Of a stretch of 45,702 bases of DNA, positions 1 to 45,702 are shown piece after piece. The DNA is from Anaerolineae bacterium (GTDB lineage: Bacteria; Chloroflexota; Anaerolineae; Aggregatilineales; Ch27). The notes beneath the pieces were generated by a model. The model was not told the origin of the DNA. It was given only the letters and a program-made list of their open reading frames with translations, and did no database searches. The DNA lies in NCBI GenBank assembly GCA_013178165.1, contig JABLXG010000026.1, positions 1 to 45,702 of the forward strand, given 5' to 3'. Both the position numbers and the translations under genes were made by a program. Each line of letters begins with the position of its first letter. Positions within the stretch are counted from its first letter, which is position 1.

Positions 1-63
1 ATACCCAGAACGTCTACTTGACCCTTTTCGCTCCCCAACACTCCCAGAAAGGAGAGGACAGCC

Positions 64-111
64 CGGTAACATTATCAAATGAACGAACCGTCTCCGCTCG
101 GTAACATTATC
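64..111. repeat. 13-bp direct repeat at the left edge
   Basis: The sequence CGGTAACATTATC occurs at 64-76 and again at 99-111, with starts 35 bases apart. On the minus strand each copy reads GATAATGTTACCG. The stretch 1-150 has no convincing gene. Repeated short motifs of this kind are known from the ends of some insertion sequences, so this could be one end of an element lying mainly to the left of the window, but no transposase is visible here. A double protein-binding site is the other reading. Confidence 0.5.
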
Positions 112-150
112 TTTTGATTTGACAGGGCGCGGCTTGGCCCGGCCATCCCG

Positions 151-813
151 CTAGATCATGCCACGCTTGGCTTTAGCCCTGCTCTGCCCCACCATCAGAA
201 TCGCTGCCTGGCCCAGCAAGTGGCCATAGACCGGCGTACCCAGCGCCAACGTCGCCAGCCAGCCAATGCATGGAATCCAGCCAAAAACCGCCAGGATCAG
301 GCTGACCACCACCGAAAACAACACCAGCATCGCCAGGATACCCGCGTTCGCCAGCGCCAGGCGTAGATTCTCGCCGATCGCCAGGTACACGGAAAACGTC
401 GGGTTGCGGGTGTAGCGCACCATGCCGATGAACAACCCGGCATTGGCAATGAGCGCATAAACCAGCACAAACACAACCATGACACAGGCCGCCAGCGACA
501 GGATCACTTCCGCGCCGCGGCCATCCATCAGGCTGCCGATCACCCCGAAGACACAGGCCAGCAGCACAATGAACACGTTATAGATCAGGCCAGCCAGCAA
601 GAACATCAGGCCATCGGTGAACTTCTGCCCGAAGTTGTCCCAGTACGGCAGGGGATTCTCCCGTCCATCGAGCATGTTGCGCATCAACTCAATGATCCAG
701 CCATAAATGGCCAGGTTGAGGATGGGAATGATGCTGATCAGCGCGGTCAGCAGCACCTTGGTCACCCAGTCCTCATCGTCAAAGATGTAGCTAAAGGAAC
801 GTCCCAGATCCAT
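151..813 (-). CDS. DUF4013 family polytopic membrane protein
   Basis: This is a 220-residue integral membrane protein of unknown function. The arrangement fits DUF4013: a short N-terminal segment with an aromatic and acidic patch (FDDEDW), a first hydrophobic hairpin around residues 18-40, a PLPYWDN-type polar loop, and then further long hydrophobic segments with small residues to the C-terminus, which ends in a basic tail. The ATG at 813 is chosen because GGGGGAG lies about 11 bases upstream. A TTG twelve codons further upstream would also be in frame but has no better ribosome site. DUF4013 proteins are common in Chloroflexota and archaea and their role is not established. The gene stands apart from its upstream neighbour by about 85 bases. 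Confidence 0.8.
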   Translation of the reverse strand: MDLGRSFSYIFDDEDWVTKVLLTALISIIPILNLAIYGWIIELMRNMLDGRENPLPYWDNFGQKFTDGLMFLLAGLIYNVFIVLLACVFGVIGSLMDGRGAEVILSLAACVMVVFVLVYALIANAGLFIGMVRYTRNPTFSVYLAIGENLRLALANAGILAMLVLFSVVVSLILAVFGWIPCIGWLATLALGTPVYGHLLGQAAILMVGQSRAKAKRGMI

Positions 814-897
814 GGATGGGCTTCTCCCCCTGTATGTGAATGGCTGCAACCTGGCCCGGTGGCGCTATCCCACAGCCTACCACCGGCCAGCGACTAC

Positions 898-1887
898 CTA
901 TACGTTATCCCCTGATTTGCGTTGCGGCGGGACAGCCAGGAGCGCCAGCCGCTGACGGGGGCGTACCGCCAGCGCCGTGCGTACCGCCAGCACAATGCCC
1001 TCCAGCGGGCTGCTCACCGTCTGGAGCACGGCCCCACCATCCAGCCGACGGATCTCGCCGATCGGCTGCCCGGCAGTCACCATCTCGCCGGGCTGCACCC
1101 GTGCCATCCACAACCCGCCGGATTCGGCCAGCAGGGGCGCAGCGGCAGTATACACGACCGGCGGCGTGGATGGCGCAGTCCTGGCCGCAATCATGCTCAT
1201 GCTCGCCAGCACGCCGTCGATCACCCGCCGGTGTGCCTCCACCGCCTCAGAATCAGCCCGACCACGCACCCCGGCGGCAGACCCCAGCATGGCCGTGCTG
1301 GCGGTCACCGCCACCGGCGCGGGGTCCCAGCTGGCCAGCGGCTGGAGCAATCCCACCGAAGCGCCACACTGCTGCAGCAGGATACGATTTTGCGTGTTGA
1401 GGAAGGCGTCATCGCCCTGGAAGGTCCAGACCAGCGGCGTGCAGGCTTCACCTGGTTCCGCCGCGCCCAGCGCCAGCCAGGCATCGGCATTGACGATGAA
1501 TGTCTGGTAAACAAAATGGGCCAGACGTTGGGTTGGCTTACCCTCCAGATCGCCGGGGAAGACCTGCCGCAGAATCAGGCCATCCAGCGGATTCTGGGTT
1601 TGCATGGCCTCGAAGCTGAGCGGATCCAGGATCGGGCAGACCATCACCCGCCCGGCGACCGTGGCCGGATCGAGTGTATCGATCAGGCGCAGGGCAGCCT
1701 GGACCCCGGCGTATTCGTCACCGTCCATGCCGCTGGTCACCAGCAACACCGGGTCTGGCTCTGTGCCATTGATCAGGGCGATGGGAAAGCCAATCCGCGC
1801 CCGTCCAAGATCGACCTGATACACCCCGCGCAGGGTGCGACCGGCTTCCACCCGCAGCGGGCCAAGCTGCCAGGTTTCTCCACTCAT
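898..1887 (-). CDS. Degenerate M14-family deacylase (succinylglutamate desuccinylase/aspartoacylase-like)
   Basis: The 329-residue protein follows the succinylglutamate desuccinylase/aspartoacylase layout: an N-terminal strand, a GxHGxE-like region near residues 53-58, an NPLDG segment matching the usual NPDG block followed by FPG, and a C-terminal beta-barrel (about residues 250-325) resembling a biotinyl-lipoyl fold. Normal members hydrolyse an amide or ester with one zinc held by His, Glu and His. Here the first His is Asp55 (GMDGDE), and the usual DLH motif reads WLALG, so two zinc ligands appear to be missing. The protein may be a non-catalytic relative or may bind metal differently. The family assignment is fairly safe. 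Activity is doubtful. An extended -10 promoter lies about 55 bases upstream. Confidence 0.72.
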   Translation of the reverse strand: MSGETWQLGPLRVEAGRTLRGVYQVDLGRARIGFPIALINGTEPDPVLLVTSGMDGDEYAGVQAALRLIDTLDPATVAGRVMVCPILDPLSFEAMQTQNPLDGLILRQVFPGDLEGKPTQRLAHFVYQTFIVNADAWLALGAAEPGEACTPLVWTFQGDDAFLNTQNRILLQQCGASVGLLQPLASWDPAPVAVTASTAMLGSAAGVRGRADSEAVEAHRRVIDGVLASMSMIAARTAPSTPPVVYTAAAPLLAESGGLWMARVQPGEMVTAGQPIGEIRRLDGGAVLQTVSSPLEGIVLAVRTALAVRPRQRLALLAVPPQRKSGDNV

Positions 1888-1941
1888 GATTCGCCTGACT
1901 CCGTGGTAGAAAAAAACGACGTGGTAGGCCAGCCTGGACGT

Positions 1942-1950
1942 ATTATAGCA
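1942..1950 (-). promoter_or_regulatory. Extended -10 promoter of the deacylase-like gene
   Basis: On the minus strand the sequence TGC-TATAAT gives a perfect -10 hexamer with the TGn extension. No good -35 is seen, as expected for extended -10 promoters. Transcription would start about 50 bases before the ATG at 1887. Confidence 0.5.
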
Positions 1951-2050
1951 GTTTTGGCCCGCGGAAAAGCCAGGCCGGGCACCGGCGAAGATTGTCAGCG
2001 TCCGATCGCCAGGCAGAAACGAGGATGAAAGCCGCCACCTGGCCAGTGGA

Positions 2051-2953
2051 TCAACGGGCGGTAGAGCCGGGCACGATCACCTGCACCGCGCCAGGCACAA
2101 TCCGCGCCGTAAAGGGGGTGTCGCCAAACAGTTCGCCATCCCCCTGAACCTGTTGCTGCGGCCTGCTCCTGACGCTGACCTCGCGCGCCTGCCAGTGTTG
2201 CAGGGCAGCAGTGAAGTTGTCCAGCTGGATGACACTGGCGGCGATGGAGACCAGGGTTTCCGGCCTGGTGTTGAGCATCATCACATCCAGCAGCCCATCA
2301 TCCGGCTTGACCGACGAGTTAAGCACCAGGTTCAGCCGCCCCAGGCTGCCCACATTGGCGATCAGCAGGGAAAAGCCTTCCGTCTCGATCTCCTGCCCGT
2401 CGATCACCAGCTGGTAGTGGGCGTGCAGAGGTTCGCTGAGCGCCTCCAGGACAGCGAAACCATAGGCCAGCAGACCAAAGCGATCCTTGAGATCACGCGT
2501 GGTCTTGCGGACGACAGCCGCCTCAAAGCCGACGCTAGCTCGCAGCATGAAGTAGTGCTCCCCGATCTGGCCCATATCGACCTGGCGCAACCGGTGGCCC
2601 GGCTGGAAGATCAGTTCAGCGGCCTGTTCCAGTTCACGGGGGATGTTCAGTTCGACCGCCACCACGTTGCCGGTCCCACCCGGCAGAAGAGCTAGCGGCA
2701 CATTTGTCCCCACCAGGCCGCCAGCGACCTCCATCACCGTGCCATCACCACCGTAGACCGCCACCAGATCAGCGCCCTGTTCGACGGCCCGGCGGGCCAG
2801 CCGCCGGCCATCGCCAGCTTTTTTGGTGATGGAGACGTTCCAATCTACGCCATGTCTTTGAAAGACCGTGTTCAGTGGCTTGAGAATCGGCTCGTCCACA
2901 CCGGCAGCCGGGTTGATAATGACCTCAATCGATCGATAGGGATGGTTAGCCAT
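2051..2953 (-). CDS. Diacylglycerol/sphingosine kinase family lipid kinase (DgkB/YegS-like)
   Basis: The product is a soluble lipid kinase of the DAGK catalytic family (about 300 residues, the usual size). It shows the N-terminal INPAAG motif, the GGDGT nucleotide-binding motif (AVYGGDGTV) and the LPGGTGN motif, followed by the beta-rich C-terminal domain with LLIANVGSLGR and GDGELFG-type loops. Family members phosphorylate diacylglycerol or related lipids with ATP at the membrane face and recycle lipid for phospholipid synthesis. The actual substrate cannot be told from sequence. The start is placed at the ATG at 2953. An ATG ten codons upstream (2983) is in frame, and neither has a strong ribosome site. 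The gene lies just downstream of the metal transporter operon on the same strand, with a gap of 110 bases. Confidence 0.85.
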   Translation of the reverse strand: MANHPYRSIEVIINPAAGVDEPILKPLNTVFQRHGVDWNVSITKKAGDGRRLARRAVEQGADLVAVYGGDGTVMEVAGGLVGTNVPLALLPGGTGNVVAVELNIPRELEQAAELIFQPGHRLRQVDMGQIGEHYFMLRASVGFEAAVVRKTTRDLKDRFGLLAYGFAVLEALSEPLHAHYQLVIDGQEIETEGFSLLIANVGSLGRLNLVLNSSVKPDDGLLDVMMLNTRPETLVSIAASVIQLDNFTAALQHWQAREVSVRSRPQQQVQGDGELFGDTPFTARIVPGAVQVIVPGSTAR

Positions 2954-3063
2954 AGCCCGGTCTATACCAGAAACAAGGGGCATGATGACAGGTTCAGGTT
3001 ATGCCGATTCTAACGCATTTTGCAGGATGCGTGAATGCCAGGGAACGACCTGCGGGAGCCGTT

Positions 3064-3897
3064 TCAGGCCGGTTCGGCGTGGCCCAGCAGGCGACTCCCC
3101 ACGAAGGACACCACAAACAGGATGGTGGTGATCAGGACGATCGCCGGGCCAGAGGCAATATTGAGATAAAAGGAAAGATACAGGCCGACCACCCCGCTCA
3201 AGGCGCCCAAGGCGGCAGCCAGAATCATCATGTGATGCAGCCGTCGCGCCAGCAACTGGGCGGTAGCCGCAGGTGTGACCAGCATGGCCACCATCAGGGC
3301 GACGCCGACCGTCTGCAGGCTGGCGACAACCGTCACCGCCAGCAACACCAGCAACAGCAGGCGCAGCGCGCCATCCGGCAGGTGCAGCGTCCGCGCCAGG
3401 GTGGGATCAAAGCTGAGGATCAGGAATTCTTTGTACAGCGCTACAATAGTCAGGACGACGACCGCGCCACAGACGGCCATGATCAGCAGGTCGGTATCGC
3501 TGACGCCCAGCACGTTGCCAAAGAGGATATGCGCCAGGTCGACGCTGTAGCTGCGGGCCGTGCTGATGATGGCGATACCCAGGGCGAACATCCCGGCAAA
3601 GACCACGCCGATGGCTGTATCTTCCTTCAGGCGACCTTCCCGGGTCAGCCAGCCAATGCCCAGAGCTACCGCTACGCCAGCGATCAGCCCGCCTAGAAAC
3701 AGCGTCTGTCCCATGATGTAAGCTACGGCCACGCCGGGCAGCGTGCCGTGCGCGACCGCATCCCCAAAGAAGGCCATACCGCGCACAACGACAAAACTGC
3801 CGATTACCCCGCTGACCAGGCCAATCAGCAACACGGCCAGTAGCGCGCGCTGCATAAAGGCAAACTGAAGCGGATCAAGCAGGAATCCCAGGTCCAT
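3064..3897 (-). CDS. znuB: Zinc/manganese ABC transporter permease (ZnuB/MntB-like)
   Basis: This is a 277-residue polytopic membrane protein of the ABC-3 family, which forms the channel of Zn2+/Mn2+/Fe2+ importers together with a binding protein and an ATPase. Hydrophobic helices start with the segment after MQRALLA and run to the C-terminus. The GMAFFGDAVAHGTLPGVAVA block matches the conserved cytoplasmic loop of this family that contacts the ATPase. The frame is open upstream to 4038, but that part would overlap the ATPase gene by over 130 bases. The ATG at 3897 has GAGGGG just before it and gives the normal length, with a gap of 7 bases after the ATPase stop. It is the last gene of the fur-znuACB operon. 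The metal is inferred as zinc from the regulator and its site. Confidence 0.87.
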   Translation of the reverse strand: MDLGFLLDPLQFAFMQRALLAVLLIGLVSGVIGSFVVVRGMAFFGDAVAHGTLPGVAVAYIMGQTLFLGGLIAGVAVALGIGWLTREGRLKEDTAIGVVFAGMFALGIAIISTARSYSVDLAHILFGNVLGVSDTDLLIMAVCGAVVVLTIVALYKEFLILSFDPTLARTLHLPDGALRLLLLVLLAVTVVASLQTVGVALMVAMLVTPAATAQLLARRLHHMMILAAALGALSGVVGLYLSFYLNIASGPAIVLITTILFVVSFVGSRLLGHAEPA

Positions 3898-3904
3898 CCA
3901 CCCC

Positions 3905-4744
3905 TCAGCTTTCTTCGTTGTCTTCGCCAGCAGGACCGTGCTCATCCACCACCACGACGGTTTCCGCACCCTGGTGGATGATCCCGATCTGGCCGCGGTA
4001 AGCGCGGCTGAGCGCTTCAGTGGTGAAGACCTCAGCACTCGTCCCGTAGGCGATGACCTCCTGGTTGATCAACAACAGGCGGTCGAAACGGCTGGCTGCC
4101 AGGCTCATGTCGTGGGTAGCCAGGATGATGGTCACGCCCTGGGCATGCAGCGCTTCCAGGACGGCCATGATCTCCTCGCTGGCGGTAGCATCCACCCCGC
4201 TGAACGGCTCATCCAGGAGCAGAACGCTGGTCTGCTGGGCCAGCGCACGGGCGATGAAGACGCGCCGCCGCTGCCCGCCGCTGAGCTGGCCGATCTGCCG
4301 GTCGCGGAAGGCCAGCATCCCCACCCGTTCCAGTTCGGCGTCGACGGCTTCCCAGTCGCGGCGACCCGGCCAGCGCAGCCAGCCCAGCTGGCGGGCGCGG
4401 CCCATCATCACCACATCCCGCACACTAACCGGGAAACGCCAGTCGATGGCTTCGTACTGGGGCACATAACCGATCAGGCGATGGCTGACAGCGCACTCCT
4501 CGCCGTACATGGAGATGAAGCCGCTGGTATGCGGGATCAGCCCGACAATCGCCTTAAACAGGGTGCTTTTGCCCGCCCCGTTGGGGCCGAGCACGGCCAC
4601 ACTCTCCCCCGGCTGCACAGCAAAGGAGATATTCCGGATGGCCGAGCGTGCGCCGGGGTAACCCGCCGACAGCCCCTGCACCAGCAGTGCGGGGCAACCA
4701 TCAACAGCCGGAAGGGCGATCTTCAACGAGGGGTGGCTGGCCAT
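3905..4744 (-). CDS. znuC: Zinc/manganese ABC transporter ATP-binding protein (ZnuC/MntA-like)
   Basis: The 279-residue ATPase powers metal import. Visible motifs are Walker A GPNGAGKST at 53-61, a Q-loop in YVPQYE near 96, the ABC signature LSGGQ at 154-158, Walker B LLLDEP at 175-180 and the H-loop His211. The WRFPVSVRDVV segment after the Q-loop is typical of the Zn/Mn/Fe subfamily (family 5 of the metal importers). The C-terminal tail after residue 255 is acidic (DEHGPAGEDNEE). The gene starts 19 bases after the stop of the binding-protein gene and ends 7 bases before the permease start, so the three are translated from one message. Confidence 0.9.
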   Translation of the reverse strand: MASHPSLKIALPAVDGCPALLVQGLSAGYPGARSAIRNISFAVQPGESVAVLGPNGAGKSTLFKAIVGLIPHTSGFISMYGEECAVSHRLIGYVPQYEAIDWRFPVSVRDVVMMGRARQLGWLRWPGRRDWEAVDAELERVGMLAFRDRQIGQLSGGQRRRVFIARALAQQTSVLLLDEPFSGVDATASEEIMAVLEALHAQGVTIILATHDMSLAASRFDRLLLINQEVIAYGTSAEVFTTEALSRAYRGQIGIIHQGAETVVVVDEHGPAGEDNEES

Positions 4745-4763
4745 GGCGGCAATCTCCGGCGGG

Positions 4764-5867
4764 TTAATTCACCGTCCCGCCCAGGGCGGCGGTGATCACC
4801 CGCGTGTTGTAACGCAAGTACTCCGGGTAGGTCGCGGCGGGGCCACCCGGCTCGCTCAGGGAGCCAGTGTAGAGCGTATAGAAGCGGACCCCCGTCTCCC
4901 GTGCGATCTGCTCGGCCAGGGCCGGGTTGGCAATGGTCTCTGTGAACACCGCAGGCACGCCGGTAGCACGGATATCGCTAATCAGCCGGGCGATATCCGC
5001 CGCGCTTGGCTCGGCCAGCGTGCTGGCCCCGGGGATGACTGTACCCAGCACCTTCAGCCCGAAGGCGCTGGCGTAGTAGTTGAAGGTCAGATGGTTGGTG
5101 ACCAGCAACCGGTTACCTTCCGGGATTGTCGCCAGCATCGGCGCGATTTCCTCGCGAACCAGCGTCTGCAGCGTATCGATGATAGCGGTGGCGGTGGCAG
5201 CGTAAACGGCAGCGTTGGCCGGATCGCGCTCGCTCAGGGCGTCGCGGATCATCAGCGCCCATAGCATGGCGTTATAGGGGTCGGTCCACACGTGCGGGTC
5301 ACACCGGCCATGCGCATGCTCATCGCCAGCTTGTTCTTCGCCGCCGCAATCCAGCTGGTAGAGCGGCCCCAGCCTGCCTTCAGTGGGTGGAGGCAACAGG
5401 CCAATGGACGCCAGTTCCTCCTGGTGAGCGGCGCACTGCCCGGCAAAGGTGCCCACATCGCCAGAGAGCAGGTACTCCTCAAGCTCACCGGTTTCCGGAA
5501 ACTTGCCAAACGGCAGGATATCCACGCAGGTCGAGACCGTGACCGGTGCCAGGTCCGGAGCCGCGCCGCGGATGGTTTCCAGCAGGCTTTCCTCCAGGTT
5601 AGCGCCCACGATCAGGATCAGATCGGCCTGCGCCAGCCGCACCAGATCCTGCGGGGAGGGTGTGTAGCTGTGCGGATCAGCGCCCGGCGGCATCAGCGAA
5701 ACGACCTCGGCGGCTTCGCCGGCAACGCTGGCGGCGATATCGGCCAGGATGCTGGTGCTGGCCACCACCTGCAGCCGATCCTGCGCCTGCACACCTCCGC
5801 CGGGGAGTACACCGAGCACCAGTACCAGGCTCAACAGCACAATCCCCATCCGGCAATTTTGACCCAT
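4764..5867 (-). CDS. znuA: Zinc/manganese ABC transporter substrate-binding protein (ZnuA/TroA-like)
   Basis: This is the extracellular metal receptor of the importer, 367 residues with a signal peptide at 1-28 (hydrophobic core, cleavage near VQAQ). The mature part has the two-lobed TroA fold. Probable metal ligands are His66 in DPHSY, His192 in DPHVWTDP and His259 in TNHL, with an acidic residue in the C-terminal lobe as the fourth. A short His/Asp/Glu stretch (GDEHAHGRCD, about 181-190) resembles the metal-collecting loop of ZnuA proteins, though shorter. The region 120-180 is an insertion with two Cys and many acidic residues. The ATG at 5867 is preceded by TAGGATT. A Zur-box-like palindrome lies 15-29 bases upstream. 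No lipobox is evident, so anchoring would be by an uncleaved signal or partner binding. Confidence 0.87.
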   Translation of the reverse strand: MGQNCRMGIVLLSLVLVLGVLPGGGVQAQDRLQVVASTSILADIAASVAGEAAEVVSLMPPGADPHSYTPSPQDLVRLAQADLILIVGANLEESLLETIRGAAPDLAPVTVSTCVDILPFGKFPETGELEEYLLSGDVGTFAGQCAAHQEELASIGLLPPPTEGRLGPLYQLDCGGEEQAGDEHAHGRCDPHVWTDPYNAMLWALMIRDALSERDPANAAVYAATATAIIDTLQTLVREEIAPMLATIPEGNRLLVTNHLTFNYYASAFGLKVLGTVIPGASTLAEPSAADIARLISDIRATGVPAVFTETIANPALAEQIARETGVRFYTLYTGSLSEPGGPAATYPEYLRYNTRVITAALGGTVN

Positions 5868-5881
5868 AGTCCAATCCTAAT

Positions 5882-5896
5882 TGAAAGACTTTTTCA
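5882..5896. promoter_or_regulatory. Zur/Fur-box-like palindrome before znuA
   Basis: The 15-bp sequence TGAAAGACTTTTTCA is a dyad with five-base arms (TGAAA and TTTCA). Read on the minus strand it is TGAAAAAGTCTTTCA, matching 12 of 15 positions of the TGAAAATGATTTTCA-type Zur box known from Actinobacteria (from memory). It sits between the fur-family gene and znuA, just upstream of the znuA ribosome site, so it could repress znuACB in metal-replete cells. Confidence 0.55.
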
Positions 5897-5930
5897 GTTC
5901 TGATGAATCCTACCATGTTTGCCGGGCCAG

Positions 5931-6371
5931 TCAATCCCCGGCCCGCTGGCACTCCGGGCAGAGGCCGGCGATCTCCAGCCAGTGGCTGGTGATGCGGTAG
6001 CCGGTGCGGGCAGTGATCTCTTCAAGGTAGGCGCTCAGGTCGCAGCCTTCGATTTCTACCACGCGGTTGCAACGCTGACAGATGACGTGATGGGTATGGC
6101 CGGGCGAACACAGCGCGTAAGCGTGGCAGTTGTCCAGTAAGTGCACCGGGCGAACCAGCCCCAGCCCCGCCAGCACTTCCAGCGTGCGGTACACCGTCAC
6201 CAGGCCGATGTCGGCAGCGTGCGCCCGCGCTGCTGTGTGCAGTTCGGCGATCGAAAGCGGTCGGGCTGCTTCTTCCAGCGCCAGGATCACTGCCCGGCGA
6301 GCACGGGTCAGCTTGAAGCCATGCTGGTGAAGCCGGGCAGCCAGCGATTGTGAGGGTAGGATTGCCATCAT
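5931..6371 (-). CDS. Fur/Zur family metal-responsive transcriptional repressor
   Basis: This is a 146-residue Fur-family regulator with the usual winged-helix DNA-binding half (GFKLTRARRAVILAL, then the VTVYRTLEVL recognition region at about 58-67) and a C-terminal metal-binding dimerisation half. It has two CxxC pairs, Cys98/Cys101 and Cys138/Cys141, which would hold the structural zinc, and a His cluster (GHTHHVIC, 91-98) for the regulatory metal. The frame is open further upstream to 6539, but that extension overlaps the preceding gene and carries no conserved sequence. The start is set at the double ATG (6371 or 6368) with GGAAGAAAG about 13 bases ahead. Its position first in the operon with znuACB and the palindrome before znuA support a zinc-sensing role. 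Iron or manganese is possible. Confidence 0.87.
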   Translation of the reverse strand: MMAILPSQSLAARLHQHGFKLTRARRAVILALEEAARPLSIAELHTAARAHAADIGLVTVYRTLEVLAGLGLVRPVHLLDNCHAYALCSPGHTHHVICQRCNRVVEIEGCDLSAYLEEITARTGYRITSHWLEIAGLCPECQRAGD

Positions 6372-6454
6372 CTGTCTGAGACTTTCTTCCAGGGGCGGGC
6401 CAGCGCCCCCGCCATGCACTGTCGATTGTACCCGATCGCGGCGCTTCGCGGCCC

Positions 6455-7624
6455 TCAGCGGAAAGCCGGCGCCCATTCCGGCAGAAATGCGTCGGCGACC
6501 AGCTTGCTGATCTGACCAGAGGTCGTGTCCAGGACCCACAGGCTGGGCCGCGCCTCCTGCCCGGCCACCGGACTCGCCACCGCCGGGAAGCGCTGGATGA
6601 CCAGCCGCACGCCGTCCGGCTCCCAGGCGAAAGCGCCCGTGGCGTATGCCGGATCGACAGCCAGCGGCTTGGCGTCGCCATTGCTCGCCGCGACCAGATA
6701 AAGCTGATGACCGGGCGTATACCCCTCATCCATCAGACGGCGTCCCACCACCAGCGCGGTCCCCTTAGGCGTCCAGAGCAGCCGGGCATCATCAACCGGT
6801 GCATCCGGCGCGGAGAGCGCCGTAATCTGCCCCGTCCGCAGGTCGGCCATCCTGATATGGGTGTAGAACGCTGTTTCTGAGGCAAAGACGATGTCCAGGT
6901 AAGCCAGCCGCGCACCATCCGGGGAAAATATACCTGTGCTGCCATGCAGGGTAGGCAAGAAGGCATCCGCGCCGCCGGTCAGGTCGTGGATCAGGATGCC
7001 GCTGTTTTGCAGGTCATAGGAAGCCAGCCGCGTCCCATCCGGCGACCACACCGGCCCTACCGTGTAAAGGGCTTCATCCTCAAACAGGGGGGCGTTGACC
7101 GGCGTAGCCCCGGACAGATCGAGCACCCAGACGCGGGTCGGACGGACATTCGCCCCGCCGGCGGTTCCAGGCGTACGCTCATAGGCCAGGCGCATCCCAT
7201 CCGGGGACCAGGCGGGGGCGGTGCAGTCATCCGGAGCGCAGGCGACCAGCGTGCTGATCTCGTCGGTTGCCCGGTCGAGCAGACGCAGATCGATCCCGCC
7301 TTCTGCGCTGTACTCGCTGAAGGCGATCTGCGCGCCATCCGGGCTGACAGCAAAGTCATAGACGCCAGAAGCGCTGGACGTGACCGGGATGGCCTGGGTC
7401 GGGGCCGCCGGATCGAGCAGGTGGATATTGGCCGGGGCGCCGCCCGCCGGGGCCAGAAAAGCGATCAGCGGGCCGCTGCCGGGTTGCGGGGCGCTGCTGC
7501 GGGCCGGAAGGCTCCCGGCGACCAATCCCAGCAGCGTGACCAGCGCCGCCACAACTGCCAGCCCGATCAGGGCGACCAACCCGGCCCGGCGCGACAAAGA
7601 AAGGAAAGCCTCGAAGGGGATCAT
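6455..7624 (-). CDS. Membrane-anchored PD40/TolB-like beta-propeller protein
   Basis: The 389-residue protein has one N-terminal membrane segment (about residues 13-37) and then an extracytoplasmic beta-propeller. The blades carry the WD40-like PD40 signature: SPDGAQIAF, SPDGMRLAY, SPDGTRLAS, SPDGARLAY, TPKGTALVV and EPDGVRLVI, so at least six blades are visible. Such propellers bind proteins, peptides or polysaccharides. No catalytic residues can be assigned. The gene follows the thioredoxin-like gene by 27 bases on the same strand and precedes fur by 83 bases, so it may share transcription with either. Function is unknown. Confidence 0.78.
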   Translation of the reverse strand: MIPFEAFLSLSRRAGLVALIGLAVVAALVTLLGLVAGSLPARSSAPQPGSGPLIAFLAPAGGAPANIHLLDPAAPTQAIPVTSSASGVYDFAVSPDGAQIAFSEYSAEGGIDLRLLDRATDEISTLVACAPDDCTAPAWSPDGMRLAYERTPGTAGGANVRPTRVWVLDLSGATPVNAPLFEDEALYTVGPVWSPDGTRLASYDLQNSGILIHDLTGGADAFLPTLHGSTGIFSPDGARLAYLDIVFASETAFYTHIRMADLRTGQITALSAPDAPVDDARLLWTPKGTALVVGRRLMDEGYTPGHQLYLVAASNGDAKPLAVDPAYATGAFAWEPDGVRLVIQRFPAVASPVAGQEARPSLWVLDTTSGQISKLVADAFLPEWAPAFR

Positions 7625-7651
7625 CAGGGCGCTTTCAGCGGTCAGACAGCG

Positions 7652-8149
7652 CTAGCTGCGACCAAAGGTCAGCGCCAGGCGGATGTCTTCCAGCCGTGGC
7701 AGGCTATTGGCGCGGAGCACCTCGCGCCCTTCCGGCGTAAAAACCAGAAAAGTTGGCGAAAAAACGAATTCAAAGCGGTCGGCCAAGGCGCTGCCAAGCG
7801 CATCGTGGATGTTGAGCAACAGCGAGTCGATTCCGGCGGAGGATAGCTCGGCGGTCAGATCGCGCACGGCGGGCAGAATCGCCAGGCAAGCCACACAGTA
7901 GTTGGAATAGAGCATCACAAACGTCGGCTGCTCATTGGTCAGGATGACCTCCGCTTCCGCCAGGCTGCTCACCTCCGGCGGCGGATACTGGCGGGACAGG
8001 CCAAAGGCCAGTGCTCCCAGCACGTACAACATCAACAGCCCGGCCCGCAACCACCTGCCGCCCTCCCGCCAGCGCCACAGCACAAAAGCCAGGATCGCCC
8101 CCAGCCCGACGCTGATCCAGACATAAGAGAACTGGTTGATGATATTCAC
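7652..8149 (-). CDS. Membrane-anchored thioredoxin-like protein with CVAC motif
   Basis: The protein has two N-terminal hydrophobic segments followed by a thioredoxin-like domain. The motif YSNYCVACLAILP resembles the WCxxC active site of thioredoxin-fold proteins, and the later SPTFLVF stretch corresponds to the cis-proline loop. It is probably an extracytoplasmic thiol oxidoreductase or a cytochrome-maturation-type protein. The GTG at 8149 is chosen as start, giving 165 residues, because the open frame upstream (to 8269) is Arg-rich and unlike a membrane protein N-terminus. GGGAGG lies some distance upstream, so the start is not certain. It lies next to the SelW-like selenoprotein gene, which is also a thioredoxin-fold redox protein on the same strand. 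Confidence 0.7.
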   Translation of the reverse strand: MNIINQFSYVWISVGLGAILAFVLWRWREGGRWLRAGLLMLYVLGALAFGLSRQYPPPEVSSLAEAEVILTNEQPTFVMLYSNYCVACLAILPAVRDLTAELSSAGIDSLLLNIHDALGSALADRFEFVFSPTFLVFTPEGREVLRANSLPRLEDIRLALTFGRS

Positions 8150-8286
8150 GGCAACCCACCCAGCCTCCCAGAGGCAACAGCGCCTCCCGCCCTGACCTCG
8201 CCGCCTATTGTAGCCGGTCGCTGGTAGCGGGCCAAACAACGGCCGCTGGCGCTCACCCCGTCCTGGCACATGCTGCGGTCGGATGG

Positions 8287-8556
8287 TCAGGCGCCCGCCT
8301 GCAGGGCGGCGATGAGCGCTTCCAGCAGGCGGCGGATCTCGCCCGGCTCGGCATGACGGCCCAGCGCCTTTTTGGAAAAGAGCATCTCGCCATTCACGCT
8401 AAACTCAAAGACGCCCCCTTTGCTGGGAATCAGCTTCCACGAGGCAATGTGCACTTCAAGCTCCCGGAGGCCCAGGATTTCTTCCGTCACCCTGACGGCG
8501 CGCGGCGTGTAGCCTCACAGGGCACAGTATTCAAGCGTGACATCGAGCGACAGCAT
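8287..8556 (-). CDS. SelW/Rdx-family selenoprotein (in-frame TGA as selenocysteine)
   Basis: Read from the ATG at 8556, the frame encodes 89 residues with TGA at codon 14 (8515-8517). The surrounding peptide is EYCALUGY, exactly the CxxU redox motif and following GY of the SelW/SelT/SelH (Rdx) family. Downstream it continues with the conserved GGVFEFSVNGEMLFSKK block (47-63) and a final amphipathic helix, and the length matches SelW proteins (about 87 residues). AAAGGA lies ten bases before the ATG. An annotation that treats TGA as stop would begin at the GTG at 8490 and lose the active site. A hairpin with features of a bacterial SECIS follows the TGA. Members of this family have a thioredoxin-like fold and are thought to act in redox control. 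The substrate is unknown. SelA, SelB, SelC and SelD would have to be encoded elsewhere. Confidence 0.88.
8484..8498 (-). promoter_or_regulatory. Candidate bacterial SECIS hairpin of the SelW-like gene
   Basis: The minus strand reads CCGTCA-GGG-TGACGG, a perfect six-base-pair stem with a GGG loop. The loop starts 22 bases after the TGA at 8515-8517. The general bSECIS model asks for an apical stem-loop about 16-37 bases downstream with a G in the first two loop positions, and both conditions are met. The hairpin lies inside the coding sequence, as in all known bacterial selenoprotein genes. Confidence 0.75.
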
Positions 8557-8678
8557 AATCAGATCATCCTTTCGCTGAGGGCGCGGGCTTGATTATAGCT
8601 GGTGCTATGCGCATTGCCGCTGTTTCCTGTATGATGAGAAAGGATCAAACCTCAGCAACAAGCAGGAGAACGGCATGT

Positions 8679-9629
8679 ATGGGCATCACACGGCATAACC
8701 TGCCGGGTGTGACGGAAATTTTCAGCGAATACGTCCGCCAGCGGCGCAACAGGCGCACCCGGGAAGAGGTCATGGCCTTTCTGGAACCGCTGCTGGCCCG
8801 CCTGCGCGCCGACGCCCGCCGCCAGCTGGAAGCGCTCCTCCGAAGCTGGGAGGCGCGCGAAGGGGGTAGGCCTGGAACCGGCCAGCCCGCGCTCACAACC
8901 GACGAACTGGTCGCCCCACCCCGGCCTGAGGAAGACCTAAGCTGGCTACCCTCTTCCTCCTCCGGTCCAGCAACCGTCCCCCTGAACGTGCACCTGCCAC
9001 CGCACCCCTCCGTCGAACAGCCACCAGAGCCGGAACCAGTCCCGCCTGAGCAGACGGTTTACTGCCCGGCCTGCGGGCGGGCCAATCGCCAGGGCAGCGG
9101 GCAATGCAGCGCCTGCGGCGCGGCGCTGGCCGCCCCGGCTGCGCCGGAAGCGCCTCCTGCTCCCGCGGCACGCACAACGCTCGGTCCAAACACGCGCTTG
9201 CTGCTCTACGTGGAAAATGCCAGCCAGCCAATTGTCGTCCGCATTCAGGAAAGCGGCCATGTGGTGCTGGGGCGCTCATCCGGCCAGGGGGGCCTCCTGC
9301 CCGGTATTGACCTCTCTCCGTATGGTGCGGTCGACCAGGGTGTGTCGCGCCTGCATGCCCGCCTGATCTACCGGGATAACAGCCTCTTCATCACTGACCT
9401 GGCCAGTGTCAACCACACATTTGTCAACGGCCAGCGGCTTGCCCCGCGCGAAGAACGCCTGCTGGGGGATGGCGATGAAATCCGGCTGGGACGTTTGCCG
9501 ATCCGCGTGGTCTTCCAGGAACGCCTCAAATCGCTCCGTGGCGACAGGCCGCCGGATAGCAGCCCACCGTCCTCCGGCAAACCGGTTGACCTGAGCACCA
9601 TCCTCGGCCTGGACGAGCCGTCCGGCTGA
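8679..9629 (+). CDS. FHA domain protein with zinc ribbon
   Basis: This is a 316-residue cytoplasmic protein in three parts. Residues 1-60 form a charged helical region (EIFSEYVRQRRNRRTREEV). A Pro-rich linker leads to a zinc ribbon at 129-146 with two CxxC pairs (CPACG and CSACG). A C-terminal forkhead-associated domain (about 188-285) shows the LGRSS strand, the SRLHARL motif and the FVNGQRL loop that bind phosphothreonine peptides. Such proteins recognise Ser/Thr-kinase targets. No kinase gene is in this window. The ATG at 8679 has AGGAG ten bases upstream. The open frame to 8589 has no ribosome site. The gene diverges from the SelW-like gene. Confidence 0.85.
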   Translation: MGITRHNLPGVTEIFSEYVRQRRNRRTREEVMAFLEPLLARLRADARRQLEALLRSWEAREGGRPGTGQPALTTDELVAPPRPEEDLSWLPSSSSGPATVPLNVHLPPHPSVEQPPEPEPVPPEQTVYCPACGRANRQGSGQCSACGAALAAPAAPEAPPAPAARTTLGPNTRLLLYVENASQPIVVRIQESGHVVLGRSSGQGGLLPGIDLSPYGAVDQGVSRLHARLIYRDNSLFITDLASVNHTFVNGQRLAPREERLLGDGDEIRLGRLPIRVVFQERLKSLRGDRPPDSSPPSSGKPVDLSTILGLDEPSG

Positions 9630-9643
9630 GCGGCACCTGCAGT

Positions 9644-9660
9644 GGGCGCTATGAGCGCCC
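9644..9660. terminator. Hairpin between convergent FHA and creatininase genes
   Basis: GGGCGCT-ATG-AGCGCCC forms a seven-base-pair stem midway between the two convergent stop codons. There is no U-tract on either strand, so it would be a weak or factor-dependent bidirectional terminator. Confidence 0.35.
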
Positions 9661-9662
9661 GT

Positions 9663-10325
9663 TCACAGCGCCCGCAGCAGCGCCGTCGCCTCCTCCACCA
9701 GTGCATCAAACAGGCGCAACATCGCCTCATCGGGCATCTGGTATGGCCCGCCAAAGCTGCCATCGCCCAGCGCCGCCCGCGTGATTCCATCGCGCCGCCA
9801 GTCCAGCGGCAGGGTCTTGCTACCTGCCGGGACTTCCGCTACACGGGTAAAGGGGAAGTTCTCCAGCCAGTTGGCGTGATCCGGCTCTGCACCCAGTGCC
9901 GTCGCAAAGCGCGCTACGGCCTCCCCCTGCCACCAGCTATACCAGACAACACGCCGCCCGTCGCCCGCCTCCAGCGCCGGGGGCAACGCATTGCCGCCGT
10001 GCCCGTTCATGATCAGAAAGCGCCGGAAGCCGTGCCGGGTGAGGCTGTCAACGATCTCGGTCAGGACCACGGCGAAGGTAGACAGGCTGAGCGAGATCGT
10101 GCCGGGGTACTCCATGAAGTCGGCGGAACAGCCGAAGTTCAGCGGCGGGGCCACCAGCACTCCTTCCCGCTCCGCCACAGCATCGGCGATCGCCTGCGGG
10201 ATGCGGATGTCGGTCAGCAGGCTCAGGTAGGCGTGCTGCTCGGTCGCGCCGGTGATCAGGATGATCCGGTTGTCATGCTGCAGATAGCGTTCCACGTCCA
10301 TCCAGTTCAGGTCAGCCAGATGCAT
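9663..10325 (-). CDS. Creatininase family hydrolase
   Basis: The 220-residue protein matches the creatininase (creatinine amidohydrolase) family, metal-dependent amidases that include creatininase, mycofactocin peptidase MftE and FAPy deformylase ArfB. Visible motifs are GATEQH (Glu29 and His31), LTD with Asp39, PGTISLS at 74-80 and NGHGGN with His109. These supply most of the two-metal site. The C-terminal part is somewhat short compared with the usual 230-260 residues. The specific substrate cannot be deduced. No mycofactocin or flavin genes are adjacent, so the family name is as far as the evidence goes. It is divergent from the ArsR-type gene across a 224-base gap. Confidence 0.82.
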   Translation of the reverse strand: MHLADLNWMDVERYLQHDNRIILITGATEQHAYLSLLTDIRIPQAIADAVAEREGVLVAPPLNFGCSADFMEYPGTISLSLSTFAVVLTEIVDSLTRHGFRRFLIMNGHGGNALPPALEAGDGRRVVWYSWWQGEAVARFATALGAEPDHANWLENFPFTRVAEVPAGSKTLPLDWRRDGITRAALGDGSFGGPYQMPDEAMLRLFDALVEEATALLRAL

Positions 10326-10482
10326 GGGCGGGATTCCCTCCTGTGGGCGCTGTATACGGGTACGACGGGGAGTGTACCGCCCGCCAGGAGGGCGATCAAT
10401 GGCTGCAGGCGATGCCTGCAGCCAGCGCCAGCTGACAGGCCGGGGGGCAACATGCTGTGCACGGGGGAATCTCGACTCACCC

Positions 10483-10510
10483 TTGACAGTAGAACGTACA
10501 TAGATAGAAT
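10483..10510 (+). promoter_or_regulatory. Sigma-70 promoter of the ArsR-DUF2087 gene
   Basis: A perfect -35 TTGACA (10483-10488) is followed after 16 bases by TAGAAT (10505-10510). Just downstream are two copies of ATCGA (in AAATCGAC and ATATCGAA), an AT-rich partly symmetric stretch that could be the autoregulatory operator. Confidence 0.7.
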
Positions 10511-10549
10511 TAAATCGACAAATATCGAATTAGTTAGAGGAAATGCACT

Positions 10550-11128
10550 ATGGAAAACGACCAGACTCCGGCACTGCTGGACTTCTTCAAGGCGCTGGCG
10601 GAGCCAAACCGGCTCAAGATCGTCGGGCTGCTGGCGCGGGAAGACCTGGCTGTCGAGCAGATCGCGGCCATGCTCAACCTGCGCCCCTCCACTGTCTCCA
10701 ACCACCTGTCTTACCTGGTGCATGCGGGGCTGGTCAGCGCCCGCCCGCAGAGCTACTACAACGTCTACCATCTGGAGGTCACAGCGCTGCAGGAGATGGC
10801 CCGCCGCCTGCTTTCCCATGAGACGCTGCAGGCAGCGGCAGCTGATGTCGACCTGGATGCCTACGACCGCCAGGTGATCAGGAACTATACCAGCCCGGAT
10901 GGCCGCCTCAAGCAGCTGCCATCGCAGTTCAAAAAGATGCAGGCGGTGCTGCGCTATGTGGTCCAGGTCTTCGAGCCTGGTGTGCGCTACAGCGAGAAGG
11001 AAGTCAACGAACGGCTGGCCCGCTTTCACGATGATACAGCCACACTGCGCCGCGAACTGGTGGAGCAGGGACTGATGGCCCGCGAGGGCGGCGGCGGGCA
11101 ATACTGGCGGGTGGTGAGGGAAAACTGA
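10550..11128 (+). CDS. ArsR-family winged-helix regulator with DUF2087 domain
   Basis: This 192-residue protein starts with an ArsR-type winged helix (about 8-80: ALAEPNRLKIVGLL, then VEQIAAMLNLRPSTVSNHLSYL as helix-turn-helix). A C-terminal DUF2087 domain follows (about 110-188), recognised by LKQLPSQFKKMQAVLRYV and the FHDDTATLRRELVEQGLM block. No Cys pair typical of metal-sensing ArsR proteins is present, so the signal is probably not a thiol-bound metal. The start has AGAGGA eight bases upstream and a strong promoter. It probably controls itself and perhaps the divergent creatininase-family gene. No other target is evident. Confidence 0.87.
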   Translation: MENDQTPALLDFFKALAEPNRLKIVGLLAREDLAVEQIAAMLNLRPSTVSNHLSYLVHAGLVSARPQSYYNVYHLEVTALQEMARRLLSHETLQAAAADVDLDAYDRQVIRNYTSPDGRLKQLPSQFKKMQAVLRYVVQVFEPGVRYSEKEVNERLARFHDDTATLRRELVEQGLMAREGGGGQYWRVVREN

Positions 11129-11516
11129 CCCGGCGCAGGAACATCGCCCGCCCCTGAAAACCAGTCCAGCAGGGGGACCGGCATGCGGCCCTCCTCCCCC
11201 TCAGGCCGGCAACCGGATCGCCGATGGCGCCTCCCCGCACTGCCCCAATGGTGATTGACGGGGGCGGGGGCGCGTGCTACAGTTGACGGCAGCGCAGTCA
11301 CGGGCACAGGCCGCATTTTTCATCCGCCCGGCAGTCTGCGCAGTCTCTGCTTGCCGGCCTTGCAGAGACCTTGAGGTAACGAGTTTATCACGATGCCTGC
11401 GGCTGCCTGCCGCATCTGCGCCGGGTTAGGATACGATCCTTCCCGGCAGCGGGGCGGCGCCACCGGCTGGCCCCTTCATCGCCAGCCAACGCAGCCGGGG
11501 CAAGGAGCGCATTCCC
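11129..11516 (+). promoter_or_regulatory. Long gene-less leader region before the PIN-TRAM gene
   Basis: No gene is supported in these 388 bases. They hold a good promoter: TTGACG at 11255-11260, 17 bases, then TACAGT at 11278-11283 with a TGC extension. They also hold an eight-base-pair hairpin, GTCTCTGC at 11343-11350 with GCAGAGAC at 11362-11369, without a U-tract. If this promoter serves the PIN-TRAM gene, the 5' leader would be about 225 bases. A second, weaker -10-like TACGAT lies near 11431. Confidence 0.5.
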
Positions 11517-12566
11517 ATGAGCGTCGATTTCATCCTGCGCCTGCTGGGCATGGTTGTGTTCAGTGTGGTTGGGGCGCGGCTGGGCACCGCCACCAGCCCG
11601 GCGTTGGAATTGCCCACCGAAGCTACCGGTCTGCTCTTCGCCATGGTCGGCGCGTTGTTCGGCCTGATCGTCACCCCCTGGATCACCATCCGCCCGGCGC
11701 GGGCCATCCGGCGGTTCCTGCTGGCCACCCCCACGGAGAAGGTAGTGATGGCGTTTGCCGGGCTGGTGCTGGGCCTGATCCCGGCTATCCTGCTGGCCTA
11801 TCCGCTCTCGCTGCTACCCGATCCATTTGGCAGTCTCATCCCGGCGGCAGTGTCCCTCCTCGGCGGTTACCTGGGGATGACCCTCTTCGCGGTGCGTGCC
11901 GAGGATATTCTGGAGTTGCTTGGCTCCCTGCGGCGCAGCGGGCGACTCCTGGTCGAAGGCGGCGTGACCGCGAGCGACATACTGCTGGATACCAGCGTGA
12001 TCATCGACGGGCGCATCAGCGATATCGCTGAGGCTGGCTTTCTCAACTGGCGGCTGATTGTCCCCCGCTTCATCCTGGAGGAGTTGCAGCACATCGCCGA
12101 TTCACCGGAGATGCTGCGCCGGAACCGCGGCAAGCGCGGCCTGGAGATTCTGCGCGAACTCAAGCGCGCCGAACATGTGATGATCGAGATCGTGGATGAA
12201 GACATCCCCGACGTGGCTGAGGTCGATCACAAGCTGGTCATGCTGGCCCGCCAGATGAACATCCCGATCATGACCAACGACTTCAACCTCAACCAGATCG
12301 CCAAGCTGCAGGGCGTGCGTGTGCTCAACATCAACATGCTGGCTAACGCCGTCCGCGCCGAGTACATCCCCGGCGAGGTGATCCCGCTCAAGATCATCCA
12401 GGAAGGCAAGGAGCCAGACCAGGGCGTGGGCTACCTGGAAGATGGCACGATGGTGGTGGTTGAGGAAGGCAAGCACTACCTCGACCGCACCATCCGGGTG
12501 GAGATCACCCGCCTGATCAGCCGCGAGGCCGGCAAGATGTACTTCGCCAGGCCGGTCGAGGACTAG
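11517..12566 (+). CDS. YacL-type membrane PIN-TRAM domain protein
   Basis: The 349-residue protein has four hydrophobic segments in the first 130 residues, then a PIN nuclease-like domain (about 152-280) and a C-terminal TRAM domain (about 283-345), the layout of YacL of Gram-positive bacteria. PIN acidic residues are visible as Asp158 (LLDTS), Asp164 (IIDGR), Glu188/Glu189 (LEEL), Asp237 and Asp255 (TNDFN), so the metal-dependent ribonuclease centre looks intact. TRAM domains bind RNA. The family is widespread in Firmicutes, Actinobacteria and Chloroflexota, and its role is not well defined. GGCAAGGAGCGCATTCCC before the ATG gives a ribosome site. A 56-residue membrane protein follows 17 bases after the stop. 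Confidence 0.88.
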   Translation: MSVDFILRLLGMVVFSVVGARLGTATSPALELPTEATGLLFAMVGALFGLIVTPWITIRPARAIRRFLLATPTEKVVMAFAGLVLGLIPAILLAYPLSLLPDPFGSLIPAAVSLLGGYLGMTLFAVRAEDILELLGSLRRSGRLLVEGGVTASDILLDTSVIIDGRISDIAEAGFLNWRLIVPRFILEELQHIADSPEMLRRNRGKRGLEILRELKRAEHVMIEIVDEDIPDVAEVDHKLVMLARQMNIPIMTNDFNLNQIAKLQGVRVLNINMLANAVRAEYIPGEVIPLKIIQEGKEPDQGVGYLEDGTMVVVEEGKHYLDRTIRVEITRLISREAGKMYFARPVED

Positions 12567-12583
12567 CAGGGCGAGGCAGCAGG

Positions 12584-12754
12584 ATGGGCAACGACCGGGC
12601 GTTGGCATTGCGGGTCATCCTGGGCCTGCTGATCGGGGCCGGGGTCGGTTCTGCCCTCGGCCTGCTGATGGGCAACCTGCCGCTGTGGATCGGCCTCGGC
12701 GCAGGGGTCGGTCTGGCTTTTGCGGCCTCGCTAACCGGTCGGCGTCACCCCTGA
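12584..12754 (+). CDS. Small glycine-rich membrane protein (56 residues)
   Basis: An ATG with AGCAGG just upstream opens a frame of 56 residues that ends at TGA 12752-12754. It has a short polar start (MGNDRALALR) and two hydrophobic, Gly-rich helices separated by GNLPLW, then ends RRHP. The helices show repeated GxxxG spacing (glycine-zipper-like). It begins 17 bases after the PIN-TRAM stop, so it is probably co-transcribed with it and may act at the same membrane. It is not a recognised family. The evidence is start, spacing and composition only. Confidence 0.6.
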   Translation: MGNDRALALRVILGLLIGAGVGSALGLLMGNLPLWIGLGAGVGLAFAASLTGRRHP

Positions 12755-12770
12755 GACGATCCCTGGCCCC

Positions 12771-13514
12771 TCACCCTCGCGCCAGCGCCCGGCGGATCAG
12801 TGCCTCCAGCCGGGCGTAGTGTGAGCCTTTCCAGTAGATCTGCCCGCAGGACTGGCAGCGCCGAAACTCATCATAGTTGGCATTGGTCGCCGGCGGCAGG
12901 CGATCGCTGATGCTGGCTTTGTCCACCGGCTCCAGCAGGCCGTTACAGCGCAGGCAGCGGCTGAACGGTTGCACCAGGTTCACCAGGTGGTAGCGGCGCA
13001 TCACTTCCAGCAATTGCCGGGTCGAATCGGTGGAGCGCAGGCAATAGCCGTAGCGCACACTGCTCCGCTTGAGCAGGCCGCGATCGCGGGTGAGCAGGAT
13101 ACGATCCTCTTCAGCCGCCAGGCGAGCCAGATTGGCATCATCGCTGTCATCGGGCAGCAGGGCGTCAAAGCCCAGCAGGCGCAGGTAAGCGGCCAGCTTG
13201 CCCAGATGCACGTCCAGCACAAAGCGCGGCTCCGGCGGTGGCTCCGGACGGACGCGCGTCAGCCCGGAAATATCCAGTGTTGTGAAGGGCGGGTAGACGC
13301 TGATCCGGTCGCCGTCCTGCACGATCCGGTCAAAATCGACCGACTCCCCGTTCACCAGCAGCAGGTCAACTTCGGTATGAGGTACACCCAGCGACTCGAT
13401 CATGTCCTTGATCGAAGCGCGGGCCTCAAAGTGGTGAACAAAGCTGCGTCCTCGCCGGGCCAGGGGCAGAAAGTCATTCAGGCTGGCGTAGAAGCGAAAC
13501 GTAGCGGTGGGCAT
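12771..13514 (-). CDS. ThiS-like/Mut7-C RNase domain protein with zinc ribbon
   Basis: The 247-residue protein combines an N-terminal ubiquitin/ThiS-like domain (about 1-78, with DLLLVNGESVDFDRIVQDGD) and a C-terminal Mut7-C domain (about 88-245). The latter has the PIN-like acidic motifs FVLDVHLGKLAAYLRLLGFD and LLTRDRGLL, followed by a zinc ribbon with two CxxC pairs (CLRCNG and CQSCGQ) and the final YWKGSHYARL signature. Mut7-C domains are predicted RNases. The ubiquitin-like domain lacks the C-terminal GG of ThiS/MoaD and is a fixed fusion. The ATG at 13514 is chosen for its ideal GGAGG seven bases upstream. An in-frame ATG at 13562 would overlap the promoter. Confidence 0.86.
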   Translation of the reverse strand: MPTATFRFYASLNDFLPLARRGRSFVHHFEARASIKDMIESLGVPHTEVDLLLVNGESVDFDRIVQDGDRISVYPPFTTLDISGLTRVRPEPPPEPRFVLDVHLGKLAAYLRLLGFDALLPDDSDDANLARLAAEEDRILLTRDRGLLKRSSVRYGYCLRSTDSTRQLLEVMRRYHLVNLVQPFSRCLRCNGLLEPVDKASISDRLPPATNANYDEFRRCQSCGQIYWKGSHYARLEALIRRALARG

Positions 13515-13566
13515 GGCGCGGCCTCCACGAGGCAGGCCTATGATCAGCAGGCGGTATTCCATAGGG

Positions 13567-13591
13567 ATTATACCTGCCCCCTGTGTATAAT
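13567..13591. promoter_or_regulatory. Divergent -10 elements between Mut7-C and zinc-ribbon genes
   Basis: A perfect TATAAT is found on each strand: 13572-13567 on the minus strand, about 53 bases before the Mut7-C start, and 13586-13591 on the plus strand, about 130 bases before the zinc-ribbon gene. Neither has a good -35. Confidence 0.45.
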
Positions 13592-13721
13592 AGGGAACAG
13601 AGATGCGGTCTGATCTCAGCGCATCCCCTTTCAGGCAGCTACCAGGGCCGGGACAATACTTCCTGCCCCGGCCAGCGGGCCAGCCGGGTGGCTGCCGCCG
13701 GGTTTTGCCAAGGAGTCGCAC

Positions 13722-14207
13722 ATGAGTGACCTGCCTACCCCGCCTTCTGCTGCCCCCACCGAAGGGGAAGCGATCCCGCTGTTCGAGCGGGGTGCTGCCC
13801 TGCCGCCGGATGCCACCTCGCTGCAGCAAGCCTTGCCTGCGCTCACAGCAACGCCGGGGCTGGATGTACCGCTGACGCCCGCCGCGCCAGAACAGCCAAT
13901 GCTACCGGAGGAGCCTGCGCCGGTGGCTGATAGCGCCGCCGCGCCGCACTTCCGCACTGATCTCTGTCCGCGCTGTGGCTATGCGGATTTCGGCGCGGGG
14001 ACGGTGATCACCTATAACGGCGGTTTTCACCCGGCCTACTTCAAGCCAGCGCGGCTGACCTTCCGTCGTCTGAGCTGGCTGTGGCGGCCCTTCCGGGCGA
14101 TCGTGGAACTGGAGGCGCAGGTCTGCCGCCAGTGCGGACTGGTGATGTTGCAGGTCAACACCGACAAACTGCGCCATGTGGAGAGACAGTCCGGCGACCG
14201 CGAATAA
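13722..14207 (+). CDS. Hypothetical protein, disordered N-terminus plus zinc ribbon
   Basis: This is a 161-residue protein of unknown function. The first 80 residues are rich in Pro, Ala and acidic residues and probably disordered. The second half holds a probable split zinc ribbon: CPRCGYADFG and, about 60 residues later, CRQCGLVML, with conserved-looking aromatic and basic residues between (FHPAYFKPARLTFRRLSWLW). The sequence suggests a metal-binding adaptor or nucleic-acid-binding role, but nothing specific can be claimed. AAGGAG lies six bases before the ATG, which supports the start. Confidence 0.7.
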   Translation: MSDLPTPPSAAPTEGEAIPLFERGAALPPDATSLQQALPALTATPGLDVPLTPAAPEQPMLPEEPAPVADSAAAPHFRTDLCPRCGYADFGAGTVITYNGGFHPAYFKPARLTFRRLSWLWRPFRAIVELEAQVCRQCGLVMLQVNTDKLRHVERQSGDRE

Positions 14208-14242
14208 GCGCCGCGGCCGTTTCTTGCGCCCCGTTGGCCTGT

Positions 14243-14272
14243 TTGACTCCGGTCTGTGCTCCGGCCTATACT
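14243..14272 (+). promoter_or_regulatory. Promoter of the Lys-rich small protein gene
   Basis: TTGACT (14243-14248), an 18-base spacer and TATACT (14267-14272) give a good sigma-70 promoter. The predicted start of transcription is about 38 bases before the ATG at 14317. Confidence 0.65.
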
Positions 14273-14316
14273 ACAACATAGAGGCCGACCCAGACGGAAG
14301 TTCAGGAGACGAGCCA

Positions 14317-14445
14317 ATGGCTAAGAAGGAAGAGAAGAAGGTCGATACCGAGAAGGCTAAGAAACCGGCGGCGGAGAAGACCAAGGCCGAAAAGCCAAAG
14401 GCCGAAAAGACCAAGGTCGAGAAACCGAAAGAAAAGAAGAAATAA
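14317..14445 (+). CDS. Small Lys-rich repetitive protein (42 residues)
   Basis: The 42-residue protein consists almost wholly of Lys, Glu, Ala, Pro and Thr, built from short repeats such as AEKPK and AEKTK, and ends KPKEKKK. It begins MAKKEEKKV. It has its own promoter, an AGGAG nine bases upstream, and a strong terminator about 65 bases downstream, so it is a well-formed single-gene unit despite its size. The composition resembles the tails of histone-H1-like and other nucleic-acid-associated bacterial proteins. The net charge is positive. Function is unknown, and a nucleoid or ribosome-associated role is only a guess. Confidence 0.7.
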   Translation: MAKKEEKKVDTEKAKKPAAEKTKAEKPKAEKTKVEKPKEKKK

Positions 14446-14510
14446 GTCGCGTTCTGCGCCACACTGTGGCGGTTCATTCCTGGTAATCCCATCTGCATCC
14501 CGTTACTGGC

Positions 14511-14544
14511 AGCCTGTCCCCAGTGGAGACAGGCTGTTCTTTTT
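14511..14544 (+). terminator. Intrinsic terminator after the Lys-rich gene
   Basis: AGCCTGTC (14511-14518) pairs with GACAGGCT (14528-14535), followed by GTTCTTTTT. This is a classic Rho-independent terminator. The rest of 14446-14792 holds a small hairpin (GCCACACTGTGGC near 14458-14470) and no supported gene. Confidence 0.85.
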
Positions 14545-14792
14545 GAGCTGTTTGCACTGTGCGACACAGCGGGTCGGGTAACAGGGTACTGTTCATCTGC
14601 CAGAATGTCCCCTCAACAGCAACCCAACCGCCCTTAAATGCCACACTACGCGGGCAATAGACTGCCCGGCCAAAGAGAGTGTACGACGAGGGGGGCATCG
14701 GATGTCGCCCGGCGCCCGCCCGCGAACAACTATAGCCAGATAGGCTGCCGGCCAGTACCCGGCGCCACCCGGTTTATGGCCTTCGAAAACCG

Positions 14793-15635
14793 TCAGATCT
14801 GGCGGGGCGGCTCAGACTCCGGGGGAACAGGGCCGGGGCCAGGCGTCTTCAGCATCTCCCACAGTTCCGCCGCCCAGTCGGCGATCAGCAGCATGGCCGG
14901 GCCGACCAGCACGCCATCCACGCCGGCCATCACCTGCCCGACATCGCGCGGAGATTCCAGCCCGCCCATGGTCAGCAGGGTGACATGCCCCGGCACCATC
15001 TCCACCAGCCGGGGAGTCAGGCTGAGATCGACGCGGTCGGTCAGGGGGTTGTAGTTGTTGATGGCGATCACCCGCGGTTCAAAGGGCAGGATGGCCCGCA
15101 GTTCGGCCTCGCTATGCACACAGACGATCGCGGTCATCAGGTTGCGCTGGGTGATGGAGAGCAACCGGCGCACCTGCTCCGGCGGCAGCAGAGCCGGCGT
15201 CAGAAAGAGGCCATCGCCGCCCGCCGCGCGGGTCTCAACGACCTGATATTCGTCGATGATGAAATCGTAGCGGATGACCGGTACATTGACGGCATTGGCA
15301 ACCAGGGTGAGGTGCTCGATGGCTCCGGCGTGGTAACGCTCATCGGTCGCCACGACCAGCGCCTGCGCGCCATGGCGGGCCAGCCGCCGGGCCAGGGCGA
15401 CCGGATCATACGGGGCGGCCCCCGCTGCCGATTGACCCAGATCCACCGCCGGGTTCATGACGCGGGCCAGCAGGGCCACCCGGTTCTCCAGCAGGTGGCT
15501 GCTCAGGTCCTGCGGGCGCGCCTGCATTTTGGCCAGCGCCCGCAGGCCCGGCAGGGGCGTCACGGCCTGCAAGCGGGCTACCTGCTCCTGCTTGTAGGCG
15601 ATGATCTCGTCCGGGACGAACGGAAACTCGATCAT
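14793..15635 (-). CDS. Indole-3-glycerol phosphate synthase-like TIM barrel, catalytic residues lost
   Basis: The 280-residue protein is recognisably related to TrpC: an N-terminal helical extension (DEIIAYKQEQVARL), the DFIIDEYQVVETRAAGGDG block, the AINNYNPL segment and the VDGVLVGPAMLL end of the barrel. Genuine synthase needs two lysines and two glutamates. Here the KDFI lysine is Tyr (IRYDFI), the EIKRASPS segment is ARVMNPAV, the EVH glutamate is Cys (IVCVH) and the SESGI pair reads TMGGL. Only the NN asparagine remains. It is therefore not expected to make indoleglycerol phosphate, and no other trp gene is nearby. The ATG at 15635 follows GAGGGATT. An in-frame ATG nine codons upstream is the alternative. 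Confidence 0.75.
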   Translation of the reverse strand: MIEFPFVPDEIIAYKQEQVARLQAVTPLPGLRALAKMQARPQDLSSHLLENRVALLARVMNPAVDLGQSAAGAAPYDPVALARRLARHGAQALVVATDERYHAGAIEHLTLVANAVNVPVIRYDFIIDEYQVVETRAAGGDGLFLTPALLPPEQVRRLLSITQRNLMTAIVCVHSEAELRAILPFEPRVIAINNYNPLTDRVDLSLTPRLVEMVPGHVTLLTMGGLESPRDVGQVMAGVDGVLVGPAMLLIADWAAELWEMLKTPGPGPVPPESEPPRQI

Positions 15636-15662
15636 AATCCCTCGTCGGCGCCTGCCAGCCAC

Positions 15663-16091
15663 AACGGGCGGTTACCGGCACACGCCGGTATTGTATGCCC
15701 GTTCACGCCCCGCTGCCAGCGCCCTGCCAGCGCCCGCTACCAGCGGCCCGCTGCCAGCGGCCCGCTGCCAGCACCAGGCGCAAACAGAGGCAGGGAATGG
15801 GCAGTGAGGAGGCGTCTTACCTTGGTCCAGCCATATTCAGATAGCCTCTCAGCTCCTCCTATTATCACTGCCGGGTCCTGCCCACCTCCAACTGATCGTT
15901 GCCGGGCTGCGCAGGCCGCGCTATGATCCGGCCCGCCAACAGGAATGAACCATGCGCCGGGGGGCTGGCGGAAGGATAACCCTGACTTTCCCCCGGCTCA
16001 TTTCGTTCTCACGTTGATGTGGTACGATGATCACGGGCGGCGAGGCACGCTGCGCCAGCGATCACAGGAGGCTGTTTGCAGAGAGCAACCA
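15663..16091. other. Gene-less stretch with hairpin and short tandem repeat
   Basis: No gene is supported between the IGPS-like gene and the first TPR gene. The stretch contains a seven-base-pair hairpin TACCGGC-ACAC-GCCGGTA (15673-15690) and a 14-base imperfect tandem repeat of CCCGCTGCCAGCGG (about 15709-15776, three clear units plus degenerate ones). There is also a possible plus-strand promoter, TTCAGA (15836-15841), 18 bases, TATTAT (15860-15865), which would leave a 220-base leader before the TPR gene. Confidence 0.5.
15709..15776. repeat. 14-bp imperfect tandem repeat
   Basis: Units of the form CCCGCTGCCAGCGG recur in near-tandem, with single-base variants such as CCCGCTACCAGCGG. It lies outside coding sequence. 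It may be a simple slippage-derived repeat. Confidence 0.55.
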
Positions 16092-17333
16092 ATGAGACAC
16101 GGTATCCGTATCCAGCGCGACCATAGCACCCTGAGCTTTTCCGGGCGTCGGCGCGGCTTCAGCCCGCTGCTGATCGTCCTGTGGGTGCTTTCGCTGGCCG
16201 TGGTGGCTGTGGTCGTCTGGCGCTTTGACGAGGTACAGCCGCGGGTGCTCTCCCTGGTGCAACCACCGCCGCCGACCGTCTCCGCACCCACGCTGGCCAA
16301 CCGCGCCTTCGAAGCTTACCTGGCTGGAAACCTGGCCGCTGCTGAACAGCAATTCGCCGAAGCGGTGCGCCTGGACCCAACTAACATCGCTTACCTGTAT
16401 GAGTACGGGCGCATCCTGATGCTTAACAACAAACCAGCGGAAGGGCTGGCGATGGCCGAACAGATCATCGCTGCCGCGCCGGGCGATCCACGCGGCTATG
16501 CGCTCAAAACCTACGCGCTGGATAGCCTGGGCCGCGCCGAAGAGGCGATCCCCGTCGGCCTGACCGCTCTCGATCTAAACCCAACCTTTGCCCCGGCCTA
16601 CGCCTATCTCTCCGGCGCGTATCTGTCGCTGGGGCGCTGGCGACAGGCCCAGGAGATGGGCGCGCGAGCGGTGGAACTGGACCCCAACAACATTGATACC
16701 CGGCGCGCCTTCGCCTTCGCCCTGAACTGGACGGGTCGCTACGACTTGGCGGTGGAGCAACTCGAAGCCGCTATCGCCATCCACCCCAACCTGGACTTCC
16801 TGTACTTTGAGCTGGCTGGCGCGTACACCGGCCTCAAGAACGATCCAGCCAAGATCGCCATCTACGAACACGTGCTGGCCATGAACCCGGAAAACACCAA
16901 AGCGATGGTCCGCATGTGCGAGACATACTTTGGGTTACGGGTGGATAACCTGGCCCAGTACTGGTGCGAGCAGGCCCTGGACCGCGATCCCAACGATGCC
17001 CGCGCCTGGAAGCAGGTCGGCATGATCTACTACACCCGCCGCAACTACGAAAGCGCCATCGACGCTTTCGAAACCTGTGTGCGTCTCTCCGGTTCGGAAT
17101 ATATCGAGTGCTGGTATCTGCGCGGGCTGGCTCATTACCGCCTGGATCAGTGCGATCAGGGCGTACCCATTCTGCAGGAGGCGCTCAACTACACCGATTC
17201 GGAGGACATCCGCCGCAACATCCTGCAGGGGCTGTACATGTGCGCTGAAGCTGACGAGCGCTACGACTTCTCGATCATCCCGACCCCTGCCCCGACCGCT
17301 ACGCCCGTGCCCACACCGATCGGAATCTTCTAG
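16092..17333 (+). CDS. Membrane-anchored TPR protein, paralogue 1
   Basis: The 413-residue protein has a basic N-terminus, one membrane segment (about residues 24-43), a Pro-rich linker (PPPPT) and then some eight tetratricopeptide repeats facing the outside, ending in a Pro/Thr tail (PTPAPTATPVPTP) typical of extracytoplasmic linkers. TPR signatures recur, for example AVRLDPTNIAYLYEYGRIL and AIAIHPNLDFLYFELAGAY. TPR arrays bind proteins, and no enzymatic domain is present. It is the first of three consecutive paralogues. The ATG at 16092 has only a weak ribosome site, and a longer frame to 15945 exists but lacks a membrane-protein-like start. Confidence 0.8.
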   Translation: MRHGIRIQRDHSTLSFSGRRRGFSPLLIVLWVLSLAVVAVVVWRFDEVQPRVLSLVQPPPPTVSAPTLANRAFEAYLAGNLAAAEQQFAEAVRLDPTNIAYLYEYGRILMLNNKPAEGLAMAEQIIAAAPGDPRGYALKTYALDSLGRAEEAIPVGLTALDLNPTFAPAYAYLSGAYLSLGRWRQAQEMGARAVELDPNNIDTRRAFAFALNWTGRYDLAVEQLEAAIAIHPNLDFLYFELAGAYTGLKNDPAKIAIYEHVLAMNPENTKAMVRMCETYFGLRVDNLAQYWCEQALDRDPNDARAWKQVGMIYYTRRNYESAIDAFETCVRLSGSEYIECWYLRGLAHYRLDQCDQGVPILQEALNYTDSEDIRRNILQGLYMCAEADERYDFSIIPTPAPTATPVPTPIGIF

Positions 17334-17336
17334 CCC

Positions 17337-18542
17337 ATGTACATCCGTCGTGACCGTTCCCGGCTGCATTTCGGTCACCAGCGCCGGGGCCGGCAGGCCG
17401 GCCTGCTGGCGGCGCTGGCGGTTGTCCTGGCGCTGACCGGACTGGTGGCCTGGCAGTTTGAACGCCTGGAGCGGGAGGTCGCCGCCCTGTTCGGCCCGCC
17501 CGCCACGCCTACGCCCTCCGCGCCGATGGTCGCCCGGCAGGCATACCTGAGCTACGTCAACGGCGACCTGGCCGCTGCCGCGGATGGCTACGCCGCCGCC
17601 CTGGCGATGGAGCCGGATAACGCCGATTACCTCTACGAATACGCCCACTGTCTGCTGCTGCTCAACCGGGGAGAGGAAGGGCTGTCCGCCGCCGAGCGCC
17701 TGGCGGCGCTGGCCCCCGGCGATCCGCGCGGCCAGGCCCTGCAGGTACTGGCTCTCTACCAACTCAACCGTCTGGATGAGGCTATCGCCATCGGCCTGAG
17801 CGTCATCGAGGCACACCCGACCTACGCCGAAACATACGCCTACCTGGCCTGGGCCTACGCTGACATCGGACGCTGGATGCAGGCCGTGCAGATGGGCGAA
17901 CGCGCGGTGGAATTGAACCCGGACAGCGTGGACGCCTACCGCGCTTACGCTTACGCCCTGACCTGGGTCGGCGACCGCGAGAGCGCGATCAAGGCGCTGG
18001 AACGGGCCATTGAATTACACCCGACGCTGGACTTCCTGTACTTTGAAGCGGCGGAGAAATACCGCGCCCTGGAAAACGTCCCGGCAGCGATCGCCGCGTA
18101 CGAACGTGTGCTGGCTATCAAGCCGACCAACACCCGCGCTCTGCTGCGGCTGTGTGAAACGTACTTCAACCTGCGGGAAGACGCCCGCGCCCAGGAATAC
18201 TGTGAGCAGGCGCTGGCCATCGACCCAACTTATGCTGATGCCTGGCGGCAGGTCGGGCTGGTGTACTACCAGCAGGGGCTTTACCAGCGGGCTGTCGATG
18301 CCTTTGAGCAATGCATCGCGTTTGGCTCGGAGAGCATCTTCTGCTGGTACGTACGTGGTCTGGCCTACTACTACCTGGGACGCTGCGATCTGGCCGTCCC
18401 GATCCTGCATGAATCGATGACCCGCACCCAGTCCGACCGGGTGCTGGGCTTCATCCGGGAAGGGTTGCGCCTGTGTAACCAGGACCCCACCCCCCTCCTG
18501 CCGGGCGAAACGCCAGCGGCCACCGAAACCCCGACCGGGTAG
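17337..18542 (+). CDS. Membrane-anchored TPR protein, paralogue 2
   Basis: The 401-residue paralogue starts three bases after the stop of paralogue 1, so the two are translationally linked. The architecture is the same: basic start (MYIRRDRSR), one membrane helix (about 20-40), a PATPTPSAP linker, eight or so TPRs and a Pro/Thr tail. The repeats align one by one with those of paralogue 1 (for example HPTLDFLYFEAAEKYRAL against HPNLDFLYFELAGAY), and the Cys residues near the C-terminal repeats (CETYFNLRED, QYCEQ/EYCEQ, FCWYVRGLA) are shared. This points to tandem duplication. Function is unknown, and a scaffold for an envelope complex is a reasonable inference. Confidence 0.8.
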   Translation: MYIRRDRSRLHFGHQRRGRQAGLLAALAVVLALTGLVAWQFERLEREVAALFGPPATPTPSAPMVARQAYLSYVNGDLAAAADGYAAALAMEPDNADYLYEYAHCLLLLNRGEEGLSAAERLAALAPGDPRGQALQVLALYQLNRLDEAIAIGLSVIEAHPTYAETYAYLAWAYADIGRWMQAVQMGERAVELNPDSVDAYRAYAYALTWVGDRESAIKALERAIELHPTLDFLYFEAAEKYRALENVPAAIAAYERVLAIKPTNTRALLRLCETYFNLREDARAQEYCEQALAIDPTYADAWRQVGLVYYQQGLYQRAVDAFEQCIAFGSESIFCWYVRGLAYYYLGRCDLAVPILHESMTRTQSDRVLGFIREGLRLCNQDPTPLLPGETPAATETPTG

Positions 18543-18591
18543 GCTAAAACCTGTTACAATCAACGCCTGCGCTCGACCAGGCCAGCAACCC

Positions 18592-19893
18592 ATGTACCTG
18601 AGAACACCCAAACGCTACTCCGCCAAACGCCCCAAACGCCACCTGATCAACCTGCGCTGGTGGTGGCTGTACCTGCTGACGCCGATCGTGGTGGTAATCG
18701 GCGCTGGCATCTGGGATCAGCGGGCGATGTTCCAGGGGCCGATTGAGGCGGCGATCTGGGAGCAGATCAACGCTGCCCGCGATTACATCGCCACACAACA
18801 GGCCCCCACGCCGACGCCGACCGATTCGCCGTTCAACTACCTGACGGTGGCCAATGCCGCCTATCAGCGCGGGTCGATGGAGCAGGCCATCGACAACTAT
18901 CGTCTGGCGGCGGCGGGCCTGCCCAACGATGTGGCGCTGCATGTGCGGCTGGCCCACCTGCTGACCACCGCCGGACGTCCAGAGGAGGGCGTTGCTGCCG
19001 CACAGGCAGCGATCAACGCTGATCCTTACAGCGCCGACGCCTGGGCGATCCACGGCATGGCCAACGAGTGGAAGGGGGACTTTGGCAAGGCGCTTTCCAG
19101 CCTTTACCGCGCCCTCGAACTGGATCCGCAAAATGCCGCCGCCTATGCCTTCCTGGCGGAAGCCTACATTGACATGGGCAAGGCTGCCGAAGCGCTGGAA
19201 GCCGCTGAAAAGGCGCTGGAACTGAACCCGCAGGACTTCAATGTCCAGCGCAACTATGGCTACGTGGCGGAATACACCGGCCAGTATGACGTAGCCATGC
19301 AGGCTTACGAGCGCGCCCTGCAACTGGAGCCTTCCCGCACCTATATTGCCTTCAACCTGGTCGATCTCTACCGGCGCGAGGGCGATCCGGAGAGCGCGGT
19401 ACGGTTGTTGCGTGCGATCATCGATCGCAGCCCGGAAAACGCCCAGGCCTATGCCCGCCTGGCCAATATCCTGCTCAGCGACCTGGGCGAACAGGATCAG
19501 GCCCGCGACGCCGCTGAGCGCTGTGTGGCCATCGATCCCACCAGCGTGGCCTGCCTGGGCATCCTGGGATCGCTGCAACTGACCGCCGGGGAATACAACC
19601 TGTGCGCTCGCTCCTTTGACCGGGCCATTGAAGCGGGCAGCACCAATGCCCTGCATTACTATTACGCCGGGATGTGCCACATCGTGATCGATGATTGCGT
19701 CCGGGCGCGTGAAGTGTTACTGCGTGGCCTGGAACTGGCCCGTACCCTCCAGACCCAGACCGACATCCGCGACGCGCTGGCCCAGTGCCAGACGATCGTC
19801 ACCCTGGCTCCGACTCCCACGTTGGAAGGCACACCGCCGGACTACGAGAGCCTTCTGACCGCCACGCCCGAAGCCGGGGAAAGCACGTCCTAG
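18592..19893 (+). CDS. Membrane-anchored TPR protein, paralogue 3
   Basis: The 433-residue protein is the third tandem TPR gene, 49 bases after paralogue 2. It has a basic N-terminus (RTPKRYSAKRPKR), a membrane helix (about residues 20-38), the linker TPTPTDSP, about nine TPRs and a Pro/Thr tail. It is more diverged than the other two but keeps the same order of elements, including the Cys-bearing repeats near the end (YNLCARS, AGMCHIVIDDCV). Its TAG stop overlaps the stop of the convergent SDR gene in a shared CTAG. Confidence 0.8.
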   Translation: MYLRTPKRYSAKRPKRHLINLRWWWLYLLTPIVVVIGAGIWDQRAMFQGPIEAAIWEQINAARDYIATQQAPTPTPTDSPFNYLTVANAAYQRGSMEQAIDNYRLAAAGLPNDVALHVRLAHLLTTAGRPEEGVAAAQAAINADPYSADAWAIHGMANEWKGDFGKALSSLYRALELDPQNAAAYAFLAEAYIDMGKAAEALEAAEKALELNPQDFNVQRNYGYVAEYTGQYDVAMQAYERALQLEPSRTYIAFNLVDLYRREGDPESAVRLLRAIIDRSPENAQAYARLANILLSDLGEQDQARDAAERCVAIDPTSVACLGILGSLQLTAGEYNLCARSFDRAIEAGSTNALHYYYAGMCHIVIDDCVRAREVLLRGLELARTLQTQTDIRDALAQCQTIVTLAPTPTLEGTPPDYESLLTATPEAGESTS

Positions 19894-20867
19894 CCCCGCT
19901 CCGGCGGGAGCTCGCCGGCAGCGACGGGCTGGGGCGTGCTGCCCATCCCTAGCCGGCGCATCAGGGCCATATAGGCGGGCAAATCGACCATCACGCGCCA
20001 GTAGAAGTCGACCAGCGCGGGGACGATCCACTCGGCCAGCCAGGCCAGTCGGGCCTGTGGCCCGCCCCGTGCCACCACCCGCCGGTTATAGCGCACCGCA
20101 TCCACAATCGCCCGCGCCGGGGCTACCGGCGCGTCAAAGTGCTCCAGCGGCCACAGCACACCGGCCCGCTGCAGGCCAATCTCATCGATGCCGGTGACCA
20201 TCGGTGTCGTCGTCCAGGTCGGGTAGACCGATGTCAGGCGCACCCCCGTCCCGGCAACCTCTCGCCGGACAGCCAGCGTAAAGGCGTCCAGAGCGCGCCG
20301 CGTAGCGGTATAAACGGTCATGCCCGGTTCCGGCACCTGCCCGGCCATGCTGGTCACGTTGACGATATGCCCGCGCACACCGTCGGTGTCAGGCGGCTGG
20401 CGCAGCATGATGGCCAGCGCGCGCTGGGTCAGGCGGGCCGGGCCGGTGAAATTGACCGCCACCAGCGTCTGCACCCGTTCCGGCGGCACATCCACCAGCC
20501 AGCCGCCATAGGAGACGCCAGCGTTGTTGACCAGCACGTCGATCCGGCCCCATGCCGCCAGGACAGCCTGCAGCAGCGCCTCGCTATCATCTTCCCGGCT
20601 GATATCCGCCGGGATGGCCAGGGTCGGCGTGCCATAGACGGCCAGCGCCGCCTGTGTCCGGGCCAGCGGCTCCGCCCGGCGGGCGGCCAGGGCGACGCGC
20701 GCGCCTGCCGCCGCGAAGGCATGGGCTGTCGCCTGCCCGATTCCGGAGGACGCACCGGTGATGATCACTACTTTGTTTTTCAGGCTGACCGGGTGCTTCC
20801 GCCGGGTGCGCCGCCAGGCCAGCCACAGGCCCACCGCCGCGCCCAGCGCCGCTGCTGCTCGCTTCAT
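19890..20867 (-). CDS. Short-chain dehydrogenase/reductase (SDR), N-terminally anchored
   Basis: The 325-residue protein has a hydrophobic N-terminus (about residues 4-16) and then a classical SDR domain. It has the TGASSGIG cofactor loop near 38-45, NNAG near 117 and VNVTSMAG with the catalytic Ser. The Tyr lies 13 residues later in VYTATRRAL. The usual YxxxK lysine is Arg here (YTATR), which may lower or alter activity. A C-terminal extension of about 70 residues is basic and hydrophobic. The ATG at 20867 has GGAGG directly upstream, so the longer frame to 20903 is not used. Oxidoreduction of a lipid or isoprenoid-like substrate is common in this subgroup but unproven. A structured leader with terminator precedes the gene. 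Confidence 0.85.
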   Translation of the reverse strand: MKRAAAALGAAVGLWLAWRRTRRKHPVSLKNKVVIITGASSGIGQATAHAFAAAGARVALAARRAEPLARTQAALAVYGTPTLAIPADISREDDSEALLQAVLAAWGRIDVLVNNAGVSYGGWLVDVPPERVQTLVAVNFTGPARLTQRALAIMLRQPPDTDGVRGHIVNVTSMAGQVPEPGMTVYTATRRALDAFTLAVRREVAGTGVRLTSVYPTWTTTPMVTGIDEIGLQRAGVLWPLEHFDAPVAPARAIVDAVRYNRRVVARGGPQARLAWLAEWIVPALVDFYWRVMVDLPAYMALMRRLGMGSTPQPVAAGELPPERG

Positions 20868-20927
20868 GCCGCCTCCTGATTCGCCTGTCGAAACGGCCCT
20901 CATGATACCGCGAAGCCAGGCCCTGCC

Positions 20928-20961
20928 AAAAGAACGGCCGCAGGGGATGAGCCTGCGGCCG
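20928..20961 (-). terminator. Strong hairpin terminator in the SDR leader
   Basis: On the minus strand CGGCCGCAGG and CCTGCGGCCG form a perfect ten-base-pair stem with a seven-base loop, followed by TTCTTTT. It lies 61 bases upstream of the SDR start, on the SDR's own strand, so it would stop transcription before the gene unless the RNA refolds. Confidence 0.8.
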
Positions 20962-21109
20962 CCGACTGTCGAAACAGTCGTGGGGTGGGAGCGTCCCCCG
21001 CTATGGGCGACGCCCTTGGAGATGATGCGTCAGGCGGGGGACACCCCCTTTATCCCTAACATTCTGGATCACCTCCTTTCACTAACCCGACGATGATCCC
21101 AGTCTAGCA
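20962..21109 (-). ncRNA. Structured leader with near-perfect ribosome site and 10-residue ORF (attenuator-like)
   Basis: Between an extended -10 element (TGC-TAGACT, 21109-21101) and the terminator, the minus strand carries several ordered elements. AAAGGAGGTGATCC (21079-21066) lies within a 17-base match to the 3' tail of 16S rRNA (complement). An ATG at 21062 opens a 10-codon ORF (MLGIKGVSPA) ending at 21030. A nine-base-pair helix joins 21042-21034 to 21001-20993 and encloses a five-base-pair helix (21031-21027 with 21013-21009). A seven-base-pair hairpin with TTCG loop lies at 20980-20963. The last codons of the small ORF lie in the 5' arm of the long helix, so translation would open it. 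This is the geometry of a transcription attenuator. It fits no family I know. Confidence 0.5.
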
Positions 21110-21220
21110 CACATCTACCAGAAGTACCCTTAAGATTGGCTGAGCATCGCGTGCAGGATGCCCCCAGTCAGCGCGCGCCTTCAACGGTCGCCCAAACTGC
21201 GCCCTGCCGGATGTGACACG

Positions 21221-21251
21221 AAAAGGCGGCTCCCCCCTGGAAGCCGCCTTT
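21221..21251 (-). terminator. Terminator after the rhodanese gene
   Basis: AAAGGCGGCT and AGCCGCCTTT form a ten-base-pair stem with a ten-base loop, 56 bases past the rhodanese stop. On the minus strand the stem ends in CCTTTT, a short U-tract. Confidence 0.65.
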
Positions 21252-21306
21252 GAGGCAGGCGCCGGGGCGCGGGATGACTCCGCGCCCCCAGCCCAGATCA
21301 GTCCGA

Positions 21307-22968
21307 TCACTGCACCAGTTCGTAGCCCGCCGCCGCCCAGCCAGCCGAACCGACCGCCAGGCCACGCACATTGCTGTAGCCGGCCATGGCCAGGGCGTGC
21401 TGAGCCAGCGCCGTGCGGTGCCCCTCGCCGCCGTAGGCCACGATCGCGGCGTCCTTAGCCAGACCTTCCGCCACGAAACTGGCGAAGGCGCGGGTTGGCC
21501 AGTTGATTGCACCGGCGATGTGACCGGCGGCGTACTCATTCGGTTCGCGGGAGTCGATCAGGATGATCTCCTGCTCGGCCAGCGCCGTTGCCAGATCTTC
21601 CGGCGCGATGATGCCCCAGCCCTGCGGCAGAGCGGTGAAATAAGCGTTGACAGTCGTCCACACATCGGGGTCAACCGCCGGGAATGCGCCCGGCGTAGCA
21701 GTGGCCGGTTCGGTGACCTGCTCACCCGTCCAGGCCTTGAGGCCGCCGCGCAGGTTCATGACGTTGGTGTAGCCGAGCATGGTCAGGCCAAGCTGAGCGA
21801 CCGCACCGCGATAGCCAACCCCGCAGTAGACCAGAATCGGTTCGTCGAACTCAGGCAGCAGCGCCAGGCTGGCCGGAACCTCCCGTAACGGGATATTGAC
21901 CGCCCCGGCGATGTGTCCTTCGGCATACTCGTTGGCCTCGCGCACATCCAGGATGAACGCGCCGTCCATCGCCGCGGCGAAGTCAGCTTCGGCCAGAGTG
22001 CCAAAACCAGCCATTGAAGCGATCGTCTGTACCGCCTCAAAGGCCAGCGGCGCGACAACTTCCGCTTCCAGGACGGTGCCTTCCGGCAGTACGACTTCCG
22101 CCGCTGTACCGCCGACAACGGGATACTCCTCAGCAATCCAGCCGGCAATACCGCCCGCCAGGTTGCGCACGTTGTAGCCCAGCATCTGCAGGGCGACCAT
22201 GGCGATCGTGCCACGCCCGCCAACCTTGCAGTAGACCACGATCTCTTTGTCTGCGGGCAACTTGTCCAGGTTGGCGGTCAGCTGGCGGATCGGAATGTGC
22301 ACCGCACCCTCGATGTAGCCCAGTTCGTCCAGTTCAGCCTGCTCACGCACATCCAGCAGGAACAGGTCGGGCTTCTCCGCCAGTTCGCTCCACAGGTCGT
22401 CGGCGCTCACCTGCCCCCACCCCTGCGGCAGCACATTCTTCAGGTAGTTGTCCACCTCTGCCAGCAATGCCGGGTCGAACTCCGCCGGGCCGATCGGCTC
22501 AAACTCCACCGGCTCGGTCGCCACCGGATTACCCGCTTCCTTCCATGCCCCGAAGCCGCCCACCATGTTGCGTACATTGGTGTAGCCCATCATCTGCAGC
22601 ACGGCCATCACAATCGTGCCGCGCGTCCCCTTGGCGCAGTACACCACGATCGGCTCGTCCAGGTCCGCCGGTAGCAGATCAAGCTTGTCGACCAACTCCC
22701 GTACTGGCACATTCACCGCACCGGGAATGTAGCCCTGTTCAGTCCATTCGCTGGCTTCCCGCACATCCAGCAGGAACAGGTCGGGGTTCTCCGCCAGTTC
22801 CGTCGCCAGATCATTGACGCTCACCATCCCGAAGCCCTGCGGCAGGTTGGGAATGTAAGCCTCAACGGCGGCCTGCAGGACACCCACGCCCTGGGCCAGG
22901 ACGGGGGCGATACCGGTCAGCAGGAAGCTGACCAGAACCAGAAGTGTGATCAATCGTTTCGATGCCAT
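21307..22968 (-). CDS. Exported protein with four rhodanese domains
   Basis: The 553-residue protein has a signal peptide (residues 1-27, ending APVLAQG) followed by four rhodanese-like domains. Each has the LLDVRE or equivalent strand and the active-site loop. Domains 1-3 keep the catalytic Cys in VVYCAKGTRG, VVYCKVGGRG and LVYCGVGYRG. Domain 4 reads VAYGGEGHRT and lacks it. Domains 1, 2 and 4 are preceded by a repeated LPQGWG-like helical segment (residues about 41, 175 and 455), which suggests internal duplication. Rhodaneses transfer sulfane sulfur from thiosulfate or persulfides. Located outside the cytoplasm and next to multiheme cytochromes, this one probably handles extracellular sulfur. 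The ATG at 22968 follows AAGGAG at nine bases. Confidence 0.88.
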   Translation of the reverse strand: MASKRLITLLVLVSFLLTGIAPVLAQGVGVLQAAVEAYIPNLPQGFGMVSVNDLATELAENPDLFLLDVREASEWTEQGYIPGAVNVPVRELVDKLDLLPADLDEPIVVYCAKGTRGTIVMAVLQMMGYTNVRNMVGGFGAWKEAGNPVATEPVEFEPIGPAEFDPALLAEVDNYLKNVLPQGWGQVSADDLWSELAEKPDLFLLDVREQAELDELGYIEGAVHIPIRQLTANLDKLPADKEIVVYCKVGGRGTIAMVALQMLGYNVRNLAGGIAGWIAEEYPVVGGTAAEVVLPEGTVLEAEVVAPLAFEAVQTIASMAGFGTLAEADFAAAMDGAFILDVREANEYAEGHIAGAVNIPLREVPASLALLPEFDEPILVYCGVGYRGAVAQLGLTMLGYTNVMNLRGGLKAWTGEQVTEPATATPGAFPAVDPDVWTTVNAYFTALPQGWGIIAPEDLATALAEQEIILIDSREPNEYAAGHIAGAINWPTRAFASFVAEGLAKDAAIVAYGGEGHRTALAQHALAMAGYSNVRGLAVGSAGWAAAGYELVQ

Positions 22969-23060
22969 TGTGACATTCTCCTTGCTGATGCGTATGCGTT
23001 GCCTTACTTGGGCGGAGACTTTGTAGGTCGACTTCCCCACATTTATGCGCTTCGCCTTAC

Positions 23061-23089
23061 GGGGCGGAAAGCCGGAAGCTCTCCGCCCC
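23061..23089. other. GC-rich hairpin between cytochrome and rhodanese genes
   Basis: GGGGCGGA and TCCGCCCC form an eight-base-pair stem. It follows the cytochrome stop at 23104 without a U-tract. It may cut expression of the downstream rhodanese gene partly or protect the upstream message. Confidence 0.4.
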
Positions 23090-23103
23090 GCCCGAAAACA
23101 GAG

Positions 23104-24801
23104 TCATTTGGCCGGTGGTACGTCCAGTGGATCAACCGTCGGCGCGGCAGTTGGCGCAGCAGACGGCACGTCCAGTGGGTCGACGGTCGGCGCAGCAGAC
23201 GGTACGTCCAGCGGGTCGACAGTCGGTGCAGCGGGTGGCACGGCCAATGGATCCACCCCGGCAGGCGGCACGTCCAGCGGATCAGCGGTCGGGGCGGCAG
23301 CCGGCGCGACCGACGGTGCTGCGGTCTCTTCGCCTGGCAGCGGTACGCGGCGGTATTCCTCCGGCATCGGCGGCGCGCCCAGCACGATCACGCCCTGGTT
23401 GGCCGTTAACTCTTCCTCCCGGACTTTGTCCGGCGTCAGAAAGAGCGCGTTGTTGGTGTGGCAGCTTTCACAGCTGGCCGTCTGGGGCGTATTGCGCTGG
23501 ATGTTGTGCGGTGTGGCATACGTCCAGGTTGGCAGGCTGTCAAAGTTGTTCAGGACATCCTCACCATACAGGCGGAAGAGATCCGGATAGGTCGGGACAT
23601 GCCGCAACGGGACATAGCGGTAGGGCCGCTCGGCGCTACGGATCGGGTTGCGCCCGATGTAAAAGCCTATCTCCTCGTGCTGCAGCCGGTAGTAGGCGAT
23701 GTCGTCTTCGGTGCGTTCCAGGTGGCAGTCGTAGCAGTTGATGTAACTGATCGAATGGCAAACCTGGCAGGACAGCACTTCGGTACCGTGCGCTTCGTGA
23801 TAAGGGTTGCCGGAACCAATGCCGACCACGTCCCGGTGGCAGCTTTCGCAGGATGGCCCCTGCGGGCCGTCATAGCGGTGATCCCGGCTGGCGGTTATGG
23901 TGCCGTCTTCAGCGACGGTGACGTAGTCCGTACCGTGCATATCGCCGCCGGTGTGGCAATCGGTGCAAACCATGCGGACCGAACGCAGGTGGACATCAGC
24001 GGCCAGACCCTCATGCGCCCCCGTGTACTCGTTCTTGACCCGGCTGCCATGGCAGGCCGTGCACTGGCGACTCATCGACGGCGTGCGGTTGAAGACATGG
24101 CCGTCGATCAGGCCACCGCCAACGCTGGTCGGCTGGCTGATGTGGCACTGGCCACAGGTGGTGTGGCAGTTCTGGCAGTGATACTCCTGCCCCGCCTCGA
24201 TCGCGGGGTGGTTCTCCGGCATGCTGCGCTGGTAAAGGACGGTATCATACCCGGCCAGGTTGTTGTGCAGGCTGTATGCCTGGAAGGGCGCGATATCCGG
24301 GTGGCATGCCCCGCAGGCAGCCTCCGCATCAACGGACGGATCGCGGACAACGCCCACATGCGCCGCCGCTTTATCGGCCAGGTTCCGCCCGCCATGGCAA
24401 TCGATGCAGGAAATGTAGCCGTGCACTGTGCCGAGCAACGCCTCAGGATCGATCAGGACCTTCTCCCATACCTCCAACGGAGGCACACTCCCCCCTCAGC
24501 CAGAGCCTTCGCTGAGCGAAGGCGGCGCCTCCTCCTCTTCAGCCAGGAGCTGGAGCTGCGCAGCGTCGCTGTGGCAGGCAATGCAATTGGAATCGGGCCG
24601 CGTCTCGGCGGGGAGCAGGGCCACAGCCGGCGCAGCCTGATCAGCCCCGGCAGCTTCCGCCTGGTCGGGGGCAACCTCCGCAGACGGCGCTGGCGTCGGC
24701 GTGGGGGACTGCGCCGCTTCCGCCCGCTGGGACGCACAGCCGGCGGCCACAAGCAGGGCCAGCACAGCCAGGATAAGCACGGTATAGCGTGATCGGTTCA
24801 C
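23104..24801 (-). CDS. 11-heme c-type cytochrome lipoprotein interrupted by an in-frame TGA
   Basis: Read through a TGA at 24496-24498, the frame encodes 565 residues. A GTG at 24801 with GAGGGA upstream opens a lipoprotein signal (LVAAGC lipobox). Then come one CxxCH (CIACH), a Glu-rich linker (LAEEEE...SEGSG), the TGA as codon 102, and on the other side ten more CxxCH motifs (CIDCH, CGACH, CQNCH, CGQCH, CTACH, CTDCH, CESCH, CQVCH, CYDCH and CESCH). The tail is made of PTVDPLDVP repeats. The two halves are in the same frame, and the second half alone has no signal peptide, so it could not receive heme outside the cell. Either TGA is read through (possibly as Sec), or the gene carries a nonsense mutation. 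It probably acts as an extracellular electron carrier. The rhodanese gene follows on the same strand. Confidence 0.75.
23110..23300 (-). repeat. Coding minisatellite, about 36-bp units
   Basis: Copies beginning with GGyACGTCCAG or a close variant on the plus strand start near 23115, 23165, 23201, 23237 and 23267, with spacings of 36, 36 and 30 bases in the regular part. They encode the repeated peptide DPLDVPsAAPTV at the C-terminus of the 11-heme protein. Such tails are usually disordered linkers. Confidence 0.75.
24468..24486 (-). promoter_or_regulatory. SECIS-like hairpin after the cytochrome TGA
   Basis: The minus strand reads GTGCCTCC-GTT-GGAGGTAT, eight pairs including two G-U pairs with a GUU loop. 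The loop starts 17 bases after the TGA at 24496-24498. Distance and the G at the first loop position fit the general bSECIS model. Hairpins of this kind arise often by chance in GC-rich DNA, so this is suggestive only. Confidence 0.35.
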
Positions 24802-24886
24802 GAGACTGTCCCTCTTGCTGACGGCGATCGGACGAGACGTTCCCGGCAGACAGGTCACCGGGTGTGCCGGATCACAGCGGAAACCA

Positions 24887-24919
24887 AATTGGAGTAAACA
24901 AGTGTACTTTGTTCCAATT
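24887..24919. promoter_or_regulatory. Dyad AATTGG...CCAATT in the divergent control region
   Basis: AATTGGA (24887-24893) and the CCAATT arm (24914-24919), with inner AACAA/TTGTT and a central GTGTAC, make an imperfect dyad. It lies just downstream of the predicted cytochrome transcription start, in an AT-rich region shared with the divergent LysR gene, and is a candidate operator for that regulator. Confidence 0.45.
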
Positions 24920-24930
24920 TTCACAATACA

Positions 24931-24958
24931 ATTATACGGTAAATCTTATAACGCTCAA
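24931..24958 (-). promoter_or_regulatory. Promoter of the 11-heme cytochrome gene
   Basis: On the minus strand TTGAGC (24958-24953), 16 bases, then a perfect TATAAT (24936-24931). The predicted leader is about 120 bases. The intergenic stretch 24802-25096 is much richer in A+T than its surroundings and holds no supported gene. Confidence 0.6.
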
Positions 24959-25096
24959 CCTGTTGCATAAAGAATATTTATATCACTTGCTTATGATGAT
25001 GTATAACGGAATCAAATTCAAAGTGACTTCCATCATATTGAATTGCTGATGCAAAGCTTGTTATCATTTTCACGAGAGGAATGAACAGAATCGGCC

Positions 25097-26023
25097 ATGC
25101 TGGATATCTACGAACTTCAGATTTTTCTGGCTGCGGCGGAAACAGGCAGTTTTTCCGGCGCTGGTCGCCGCCTGCAGATGTCCCAACCAGCGATCAGCAT
25201 GCAGATCCGCTCGCTGGAAAAGCGGCTGGGGGTGGAATTGTTCAGCCGCGCCGGGCGGCACATTCAGCTCACCGAGGCTGGTGAAGCGCTGGTGCCGATG
25301 GCCCGCGAACTGGTCAACCTGTCCATCCGTACCGAAGAGGCTATTGCCTCCCTGCAGGGGGAAGTAGTCGGCCTGCTCAAGGTGGCCTGCAGCACCTCGG
25401 CGGGCAAATATGTCCTGCCCAAACTGATCGCCAGTTTTATCGAGCGTTATCCCCAGGTTCAGGTGGCCTGTGATGTTGGCCCGCGCGGATCATCGATCCG
25501 CCAGCTGCTGGATGGCTCGGCGCACATCGCTATCAGCAGCCTGCGCGAGCCGTACCGCGAGCTGGAATACCGCCCGTTCATCACCGATCCGGTTATCCTG
25601 ATCACGCCGCCGGCGCATCCCTGGGCCAGGCGCGGATCGATCACCGTTGAGGAACTGCTCAACGGGCGCTTCATCGTCCGCGAACCAGATTCCGGCACTC
25701 AGCAGGCCGTGCTGGAAGCGCTGGCCGCTTTCAACCTCGGTCTGGGGGCGCTGAACGTGGTCATGACGCTCGGCAACTCGGAGGCGATCGCCATGGCGGT
25801 GGCCGAGGGCATCGGGGCGGCTTTCATTTCTGAGCGCGTTGCTGCAGAATGGATCAGCACCCACCGTGTGGCCACCGTGTCGATTGAAGGGCTGAACATC
25901 GTCCAGCAACTCTATATGGTTCGCCACGCGCATCGGGCCGCCACCCGTGCGCAGACAGCCTTCTGGGAGCATGTGTACGAGCCGGAAAGCCGGGCTTTGC
26001 TGAGCCGCCCGGCTGCCGGTTAG
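25097..26023 (+). CDS. LysR-family transcriptional regulator
   Basis: The 308-residue protein has the N-terminal LysR winged helix (FLAAAETGSFSGAGRRLQMSQ and SMQIRSLEKRLGVELF, residues 9-50) and a C-terminal two-lobed effector domain with the VGLLKVACSTSAGKYVLPKLI start and the PDSGTQQAV segment. It resembles the CysL/CbbR-like branch. The effector is unknown. It stands between the divergent 11-heme cytochrome gene and the co-oriented cytochrome/FeS/NrfD operon, so it probably controls one or both. The ATG at 25097 gives the normal family N-terminus. AGAGGA is 17 bases upstream, farther than usual, and an out-of-frame ATG at 25081 lies closer to it. Confidence 0.88.
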   Translation: MLDIYELQIFLAAAETGSFSGAGRRLQMSQPAISMQIRSLEKRLGVELFSRAGRHIQLTEAGEALVPMARELVNLSIRTEEAIASLQGEVVGLLKVACSTSAGKYVLPKLIASFIERYPQVQVACDVGPRGSSIRQLLDGSAHIAISSLREPYRELEYRPFITDPVILITPPAHPWARRGSITVEELLNGRFIVREPDSGTQQAVLEALAAFNLGLGALNVVMTLGNSEAIAMAVAEGIGAAFISERVAAEWISTHRVATVSIEGLNIVQQLYMVRHAHRAATRAQTAFWEHVYEPESRALLSRPAAG

Positions 26024-26051
26024 TTGATCAGTTTGGGGCAATTGCACTGTA

Positions 26052-26071
26052 GTGGTCCACAACCGGACCAC
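26052..26071. promoter_or_regulatory. Dyad GTGGTCC-N6-GGACCAC before the cytochrome operon
   Basis: A perfect seven-base dyad lies 20 bases upstream of the octaheme cytochrome ATG and 29 bases after the LysR stop. It could be an operator or an RNA hairpin near the ribosome site. Confidence 0.45.
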
Positions 26072-26090
26072 ACCATGGTGAGGACAGGCA

Positions 26091-27086
26091 ATGAGACACA
26101 CATGGCACAGGGTCCAGGGGGGACCACTCATCATTTTCAGTCTGACCGTCTTGCTGGTGGTGCTGCTGGGCCTGCTGGCCGGGCAACCTGTCCGGGCCGA
26201 ACCGCCCAGGCAGGGCGGGCCAGAAGATCATTCGGGGCAGCGTTGCGCGGATTGCCACCTGGACTATAAGGACCTGTGGGCTACCGGCGCGCATGCCATC
26301 GCCTATGAGCGCGAATCATTTCAGGCCGCCTGGGCTGCCACCAACAACAACCCGGATTGTCTGCTCTGCCATACCACTAACTACCAGCCGCATTCCGGCC
26401 AGTACCTGCAGGAAAACGTCCAGTGCGAGGCTTGCCATGGCCTGACGCCCGCCGACCACCCGCCGGCGGATTTTGTGATCAACCGCACGCCAAGCGCCTG
26501 CGGAAACTGCCATACCGTAACCTTTGACGAGTGGCGGCGCAGCCCGCACGCCTTCACCGAGGATATGGGCACGGTAGCCTGCTCTACCTGCCACAACCCG
26601 CACGGTCAGAACCTGCGCTTCGATACGACCAACCAGCTCTGCCTGAACTGCCACAAATCGGCGCCCAATACCTATGTCCACCTGACGCACAACGAGGTCG
26701 ACTTCGCCAACGTGGAAGTCACCTGTGGCAGCTGCCACATGTACCGTTCCCGCGATGACGAGCAGCATCGCATCCCCGACCACACCATGACCGTCGAGAC
26801 CGTGCCCTGCACCGAATGCCACGAGGCGCTTTCCATCCAGGGCAATGTGCCGCTGCTCGTTGATGTTGACACGGCGCTGGCTGAGGAGCGCGACCGGTTG
26901 CGCGTGCAGGTCGCCGAGTTGCAGGCCGCGCTGGAAGAGAAGGCGGAAACCCCGGCCACGACTGGTACGAATTTCGTGCAACTGACCCAGGGCCTGATCG
27001 TCGGGCTGGGCCTGGGGCTGACCCTGTTCTGGGTCCTGAGCCGCCGCGAGAACAATAACAACGGCAACAACCGGAAGAAGTCCTGA
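26091..27086 (+). CDS. Membrane-bound octaheme c-type cytochrome
   Basis: The 331-residue protein has an N-terminal signal/anchor (about residues 11-36), eight CxxCH heme-binding motifs (CADCH at 52-56, then CLLCH, CEACH, CGNCH, CSTCH, CLNCH, CGSCH and CTECH), a short coiled coil (EERDRLRVQVAELQAALEEK) and a C-terminal membrane helix (about 300-320) followed by a basic/Asn-rich tail. The domain resembles the DmsE/MtrA-type cytochromes and the subunit that accompanies NrfD-type quinol oxidoreductases. It probably passes electrons between the NrfD/FeS module and an extracytoplasmic partner such as the 11-heme lipoprotein. GAGGACAGGCA precedes the ATG. First gene of a three-gene operon. Confidence 0.87.
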   Translation: MRHTWHRVQGGPLIIFSLTVLLVVLLGLLAGQPVRAEPPRQGGPEDHSGQRCADCHLDYKDLWATGAHAIAYERESFQAAWAATNNNPDCLLCHTTNYQPHSGQYLQENVQCEACHGLTPADHPPADFVINRTPSACGNCHTVTFDEWRRSPHAFTEDMGTVACSTCHNPHGQNLRFDTTNQLCLNCHKSAPNTYVHLTHNEVDFANVEVTCGSCHMYRSRDDEQHRIPDHTMTVETVPCTECHEALSIQGNVPLLVDVDTALAEERDRLRVQVAELQAALEEKAETPATTGTNFVQLTQGLIVGLGLGLTLFWVLSRRENNNNGNNRKKS

Positions 27087-27098
27087 CGGGAGCTACCT

Positions 27099-27920
27099 AT
27101 GAGCGACAACACCCCCACCGTCATCAGCCGCCGCGACCTGATCAAGCTCATGATCGGGTCGGGCGTCTCCGTCGCCGCCGCCGTCGCCCTGGCCGGGCCG
27201 CTCACCCCGCTTGTCGAACAACTGGCCAGCGGGCTGGAACGCCGCGCCACCGCCGAAAGCCCCCGCCAGCATCCGCGCTGGGGGATGGTCATCGACCTGA
27301 GCAAGTGCATCGGCTGCGAGTACTGCGTCTATGCCTGCCAGGCTACCAATGACACCCGCGATGACATGCGCTGGAACATCCACCTGGTGGACGAAACGCC
27401 CACCGGTAAGACGTTCCACATCACCCGTCCATGCCTGCACTGCCAGAATGCGCCGTGCGTGCGGGTCTGCCCGGTCGCGGCGACCTACAACCGGGCAGAC
27501 GGGCTGGTGGTGATGGACTACAACAAGTGCATTGGCTGCCGCTACTGCCAGGCCGCCTGCCCCTACGGCGCGCGTGTCTTCAACTGGGAGGATCGCGGCG
27601 ACGAGCCGAATCCGTATGTTCCCTTCTGGGGCACGCCGGAAGTCCCCCGCCGGCCCCGTGGCGTGGTGGAAAAGTGCACCTTCTGCATCCATCGCATTGA
27701 CGCCGGCGTAGCCCAGGGGCTGGTGCCCGGCATCGACCGCGAGGCCACGCCCGCCTGTGTCAACGCCTGCCCGGTTGGCGCCCGCGCCTTTGGCGACCTC
27801 AACGATCCCGAAAGTCCGGTCTCCCGCCTGATCCTCACCCGGCCCACCCTGCGCCTGCGCGAGGATCTGGGCACCGAAGCCAATGTCTACTACATTCCGC
27901 CGGAGGGGATGGCGCTATGA
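27099..27920 (+). CDS. Tat-exported four-cluster ferredoxin subunit (PsrB/NrfC/DmsB-like)
   Basis: The 273-residue iron-sulfur protein begins with a Tat signal (SRRDLIKLM at 10-18, then a hydrophobic stretch). It has four Cys clusters suited to [4Fe-4S] centres: CIGCEYCVYAC, CLHCQNAPCVRVCP, CIGCRYCQAACPYG, and CTFC with CVNACP. This is the electron-relay subunit of membrane-bound complexes such as polysulfide reductase, Nrf, Hme/Dsr and alternative complex III, linking an NrfD-type quinone site to other redox centres on the outer side. It starts 12 bases after the octaheme gene, and its stop overlaps the start of the NrfD gene (ATGA). Confidence 0.9.
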   Translation: MSDNTPTVISRRDLIKLMIGSGVSVAAAVALAGPLTPLVEQLASGLERRATAESPRQHPRWGMVIDLSKCIGCEYCVYACQATNDTRDDMRWNIHLVDETPTGKTFHITRPCLHCQNAPCVRVCPVAATYNRADGLVVMDYNKCIGCRYCQAACPYGARVFNWEDRGDEPNPYVPFWGTPEVPRRPRGVVEKCTFCIHRIDAGVAQGLVPGIDREATPACVNACPVGARAFGDLNDPESPVSRLILTRPTLRLREDLGTEANVYYIPPEGMAL

Positions 27921-29188
27921 CCGCTCTCGTGAACTTCGCCCGCCGCTCACCTCTGTATACCGCCTGGATCATCTTCCTGGCATTGCTGCTGGGGATCGGG
28001 GTCTTTTCCATCCTGACCGTGCTGGCGCAGGGCCTGGGGATGACCAACCTGACCAATCAGTTGCCCTGGGGGCTGTGGATCACAGTCGATCTGTCTTCGA
28101 TTGCGCTGGGGGCCGGGGCCTTCACCCTCTCGGCGGCGGTGTACGTGTTCGGCCTCAAGCGGTACGAGGCCATCGCCCGCGCCGCCGTGCTGATCGGCCT
28201 GCTGGGTTACACCGGGGCGATGCTGGCCCTGCTGGTGGACATCGGTCGCCCGGATCGCTTCTATCACCCGCTGCTGTTCTGGAATGTGCACTCGGTGCTG
28301 TGGGAAATCACGCTGTGCGTCATGTTCTACACCACCGTGCTGGTGATGGAAGTGTTGCCGATCGTGATCGAGAGCACCCCGTTGCGCCAGAATCGCTGGC
28401 TGCTGGGGTTGGCCCACCTGCTCCACCGGATCATGCCGGTGGCGGCGCTGTTCGGCATGGCCCTTTCCCTGCTGCACCAGTCCTCGCTGGGCGCGACATA
28501 CGGCGTGTTGACTGCCCGCCCGGTATGGTTCTCTCCCAGCGCACCGGTGTTGTTCATCCTCTCGGCGGTCGCCGCCGGAATCGGGGCCACAATCGCTTTC
28601 ACGGTAGTCACGGAAGCCCTGCAAAAGCGCCAGCTTGTCCCGCCAGATGTCCTCAACAATGTGGCCGTGCTGGCCGGGGTAGCCGCCGCGGCCTACCTGT
28701 ACCTGAAGGTATGGAGCTGGGCAGCCACCAACTACTATTCGCACTCGCCCGCCCTGGAACATGATCTGGAGCTGCTGGGCGAGAACACGCCCTACGGCTT
28801 CACCTTCTGGTGGTTCGAGGTGTTACTGGGCGCGCTGGTGCCGATGGTGATCTACCTGTGGCCGCGCACCCGCCGCAGCAAACTGGCCCTCTTTGTGGCC
28901 GGAGCGCTGGGCATCCTGGGCGTGATCGTCTACCGCTGGAACATGACGCTGGCCGGGTTTGTCGTGCCGATGGACTGGTCACCGGGCGTGCTGCGCAACC
29001 TGGAGGTGGCCACCTACACACCCGCACCCATCGAGTGGGGCGTGGCCATTGGCATCGTCGCTTACTGGCTGCTGGCCTGGAGCCTGGCGGCGCGTTTCCT
29101 GCATCTCTACCCGGAAGCTGAAGGCGCAAAGCGTGTAACCGGGCATGCGCCTGCCGAAGCGCACGAGGCCGCCGCACCCGCCCGCTGA
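27917..29188 (+). CDS. NrfD/PsrC-type quinone-binding membrane subunit
   Basis: The 423-residue membrane protein has about ten transmembrane helices and matches the NrfD/PsrC family: an N-terminal segment reading WGLWITVDLSSIALGAGAF, then PLLFWNVHSVLWEI, the SLLHQSSLGA motif and a C-terminal pair of helices. It holds the quinone/quinol site of its complex. The ATG overlaps the FeS gene stop, so the three operon genes are produced together. No molybdopterin catalytic subunit lies in the window, which sets this apart from polysulfide or DMSO reductases and suggests a quinol:cytochrome oxidoreductase-type function. Confidence 0.9.
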   Translation: MTALVNFARRSPLYTAWIIFLALLLGIGVFSILTVLAQGLGMTNLTNQLPWGLWITVDLSSIALGAGAFTLSAAVYVFGLKRYEAIARAAVLIGLLGYTGAMLALLVDIGRPDRFYHPLLFWNVHSVLWEITLCVMFYTTVLVMEVLPIVIESTPLRQNRWLLGLAHLLHRIMPVAALFGMALSLLHQSSLGATYGVLTARPVWFSPSAPVLFILSAVAAGIGATIAFTVVTEALQKRQLVPPDVLNNVAVLAGVAAAAYLYLKVWSWAATNYYSHSPALEHDLELLGENTPYGFTFWWFEVLLGALVPMVIYLWPRTRRSKLALFVAGALGILGVIVYRWNMTLAGFVVPMDWSPGVLRNLEVATYTPAPIEWGVAIGIVAYWLLAWSLAARFLHLYPEAEGAKRVTGHAPAEAHEAAAPAR

Positions 29189-29212
29189 TTCACGCTATCA
29201 GATCGTCTTGCT

Positions 29213-29253
29213 GGACGCCGGTGAAAGCCCTTGCCATCCCCGGTGTCCTTTTT
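29213..29253 (+). terminator. Terminator of the cytochrome/FeS/NrfD operon
   Basis: GGACGCCGG (29213-29221) pairs with CCGGTGTCC (29240-29248), nine pairs with one G-U, followed by TTTTT. It lies 24 bases after the NrfD stop. Confidence 0.75.
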
Positions 29254-29294
29254 GATTCGGCTATTATCCCCCACGCTGTACGGACCTGCTGCCG

Positions 29295-30698
29295 TCAGCT
29301 TTCTTCCACCAGTTCGGGGATCAGATCAAAGTGCAAGCCGGCCAGTTCCGCCGGCGGAGGGACGGGCATTGGCTCCTCCCAGCGAACCGGGCGGATGAAG
29401 TATCGACCCTTCCGCCCGCTATTGCACAGTTCCAGCGCGTGCAGGTACTCCTGGCGAACGTACTCCGAGGCCGCCGCATGGGCCGACCAGAACAGCTGGA
29501 AGATATCCGCTTCCCCGATCAGTTCCAGCAGGCGCGGGTTCCATTCCTCGCCGCTGCGAAGGGTAGTTACATCGCGCAGGTAACGGAAGTTGAAATAACG
29601 GCTGGCGCGCTCCACACGCTCCACGATCCGGGTATCCCGGTGGCTGTAGCTGCAGAAGATGGCCTGATAGGGCGAGGCGGTTGCTTCCGCCGGCTGGAAG
29701 ACTGCCTGGCCGGCCGTCTGGCTGACAAAGACCGACAGCGGCACATCAGCCACTACCACCCCCTCCACCAGAAAGGTGATCCGTCCGTCGGCGCTGGTAT
29801 CCAGCGGCGCATCCACCGCCCGGAATTCGAAGTCAAAGCGCCGCCAGTCACGGCGGAAGCGGGCGGAAGCCTGCGGCGGGTCGAATTCAAAGCCAGGCAG
29901 GTCCGGGATGGTCGTCACCAGGGCCTCTTCCGGGATAGGAGCCAGCGCCTCTCGCACTGTCTCGCGGATGTCGGTGCGCGGGCCAAACTGCGCCTGGGCG
30001 TCAGCCCGGACGGCCTCGATCGCAAAGTCCTTGAACAGATAAGCCCGCAGGGGTTGCCAGTTCTGCGGCCTGACTTCGCGGGGATAGTAAGCGGAAAAGC
30101 GGATCGGCGCGCCGGGCGCGGCTTCGTCCTCACCGCCATTGCGCCGATGGACGGCTGGCTCCTCTGCAGCGGGTTCAGCGGCAGCCGCTTCTGGCTCCTC
30201 ATCAGCGGAGGCCGCTGTTTCCTCGACCTCGCGGGCCATCTCCTCCAGCCAGTCAAACGACCCTGGTTCCTTCCCGGCAGGTTCGCCAGCGGCTGGCTCC
30301 GGCTCCATCATGGGCGGGACGTTGTCAGCCGGCCCCCCTGGCCTATCCTCCGGGGAAGTGACCTCTTTGAGCCAGGGGGGTAACTCAGCCGGACTCTCGA
30401 CTTCGACGTCGTCGGAGAAGACCTGTGAGCCGCCCCCGGGCCGATCCGCCTGGCGCATCTGGGTATAGGGTCGGCGGCCGGGTCGTCGAGTACCCCACCC
30501 TGGCCGGGTATCCCCCAGCACCGCAGGCAGGCGTGTCAGCAGGGCCAGTACAGCCGCCACCGCCAGCGCGATGATCGGCCCCAATGGCAGCGTTCCCGCT
30601 GCCGGTTTTTGCGAAGTCAGCTCCAGGACAAACCAGACCACCGACACGATAAACAGCAACACCGCGATAAACGTCAATAGCAGCCGTTGTCCGCTCAT
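29295..30698 (-). CDS. Membrane-anchored TIR-domain protein
   Basis: The 467-residue protein has two N-terminal membrane helices (about 4-25 and 38-58), a long acidic Pro/Ala/Glu-rich linker, a middle domain starting IRFSAYYPREVRPQNWQPL (about 195-320), and a C-terminal TIR-like domain (about 335-430). The latter starts AIFCSYSHRDTRIVERV, continues LRSGEEWNPRLLELIGEADIF and ends SEYVRQEYLHAL. The QE glutamate in the last motif is where TIR NADases have their catalytic Glu. The middle domain recurs, to my recollection, with TIR domains in Chloroflexota and Cyanobacteria. Signalling or cell-defence roles are typical for bacterial TIR proteins, but no defence partner gene is adjacent. The start could also be the ATG four codons upstream (30710). 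Confidence 0.78.
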   Translation of the reverse strand: MSGQRLLLTFIAVLLFIVSVVWFVLELTSQKPAAGTLPLGPIIALAVAAVLALLTRLPAVLGDTRPGWGTRRPGRRPYTQMRQADRPGGGSQVFSDDVEVESPAELPPWLKEVTSPEDRPGGPADNVPPMMEPEPAAGEPAGKEPGSFDWLEEMAREVEETAASADEEPEAAAAEPAAEEPAVHRRNGGEDEAAPGAPIRFSAYYPREVRPQNWQPLRAYLFKDFAIEAVRADAQAQFGPRTDIRETVREALAPIPEEALVTTIPDLPGFEFDPPQASARFRRDWRRFDFEFRAVDAPLDTSADGRITFLVEGVVVADVPLSVFVSQTAGQAVFQPAEATASPYQAIFCSYSHRDTRIVERVERASRYFNFRYLRDVTTLRSGEEWNPRLLELIGEADIFQLFWSAHAAASEYVRQEYLHALELCNSGRKGRYFIRPVRWEEPMPVPPPAELAGLHFDLIPELVEES

Positions 30699-30793
30699 AG
30701 CAGCCCCCATCTACCGTGAGATCGGCCGTCTTCCGGACAGGAAGCGACCAGGCTCTGTATGCGGTATCCCGATCATACACCAGCTTGTTCGGA

Positions 30794-30805
30794 CAGACCG
30801 GTCTG
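30794..30805. promoter_or_regulatory. Palindrome CAGACCGGTCTG overlapping the TIR promoter
   Basis: A perfect 12-bp palindrome is flanked by further matching arms GTTCG (30787-30791) and CGAAC (30806-30810) with a two-base offset. It resembles operators of TetR-family repressors of the AGACC...GGTCT type. It covers the -35 position of the minus-strand promoter with -10 TATGAT at 30777-30772, so a bound repressor would block the TIR gene. No tetR gene is in the window. Confidence 0.5.
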
Positions 30806-30985
30806 CGAACTGCCCCGTCGGAGGCCAGCCGCCGGGAGCATTGCCTCAGCGCGAATGTCAGCGAACCAGCAGCAAACGGCGGAAGACAACACATGAAGCC
30901 GGGCAAGGGGTGAGACCACAACATCTGCCCGCCTGAGGAGAGCAGGTTAGGGCCTTCATGCATTAGATGGTCTATGCGATCCAAC

Positions 30986-31020
30986 AAAAAAAACGGGACG
31001 GGGGTGTTCCCCGTCCCGTT
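30986..31020 (-). terminator. Terminator of the small exported peptide gene
   Basis: AACGGGACGGGG (30992-31003) pairs perfectly with CCCCGTCCCGTT (31009-31020) over 12 base pairs with a GTGTT loop. On the minus strand it is followed by eight T. This is one of the strongest intrinsic terminators in the window. Confidence 0.9.
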
Positions 31021-31039
31021 GTCAGCACGCCCGACAAGC

Positions 31040-31255
31040 TTAATTATGACTGGTGCTGGCTGTGTTCAGGCAGCGGATCAGCGCCGACTCTGCCCCTTCA
31101 GCATACTGGAAGTTTGGCCCCAGACCGTGGCTGGCGCAGACCTCCATGGTGGTCATGTGTGAGGCGCTGACGCTGGCGGCGATGGCCAGGCTGCTCAGCA
31201 GCGCGATGACCAGCAGGAGGATGACCAGTTTGCGGGATGGCAATTTGTGACTCAT
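31040..31255 (-). CDS. Small exported peptide, 71 residues, unknown family
   Basis: From the ATG at 31255 (AAGGA nine bases upstream) the frame gives 71 residues. There is a basic start (MSHKLPSRK), a hydrophobic signal core (LVILLLVIALLSSLAIA) and a likely cleavage after ASVSA, leaving about 40 residues with two Cys (MEVCASHG and LIRCLNTA) that could form one disulfide. The gene has a near-consensus promoter and a very strong terminator, so it is a compact monocistronic unit built for high expression, in DNA that is AT-rich compared with its surroundings. No family is recognised. A secreted signal, a bacteriocin-like or a cell-surface peptide are all possible, and nothing favours one. Confidence 0.65.
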   Translation of the reverse strand: MSHKLPSRKLVILLLVIALLSSLAIAASVSASHMTTMEVCASHGLGPNFQYAEGAESALIRCLNTASTSHN

Positions 31256-31308
31256 GCAGTCGTTCCTTTTCAAATTAATGAGATATTGCAGGTCTAAATC
31301 CTTATATT

Positions 31309-31336
31309 ATCATAATTCTTTATTTTCTCTTGTCAA
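31309..31336 (-). promoter_or_regulatory. Strong promoter of the small exported peptide gene
   Basis: On the minus strand a perfect TTGACA (31336-31331), 16 bases, then TATGAT (31314-31309) in AT-rich DNA. The predicted leader is about 45-50 bases. Confidence 0.8.
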
Positions 31337-31507
31337 CATTGTGAATAGCTTCACACCCCCCTCTCGTCAAAGCACCCGGCGGATGCAGGCAAAGATTAGC
31401 AGTGGCCGGTCTGCTCCAGACGCCGGGGAAACCAGGCAAGGGGGAGCCTCCCGCCTGCCCGGCCTCTCCGCCCTGCTTCCCCATTTCCCGGCCTTGCGGG
31501 ACGATAG

Positions 31508-33619
<2,112 letters not shown>

Positions 33620-33770
33620 GGCGCGGAAGTACCGCCGCTCGCGGCCTGTCGTCTCGCCGCCACAGCCACAGGCGAGGCTTGCCTGCCCCGGCGGATTTGT
33701 GCTTGCCGCCCGTCCAAATCTGCGCTAATGTAGCCAGCTATCCTCGCCATCTACCGTGGATTCCTGGGCC

Positions 33771-34673
33771 ATGATCAGCGGTACAGTCTTCGACATCAGG
33801 CGCTTCTCCCTTCACGATGGGCCGGGCATCCGTACCACGGTCTTCTTCAAGGGCTGCAGCCTGCGCTGCTGGTGGTGCCATAACCCGGAAAGCCAGCGTC
33901 CGCGCCCGGAACTCATCTTGCGCCCGGAACGATGCATCGCCTGCGGGGCCTGCGTCGAAGCCTGTCCTGTCGGGGCGATCCGGGCCAACGGCCAGGGCTA
34001 TGTCACCGACCGCGCCCTCTGTGACGACTGCGGGGCGTGCGTCGCTGCCTGCTACGCCGACGCGCGGGAGATGGTAGGCCGCACCATGACTGTCGCTGAG
34101 GTCATGGCCGAAGTTCTGCGCGATACCGCCTTTTACGAGGGGGAAGGCGGGGTGACCGTTTCCGGCGGGGAGCCGCTGCTCCAGCCGGAATTCCTGCTGG
34201 CGCTGCTGCAAGCCTGCAAAGCCCGCGATCTGCATACCGCGCTGGACACCTGCGGCTATGCTCCCCCAGAGGCGCTTGAGCGCGTCCGCGAGTATGTTGA
34301 TCTCTTCCTCTACGACCTCAAGCTAATGGATAGCGAGCGCCACCGCCGCTTCACCGGTGCAGACAACGAACTCATTCTGCACAACCTGGAACGGTTGGCG
34401 GCTGCCGGGAGCCGCATCATCATCCGCGTCCCGGTCATCCCCGGCCTGAACGACGATCCCGCTGACATCGCCGCGATCGGGGAATATGTCAGCGCGCTGC
34501 CGGCCGTCAAGCAGGTTGACCTGCTGCCTTACCACCGCATGGGGGCCGATAAATACGCCCGCCTGGCCCGCCCTGATCCACTGCCGCCGACTGACCCGCC
34601 CCCGGCAGCGCACATGGCCGAATTGCAACGCCGGCTGGAGGCCTGCGGCCTGGCCGTCAAAATAGGAGGATGA
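33771..34673 (+). CDS. Glycyl radical enzyme activating protein (radical SAM)
   Basis: The 300-residue activase generates the glycyl radical on its partner enzyme by SAM cleavage. It starts ISGTVFDIRRFSLHDGPGIRTTVF, followed by the radical-SAM cluster CSLRCWWC (Cx3Cx2C). Two ferredoxin-type [4Fe-4S] motifs (CIACGACVEAC and CDDCGACVAAC) mark the larger class of activases that serve dehydratase and decarboxylase-type enzymes rather than PFL itself. The SGGEPLLQ SAM-binding motif is present. The start is the ATG at 33771. A GTG five codons upstream (33756) is in frame. The stop overlaps the region just before the glycyl radical enzyme gene, with AGGAGG for that gene inside the activase end. Confidence 0.92.
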   Translation: MISGTVFDIRRFSLHDGPGIRTTVFFKGCSLRCWWCHNPESQRPRPELILRPERCIACGACVEACPVGAIRANGQGYVTDRALCDDCGACVAACYADAREMVGRTMTVAEVMAEVLRDTAFYEGEGGVTVSGGEPLLQPEFLLALLQACKARDLHTALDTCGYAPPEALERVREYVDLFLYDLKLMDSERHRRFTGADNELILHNLERLAAAGSRIIIRVPVIPGLNDDPADIAAIGEYVSALPAVKQVDLLPYHRMGADKYARLARPDPLPPTDPPPAAHMAELQRRLEACGLAVKIGG

Positions 34674-34678
34674 CGCCT

Positions 34679-37048
34679 ATGCCCATGACCGAACGTGTCG
34701 CCCGGCTCCGCCAGCGCAGCCTGGAAGCCCGGCCCACCCTCTCCCCGGAGCGCGCCCTGCTGATGACCCGCTTCTACCAGCAGGAGACCGAGCGGTGCTC
34801 CGTCCCGGTACAGCGGGCGCGAGCTTTCGCCTACCTGCTGGAGCACAAGGCCATCTGCATCCAGGACGACGAGCTGATTGTCGGGGAAAAGGGTCCAGCC
34901 CCCAAAGCCACCCCCACCTACCCGGAGCTATGCTGCCATTCGCTGGCCGACCTAGATATCCTTAACACGCGGGAGAAAATCTCGTTCGCCGTCAGGCCGG
35001 AGACCTTCCAGCTTTACGCGGATGAGATCATCCCCTTCTGGCGGGGCAAAACCATGCGGGAGATGATCCTGCGGGAGATGACGCCGGAATGGATCGCCGC
35101 GTATGAGGCGGGCGTCTTCACCGAGTTCATGGAGCAACGCTCTCCCGGCCACACCGTGCTGGACGACAAGATTTATCACAAAGGCATGCTGGACTTCATC
35201 GCCGAGATCGACGCTCGCCTGGCCAGCCTGGATTACCTGAATGACCCGCAGGCCTACGCCCGCCAGGAGCAACTCAAGGCGATGCGCATCGCCGCGCAGG
35301 CGCTGATTCGCTTTGCGGAGCGGCACGCCGAACGCGCCCGCGAGCTGGCCGCGCAGACCGCCGATCTGCGCCGCAAGCAGGAACTGGAGCGCATCGCTGC
35401 CGTCTGCGAGCATGTTCCGGCTCATCCCCCCCGCGATTTCTGGGAGGCGCTGCAATACTACTGGTTTGTGCATCTGGGCGTGACCACCGAACTCAATCCG
35501 TGGGACGCTTTCAACCCCGGACGGCTTGACCAGCACCTGGAGCCTTTCTACCGGCAGGGCCTGGCCGACGGCACACTCACCCGCGAGATGGCTGAGGAGT
35601 TGCTGCACTGCTTCTGGATCAAGTTCAATAACCAGCCCGCCCCGCCCAAGGTCGGCGTGACCGCTGCCGAGAGCAGCACCTATACCGACTTCGCCCAGAT
35701 CAACCTGGGCGGCCTGAAGCCCGACGGCTCCGATGGCGTCAACGAAGTCACCTACCTGCTGCTGGATGTGATCGAGGAGATGCGCCTGCTGCAGCCCAGT
35801 TCGTCGATCCAGGTCAGCAAGAAAAGCCCAGATCGCTTCATCAAGCGGGCCGCGCGGATCATCCGCACCGGCTTCGGGCAGCCGTCGATCTTCAACACCG
35901 ATGCTGTCATTCAGGAGATGATCCGCGCCGGGAAGTCGATCATCGACGCCCGCAACGGTGGCACCAGCGGCTGCGTGGAAACCGGCGCCTTTGGCAAAGA
36001 GAACTACAACCTGACCGGTTACTTCAACCTGCCCAAAGTGCTGGAGATCACCCTGCATAACGGCGTCGACCCGCGTACGGGAAAGCGCATCGGACTGGAA
36101 ACCGGCGACCCGCGCCACTTCACCAGCTTTGAAGAGCTTTTCGCCGCCTTTGAGCGCCAGCTCCGTTACTTCATCGACATCAAGATTCGCGGCAATAACG
36201 TTATCGAGCGGCTGTACGCCACGTATATGCCCGCACCGTTCCTCTCCCTGCTAATCGACGACTGCATCGCCACCGGCAAGGACTACCACGATGGCGGGGC
36301 GCGCTACAACACCTCGTACATCCAGGGTGTAGGGCTGGGGTCGATCACCGATTCGCTGGCCGCCCTCAAATACCATGTCTTCGAGCAGCGCACGTTCTCG
36401 ATGGACGCCCTGCTGGCCATCCTGGCCGAGGACTTTGAAGGCCATCAGCGCGAGCGGCAGCTCCTGCTCAACCGCACACCCAAGTACGGCAACGATGACG
36501 ACTACGCCGATGCGATTATGGTGCGCGTGTTTGAGGCCTATTTCAACGCCATTGACGGGCGGCCCAACACCCGGGGCGGGCGCTATTGCATCGACCTGCT
36601 GCCCACCACCTGTCACGTTTACTTCGGCTCCGTGATCGGCGCGTTGCCGGATGGCCGCCGGGCCTGGCAGCCGCTTTCAGAAGGCATCTCGCCGGTACAG
36701 GGCATGGACCGCCACGGCCCGACCGCCGTGCTGCGTTCCGCGGCCAAGATGGATCACGTGCGCACCGGCGGCACACTGCTCAACCAGCGCTTCACGCCAC
36801 AGGTGCTGGCCAGCGATGACGACCTAGACAAACTGGTGCAGCTGGTGCGGACGTACTTCCGGATGGATGGGCACCACATTCAGTTCAACGTGGTCGATTC
36901 GGCCACACTGCGGGACGCCCAGCAGCACCCGGAGCAGTACCGCGACCTGATCGTGCGTGTCGCCGGCTACAGCGACTATTTCTGCGATCTGGGCCGGGCG
37001 CTGCAGGACGAGATCATCGCCCGTACCGCCCATGAGGCGCTGGCCTGA
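34679..37048 (+). CDS. Glycyl radical enzyme (dehydratase-type, HypD-like)
   Basis: The 789-residue enzyme has the PFL-like barrel with the thiyl cysteine in TSGCVETGAFGKE (Cys432, followed by Glu434) and the C-terminal glycyl radical loop RVAGYSDYF (Gly763). The GCVE motif with Glu two residues after Cys marks the eliminating branch (diol dehydratases, hydroxyproline dehydratase, choline lyase) rather than PFL. The stretch ENYNLTGYFNLPKVLEITL looks closest, from memory, to trans-4-hydroxy-L-proline dehydratase and its uncharacterised relatives. No P5C reductase, microcompartment or substrate-specific partner is next to it. The ATG at 34679 follows AGGAGG by nine bases. Earlier in-frame ATG 34670 would touch it. 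It requires strictly anaerobic conditions. Confidence 0.88.
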   Translation: MPMTERVARLRQRSLEARPTLSPERALLMTRFYQQETERCSVPVQRARAFAYLLEHKAICIQDDELIVGEKGPAPKATPTYPELCCHSLADLDILNTREKISFAVRPETFQLYADEIIPFWRGKTMREMILREMTPEWIAAYEAGVFTEFMEQRSPGHTVLDDKIYHKGMLDFIAEIDARLASLDYLNDPQAYARQEQLKAMRIAAQALIRFAERHAERARELAAQTADLRRKQELERIAAVCEHVPAHPPRDFWEALQYYWFVHLGVTTELNPWDAFNPGRLDQHLEPFYRQGLADGTLTREMAEELLHCFWIKFNNQPAPPKVGVTAAESSTYTDFAQINLGGLKPDGSDGVNEVTYLLLDVIEEMRLLQPSSSIQVSKKSPDRFIKRAARIIRTGFGQPSIFNTDAVIQEMIRAGKSIIDARNGGTSGCVETGAFGKENYNLTGYFNLPKVLEITLHNGVDPRTGKRIGLETGDPRHFTSFEELFAAFERQLRYFIDIKIRGNNVIERLYATYMPAPFLSLLIDDCIATGKDYHDGGARYNTSYIQGVGLGSITDSLAALKYHVFEQRTFSMDALLAILAEDFEGHQRERQLLLNRTPKYGNDDDYADAIMVRVFEAYFNAIDGRPNTRGGRYCIDLLPTTCHVYFGSVIGALPDGRRAWQPLSEGISPVQGMDRHGPTAVLRSAAKMDHVRTGGTLLNQRFTPQVLASDDDLDKLVQLVRTYFRMDGHHIQFNVVDSATLRDAQQHPEQYRDLIVRVAGYSDYFCDLGRALQDEIIARTAHEALA

Positions 37049-37136
37049 CGCCTGTTTCGCCTATCCGGGCTGCTAATCCTGCCGCCCCGTCGCATGGCCC
37101 GGTTCGTCCGCTGCGGCGGGGCGGACGATTCTACCC

Positions 37137-37165
37137 TTGAGCGAGCGCCCTGCTGGCCTTACAAT
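37137..37165 (+). promoter_or_regulatory. Promoter of the P-loop protein gene
   Basis: TTGAGC (37137-37142), 17 bases, TACAAT (37160-37165). The predicted leader is about 35 bases to the ATG at 37206. Confidence 0.65.
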
Positions 37166-37205
37166 CGCCGCGTATGATCGCCCGCCAGCCACAGGGAGGC
37201 CCCAC

Positions 37206-37931
37206 ATGGCCCTCAACGTCTTCGACATTCTGATCCTGATCGCCCGGCCTGCCGCCGGCAAGAGCGAGATCATCGACTTCCTCAAGCACATCCCGTTTGA
37301 GGAGCGCGCCCGCCGCTTTCACATCGGCGGCTTCCGCGAGATCGACGACTTCCCCATGCTGTGGGCCTGGCTGGAGGAGGATGACATCCTGGAGCGGCTG
37401 GGCCATCCCCGCCTGCACACGACGCCAGAGGGCTACTTTGTGGACAACGTCCTGTGGCATGTGCTGATCGAGCGGATCAGTCTGGAATACGCCCGTCTGC
37501 TGCGCGACTTCCCGACTTTCCACGAGCAGAACACCGTGATCATCGAGTTCGCGCGCGGAGCAGAACACGGCGGCTTTGCCGCGGCCTTCCAGCACCTCTC
37601 AGATGACATCCTGCGGCGGGCGGCAGTGCTATACATTGACGTGAGCTATGCCGAATCGCAGCGCAAGAACCGCCGCCGTTTCAACCCTGACCGCCCGGAC
37701 AGCATTCTGCAGCACGCCCTGCCGGACTCCAAGCTGGAGCGCCTGTACAAAGAGAGCGACTGGGCGGCTTTCAGCGCCGCTGATCCATACTGGCTGACCG
37801 TGAAAGGGTTCCGCGTGCCCTATGTCGTCTTTGAGAACGAGGACGACGTGACCAGTGGCCCACCCGGTCCGCTGGCCGCCCGGCTGGAGACATGCCTGGC
37901 CGCCCTGTGGGACCTCTACCGGACATGCTGA
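37206..37931 (+). CDS. P-loop NTPase-like protein of unknown function
   Basis: The 241-residue protein begins with a strand and Walker A-like loop, ILIARPAAGKSEII (residues 8-21), fitting [AG]xxxxGK[ST]. Later segments NTVIIEFARGAEHGG and AVLYIDVSYAESQRKNRRRF resemble the core strands and a LID-like Arg-rich region of small nucleoside or metabolite kinases. The rest is helical. The family is not one I can name. Kinase-like activity is an inference from the P-loop alone. GGGAGG seven bases before the ATG and the promoter upstream support the start. Confidence 0.75.
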   Translation: MALNVFDILILIARPAAGKSEIIDFLKHIPFEERARRFHIGGFREIDDFPMLWAWLEEDDILERLGHPRLHTTPEGYFVDNVLWHVLIERISLEYARLLRDFPTFHEQNTVIIEFARGAEHGGFAAAFQHLSDDILRRAAVLYIDVSYAESQRKNRRRFNPDRPDSILQHALPDSKLERLYKESDWAAFSAADPYWLTVKGFRVPYVVFENEDDVTSGPPGPLAARLETCLAALWDLYRTC

Positions 37932-37962
37932 TAGGTCGCTGACGCGCGGGTGCGCCCGATCA

Positions 37963-37991
37963 TTGTCAACTGCGCCCTGGATAGGTACAAT
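37963..37991 (+). promoter_or_regulatory. Promoter of the GNAT-like gene
   Basis: TTGTCA (37963-37968), 17 bases, TACAAT (37986-37991). The leader to the TTG start at 38099 would be about 100 bases. Confidence 0.65.
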
Positions 37992-38098
37992 TTGAGGCAG
38001 GAACGCACGCCAATCTGGCCCGCGACGCGGTTGCCCGGCGAAGCAGTCAGGTTTTCGCCCTATCGTTTTTTGCGGGTTTGAGCAGTTGAGGGCACGCC

Positions 38099-39052
38099 TT
38101 GTTCAACCACGAGGCTGAAGCACGGGCGTTTACCATTGGTGATCTGCCCCTGATCCAACGCCTCAAAGCGCGCGGCATCAGCATGGACAGTGCGAGTTAC
38201 CTGTCGCGCGGGCTGCATACCCTGAGTGACGCCACGCTGTCCCGGCTGCCCCTGGGCCACTTTGGCACCCCAACGGTGGTCGTCCGCTACGCCGGGGAGC
38301 GGGCCTTCGGGCAGCTACGGCATGAGCCAGGCAGCCCTGATGCGCACATCGTTTTTGTCGCGCCAGCCCTCCCGGAGGAATACACACCCGGCCAGGAAAG
38401 CGTCTGGTTGCTGTTGTTGGATACGCTGCTGCAAACCGCCGGGGCGCGCGGAGCGCATAACCTGCACGCCGAAGTCGACGAAAACAGCGCAGTCTTTGAG
38501 GCCCTGCGCCGGGCCGGGTTCGCCTCCTACGCCCGGCAGGATATCTGGCGGCGTGATCCGCGCCCGCTGCCACAGCCCCGACCGGCGGTCATCCTGCATC
38601 CGGCGACGGCCAGCGATGCTGCGGCCATCCGTTTCCTGCACGCGCAGACCGTCCCACGGCTGGCTCACAAAGCCGATCCAGTGCCGGATACGCAGGGGCT
38701 GGTTTACATGGCCGGGGGCGAGGTGCGGGCTTACCTGGCGGTCAGCGCCGGTGCGCGGGGCATCTATGTCAAGCCGTACCTGCTGCTGGAGGATACCGCC
38801 ACTGCCGTGCAGGTCTTCGCGGCGCTGTTGTGGGCGCTGGAACGCGCGGAACGCCTGCCGGTCTACTGCTGCGTGCGCCAGTATCAGGGCTGGTTGAGCG
38901 GGGTGCTGACCGACCTGGGGTTTGCACCCTGGGCGCGCCAGACGGTGCTTGTCCGCCACACCGCGGCGCGGATCGAGCATCCGGCTTTCGCGCCGCTGCC
39001 GTCCGTTCACGGGAGTATGCACCTGCCCGGCAGGCCGACCAGCCGTTGCTGA
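38099..39052 (+). CDS. GNAT-like acetyltransferase-fold protein
   Basis: The 317-residue protein appears to consist of two related halves of GNAT type: residues 1-155 (GDLPLIQRLKARGISM, VFEALRRAGFASYARQDIW) and 160-300 (ILHPATASDAAAIRFLHA, QGWLSGVLTDLGFAPWARQTVLVRH). The AL.RAGF and L.DLGF segments match the typical GNAT C-terminal strand-helix. A classic Q/RxxGxG/A acetyl-CoA loop is not evident, so activity is uncertain. The start is a TTG at 38099, supported by GAGGG six bases upstream and a good promoter. In Chloroflexota this kind of gene is often seen near the R3H ATPase, as here (from memory). Confidence 0.65.
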   Translation: MFNHEAEARAFTIGDLPLIQRLKARGISMDSASYLSRGLHTLSDATLSRLPLGHFGTPTVVVRYAGERAFGQLRHEPGSPDAHIVFVAPALPEEYTPGQESVWLLLLDTLLQTAGARGAHNLHAEVDENSAVFEALRRAGFASYARQDIWRRDPRPLPQPRPAVILHPATASDAAAIRFLHAQTVPRLAHKADPVPDTQGLVYMAGGEVRAYLAVSAGARGIYVKPYLLLEDTATAVQVFAALLWALERAERLPVYCCVRQYQGWLSGVLTDLGFAPWARQTVLVRHTAARIEHPAFAPLPSVHGSMHLPGRPTSRC

Positions 39053-39127
39053 GCCGCCCGCTGGCGTGCACCGGAATGAGTCCGTTGTAATGTAATACTG
39101 GCCGGAGCAGGGTGACCGGCTAAGAAA

Positions 39128-40720
39128 GTGTGGAGCACGTTGGAACGCCGGATTACTGACGACCTGGAAAAACTGCGGGGTGTCCTGCCGACCGCCATCC
39201 GCTACCGTCTGGATGAGCTGGGCCGCCCCGATGACCTGCTGGAGATTATCCTGGACCTGGGGCGCATCCCGACCGCCCGCTTCGTTGACGGCGAATACCC
39301 GCTTTCCGATCAAGAAGTCACGCCGGTCATGATCGAGTATGTCGTCGAGCGGCTGGGTGACTTCGACCTGGACAACCGCGCCGGGATTGAGCGCACGCTG
39401 CACCGCATCAGCGCCATCCGCAACCGCCGCAACGAGGTGGTCGGGCTGACCTGCCGCGTGGGTCGCGCCGTCTACGGCACCATCGACATCATCCAGGACC
39501 TGATCGAAAGCGGCAAGAGCCTGCTGATCCTCGGCCCGCCCGGCGTGGGCAAGACGACCATGCTGCGGGAGGCGGCGCGTGTCCTGGCGGAGAAGAAGCG
39601 CGTCGTGATTGTCGACACCAGCAACGAGATCGGCGGCGATGGCGACGTGCCACACCCGGCGGTGGGGCGTGCCCGCCGCATGCAGGTGGCCCGCCCGGAC
39701 CTGCAGCACGAAGTCATGATCGAAGCGGTGGAGAACCACAACCCCGAAGTGATCGTGATCGACGAGATTGGCCGTGAGCTGGAGGCGGTGGCCGCCCGGA
39801 CGATTGCCGAGCGCGGTGTGCAGTTGATCGGCACAGCGCACGGCAACACGCTGGGCAACCTGCTGCTCAACCCGACGCTTTCCGACCTGGTTGGCGGCAT
39901 CGAATCGGTCACGCTCTCCGATGAGGAAGCACGCCGCCGCGGGACGCAGAAGACCGTCCTGGAGCGCCGTTCGCCGCCGACCTTCGATGTGCTGGTTGAA
40001 CTGCAGACGCGTGACAGCCTGGTGGTGCATAAGGATGTCGCCGCAGCGGTTGACGCCGCCCTGCGCGGGCGTCCGCTGCCGGTGGAAAAACGGGTCCGCA
40101 CCCCTAGCGGCGAAATCCGCACGACCACCGAACAGCCGGATTACAGTGCGGTCGCCGCGCCGGAGCGCGAGGGCGGTCGCCGTCCGCGCAATGGCACCGC
40201 CCGTTCCCGGCCGGTCTTTGAGCCAGTCCAGGCGGGCGGCAGCCCGCGCGACCTGCCCACGCTGCACGTCTACGTGCATGGCGTGGCCCGCAACCGGCTG
40301 CAACAGGCCGCCCGCCGCCTGAACCTGCCGCTGCTGATCGAGACTGATGTCGAACAGGCCCAGGCAGTGCTCACGCTCAAAAACTACTACCGCCGCCGTC
40401 CCAAGCTGATTGTGGACGCCGAACGGCGCGGCATGCCGATCTACGTCCTGCGCGCCAATACCGTCACCCAGATGGAGAACTTCCTGATCGACGTCTTCCA
40501 GCTGGAACGGCACAGCCAGGACCCGCTGACGGCTGGCCTGCGTGAGGCCGAGGAAGCCATCGCCGAGATCATGACCGGTGCGACAGAGGTCGATCTGGAG
40601 CCGCAGCCGCCCTACATCCGGCGGCGGCAGCATGAGCTGGCCCGCCAGGCCAACCTGATCAGCCTCAGCCTGGGCAAGGAACCGCAGCGCCACGTCCGTA
40701 TCTCCCGCGATACAGGGTAA
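39128..40720 (+). CDS. R3H-domain AAA ATPase (Ycf45/SpoIIIAA-like)
   Basis: The 530-residue protein has an ATPase core with Walker A GPPGVGKTT (about 136-144), Walker B VIVIDEIGRELEA and a VQLIGTAHGN sensor motif. A central Arg/Pro-rich linker follows, then a small domain (TLHVYVHGVARNRLQQAARRL) and a C-terminal R3H domain (RRRQHELARQANLISLSLGKEPQRHVRI). The ATPase resembles SpoIIIAA and the plastid protein Ycf45. R3H domains bind single-stranded nucleic acid. The role in non-sporulating bacteria is unknown. The start is GTG 39128 or TTG 39140, and the second has GGAG in front but at short distance. It precedes the structured tmk leader. Confidence 0.88.
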   Translation: MWSTLERRITDDLEKLRGVLPTAIRYRLDELGRPDDLLEIILDLGRIPTARFVDGEYPLSDQEVTPVMIEYVVERLGDFDLDNRAGIERTLHRISAIRNRRNEVVGLTCRVGRAVYGTIDIIQDLIESGKSLLILGPPGVGKTTMLREAARVLAEKKRVVIVDTSNEIGGDGDVPHPAVGRARRMQVARPDLQHEVMIEAVENHNPEVIVIDEIGRELEAVAARTIAERGVQLIGTAHGNTLGNLLLNPTLSDLVGGIESVTLSDEEARRRGTQKTVLERRSPPTFDVLVELQTRDSLVVHKDVAAAVDAALRGRPLPVEKRVRTPSGEIRTTTEQPDYSAVAAPEREGGRRPRNGTARSRPVFEPVQAGGSPRDLPTLHVYVHGVARNRLQQAARRLNLPLLIETDVEQAQAVLTLKNYYRRRPKLIVDAERRGMPIYVLRANTVTQMENFLIDVFQLERHSQDPLTAGLREAEEAIAEIMTGATEVDLEPQPPYIRRRQHELARQANLISLSLGKEPQRHVRISRDTG

Positions 40721-40754
40721 GCACCCCGCGCCTACCCGCGATGCAGTTGGACCG

Positions 40755-40811
40755 CCTGCCGGCCTCCTCTTCCATGACCGGTATGCCAGCCGGGCAGGGG
40801 AAGAGGAGGCC
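40755..40811 (+). other. Long inverted repeat with pseudoknot potential before tmk
   Basis: GGCCTCCTCTTCC (40761-40773) pairs perfectly with GGAAGAGGAGGCC (40799-40811) over 13 bases. CCTGCC just upstream (40755-40760) can pair with GGCAGG (40793-40798) inside the loop, giving crossing helices as in an H-type pseudoknot. There is no U-tract. It ends 23 bases before the tmk start. Confidence 0.6.
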
Positions 40812-40834
40812 GCGCCTGAAAAGGGAAATCCCAC

Positions 40835-41455
40835 GTGTTCATCACGTTTGAAGGGCCGGAAGGCTCCGGCAAGACCACCCAGTTTCAGCGCGTTGTTGCC
40901 GCCCTGCAGGCCGCCGGGGTGGATGTTCTAGCCACCCGTGAGCCGGGCGGCACGCTCATCGGCGAGCAGGTGCGCGATATCCTGCTCAACCGCCCGGAGG
41001 GGGCGGTCATGGCCCCGGAGGCAGAGGCGCTGCTTTTCAGCGCGGCGCGTGCCCAGCACGTCCGGGAGGTGATCCGCCCAGCCCTGGCGGCAGGCCGTAC
41101 CGTGCTGTGCGACCGCTTCTACGATTCCACGCTGGCCTACCAGGGCTACGGCCACGGACTGGACCTGGCCGCCCTGCGCCAGATCACAGCCTTTGCCACC
41201 GGCGGCCTGAAGCCCGATATCACCATCTATCTGGACTGCCCGCCAGAAGTTGGGCTGGGCCGCAAGCAGAGCCAGGCGGAATTGAACCGGCTGGACCGGC
41301 TGGCCCTGGATTTTCACCGGCGAGTCTACGCAGGCTACCAGACCATGATGCAACAGGAACCGGAGCGCTGGGTGGCCGTGGACGCCACGCCAGGACCGGA
41401 CGAAGTCTTCGCCCGGATTACCGCCGCCCTGCATCTGCGCGGCCTGCGACTATAG
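40835..41455 (+). CDS. tmk: Thymidylate kinase
   Basis: This 206-residue enzyme phosphorylates dTMP to dTDP with ATP, an essential step of DNA precursor synthesis. Motifs are the P-loop FEGPEGSGKTTQ (residues 5-16), the TREPGGT loop that binds dTMP, the DRFYDSTLAYQG motif and the LDRLALDFHRRVYAGY segment after the lid. Length is normal. The start is GTG at 40835 with AAAGGGA about eight bases upstream. It follows a strong hairpin and is followed at 43 bases by the glycosyltransferase gene on the same strand. Confidence 0.95.
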   Translation: MFITFEGPEGSGKTTQFQRVVAALQAAGVDVLATREPGGTLIGEQVRDILLNRPEGAVMAPEAEALLFSAARAQHVREVIRPALAAGRTVLCDRFYDSTLAYQGYGHGLDLAALRQITAFATGGLKPDITIYLDCPPEVGLGRKQSQAELNRLDRLALDFHRRVYAGYQTMMQQEPERWVAVDATPGPDEVFARITAALHLRGLRL

Positions 41456-41498
41456 CTGCGCGGTCTGCATCGTACCTGCCTCCGGGAGCTGTTACCCC

Positions 41499-42662
41499 AT
41501 GCGCCTCTTTATCGCCACCGGAATCTTTCACCCTGAACCGGGCGGCCCGGCGACCTACCTGCACGGCCTGCTGCCGGAAGTGCAGGCCGCCGGTCACACC
41601 GTGCGCCTGCTGACCTTTGGCGACCCCACCCCCCGCGATGACGAGTACGGCTATCCCGTCCGCCGTATCCCCCGCCGAAGCCGCGCCCTGCGCCCGCTGG
41701 CTTACGCGGCCTACGGGCTTGCCGCCCGCCCGCTGCTGGGCTGGGCTGACCTGATCTACCAGCACACGACCGGCCTGCCCCTGTGGGGCGCCGGGCGGCT
41801 GCCGCGCGTCCTGAAGATCGTCGGCGACCAGGCCTGGGAGCGTTGCGTCCGGCTGGGGCTGATCCCGGCGATGGAAGACGTGGATGACTTCCAGAGCCGC
41901 GCCTATGGCCCTGCCGTCAGCGCGATCAAGGCCCTGCGTAGGCGCGACGTCCGTACCGCTGACCGGGTGATCGTGCCCAGCGAATACCTCAAGCGCATGG
42001 TCGTCGGCTGGGGGGTCGCAGAGGAGCGCGTACAGGTGATCTACAACGCCCTGCCCCCGGCAGATCAGGCGCGCCCGACCCTCAGCCAGGCGGAGGCCCG
42101 CGCCGCGCTCGGCCTGCCGCTGCGGACGCCTATCCTGCTGTCTGTCGCCCGCCTGACCGCCTGGAAGGGAATTGGCCCGCTGATCCGGGCGGTAGCGGCC
42201 CTGCCGGACGTCCGCCTGATCGTGGCCGGGGATGGGCCGCTGCTGGCCGAATTACGGGCAATTGCAGCGGCCAGCGGCGCGGCGGAACGCATCACCCTGG
42301 CCGGGCGTATCCCCCGCGAGCAGGTGGCCGTCCTGTTGCGCGCCGCCGACTATACCGTGCTCTACTCCGGCTACGAGGGCCTTTCCCACACGCTGCTGGA
42401 GAGCCTGCAGGCCGGGACCCCGGTCATCGCCAGCGCCAAAGGCGGCAATCCGGAGGTAGTGCTGCCGGGCGTTAACGGCTTCCTGGTCCCCCACCGGGAT
42501 GAACAGGCGCTGGTGGAGACGCTCCGGGCGGCGCTGCAGCCGGGTATGCGGGATCGCCTGGCGGCGGGGACGGGGCAAGGGTTGGAGCGCTTCGCCTGGA
42601 CGCGGATGGTGGCCGACACGCTGGCCTGCCTGGAGGAAGCGGCTCGCCTGCGCCGCCGTTGA
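41499..42662 (+). CDS. GT4-family glycosyltransferase
   Basis: The 387-residue GT-B enzyme shows the N-terminal HPEPGGPATYLHGLLPEV acceptor-domain loop, the interdomain region RVIVPSEYLKRMV, the donor-domain start LLSVARLTAWKGI, VAGDGPLL, and the nucleotide-sugar motif YEGLSHTLLESLQAGTPVIAS with the E-x7-E pattern. Such enzymes add sugars to lipids or polysaccharides with retention of configuration. Donor and acceptor are unknown. The gene is alone apart from tmk, so it is not part of a visible polysaccharide cluster. GGGAGCTGTTACCCC precedes the ATG. Confidence 0.88.
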   Translation: MRLFIATGIFHPEPGGPATYLHGLLPEVQAAGHTVRLLTFGDPTPRDDEYGYPVRRIPRRSRALRPLAYAAYGLAARPLLGWADLIYQHTTGLPLWGAGRLPRVLKIVGDQAWERCVRLGLIPAMEDVDDFQSRAYGPAVSAIKALRRRDVRTADRVIVPSEYLKRMVVGWGVAEERVQVIYNALPPADQARPTLSQAEARAALGLPLRTPILLSVARLTAWKGIGPLIRAVAALPDVRLIVAGDGPLLAELRAIAAASGAAERITLAGRIPREQVAVLLRAADYTVLYSGYEGLSHTLLESLQAGTPVIASAKGGNPEVVLPGVNGFLVPHRDEQALVETLRAALQPGMRDRLAAGTGQGLERFAWTRMVADTLACLEEAARLRRR

Positions 42663-42671
42663 CGGGGCAAC

Positions 42672-42701
42672 AAAAACCCCGGTGGGCAGGGCCAACCGGG
42701 G
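42672..42701 (-). terminator. Terminator of the nuoABCD operon
   Basis: On the minus strand CCCCGGT and ACCGGGG form a seven-base-pair stem followed by TTTTT, 29 bases after the nuoD stop and ten bases past the convergent glycosyltransferase stop. Confidence 0.75.
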
Positions 42702-42729
42702 CATCAGGCCAGAGCCTAAGGCGCGGGCG

Positions 42730-43980
42730 TCAGCGATCGCAGTCGCCCAGCACCGGGTCCATCGTGCCGATGATGGCCACCATGTCGCCGATCAGGTGCC
42801 CCCTGGCGACCATCGGGATAGCCTGAATGTTGATGAACGAAGGCGTGCGGAAGTGCACACGGTGCGGCTTGTTGGAGCCGTCGCCGCTCAGGTAACAGGC
42901 GATCACCCCGCGCGGGCTTTCGATCATGACATGCACTTCGCCTTTGGGAGCCTTAAAGCCTTCCGTCCACAGCTTGAAGTGATGGATGACGGCTTCCATG
43001 CTGCGCCCCAGTTCCGAACGCGGGGGCGGCACGAACTTGCGGTTGTCACTGCGGAAGGGGCCTTTGAGCTTTTTCAGGCGGTCGGCGGCCTGGCGGATGA
43101 TCTTCAGGCTCTCGCGCATCTCCTGGATGCGCACCAGGTAGCGATCGTAGGTATCGCCGTGAATGCCCAGCGGCACGTTGAAGTCGTAGGTCTCGTAGCC
43201 GGAATAGGGCACGGCCTTGCGCACGTCGAAATTGACCCCGCTGGCGCGCAGGATGGCCCCGCCCAACCCCATGGCGATGGCATCCTCCGGCGTGATGATA
43301 CCAATGCCCTGGGTACGGTCGATCCACAACGGGTTGTTGGTGAGCAGCGCTTCGTACTCATCCACGCGAGCCGGGAAGTAATCGAGGAAACGTTCCAGCG
43401 CTGGCATGAAGGCCGGCGGCAAATCGCGCCACACACCGCCGGGGCGGATATAAGTGCTCATCATGCGCTGGCCGGAGACAATCTCGAATAGCTCCAGTAT
43501 CTGCTCGCGCTCGCGGAAGCAGTAGAGCAGCATGCTCATCGCGCCGACATCAATGGCGTGCGTGCCCAGCCAGACCAGATGGCTGTTGAGGCGGGTCAGT
43601 TCGGCCATCAGGACGCGGATCACCTGGGCGCGCTCCGGGACATCCAGCTCGACCAGCTTCTCAATAGCCAGACAGAAGACCAGGTTGTTGCTCATGGGAG
43701 CCAGGTAGTCCATGCGATCGGTCATGGTGATCGCCTGCTCATAGCGCTTGGCCTCCATGTTTTTCTCAATGCCGGTGTGCAGGTAACCGATGTCCGGCAC
43801 AGTGTTGATGATGGTTTCGCCTTCCAGTTCCAGCAACAACCGCAACACGCCATGCGTGCTGGGGTGCTGCGGCCCCATGTTGAGGAGCACCGTTTCGCCG
43901 GTCAAGGCTCTGGGCGAAACCAGATGCGCCAGGTCCTCCAGCGTGCCTTCCCACTTGATCATCTCCGGGGCAATGGTCAT
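42730..43980 (-). CDS. nuoD: NADH-quinone oxidoreductase subunit D (NuoD)
   Basis: The 416-residue subunit (49-kDa homologue) forms, with NuoB, the quinone site of respiratory complex I at the membrane interface. Conserved blocks are NMGPQHPSTHGVLRLLLELEG (quinone-site His-Pro-x-x-His loop), GYLHTGIEK, RMDYLAPMSNN, the STYIRPGGVWRDLP loop and the C-terminal GDMVAIIGTMDPVLGDCDR ending. Length and ending are normal. It is the last gene of the cluster, 92 bases after nuoC, and a terminator follows it. No nuoE-N genes lie downstream. Confidence 0.95.
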   Translation of the reverse strand: MTIAPEMIKWEGTLEDLAHLVSPRALTGETVLLNMGPQHPSTHGVLRLLLELEGETIINTVPDIGYLHTGIEKNMEAKRYEQAITMTDRMDYLAPMSNNLVFCLAIEKLVELDVPERAQVIRVLMAELTRLNSHLVWLGTHAIDVGAMSMLLYCFREREQILELFEIVSGQRMMSTYIRPGGVWRDLPPAFMPALERFLDYFPARVDEYEALLTNNPLWIDRTQGIGIITPEDAIAMGLGGAILRASGVNFDVRKAVPYSGYETYDFNVPLGIHGDTYDRYLVRIQEMRESLKIIRQAADRLKKLKGPFRSDNRKFVPPPRSELGRSMEAVIHHFKLWTEGFKAPKGEVHVMIESPRGVIACYLSGDGSNKPHRVHFRTPSFINIQAIPMVARGHLIGDMVAIIGTMDPVLGDCDR

Positions 43981-44072
43981 TGGTCGCCTCGCTCCAGGTT
44001 AAAGGTTGTCAGTTCCAGGCCGTCAGGTCCGCATTTTCCCGCCACGCCCAGCTCAGGACTCAACACACAACA

Positions 44073-44591
44073 CTACCCCTTGGCGTAGGGCTTGTTCCGT
44101 TCGATCTCGTCAAAGTTGAAGGAAAACTGGACCGTTTCGTAACCGAGCGGATAGTCCTTGCGCTGCGGGTGGCCATCCCAGTCCACCGGCATCAGGATGC
44201 GTCGCAGGTCGGGGTGGCCGGTGAACGGGATGCCGAACATGTCGTAGACCTCGCGCTCCTGCCAGTTGGCGGTGGGCCAGATCGGCGTCACAGAAGGTAC
44301 GGCCTCATCCTCGTTCAGCCGCACCTTTAGCCGGAGCTGATGGCCGTAGAGCAGTGAATACAGGTGATAGGCCACCGCGAAGCGCGGCTGCTCCGGCAGG
44401 TAATCCACCCCTACCACACTGACCAGGAAGTTGAACAGCAAACCATCACCATCGCGCAGAAAGCGGGCGACTTCAGGCAGCGCAGCGGGAGTTACATATA
44501 CAGTGGTTTCCCCGCGGAATTCCACCACTTCCTGAATCGCATCCGGGAAGGCCTCCCGCAGGCTGGTTACAGGGTCTCTTTTCGGTTGCAT
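44073..44591 (-). CDS. nuoC: NADH-quinone oxidoreductase subunit C (NuoC)
   Basis: The 172-residue subunit (30-kDa homologue) belongs to the hydrophilic arm of complex I and contacts NuoD. It is recognised by the [17 protein letters not shown] strand, the [24 protein letters not shown] signature and the [18 protein letters not shown] ending. The ATG at 44591 with AGGTGG in front is chosen. A GTG three codons upstream is in frame. It is separate from nuoD, not fused as in enterobacteria. Confidence 0.94.
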
Positions 44592-44640
44592 ACGTTCCAC
44601 CTGTCGGCTGTTTCTGTTGTTGCTGGCGGATCAGGGATGC

Positions 44641-45162
44641 TTACTCAACCCGGATAGACTGAGCCGGCTCGCCGAACCACTTGGAGAGCGGCTCGTTGCG
44701 CACCTTTTCATGCAGGGTCAGGATGCCGTGGATGAGTTGTTCCGGGCGGGGCGGGCAGCCGGCCACATAGACGTCAACAGGCAGGATTTCATCCACGCCC
44801 TGCACGGTGGCATAGTTGTTGAAAATGCCGCCACAGCTGGCGCAATCGCCCATCGCCAGCACCCACTTGGGTTCGGGCATCTGGTCGTACAGGCGGCGCA
44901 CGACCGGGGCCATCTTGCGCGTCACGCGCCCGGCCACAATGATCATATCGGCCTGGCGCGGGCTGGGCCGCATCAGTTCCATACCAAAGCGGGAGAGATC
45001 GTAGGTGCTGGCCTGGGTACTCATCATCTCAATCGCGCAGCAGGCCAGGCCAAAGCCCAGCGGCCACATGGCGCCGGTCCGCGCCCAGTTGACCATCTCC
45101 TCCAGGGTGGTCGTCACAACACCCGGCAGGCCAGTCTTGTTTGGCAGCGATGTCAGTCCCAT
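44641..45162 (-). CDS. nuoB: NADH-quinone oxidoreductase subunit B (NuoB)
   Basis: The 173-residue subunit carries the N2 [4Fe-4S] cluster that reduces quinone in complex I. The cluster cysteines are visible as the adjacent pair in LACCAIEMM, one in DCASCGG and one in AGCPPRPE. Length is normal. The ATG at 45162 has AAAGGAG nine bases upstream and lies inside the end of nuoA (overlap of ten bases). The gap to nuoC is 49 bases. Confidence 0.95.
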
Positions 45163-45509
45163 TGCAAGGCTCCTTTGCGCCAGATGTAAGCATAACCTAC
45201 CAGCAGGATCGCCGTGAAGATCACCATCTCGATCAGGCCAAAGAGACCCATGCGGCGCATGATAACCGCCCAGGGCAGAAAGAAGATCACTTCTACGTCA
45301 AACAGGATGAACATCACGGCAGTCAGGTAGAACTTGACCGGCATGCGCCGCACCGCCGGACCAATAGGGTCCATGCCGCTCTCGTACGGCATCAGCTTGC
45401 GCCGGTTGGGGCGGTACGGCCCCAGCAGCCGGGAGAGTACCAGCACCACCGCCGTGAGCAACGTCACCACCAGGATCAGGATGCCAATGGGATAGAAGTC
45501 TTGTAACAC
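45153..45509 (-). CDS. nuoA: NADH-quinone oxidoreductase subunit A (NuoA)
   Basis: The 118-residue membrane subunit has three helices and the conserved loop [23 protein letters not shown]-type region that contacts the quinone channel, followed by [13 protein letters not shown]. The start is a GTG at 45509 with AGGAG seven bases upstream, which gives the normal NuoA length. The open frame to 45554 would add 15 residues without a ribosome site. First gene of nuoABCD. Confidence 0.94.
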
Positions 45510-45544
45510 GGTGCGCTCCTGGATAAATATTGCCCTAACTGGCG

Positions 45545-45573
45545 AGATTAACACGCGCCGCGCCCTGCGTCAA
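45545..45573 (-). promoter_or_regulatory. Likely promoter of nuoABCD
   Basis: On the minus strand TTGACG (45573-45568), 17 bases, then TAATCT (45550-45545). The -35 is good and the -10 poor. The rest of the window to 45702 holds no supported gene. Confidence 0.4.
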
Positions 45574-45702
45574 CATGGCACGGCTGTTGCAAAGTCCGGT
45601 AGTGTATCTTTCGCGGTTGAAATTCAGATGCCGGTTGAAGGTTGCCCATCTAAGCACCAAATCGCATGTGTATTTTCTCTCAAAATGACACGCGACTTCA
45701 TT

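Follow-up and report, generated by a model that had tools for sequence, protein, structure and literature searches.

The window, a stretch of 45,702 nucleotides that makes up contig C26 of an Anaerolineae bacterium, carries a bacterial SelW-like gene of the Rdx family, in which the UGA at codon 14 is very probably read as selenocysteine (Sec). We give this reading, a prediction made from sequence, a probability of about 0.97. An earlier note on this DNA had proposed that the TGA encodes Sec, and that proposal now has in silico support from the conservation of the codon, the sel genes of the same genome, in-frame TGA codons where the genes for SelD and formate dehydrogenase alpha (FdhA) usually encode Sec, and a covarying hairpin downstream of the TGA.

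According to the mechanism that we propose, the ribosome would read UGA codon 14 of selW as Sec, and SelB with Sec-tRNA(UCA) would bind a hairpin that lies 17-31 nt past this codon. The protein would adopt a thioredoxin-like fold, carry a CxxU redox site and probably act as a small thiol/selenol oxidoreductase.

The gene and its family

The reading frame starts at ATG 8556, crosses the internal TGA at 8517-8515 and ends with a TGA stop at 8289-8287, all on the minus strand (Table 1). Its product reads MLSLDVTLEYCALUGYTPRAV...LQAGA and has 89 residues with a single internal TGA, in agreement with the frame described in the earlier note. Without readthrough, the longest open reading frame in this frame (table 11) is a GTG-started fragment of 67 residues at 8490-8287. 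It begins after the TGA and lacks the active site, as had been foreseen for standard gene calling.

Table 1. Features of the selW-like locus, in window coordinates.
Feature	Coordinates	Strand	Description
selW-like selenoprotein gene	8287..8556	-	89 residues when translated with TGA as U; predicted Sec at position 14; CxxU = C11/U14
In-frame TGA, putative selenocysteine codon	8515..8517	-	Codon 14; TGA in 100/102 loci, Cys TGT in the other 2 (count as defined in the text)
bSECIS-like hairpin	8484..8498	-	CCGUCA-GGG-UGACGG; 5-6 bp stem; apical loop GGG at 8490-8492; 22 nt after the TGA
Possible ribosome binding site	8562..8574	-	AAAGGA ~10 nt 5′ of the ATG, proposed from the sequence only; AGCGAAAGGAT kept in the same-genus relative
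Thioredoxin-like protein gene, 3′ of selW	7652..8269	-	CxxC in NYCVACL; Pfam Thioredoxin E 5e-4, below the curated cut-off

The translation was matched by Pfam Rdx (PF10262) with 53.5 bits against a cut-off of 22.6, residues 6-78 aligning to positions 2-72 of the 74 in the profile, and by TIGR02174 CXXU_selWTH with 45.4 bits (cut-off 34.2). The best NCBIfam E value was that of NF041051 SelTWH_Campy (2.8e-21, 75.5 bits). We did not assign the protein to this equivalog because the score is under the curated cut-off of 88. The CxxU redox motif, C11-A-L-U14, follows the first beta strand, and in the correctly placed alignment rows of all relatives, codon 11 was TGC or TGT and codon 14 was TGA or TGT. 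The TGA aligns with the conserved Sec/Cys position of Rdx/SelW proteins, where the earlier note had placed it. Structural relatives detected by sequence comparison were mammalian selenoprotein W (2npb) and the bacterial Rdx proteins 2fa8, 3dex and 2p0g; these matches are weak to moderate (E values of 1.5e-7 to 2e-3) and span most of the domain.

Among the listed bacterial selenoprotein families are SelW-like proteins with CxxU (PMC9312934). A bacterial survey of 2006 already included them and noted that Cys homologs were rare or absent in organisms that use Sec (PMC1794560), and in the Global Ocean Sampling marine metagenomes no other prokaryotic selenoprotein family was as numerous (PMC2398784). 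The protein shares with the known bacterial SelW-like selenoproteins (PF10262 Rdx, CxxU; TIGR02174) the CxxU motif near the N terminus, the length, the in-frame TGA and the downstream bSECIS, and nothing of substance differs, the host here being an uncultured Chloroflexota bacterium, probably a member of the Aggregatilineales. Few bacterial selenoproteins are as common as the SelW-like CxxU proteins, and the gene is an ordinary member of a known family that brings no new principle; the earlier note may have overrated its novelty. For annotation, the consequence is that gene callers without Sec decoding would miss the protein or call only a piece of it that lacks the active site.

Conservation of the in-frame TGA in relatives

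A scan of public genomes yielded 80 loci, all 80 with TGA at codon 14; the peptide patterns used exclude the TGA codon and hence do not select for it, although they are biased to close relatives. The loci came mainly from Chloroflexota, with some from Gemmatimonadota, Actinomycetota, Planctomycetota and Armatimonadota and one from a Bacillaceae bin. We also searched 61 genomes as relatives, the source genome included. Matches were found in 21, with TGA in 20 of them and TGT, which encodes Cys, in the other (G023). One TGA genome, G053, has in addition a distant second selW copy with TGT. Over all loci examined, codon 14 was TGA in 100 of 102 and the Cys codon TGT in 2, in a count that takes in the locus described here and counts some genomes twice. 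Chance can be excluded as the origin of the TGA, because it sits at the redox residue of the family and is kept in nearly all of these loci. Within this set of relatives, the Sec type of SelW is frequent among Anaerolineae.

In the same-genus relative, the SelW-like protein is 89% identical and the TGA is kept, and the codon changes on both sides of it are mostly synonymous. These data bear on the possibility that translation really ends at this TGA, in which case the gene would be a pseudogene in decay or would encode the GTG-started protein of 67 residues. The short open reading frame after the TGA does exist, but its product would be missing the CxxU site, and both the retention of the TGA across loci and the purifying selection on codons before and after it contradict a stop. 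We therefore regard termination at codon 14 as highly improbable.

A covarying hairpin downstream of the TGA

In bacteria, Sec insertion depends on a hairpin within the reading frame, whereas that of mammalian selenoprotein W depends on a 3′-UTR element. The earlier note had described a 6-bp hairpin with a GGG loop 22 bases past the TGA and had suggested folding the region. The location and the pairs were as described, but the hairpin was not significant by energy alone: in single-sequence folding its energy was no better than that of shuffled sequences (z between -0.9 and +0.1). As folding of one sequence gave no significant hairpin, we turned to covariation across relatives.

The test was run on 93 distinct relatives, placed in register codon by codon from the TGA onward, and considered five core pairs. 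These were formed in 94.4% of cells, counted as sequences and not as independent events, compared with a mean of 77.4% and a maximum of 81.3% in 200 trials of a synonymous-codon null. All five core pairs were intact in 85% of sequences versus 21% in the null. When the register was shifted by 1 to 4 bases, pairing fell from 94% to 14-63%. Changes on both sides were seen at four of the five core pairs (C-G to U-A twice, G-C to A-U, and U-A to C-G). The loop G was invariant across the 93 relatives, compared with 70% in the null, and the next base was U in 83% versus 28%. The hairpin, bSECIS-like in form, owes its significance and its support to this covariation across relatives.

The published bSECIS model has an apical loop of 3-9 nt with a G in the first two positions, after which G or U is frequent, a stem of 4-16 bp, a distance of 16-37 nt from the UGA and an energy of at most -7.5 kcal/mol (PMC13188914). 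The hairpin agrees with the loop, stem and distance rules (loop GGG, 6 bp, 22 nt from the TGA to the loop). The 40 nt after the TGA are within the energy limit (-11.9), but the minimal 15-nt hairpin is not (-6.5).

Selenocysteine machinery and other selenoprotein genes

The source genome comprises 4.19 Mb in 52 contigs and is 98.6% complete. We looked in it for sel genes one family at a time, along the lines of the search for selA, selB, selC and selD that the earlier note had suggested. Genes for SelA (545 bits), SelB (353 bits) and SelD (372 bits) were found with scores over the cut-offs, as was a tRNA-Sec gene (73.6 bits) to which ARAGORN assigned the anticodon UCA. Further matches to the tRNA-Sec model proved to be tRNA-Ser genes and were removed by ARAGORN. 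The genome thus holds the full set that defines the Sec-decoding trait, selA, selB, selD and tRNA-Sec, which bears out the Sec decoding system that had been surmised for the organism. Absence of the sel genes, or TGC, TGT or TGG at 8515-8517, had been named as grounds to reject the proposal; the genes are present, and the codon is TGA.

Two other genes of the source genome have one in-frame TGA each at the classical Sec site, selD in the context SCAGUASKLGP (L018:1460-1560) and fdhA in the context CARLUHSS (L131). As SelW, SelD and FdhA all carry a Sec-site TGA, the genome has at least three selenoprotein genes. These results also address the idea that TGA is reassigned throughout the genome, to an amino acid such as Trp or Gly, or that its readthrough takes another route, independent of SelB. 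An open frame across the TGA would by itself leave the inserted residue unspecified. Against such a reading, however, the selW gene itself terminates in TGA, a tRNA-Sec with anticodon UCA is encoded in the genome, both selD and fdhA have TGA where Sec is usual, and the Cys homologs carry TGT; we see next to no chance for it.

The source assembly is a multi-contig draft and probably a metagenome bin, like those of its relatives, so genes on separate contigs could in principle derive from a mixed bin. This concern is countered by a second genome of the same genus (G001), which carries the same set: selA, selB, selD with its TGA, tRNA-Sec and a SelW gene with TGA. An error of sequencing or assembly that turned TGC or TGT into TGA, conceivable for a window taken from a draft, is refuted by dozens of species that were assembled independently and have the same TGA, and its probability is negligible.

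Co-occurrence of Sec genes with the TGA and Cys forms

selA was found in 18 of the 20 TGA-bearing genomes. The TGA genome G031 gave no selA match; because selB, tRNA-Sec and a TGA-bearing selD are present there, we read this absence as probably a gap in the bin. In G042, a bin that is 81% complete, selA, selB, selD and tRNA-Sec were all searched for and none was found, and its SelW gene has the TGA and an intact hairpin (L030 / L108). That relatives of this type read through the UGA of SelW by a route other than the standard bacterial machinery, or lost that machinery very recently, seems very unlikely.

The genome with the Cys form (G023; TGT), of the same order and 95% complete, was likewise searched for selA, selB, selD and tRNA-Sec, and none was found. 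This is what one would expect if Cys replaces Sec upon loss of the trait, and in this one genome checked, the Cys form accompanies the absence of Sec genes. As a separate observation, at the G023 locus (L115) the hairpin consensus appeared by eye to be absent downstream of the TGT codon.

Gene neighborhood

The thioredoxin-like gene 3′ of selW is possibly cotranscribed with it. In a synteny comparison, this neighbor adjoined selW only in the same-genus relative. Genes for an FHA-domain protein and a creatininase-like protein upstream of selW are more widely kept, with the FHA gene on the opposite strand, or further away. We read the presence of these two genes as shared genome context and not as a sign that they are functionally linked to selW.

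Elsewhere in the window, the minus strand at 3064-6539 encodes a Fur-type regulator and a ZnuA-like metal-binding protein (Pfam). Beside them lie genes that, judged from their sequences alone, appear to encode an ABC ATPase and a membrane permease, an arrangement that resembles a metal uptake cluster.

What the first reader, a model, noticed from the sequence alone, without database searches (positions are those of the whole stretch)
23104..24801. 11-heme lipoprotein cytochrome split in frame by TGA: second selenoprotein, readthrough or nonsense mutation
Seen: the lipoprotein signal and first heme motif are upstream of a TGA at 24496-24498, and ten heme motifs follow in the same frame. The downstream part has no signal peptide and is useless alone. 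A hairpin with a GUU loop lies 17 bases after the TGA, within bSECIS range. Known: the presence of one convincing selenoprotein gene in the window raises the prior for Sec decoding. Inferred: if homologues carry Cys at this spot in the Gly-rich linker, this would be a selenocysteine in a multiheme cytochrome, which I am not aware of having been described. A plain nonsense mutation or sequencing error is the main alternative.
Basis: partly seen in the sequence, partly recalled or inferred. Interest (0 to 1): 0.72.

Follow-up and report, generated by a model that had tools for sequence, protein, structure and literature searches.

The report
Selenocysteine multihaem cytochrome of Chloroflexota
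The UGA "stop" inside this 11-haem cytochrome gene is almost certainly read as selenocysteine: the same UGA, followed by an evolutionarily conserved RNA hairpin, occurs in nearly all of about a hundred distinct relatives from the Chloroflexota, so this is an apparently unreported selenoprotein family rather than a broken gene.

Summary
Observation confirmed: on the minus strand (24801->23104) a lipoprotein cytochrome with 11 CxxCH motifs has an in-frame TGA at codon 102 (24498-24496), motif SEGSG-U-GGSVPP. It is not a mutation. TGA sits at the same codon in 78 of the 80 best GTDB homologues (the other two TGG, TTT) and in 69 of 77 gene-bearing Anaerolineae-class genomes sampled. The codons forming the hairpin after the TGA are the four most synonymously constrained codons of the gene, and the 6-bp stem covaries (96.5% paired; C-G/G-C swaps). 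Gly-Gly right after the TGA is kept as protein with free third positions, so translation continues through. The genome has SelA, SelB, SelD, tRNA-Sec and other Sec genes (FdhA, SelD, a SelW-like gene in this window). Only one of 69 TGA-bearing genomes lacks both SelA and SelB. No Cys homologue was found. A tandem-rhodanese gene follows in 66 of 69 loci; a divergent LysR-cytochrome-FeS-NrfD unit is common. Closest known analogue: Geobacter ExtKL (Sec cytochrome near a rhodanese), but ours does not match that family. Role inferred: haem-wired selenolate handling sulfane-sulfur or Se/Te substrates. Novelty: new family of a known kind.

The parts
23104..24801 (-). Sec-containing 11-haem lipoprotein cytochrome c gene (one ORF read through the TGA)
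24496..24498 (-). in-frame TGA, codon 102, predicted selenocysteine (SEGSG-U-GGSVPP)
   Evidence: TGA in 78/80 best homologues and in 69 of 77 gene-bearing genomes of the class sample
24468..24486 (-). bSECIS-like hairpin: conserved 6-bp stem (24484-24479 with 24475-24470), loop GUU 24478-24476, two extra outer pairs in this sequence
21307..22968 (-). exported protein with four rhodanese domains (three keep the loop Cys), directly downstream
   Evidence: Pfam PF00581 x4; same-strand neighbour in 66 of 69 loci
25097..26023 (+). divergent LysR regulator; best NCBIfam match is the selenium-metabolism LysR (below cut-off in the window, above in one of seven orthologues)
26091..27086 (+). octahaem cytochrome c with a hydrophobic C-terminal segment (likely membrane anchor)
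27099..27920 (+). DsrO-like 4Fe-4S protein
   Evidence: NF045797 215.5 bits, cut-off 200
27917..29188 (+). NrfD/QrcD-like membrane protein (probable quinone-interacting subunit)

Best explanation
The gene encodes a selenoprotein: SelB with tRNA-Sec reads the UGA at codon 102 as selenocysteine, directed by the hairpin 17 nt downstream (a bSECIS element). The product is an exported, lipid-anchored 11-haem cytochrome with Sec in a Gly-rich loop between haem motifs 1 and 2. It forms a conserved two-gene unit with a tandem-rhodanese protein and is usually near a divergent LysR / octahaem cytochrome / FeS / NrfD module that probably connects it to the menaquinone pool. Most likely mechanism (inferred): the selenolate attacks a sulfane-sulfur or chalcogen substrate (polysulfide, tetrathionate or thiosulfate, or selenite/tellurite), the haems supply the electrons that release the product, and the rhodanese domains deliver or accept the sulfur/selenium atom. 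Shown by sequence evidence: conserved UGA, RNA element, translation across it, gene neighbourhood, Sec machinery. Inferred: Se incorporation itself, substrate, direction of electron flow. The confidence given is for Sec decoding; for the kind of substrate it is about 0.4.
For: TGA at the same codon in all 25 relatives whose gene covers that codon, 78/80 best GTDB homologues, 69 of 77 gene-bearing genomes of the class. Synonymous constraint: codons +4 (GTG), +6 (CCG), +7 (TTG 57/57), +8 (GAG 75/75) rank 1-4 of 179 conserved columns, while Glu codon +11 is 50/50 GAA/GAG. Covariation: 96.5% pairs kept, score 0.276 vs 0.082 shuffled (0/500) and at most 0.045 when slid; C-G 24 / G-C 20 at one pair. 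Stem intact (6/6) in only one of six non-TGA copies, the TGG one; the others keep 2-5 pairs. Codons +1,+2 after the TGA are Gly in 77/77 with free third bases. Sec machinery: SelA, SelB, SelD (itself with TGA), tRNA-Sec and FdhA with TGA in the own genome; genomes lacking both SelA and SelB: 1 of 69 TGA-bearing versus 51 of 396 overall (Fisher p 6e-4). SelB, SelA or tRNA-Sec within about 13 kb in G014, G022, G037, G040, G050, G056. Neighbourhood: rhodanese 66/69, LysR 55/72, cytochrome 45/70, FeS 39/63, NrfD 33/56.
Against: No direct detection of selenium or of the full-length protein. No Cys homologue, the usual hallmark; rare replacements are Trp, Phe, Leu, His. Two TGA-bearing MAGs (G042, 81% complete; G712, 67%) showed no SelA or SelB. 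The SelA/SelB counts were read by hand from tool listings and the genomes are not phylogenetically independent. Function rests on neighbourhood and analogy only; the PDB fold match is moderate.
Confidence: 0.9

Rival explanations
1. Programmed stop-codon readthrough by a near-cognate tRNA (e.g. Trp), giving a short 1-haem lipoprotein and a long 11-haem form, without selenium.
For: One homologue has TGG at the site (L087); the position is never Cys; a hairpin after a stop codon can promote readthrough.
Against: Hairpin geometry fits a bSECIS (loop 17 nt after UGA, G first in the loop in 97%); only TGA, never TAG or TAA; association with the Sec machinery and physical linkage to it in six relatives; hairpin decays in most non-TGA copies; divergent LysR is closest to the selenium-metabolism LysR family.
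Confidence: 0.06
2. The TGA is a true stop and the downstream part is a separate gene started by re-initiation at the conserved GTG (codon +4).
For: GTG is conserved in 73 of 77 sequences and G-rich sequence precedes it.
Against: Gly codons +1 and +2 are conserved as protein (77/77, with several third bases), not as a ribosome-binding site; the GTG borders and partly enters a covarying stem; the second ORF has no export signal although c-type haem is attached outside the cytoplasm; the peptide before the TGA (SxGxG) is conserved too.
Confidence: 0.02
3. Nonsense mutation, assembly or sequencing error (pseudogene).
For: Would look the same in a single genome.
Against: Same TGA in 97 distinct sequences from independent assemblies including an isolate.
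Confidence: 0.005

Closest known systems
ExtKL, Geobacter sulfurreducens GSU2937-2936 (NCBIfam NF040886)
   Same: Multihaem c cytochrome with one predicted Sec, split into two ORFs, encoded near a rhodanese (ExtH) in a conserved cluster; proposed role in selenite/tellurite reduction (PMC5877670).
   Different: 5 haems versus 11; no match of our protein to NF040886 among hits up to E 10, and no locus above its cut-off in 19 gene-bearing genomes; partner genes are LysR/NrfD/FeS/tandem rhodanese, not porin, cytochrome b and Rieske; Chloroflexota rather than Geobacteraceae.
Octahaem tetrathionate reductase (OTR) family (TIGR04315; Shewanella structure 1sp3)
   Same: Best structural neighbour of the AlphaFold model: Z 8.9, 270 residues, rmsd 4.6, well above the next row (3.6). 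OTR relatives carry an invariant non-haem Cys between haem motifs 1 and 2 (position 64 in A4), the interval where our family has Sec. The 2026 review lists a Sec-containing member (PMC13188914).
   Different: 11 haems versus 8; TIGR04315 gives at most 19 bits at our gene (cut-off 375) while true OTRs in the same genomes give over 540 bits; the profile-profile match is hardly better than to unrelated multihaem proteins.
GSU2204 family CXXCH protein / MtrB-PioB beta-barrel selenoprotein (NF041027)
   Same: Listed selenoprotein family with CXXCH motif in the 2026 inventory (PMC13188914).
   Different: Listed as an outer-membrane beta barrel; no NCBIfam match to our protein.

Membership tests
Bacterial selenoprotein gene (SelB/bSECIS type) | In-frame UGA conserved across homologues with coding sequence on both sides | tested here: met
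   78/80 best homologues TGA; conserved protein on both sides
Bacterial selenoprotein gene (SelB/bSECIS type) | Hairpin just downstream, loop about 16-37 nt after UGA with G at loop position 1-2 (range from own knowledge) | tested here: met
   Loop 17 nt after TGA, GNU loop; covariation and synonymous constraint
Bacterial selenoprotein gene (SelB/bSECIS type) | Genome has SelA, SelB, SelD and tRNA-Sec | tested here: met
   G000: SelA C23:82942-84264, SelB C21:28340-30196, SelD C32:61473-62408, tRNA-Sec C46:183-277
Bacterial selenoprotein gene (SelB/bSECIS type) | Cys-containing homologues at the Sec position (usual, not required) | tested here: not met
   None among 80 best loci or the no-stop copies examined; Trp, Phe, Leu or His instead
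Bacterial selenoprotein gene (SelB/bSECIS type) | Selenium present in the protein | not testable with these tools
   needs 75Se labelling or mass spectrometry
ExtKL (NF040886) | Score above the family's curated cut-off (250 bits) | tested here: not met
   No match listed at E up to 10 for the window protein; none above cut-off in 19 genomes
Octahaem tetrathionate reductase (TIGR04315) | Score above curated cut-off (375 bits) | tested here: not met
   At most 19 bits at the gene's locus (G053, G060)
Octahaem tetrathionate reductase (TIGR04315) | OTR fold and haem arrangement | tested here: inconclusive
   VIA-align Z 8.9 to 1sp3, 270 of 436 residues; Foldseek has no significant hit; no haems in the model
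Multihaem c-type cytochrome | Multiple CxxCH motifs and an export signal | tested here: met
   11 CxxCH and a lipobox in the sequence; Pfam PF14522 E 2.5e-13

The most novel reading that the evidence does not exclude
A multihaem reductase whose catalytic residue is a selenolate wired directly to, or ligating, a c-type haem (in the interval where OTR has its free Cys), acting with an extracytoplasmic tandem rhodanese in sulfane-sulfur or selenium/tellurium oxyanion respiration, and in which Sec has no Cys substitute.
Probability: 0.3. Interest if true: 0.85.

Novelty: new variant of a known kind. Interest (0 to 1): 0.66.

Why it matters
It adds a widespread selenoprotein family (446 related stretches in one genome collection, the 80 best all Chloroflexota). 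Five members scanned match no NCBIfam release 20 model above its cut-off, and no such family is among the cytochromes in a 2026 inventory of 119 prokaryotic selenoprotein families (PMC13188914). Because no Cys homologues were found, Cys/Sec-pair searches would miss it, and ordinary annotation cuts off its signal peptide and first haem. Pairing of a Sec cytochrome with a rhodanese in two lineages (here and ExtKL/ExtH) points to a shared chemistry. A cultured species, Thermanaerothrix daxensis, carries it, so it can be tested directly.

Tried and rejected
Cys homologues: searched 80 best GTDB loci and no-stop copies; none. G494 first looked like a SelB-less genome that lost the TGA, but it has SelA, so that argument was dropped. 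Profile-profile homology to OTR rejected as evidence after two control multihaem families scored alike. Foldseek found no significant PDB match. Rfam gave no hit in the window at gathering thresholds. Haft and Tolstoy 2025 and Haft and Gwadz 2023, the most relevant papers, are not in the library, so prior mention there cannot be excluded. Literature searches for Sec plus multihaem in Chloroflexi found nothing on point. A first rhodanese search used a wrong frame and was redone. Re-initiation at GTG was considered and rejected.

Full report
What was checked. The minus-strand ORF 24801->23104 is as described: GTG start, lipobox, CIACH, TGA at codon 102 (24498-24496), then ten CxxCH motifs and a Pro-rich tail. 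Read through, Pfam gives Cytochrome_C7 and MtrC/F-like matches.

The TGA is conserved. Among 61 relatives 25 have a gene copy that covers this codon, each with an in-frame TGA in the motif GxG-U-GG. In the GTDB genome collection 446 stretches encode a relative; the 80 best are all Chloroflexota, and 78 have TGA, one TGG (L087), one TTT (L092). In an even sample of 396 genomes of the class, 77 have the gene, 69 with TGA. Nonsense mutation or sequencing error is excluded.

The DNA after the TGA is an RNA element. Among 179 columns with a conserved, synonymously variable amino acid, the four most codon-biased are +4 (GTG), +6 (CCG), +7 (TTG in 57 of 57) and +8 (GAG in 75 of 75), exactly the hairpin; mean divergence from background usage elsewhere is 0.11 bits (sd 0.17), here 1.15 to 2.26. 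On 47 distinct sequences the 6-bp stem is 96.5% paired, with a covariation score of 0.276 against 0.082 in shuffles (none of 500 reaches it) and at most 0.045 when the partner strand is slid. Pair types include C-G against G-C (24:20) at one pair, G-C against A-U, G-U and C-G at another, and C-G against A-U at the innermost. The loop is GUU, GGU or GAU in nearly all, 17 nt after the TGA. In six non-TGA copies the stem is intact only in the TGG copy L087, whose hairpin equals that of its TGA relative L110; the others keep 2 to 5 of 6 pairs.

Translation passes through the TGA. Codons +1 and +2 are Gly in 77 of 77 sequences with different third bases, so they are kept as protein, not as a ribosome-binding site. 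This argues against re-initiation at the conserved GTG.

Selenocysteine is the likely residue. The own genome has SelB (353 bits), SelA (545 bits), SelD with its own TGA, a 73.6-bit tRNA-Sec and a formate dehydrogenase with TGA; the window also holds a SelW/Rdx-like CxxU gene. In the class sample 63 of 69 TGA-bearing genomes have SelB and five of the other six have SelA; only G712 (67% complete) has neither, against 51 of 396 overall (p about 6e-4; counts read by hand from listings, genomes not independent). G042 in the relatives set is a second exception (81% complete). In six relatives SelB, SelA or tRNA-Sec lies within about 13 kb of the cytochrome gene, e.g. G022:C2 tRNA-Sec 148945, SelB 149092-150918, SelA 150948-152276, cytochrome 155740. 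Selenium itself is not shown. The absence of Cys homologues is unusual and leaves a small chance for another inserted residue.

Neighbourhood. A four-domain rhodanese protein follows on the same strand in 66 of 69 loci with enough sequence (median ORF gap 54 bases; Pfam PF00581 x4 in the window and in L079). Upstream and usually divergent are LysR (55 of 72), an octahaem cytochrome (45 of 70), a DsrO-like FeS protein (39 of 63) and an NrfD/QrcD-like membrane protein (33 of 56). The LysR's best NCBIfam match is the selenium-metabolism LysR in the window and in all seven orthologues tested, above cut-off in one.

Fold. An AlphaFold model from 68 sequences has mean pLDDT 89.3. Foldseek finds nothing significant in the PDB; VIA-align gives Z 8.9 to Shewanella octahaem tetrathionate reductase 1sp3 over 270 residues, next best 3.6. 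OTRs proper occur elsewhere in six of nineteen gene-bearing genomes and score over 540 bits with TIGR04315, whereas our gene scores under 20. OTR relatives have an invariant free Cys between haem motifs 1 and 2, the interval in which our family has Sec; that the Shewanella equivalent lies at the active site is from memory, and the two positions were not aligned to each other. Profile-profile scores do not discriminate among multihaem proteins.

Interpretation. Best reading: a Sec-containing, membrane-anchored multihaem cytochrome working with an exported tandem rhodanese, fed by a quinone-linked NrfD module, on sulfane sulfur (polysulfide, tetrathionate, thiosulfate) or selenite/tellurite. Sec decoding about 0.9; this kind of substrate about 0.4. 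The nearest known system is the Geobacter ext cluster, in which a Sec cytochrome (ExtKL) is encoded near a rhodanese (ExtH) and selenite/tellurite reduction depends on a neighbouring gene, extI (PMC5877670). Our protein may work like ExtKL but is not a member by the tests made.

Noticed in passing
   Followed up: partly
window 21307-22968 minus: Exported protein of four rhodanese domains, three with the loop Cys and one with Gly (VVYCAK, VVYCKV, LVYCGV, VAYGGE).
   Followed up: partly
L155 (G671:C10): Two related multihaem genes near each other: one with the Sec TGA, one without it and with a long C-terminal multihaem extension, suggesting a Sec-free paralogue.
   Followed up: partly
L087 8310: TGG in place of TGA with the hairpin fully intact: a recent loss of Sec, or an assembly error.
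   Followed up: partly
loci L170-L175: True octahaem tetrathionate reductase homologues elsewhere in six of nineteen genomes that carry the Sec cytochrome.
   Followed up: partly
window 15945-19893 plus: Three consecutive related tetratricopeptide-repeat-like membrane proteins (judged by eye from the translations).
   Followed up: no
window 33756-37048 plus: Glycyl-radical activating enzyme followed by a pyruvate-formate-lyase-like glycyl radical enzyme (judged by eye from the translations).
   Followed up: no
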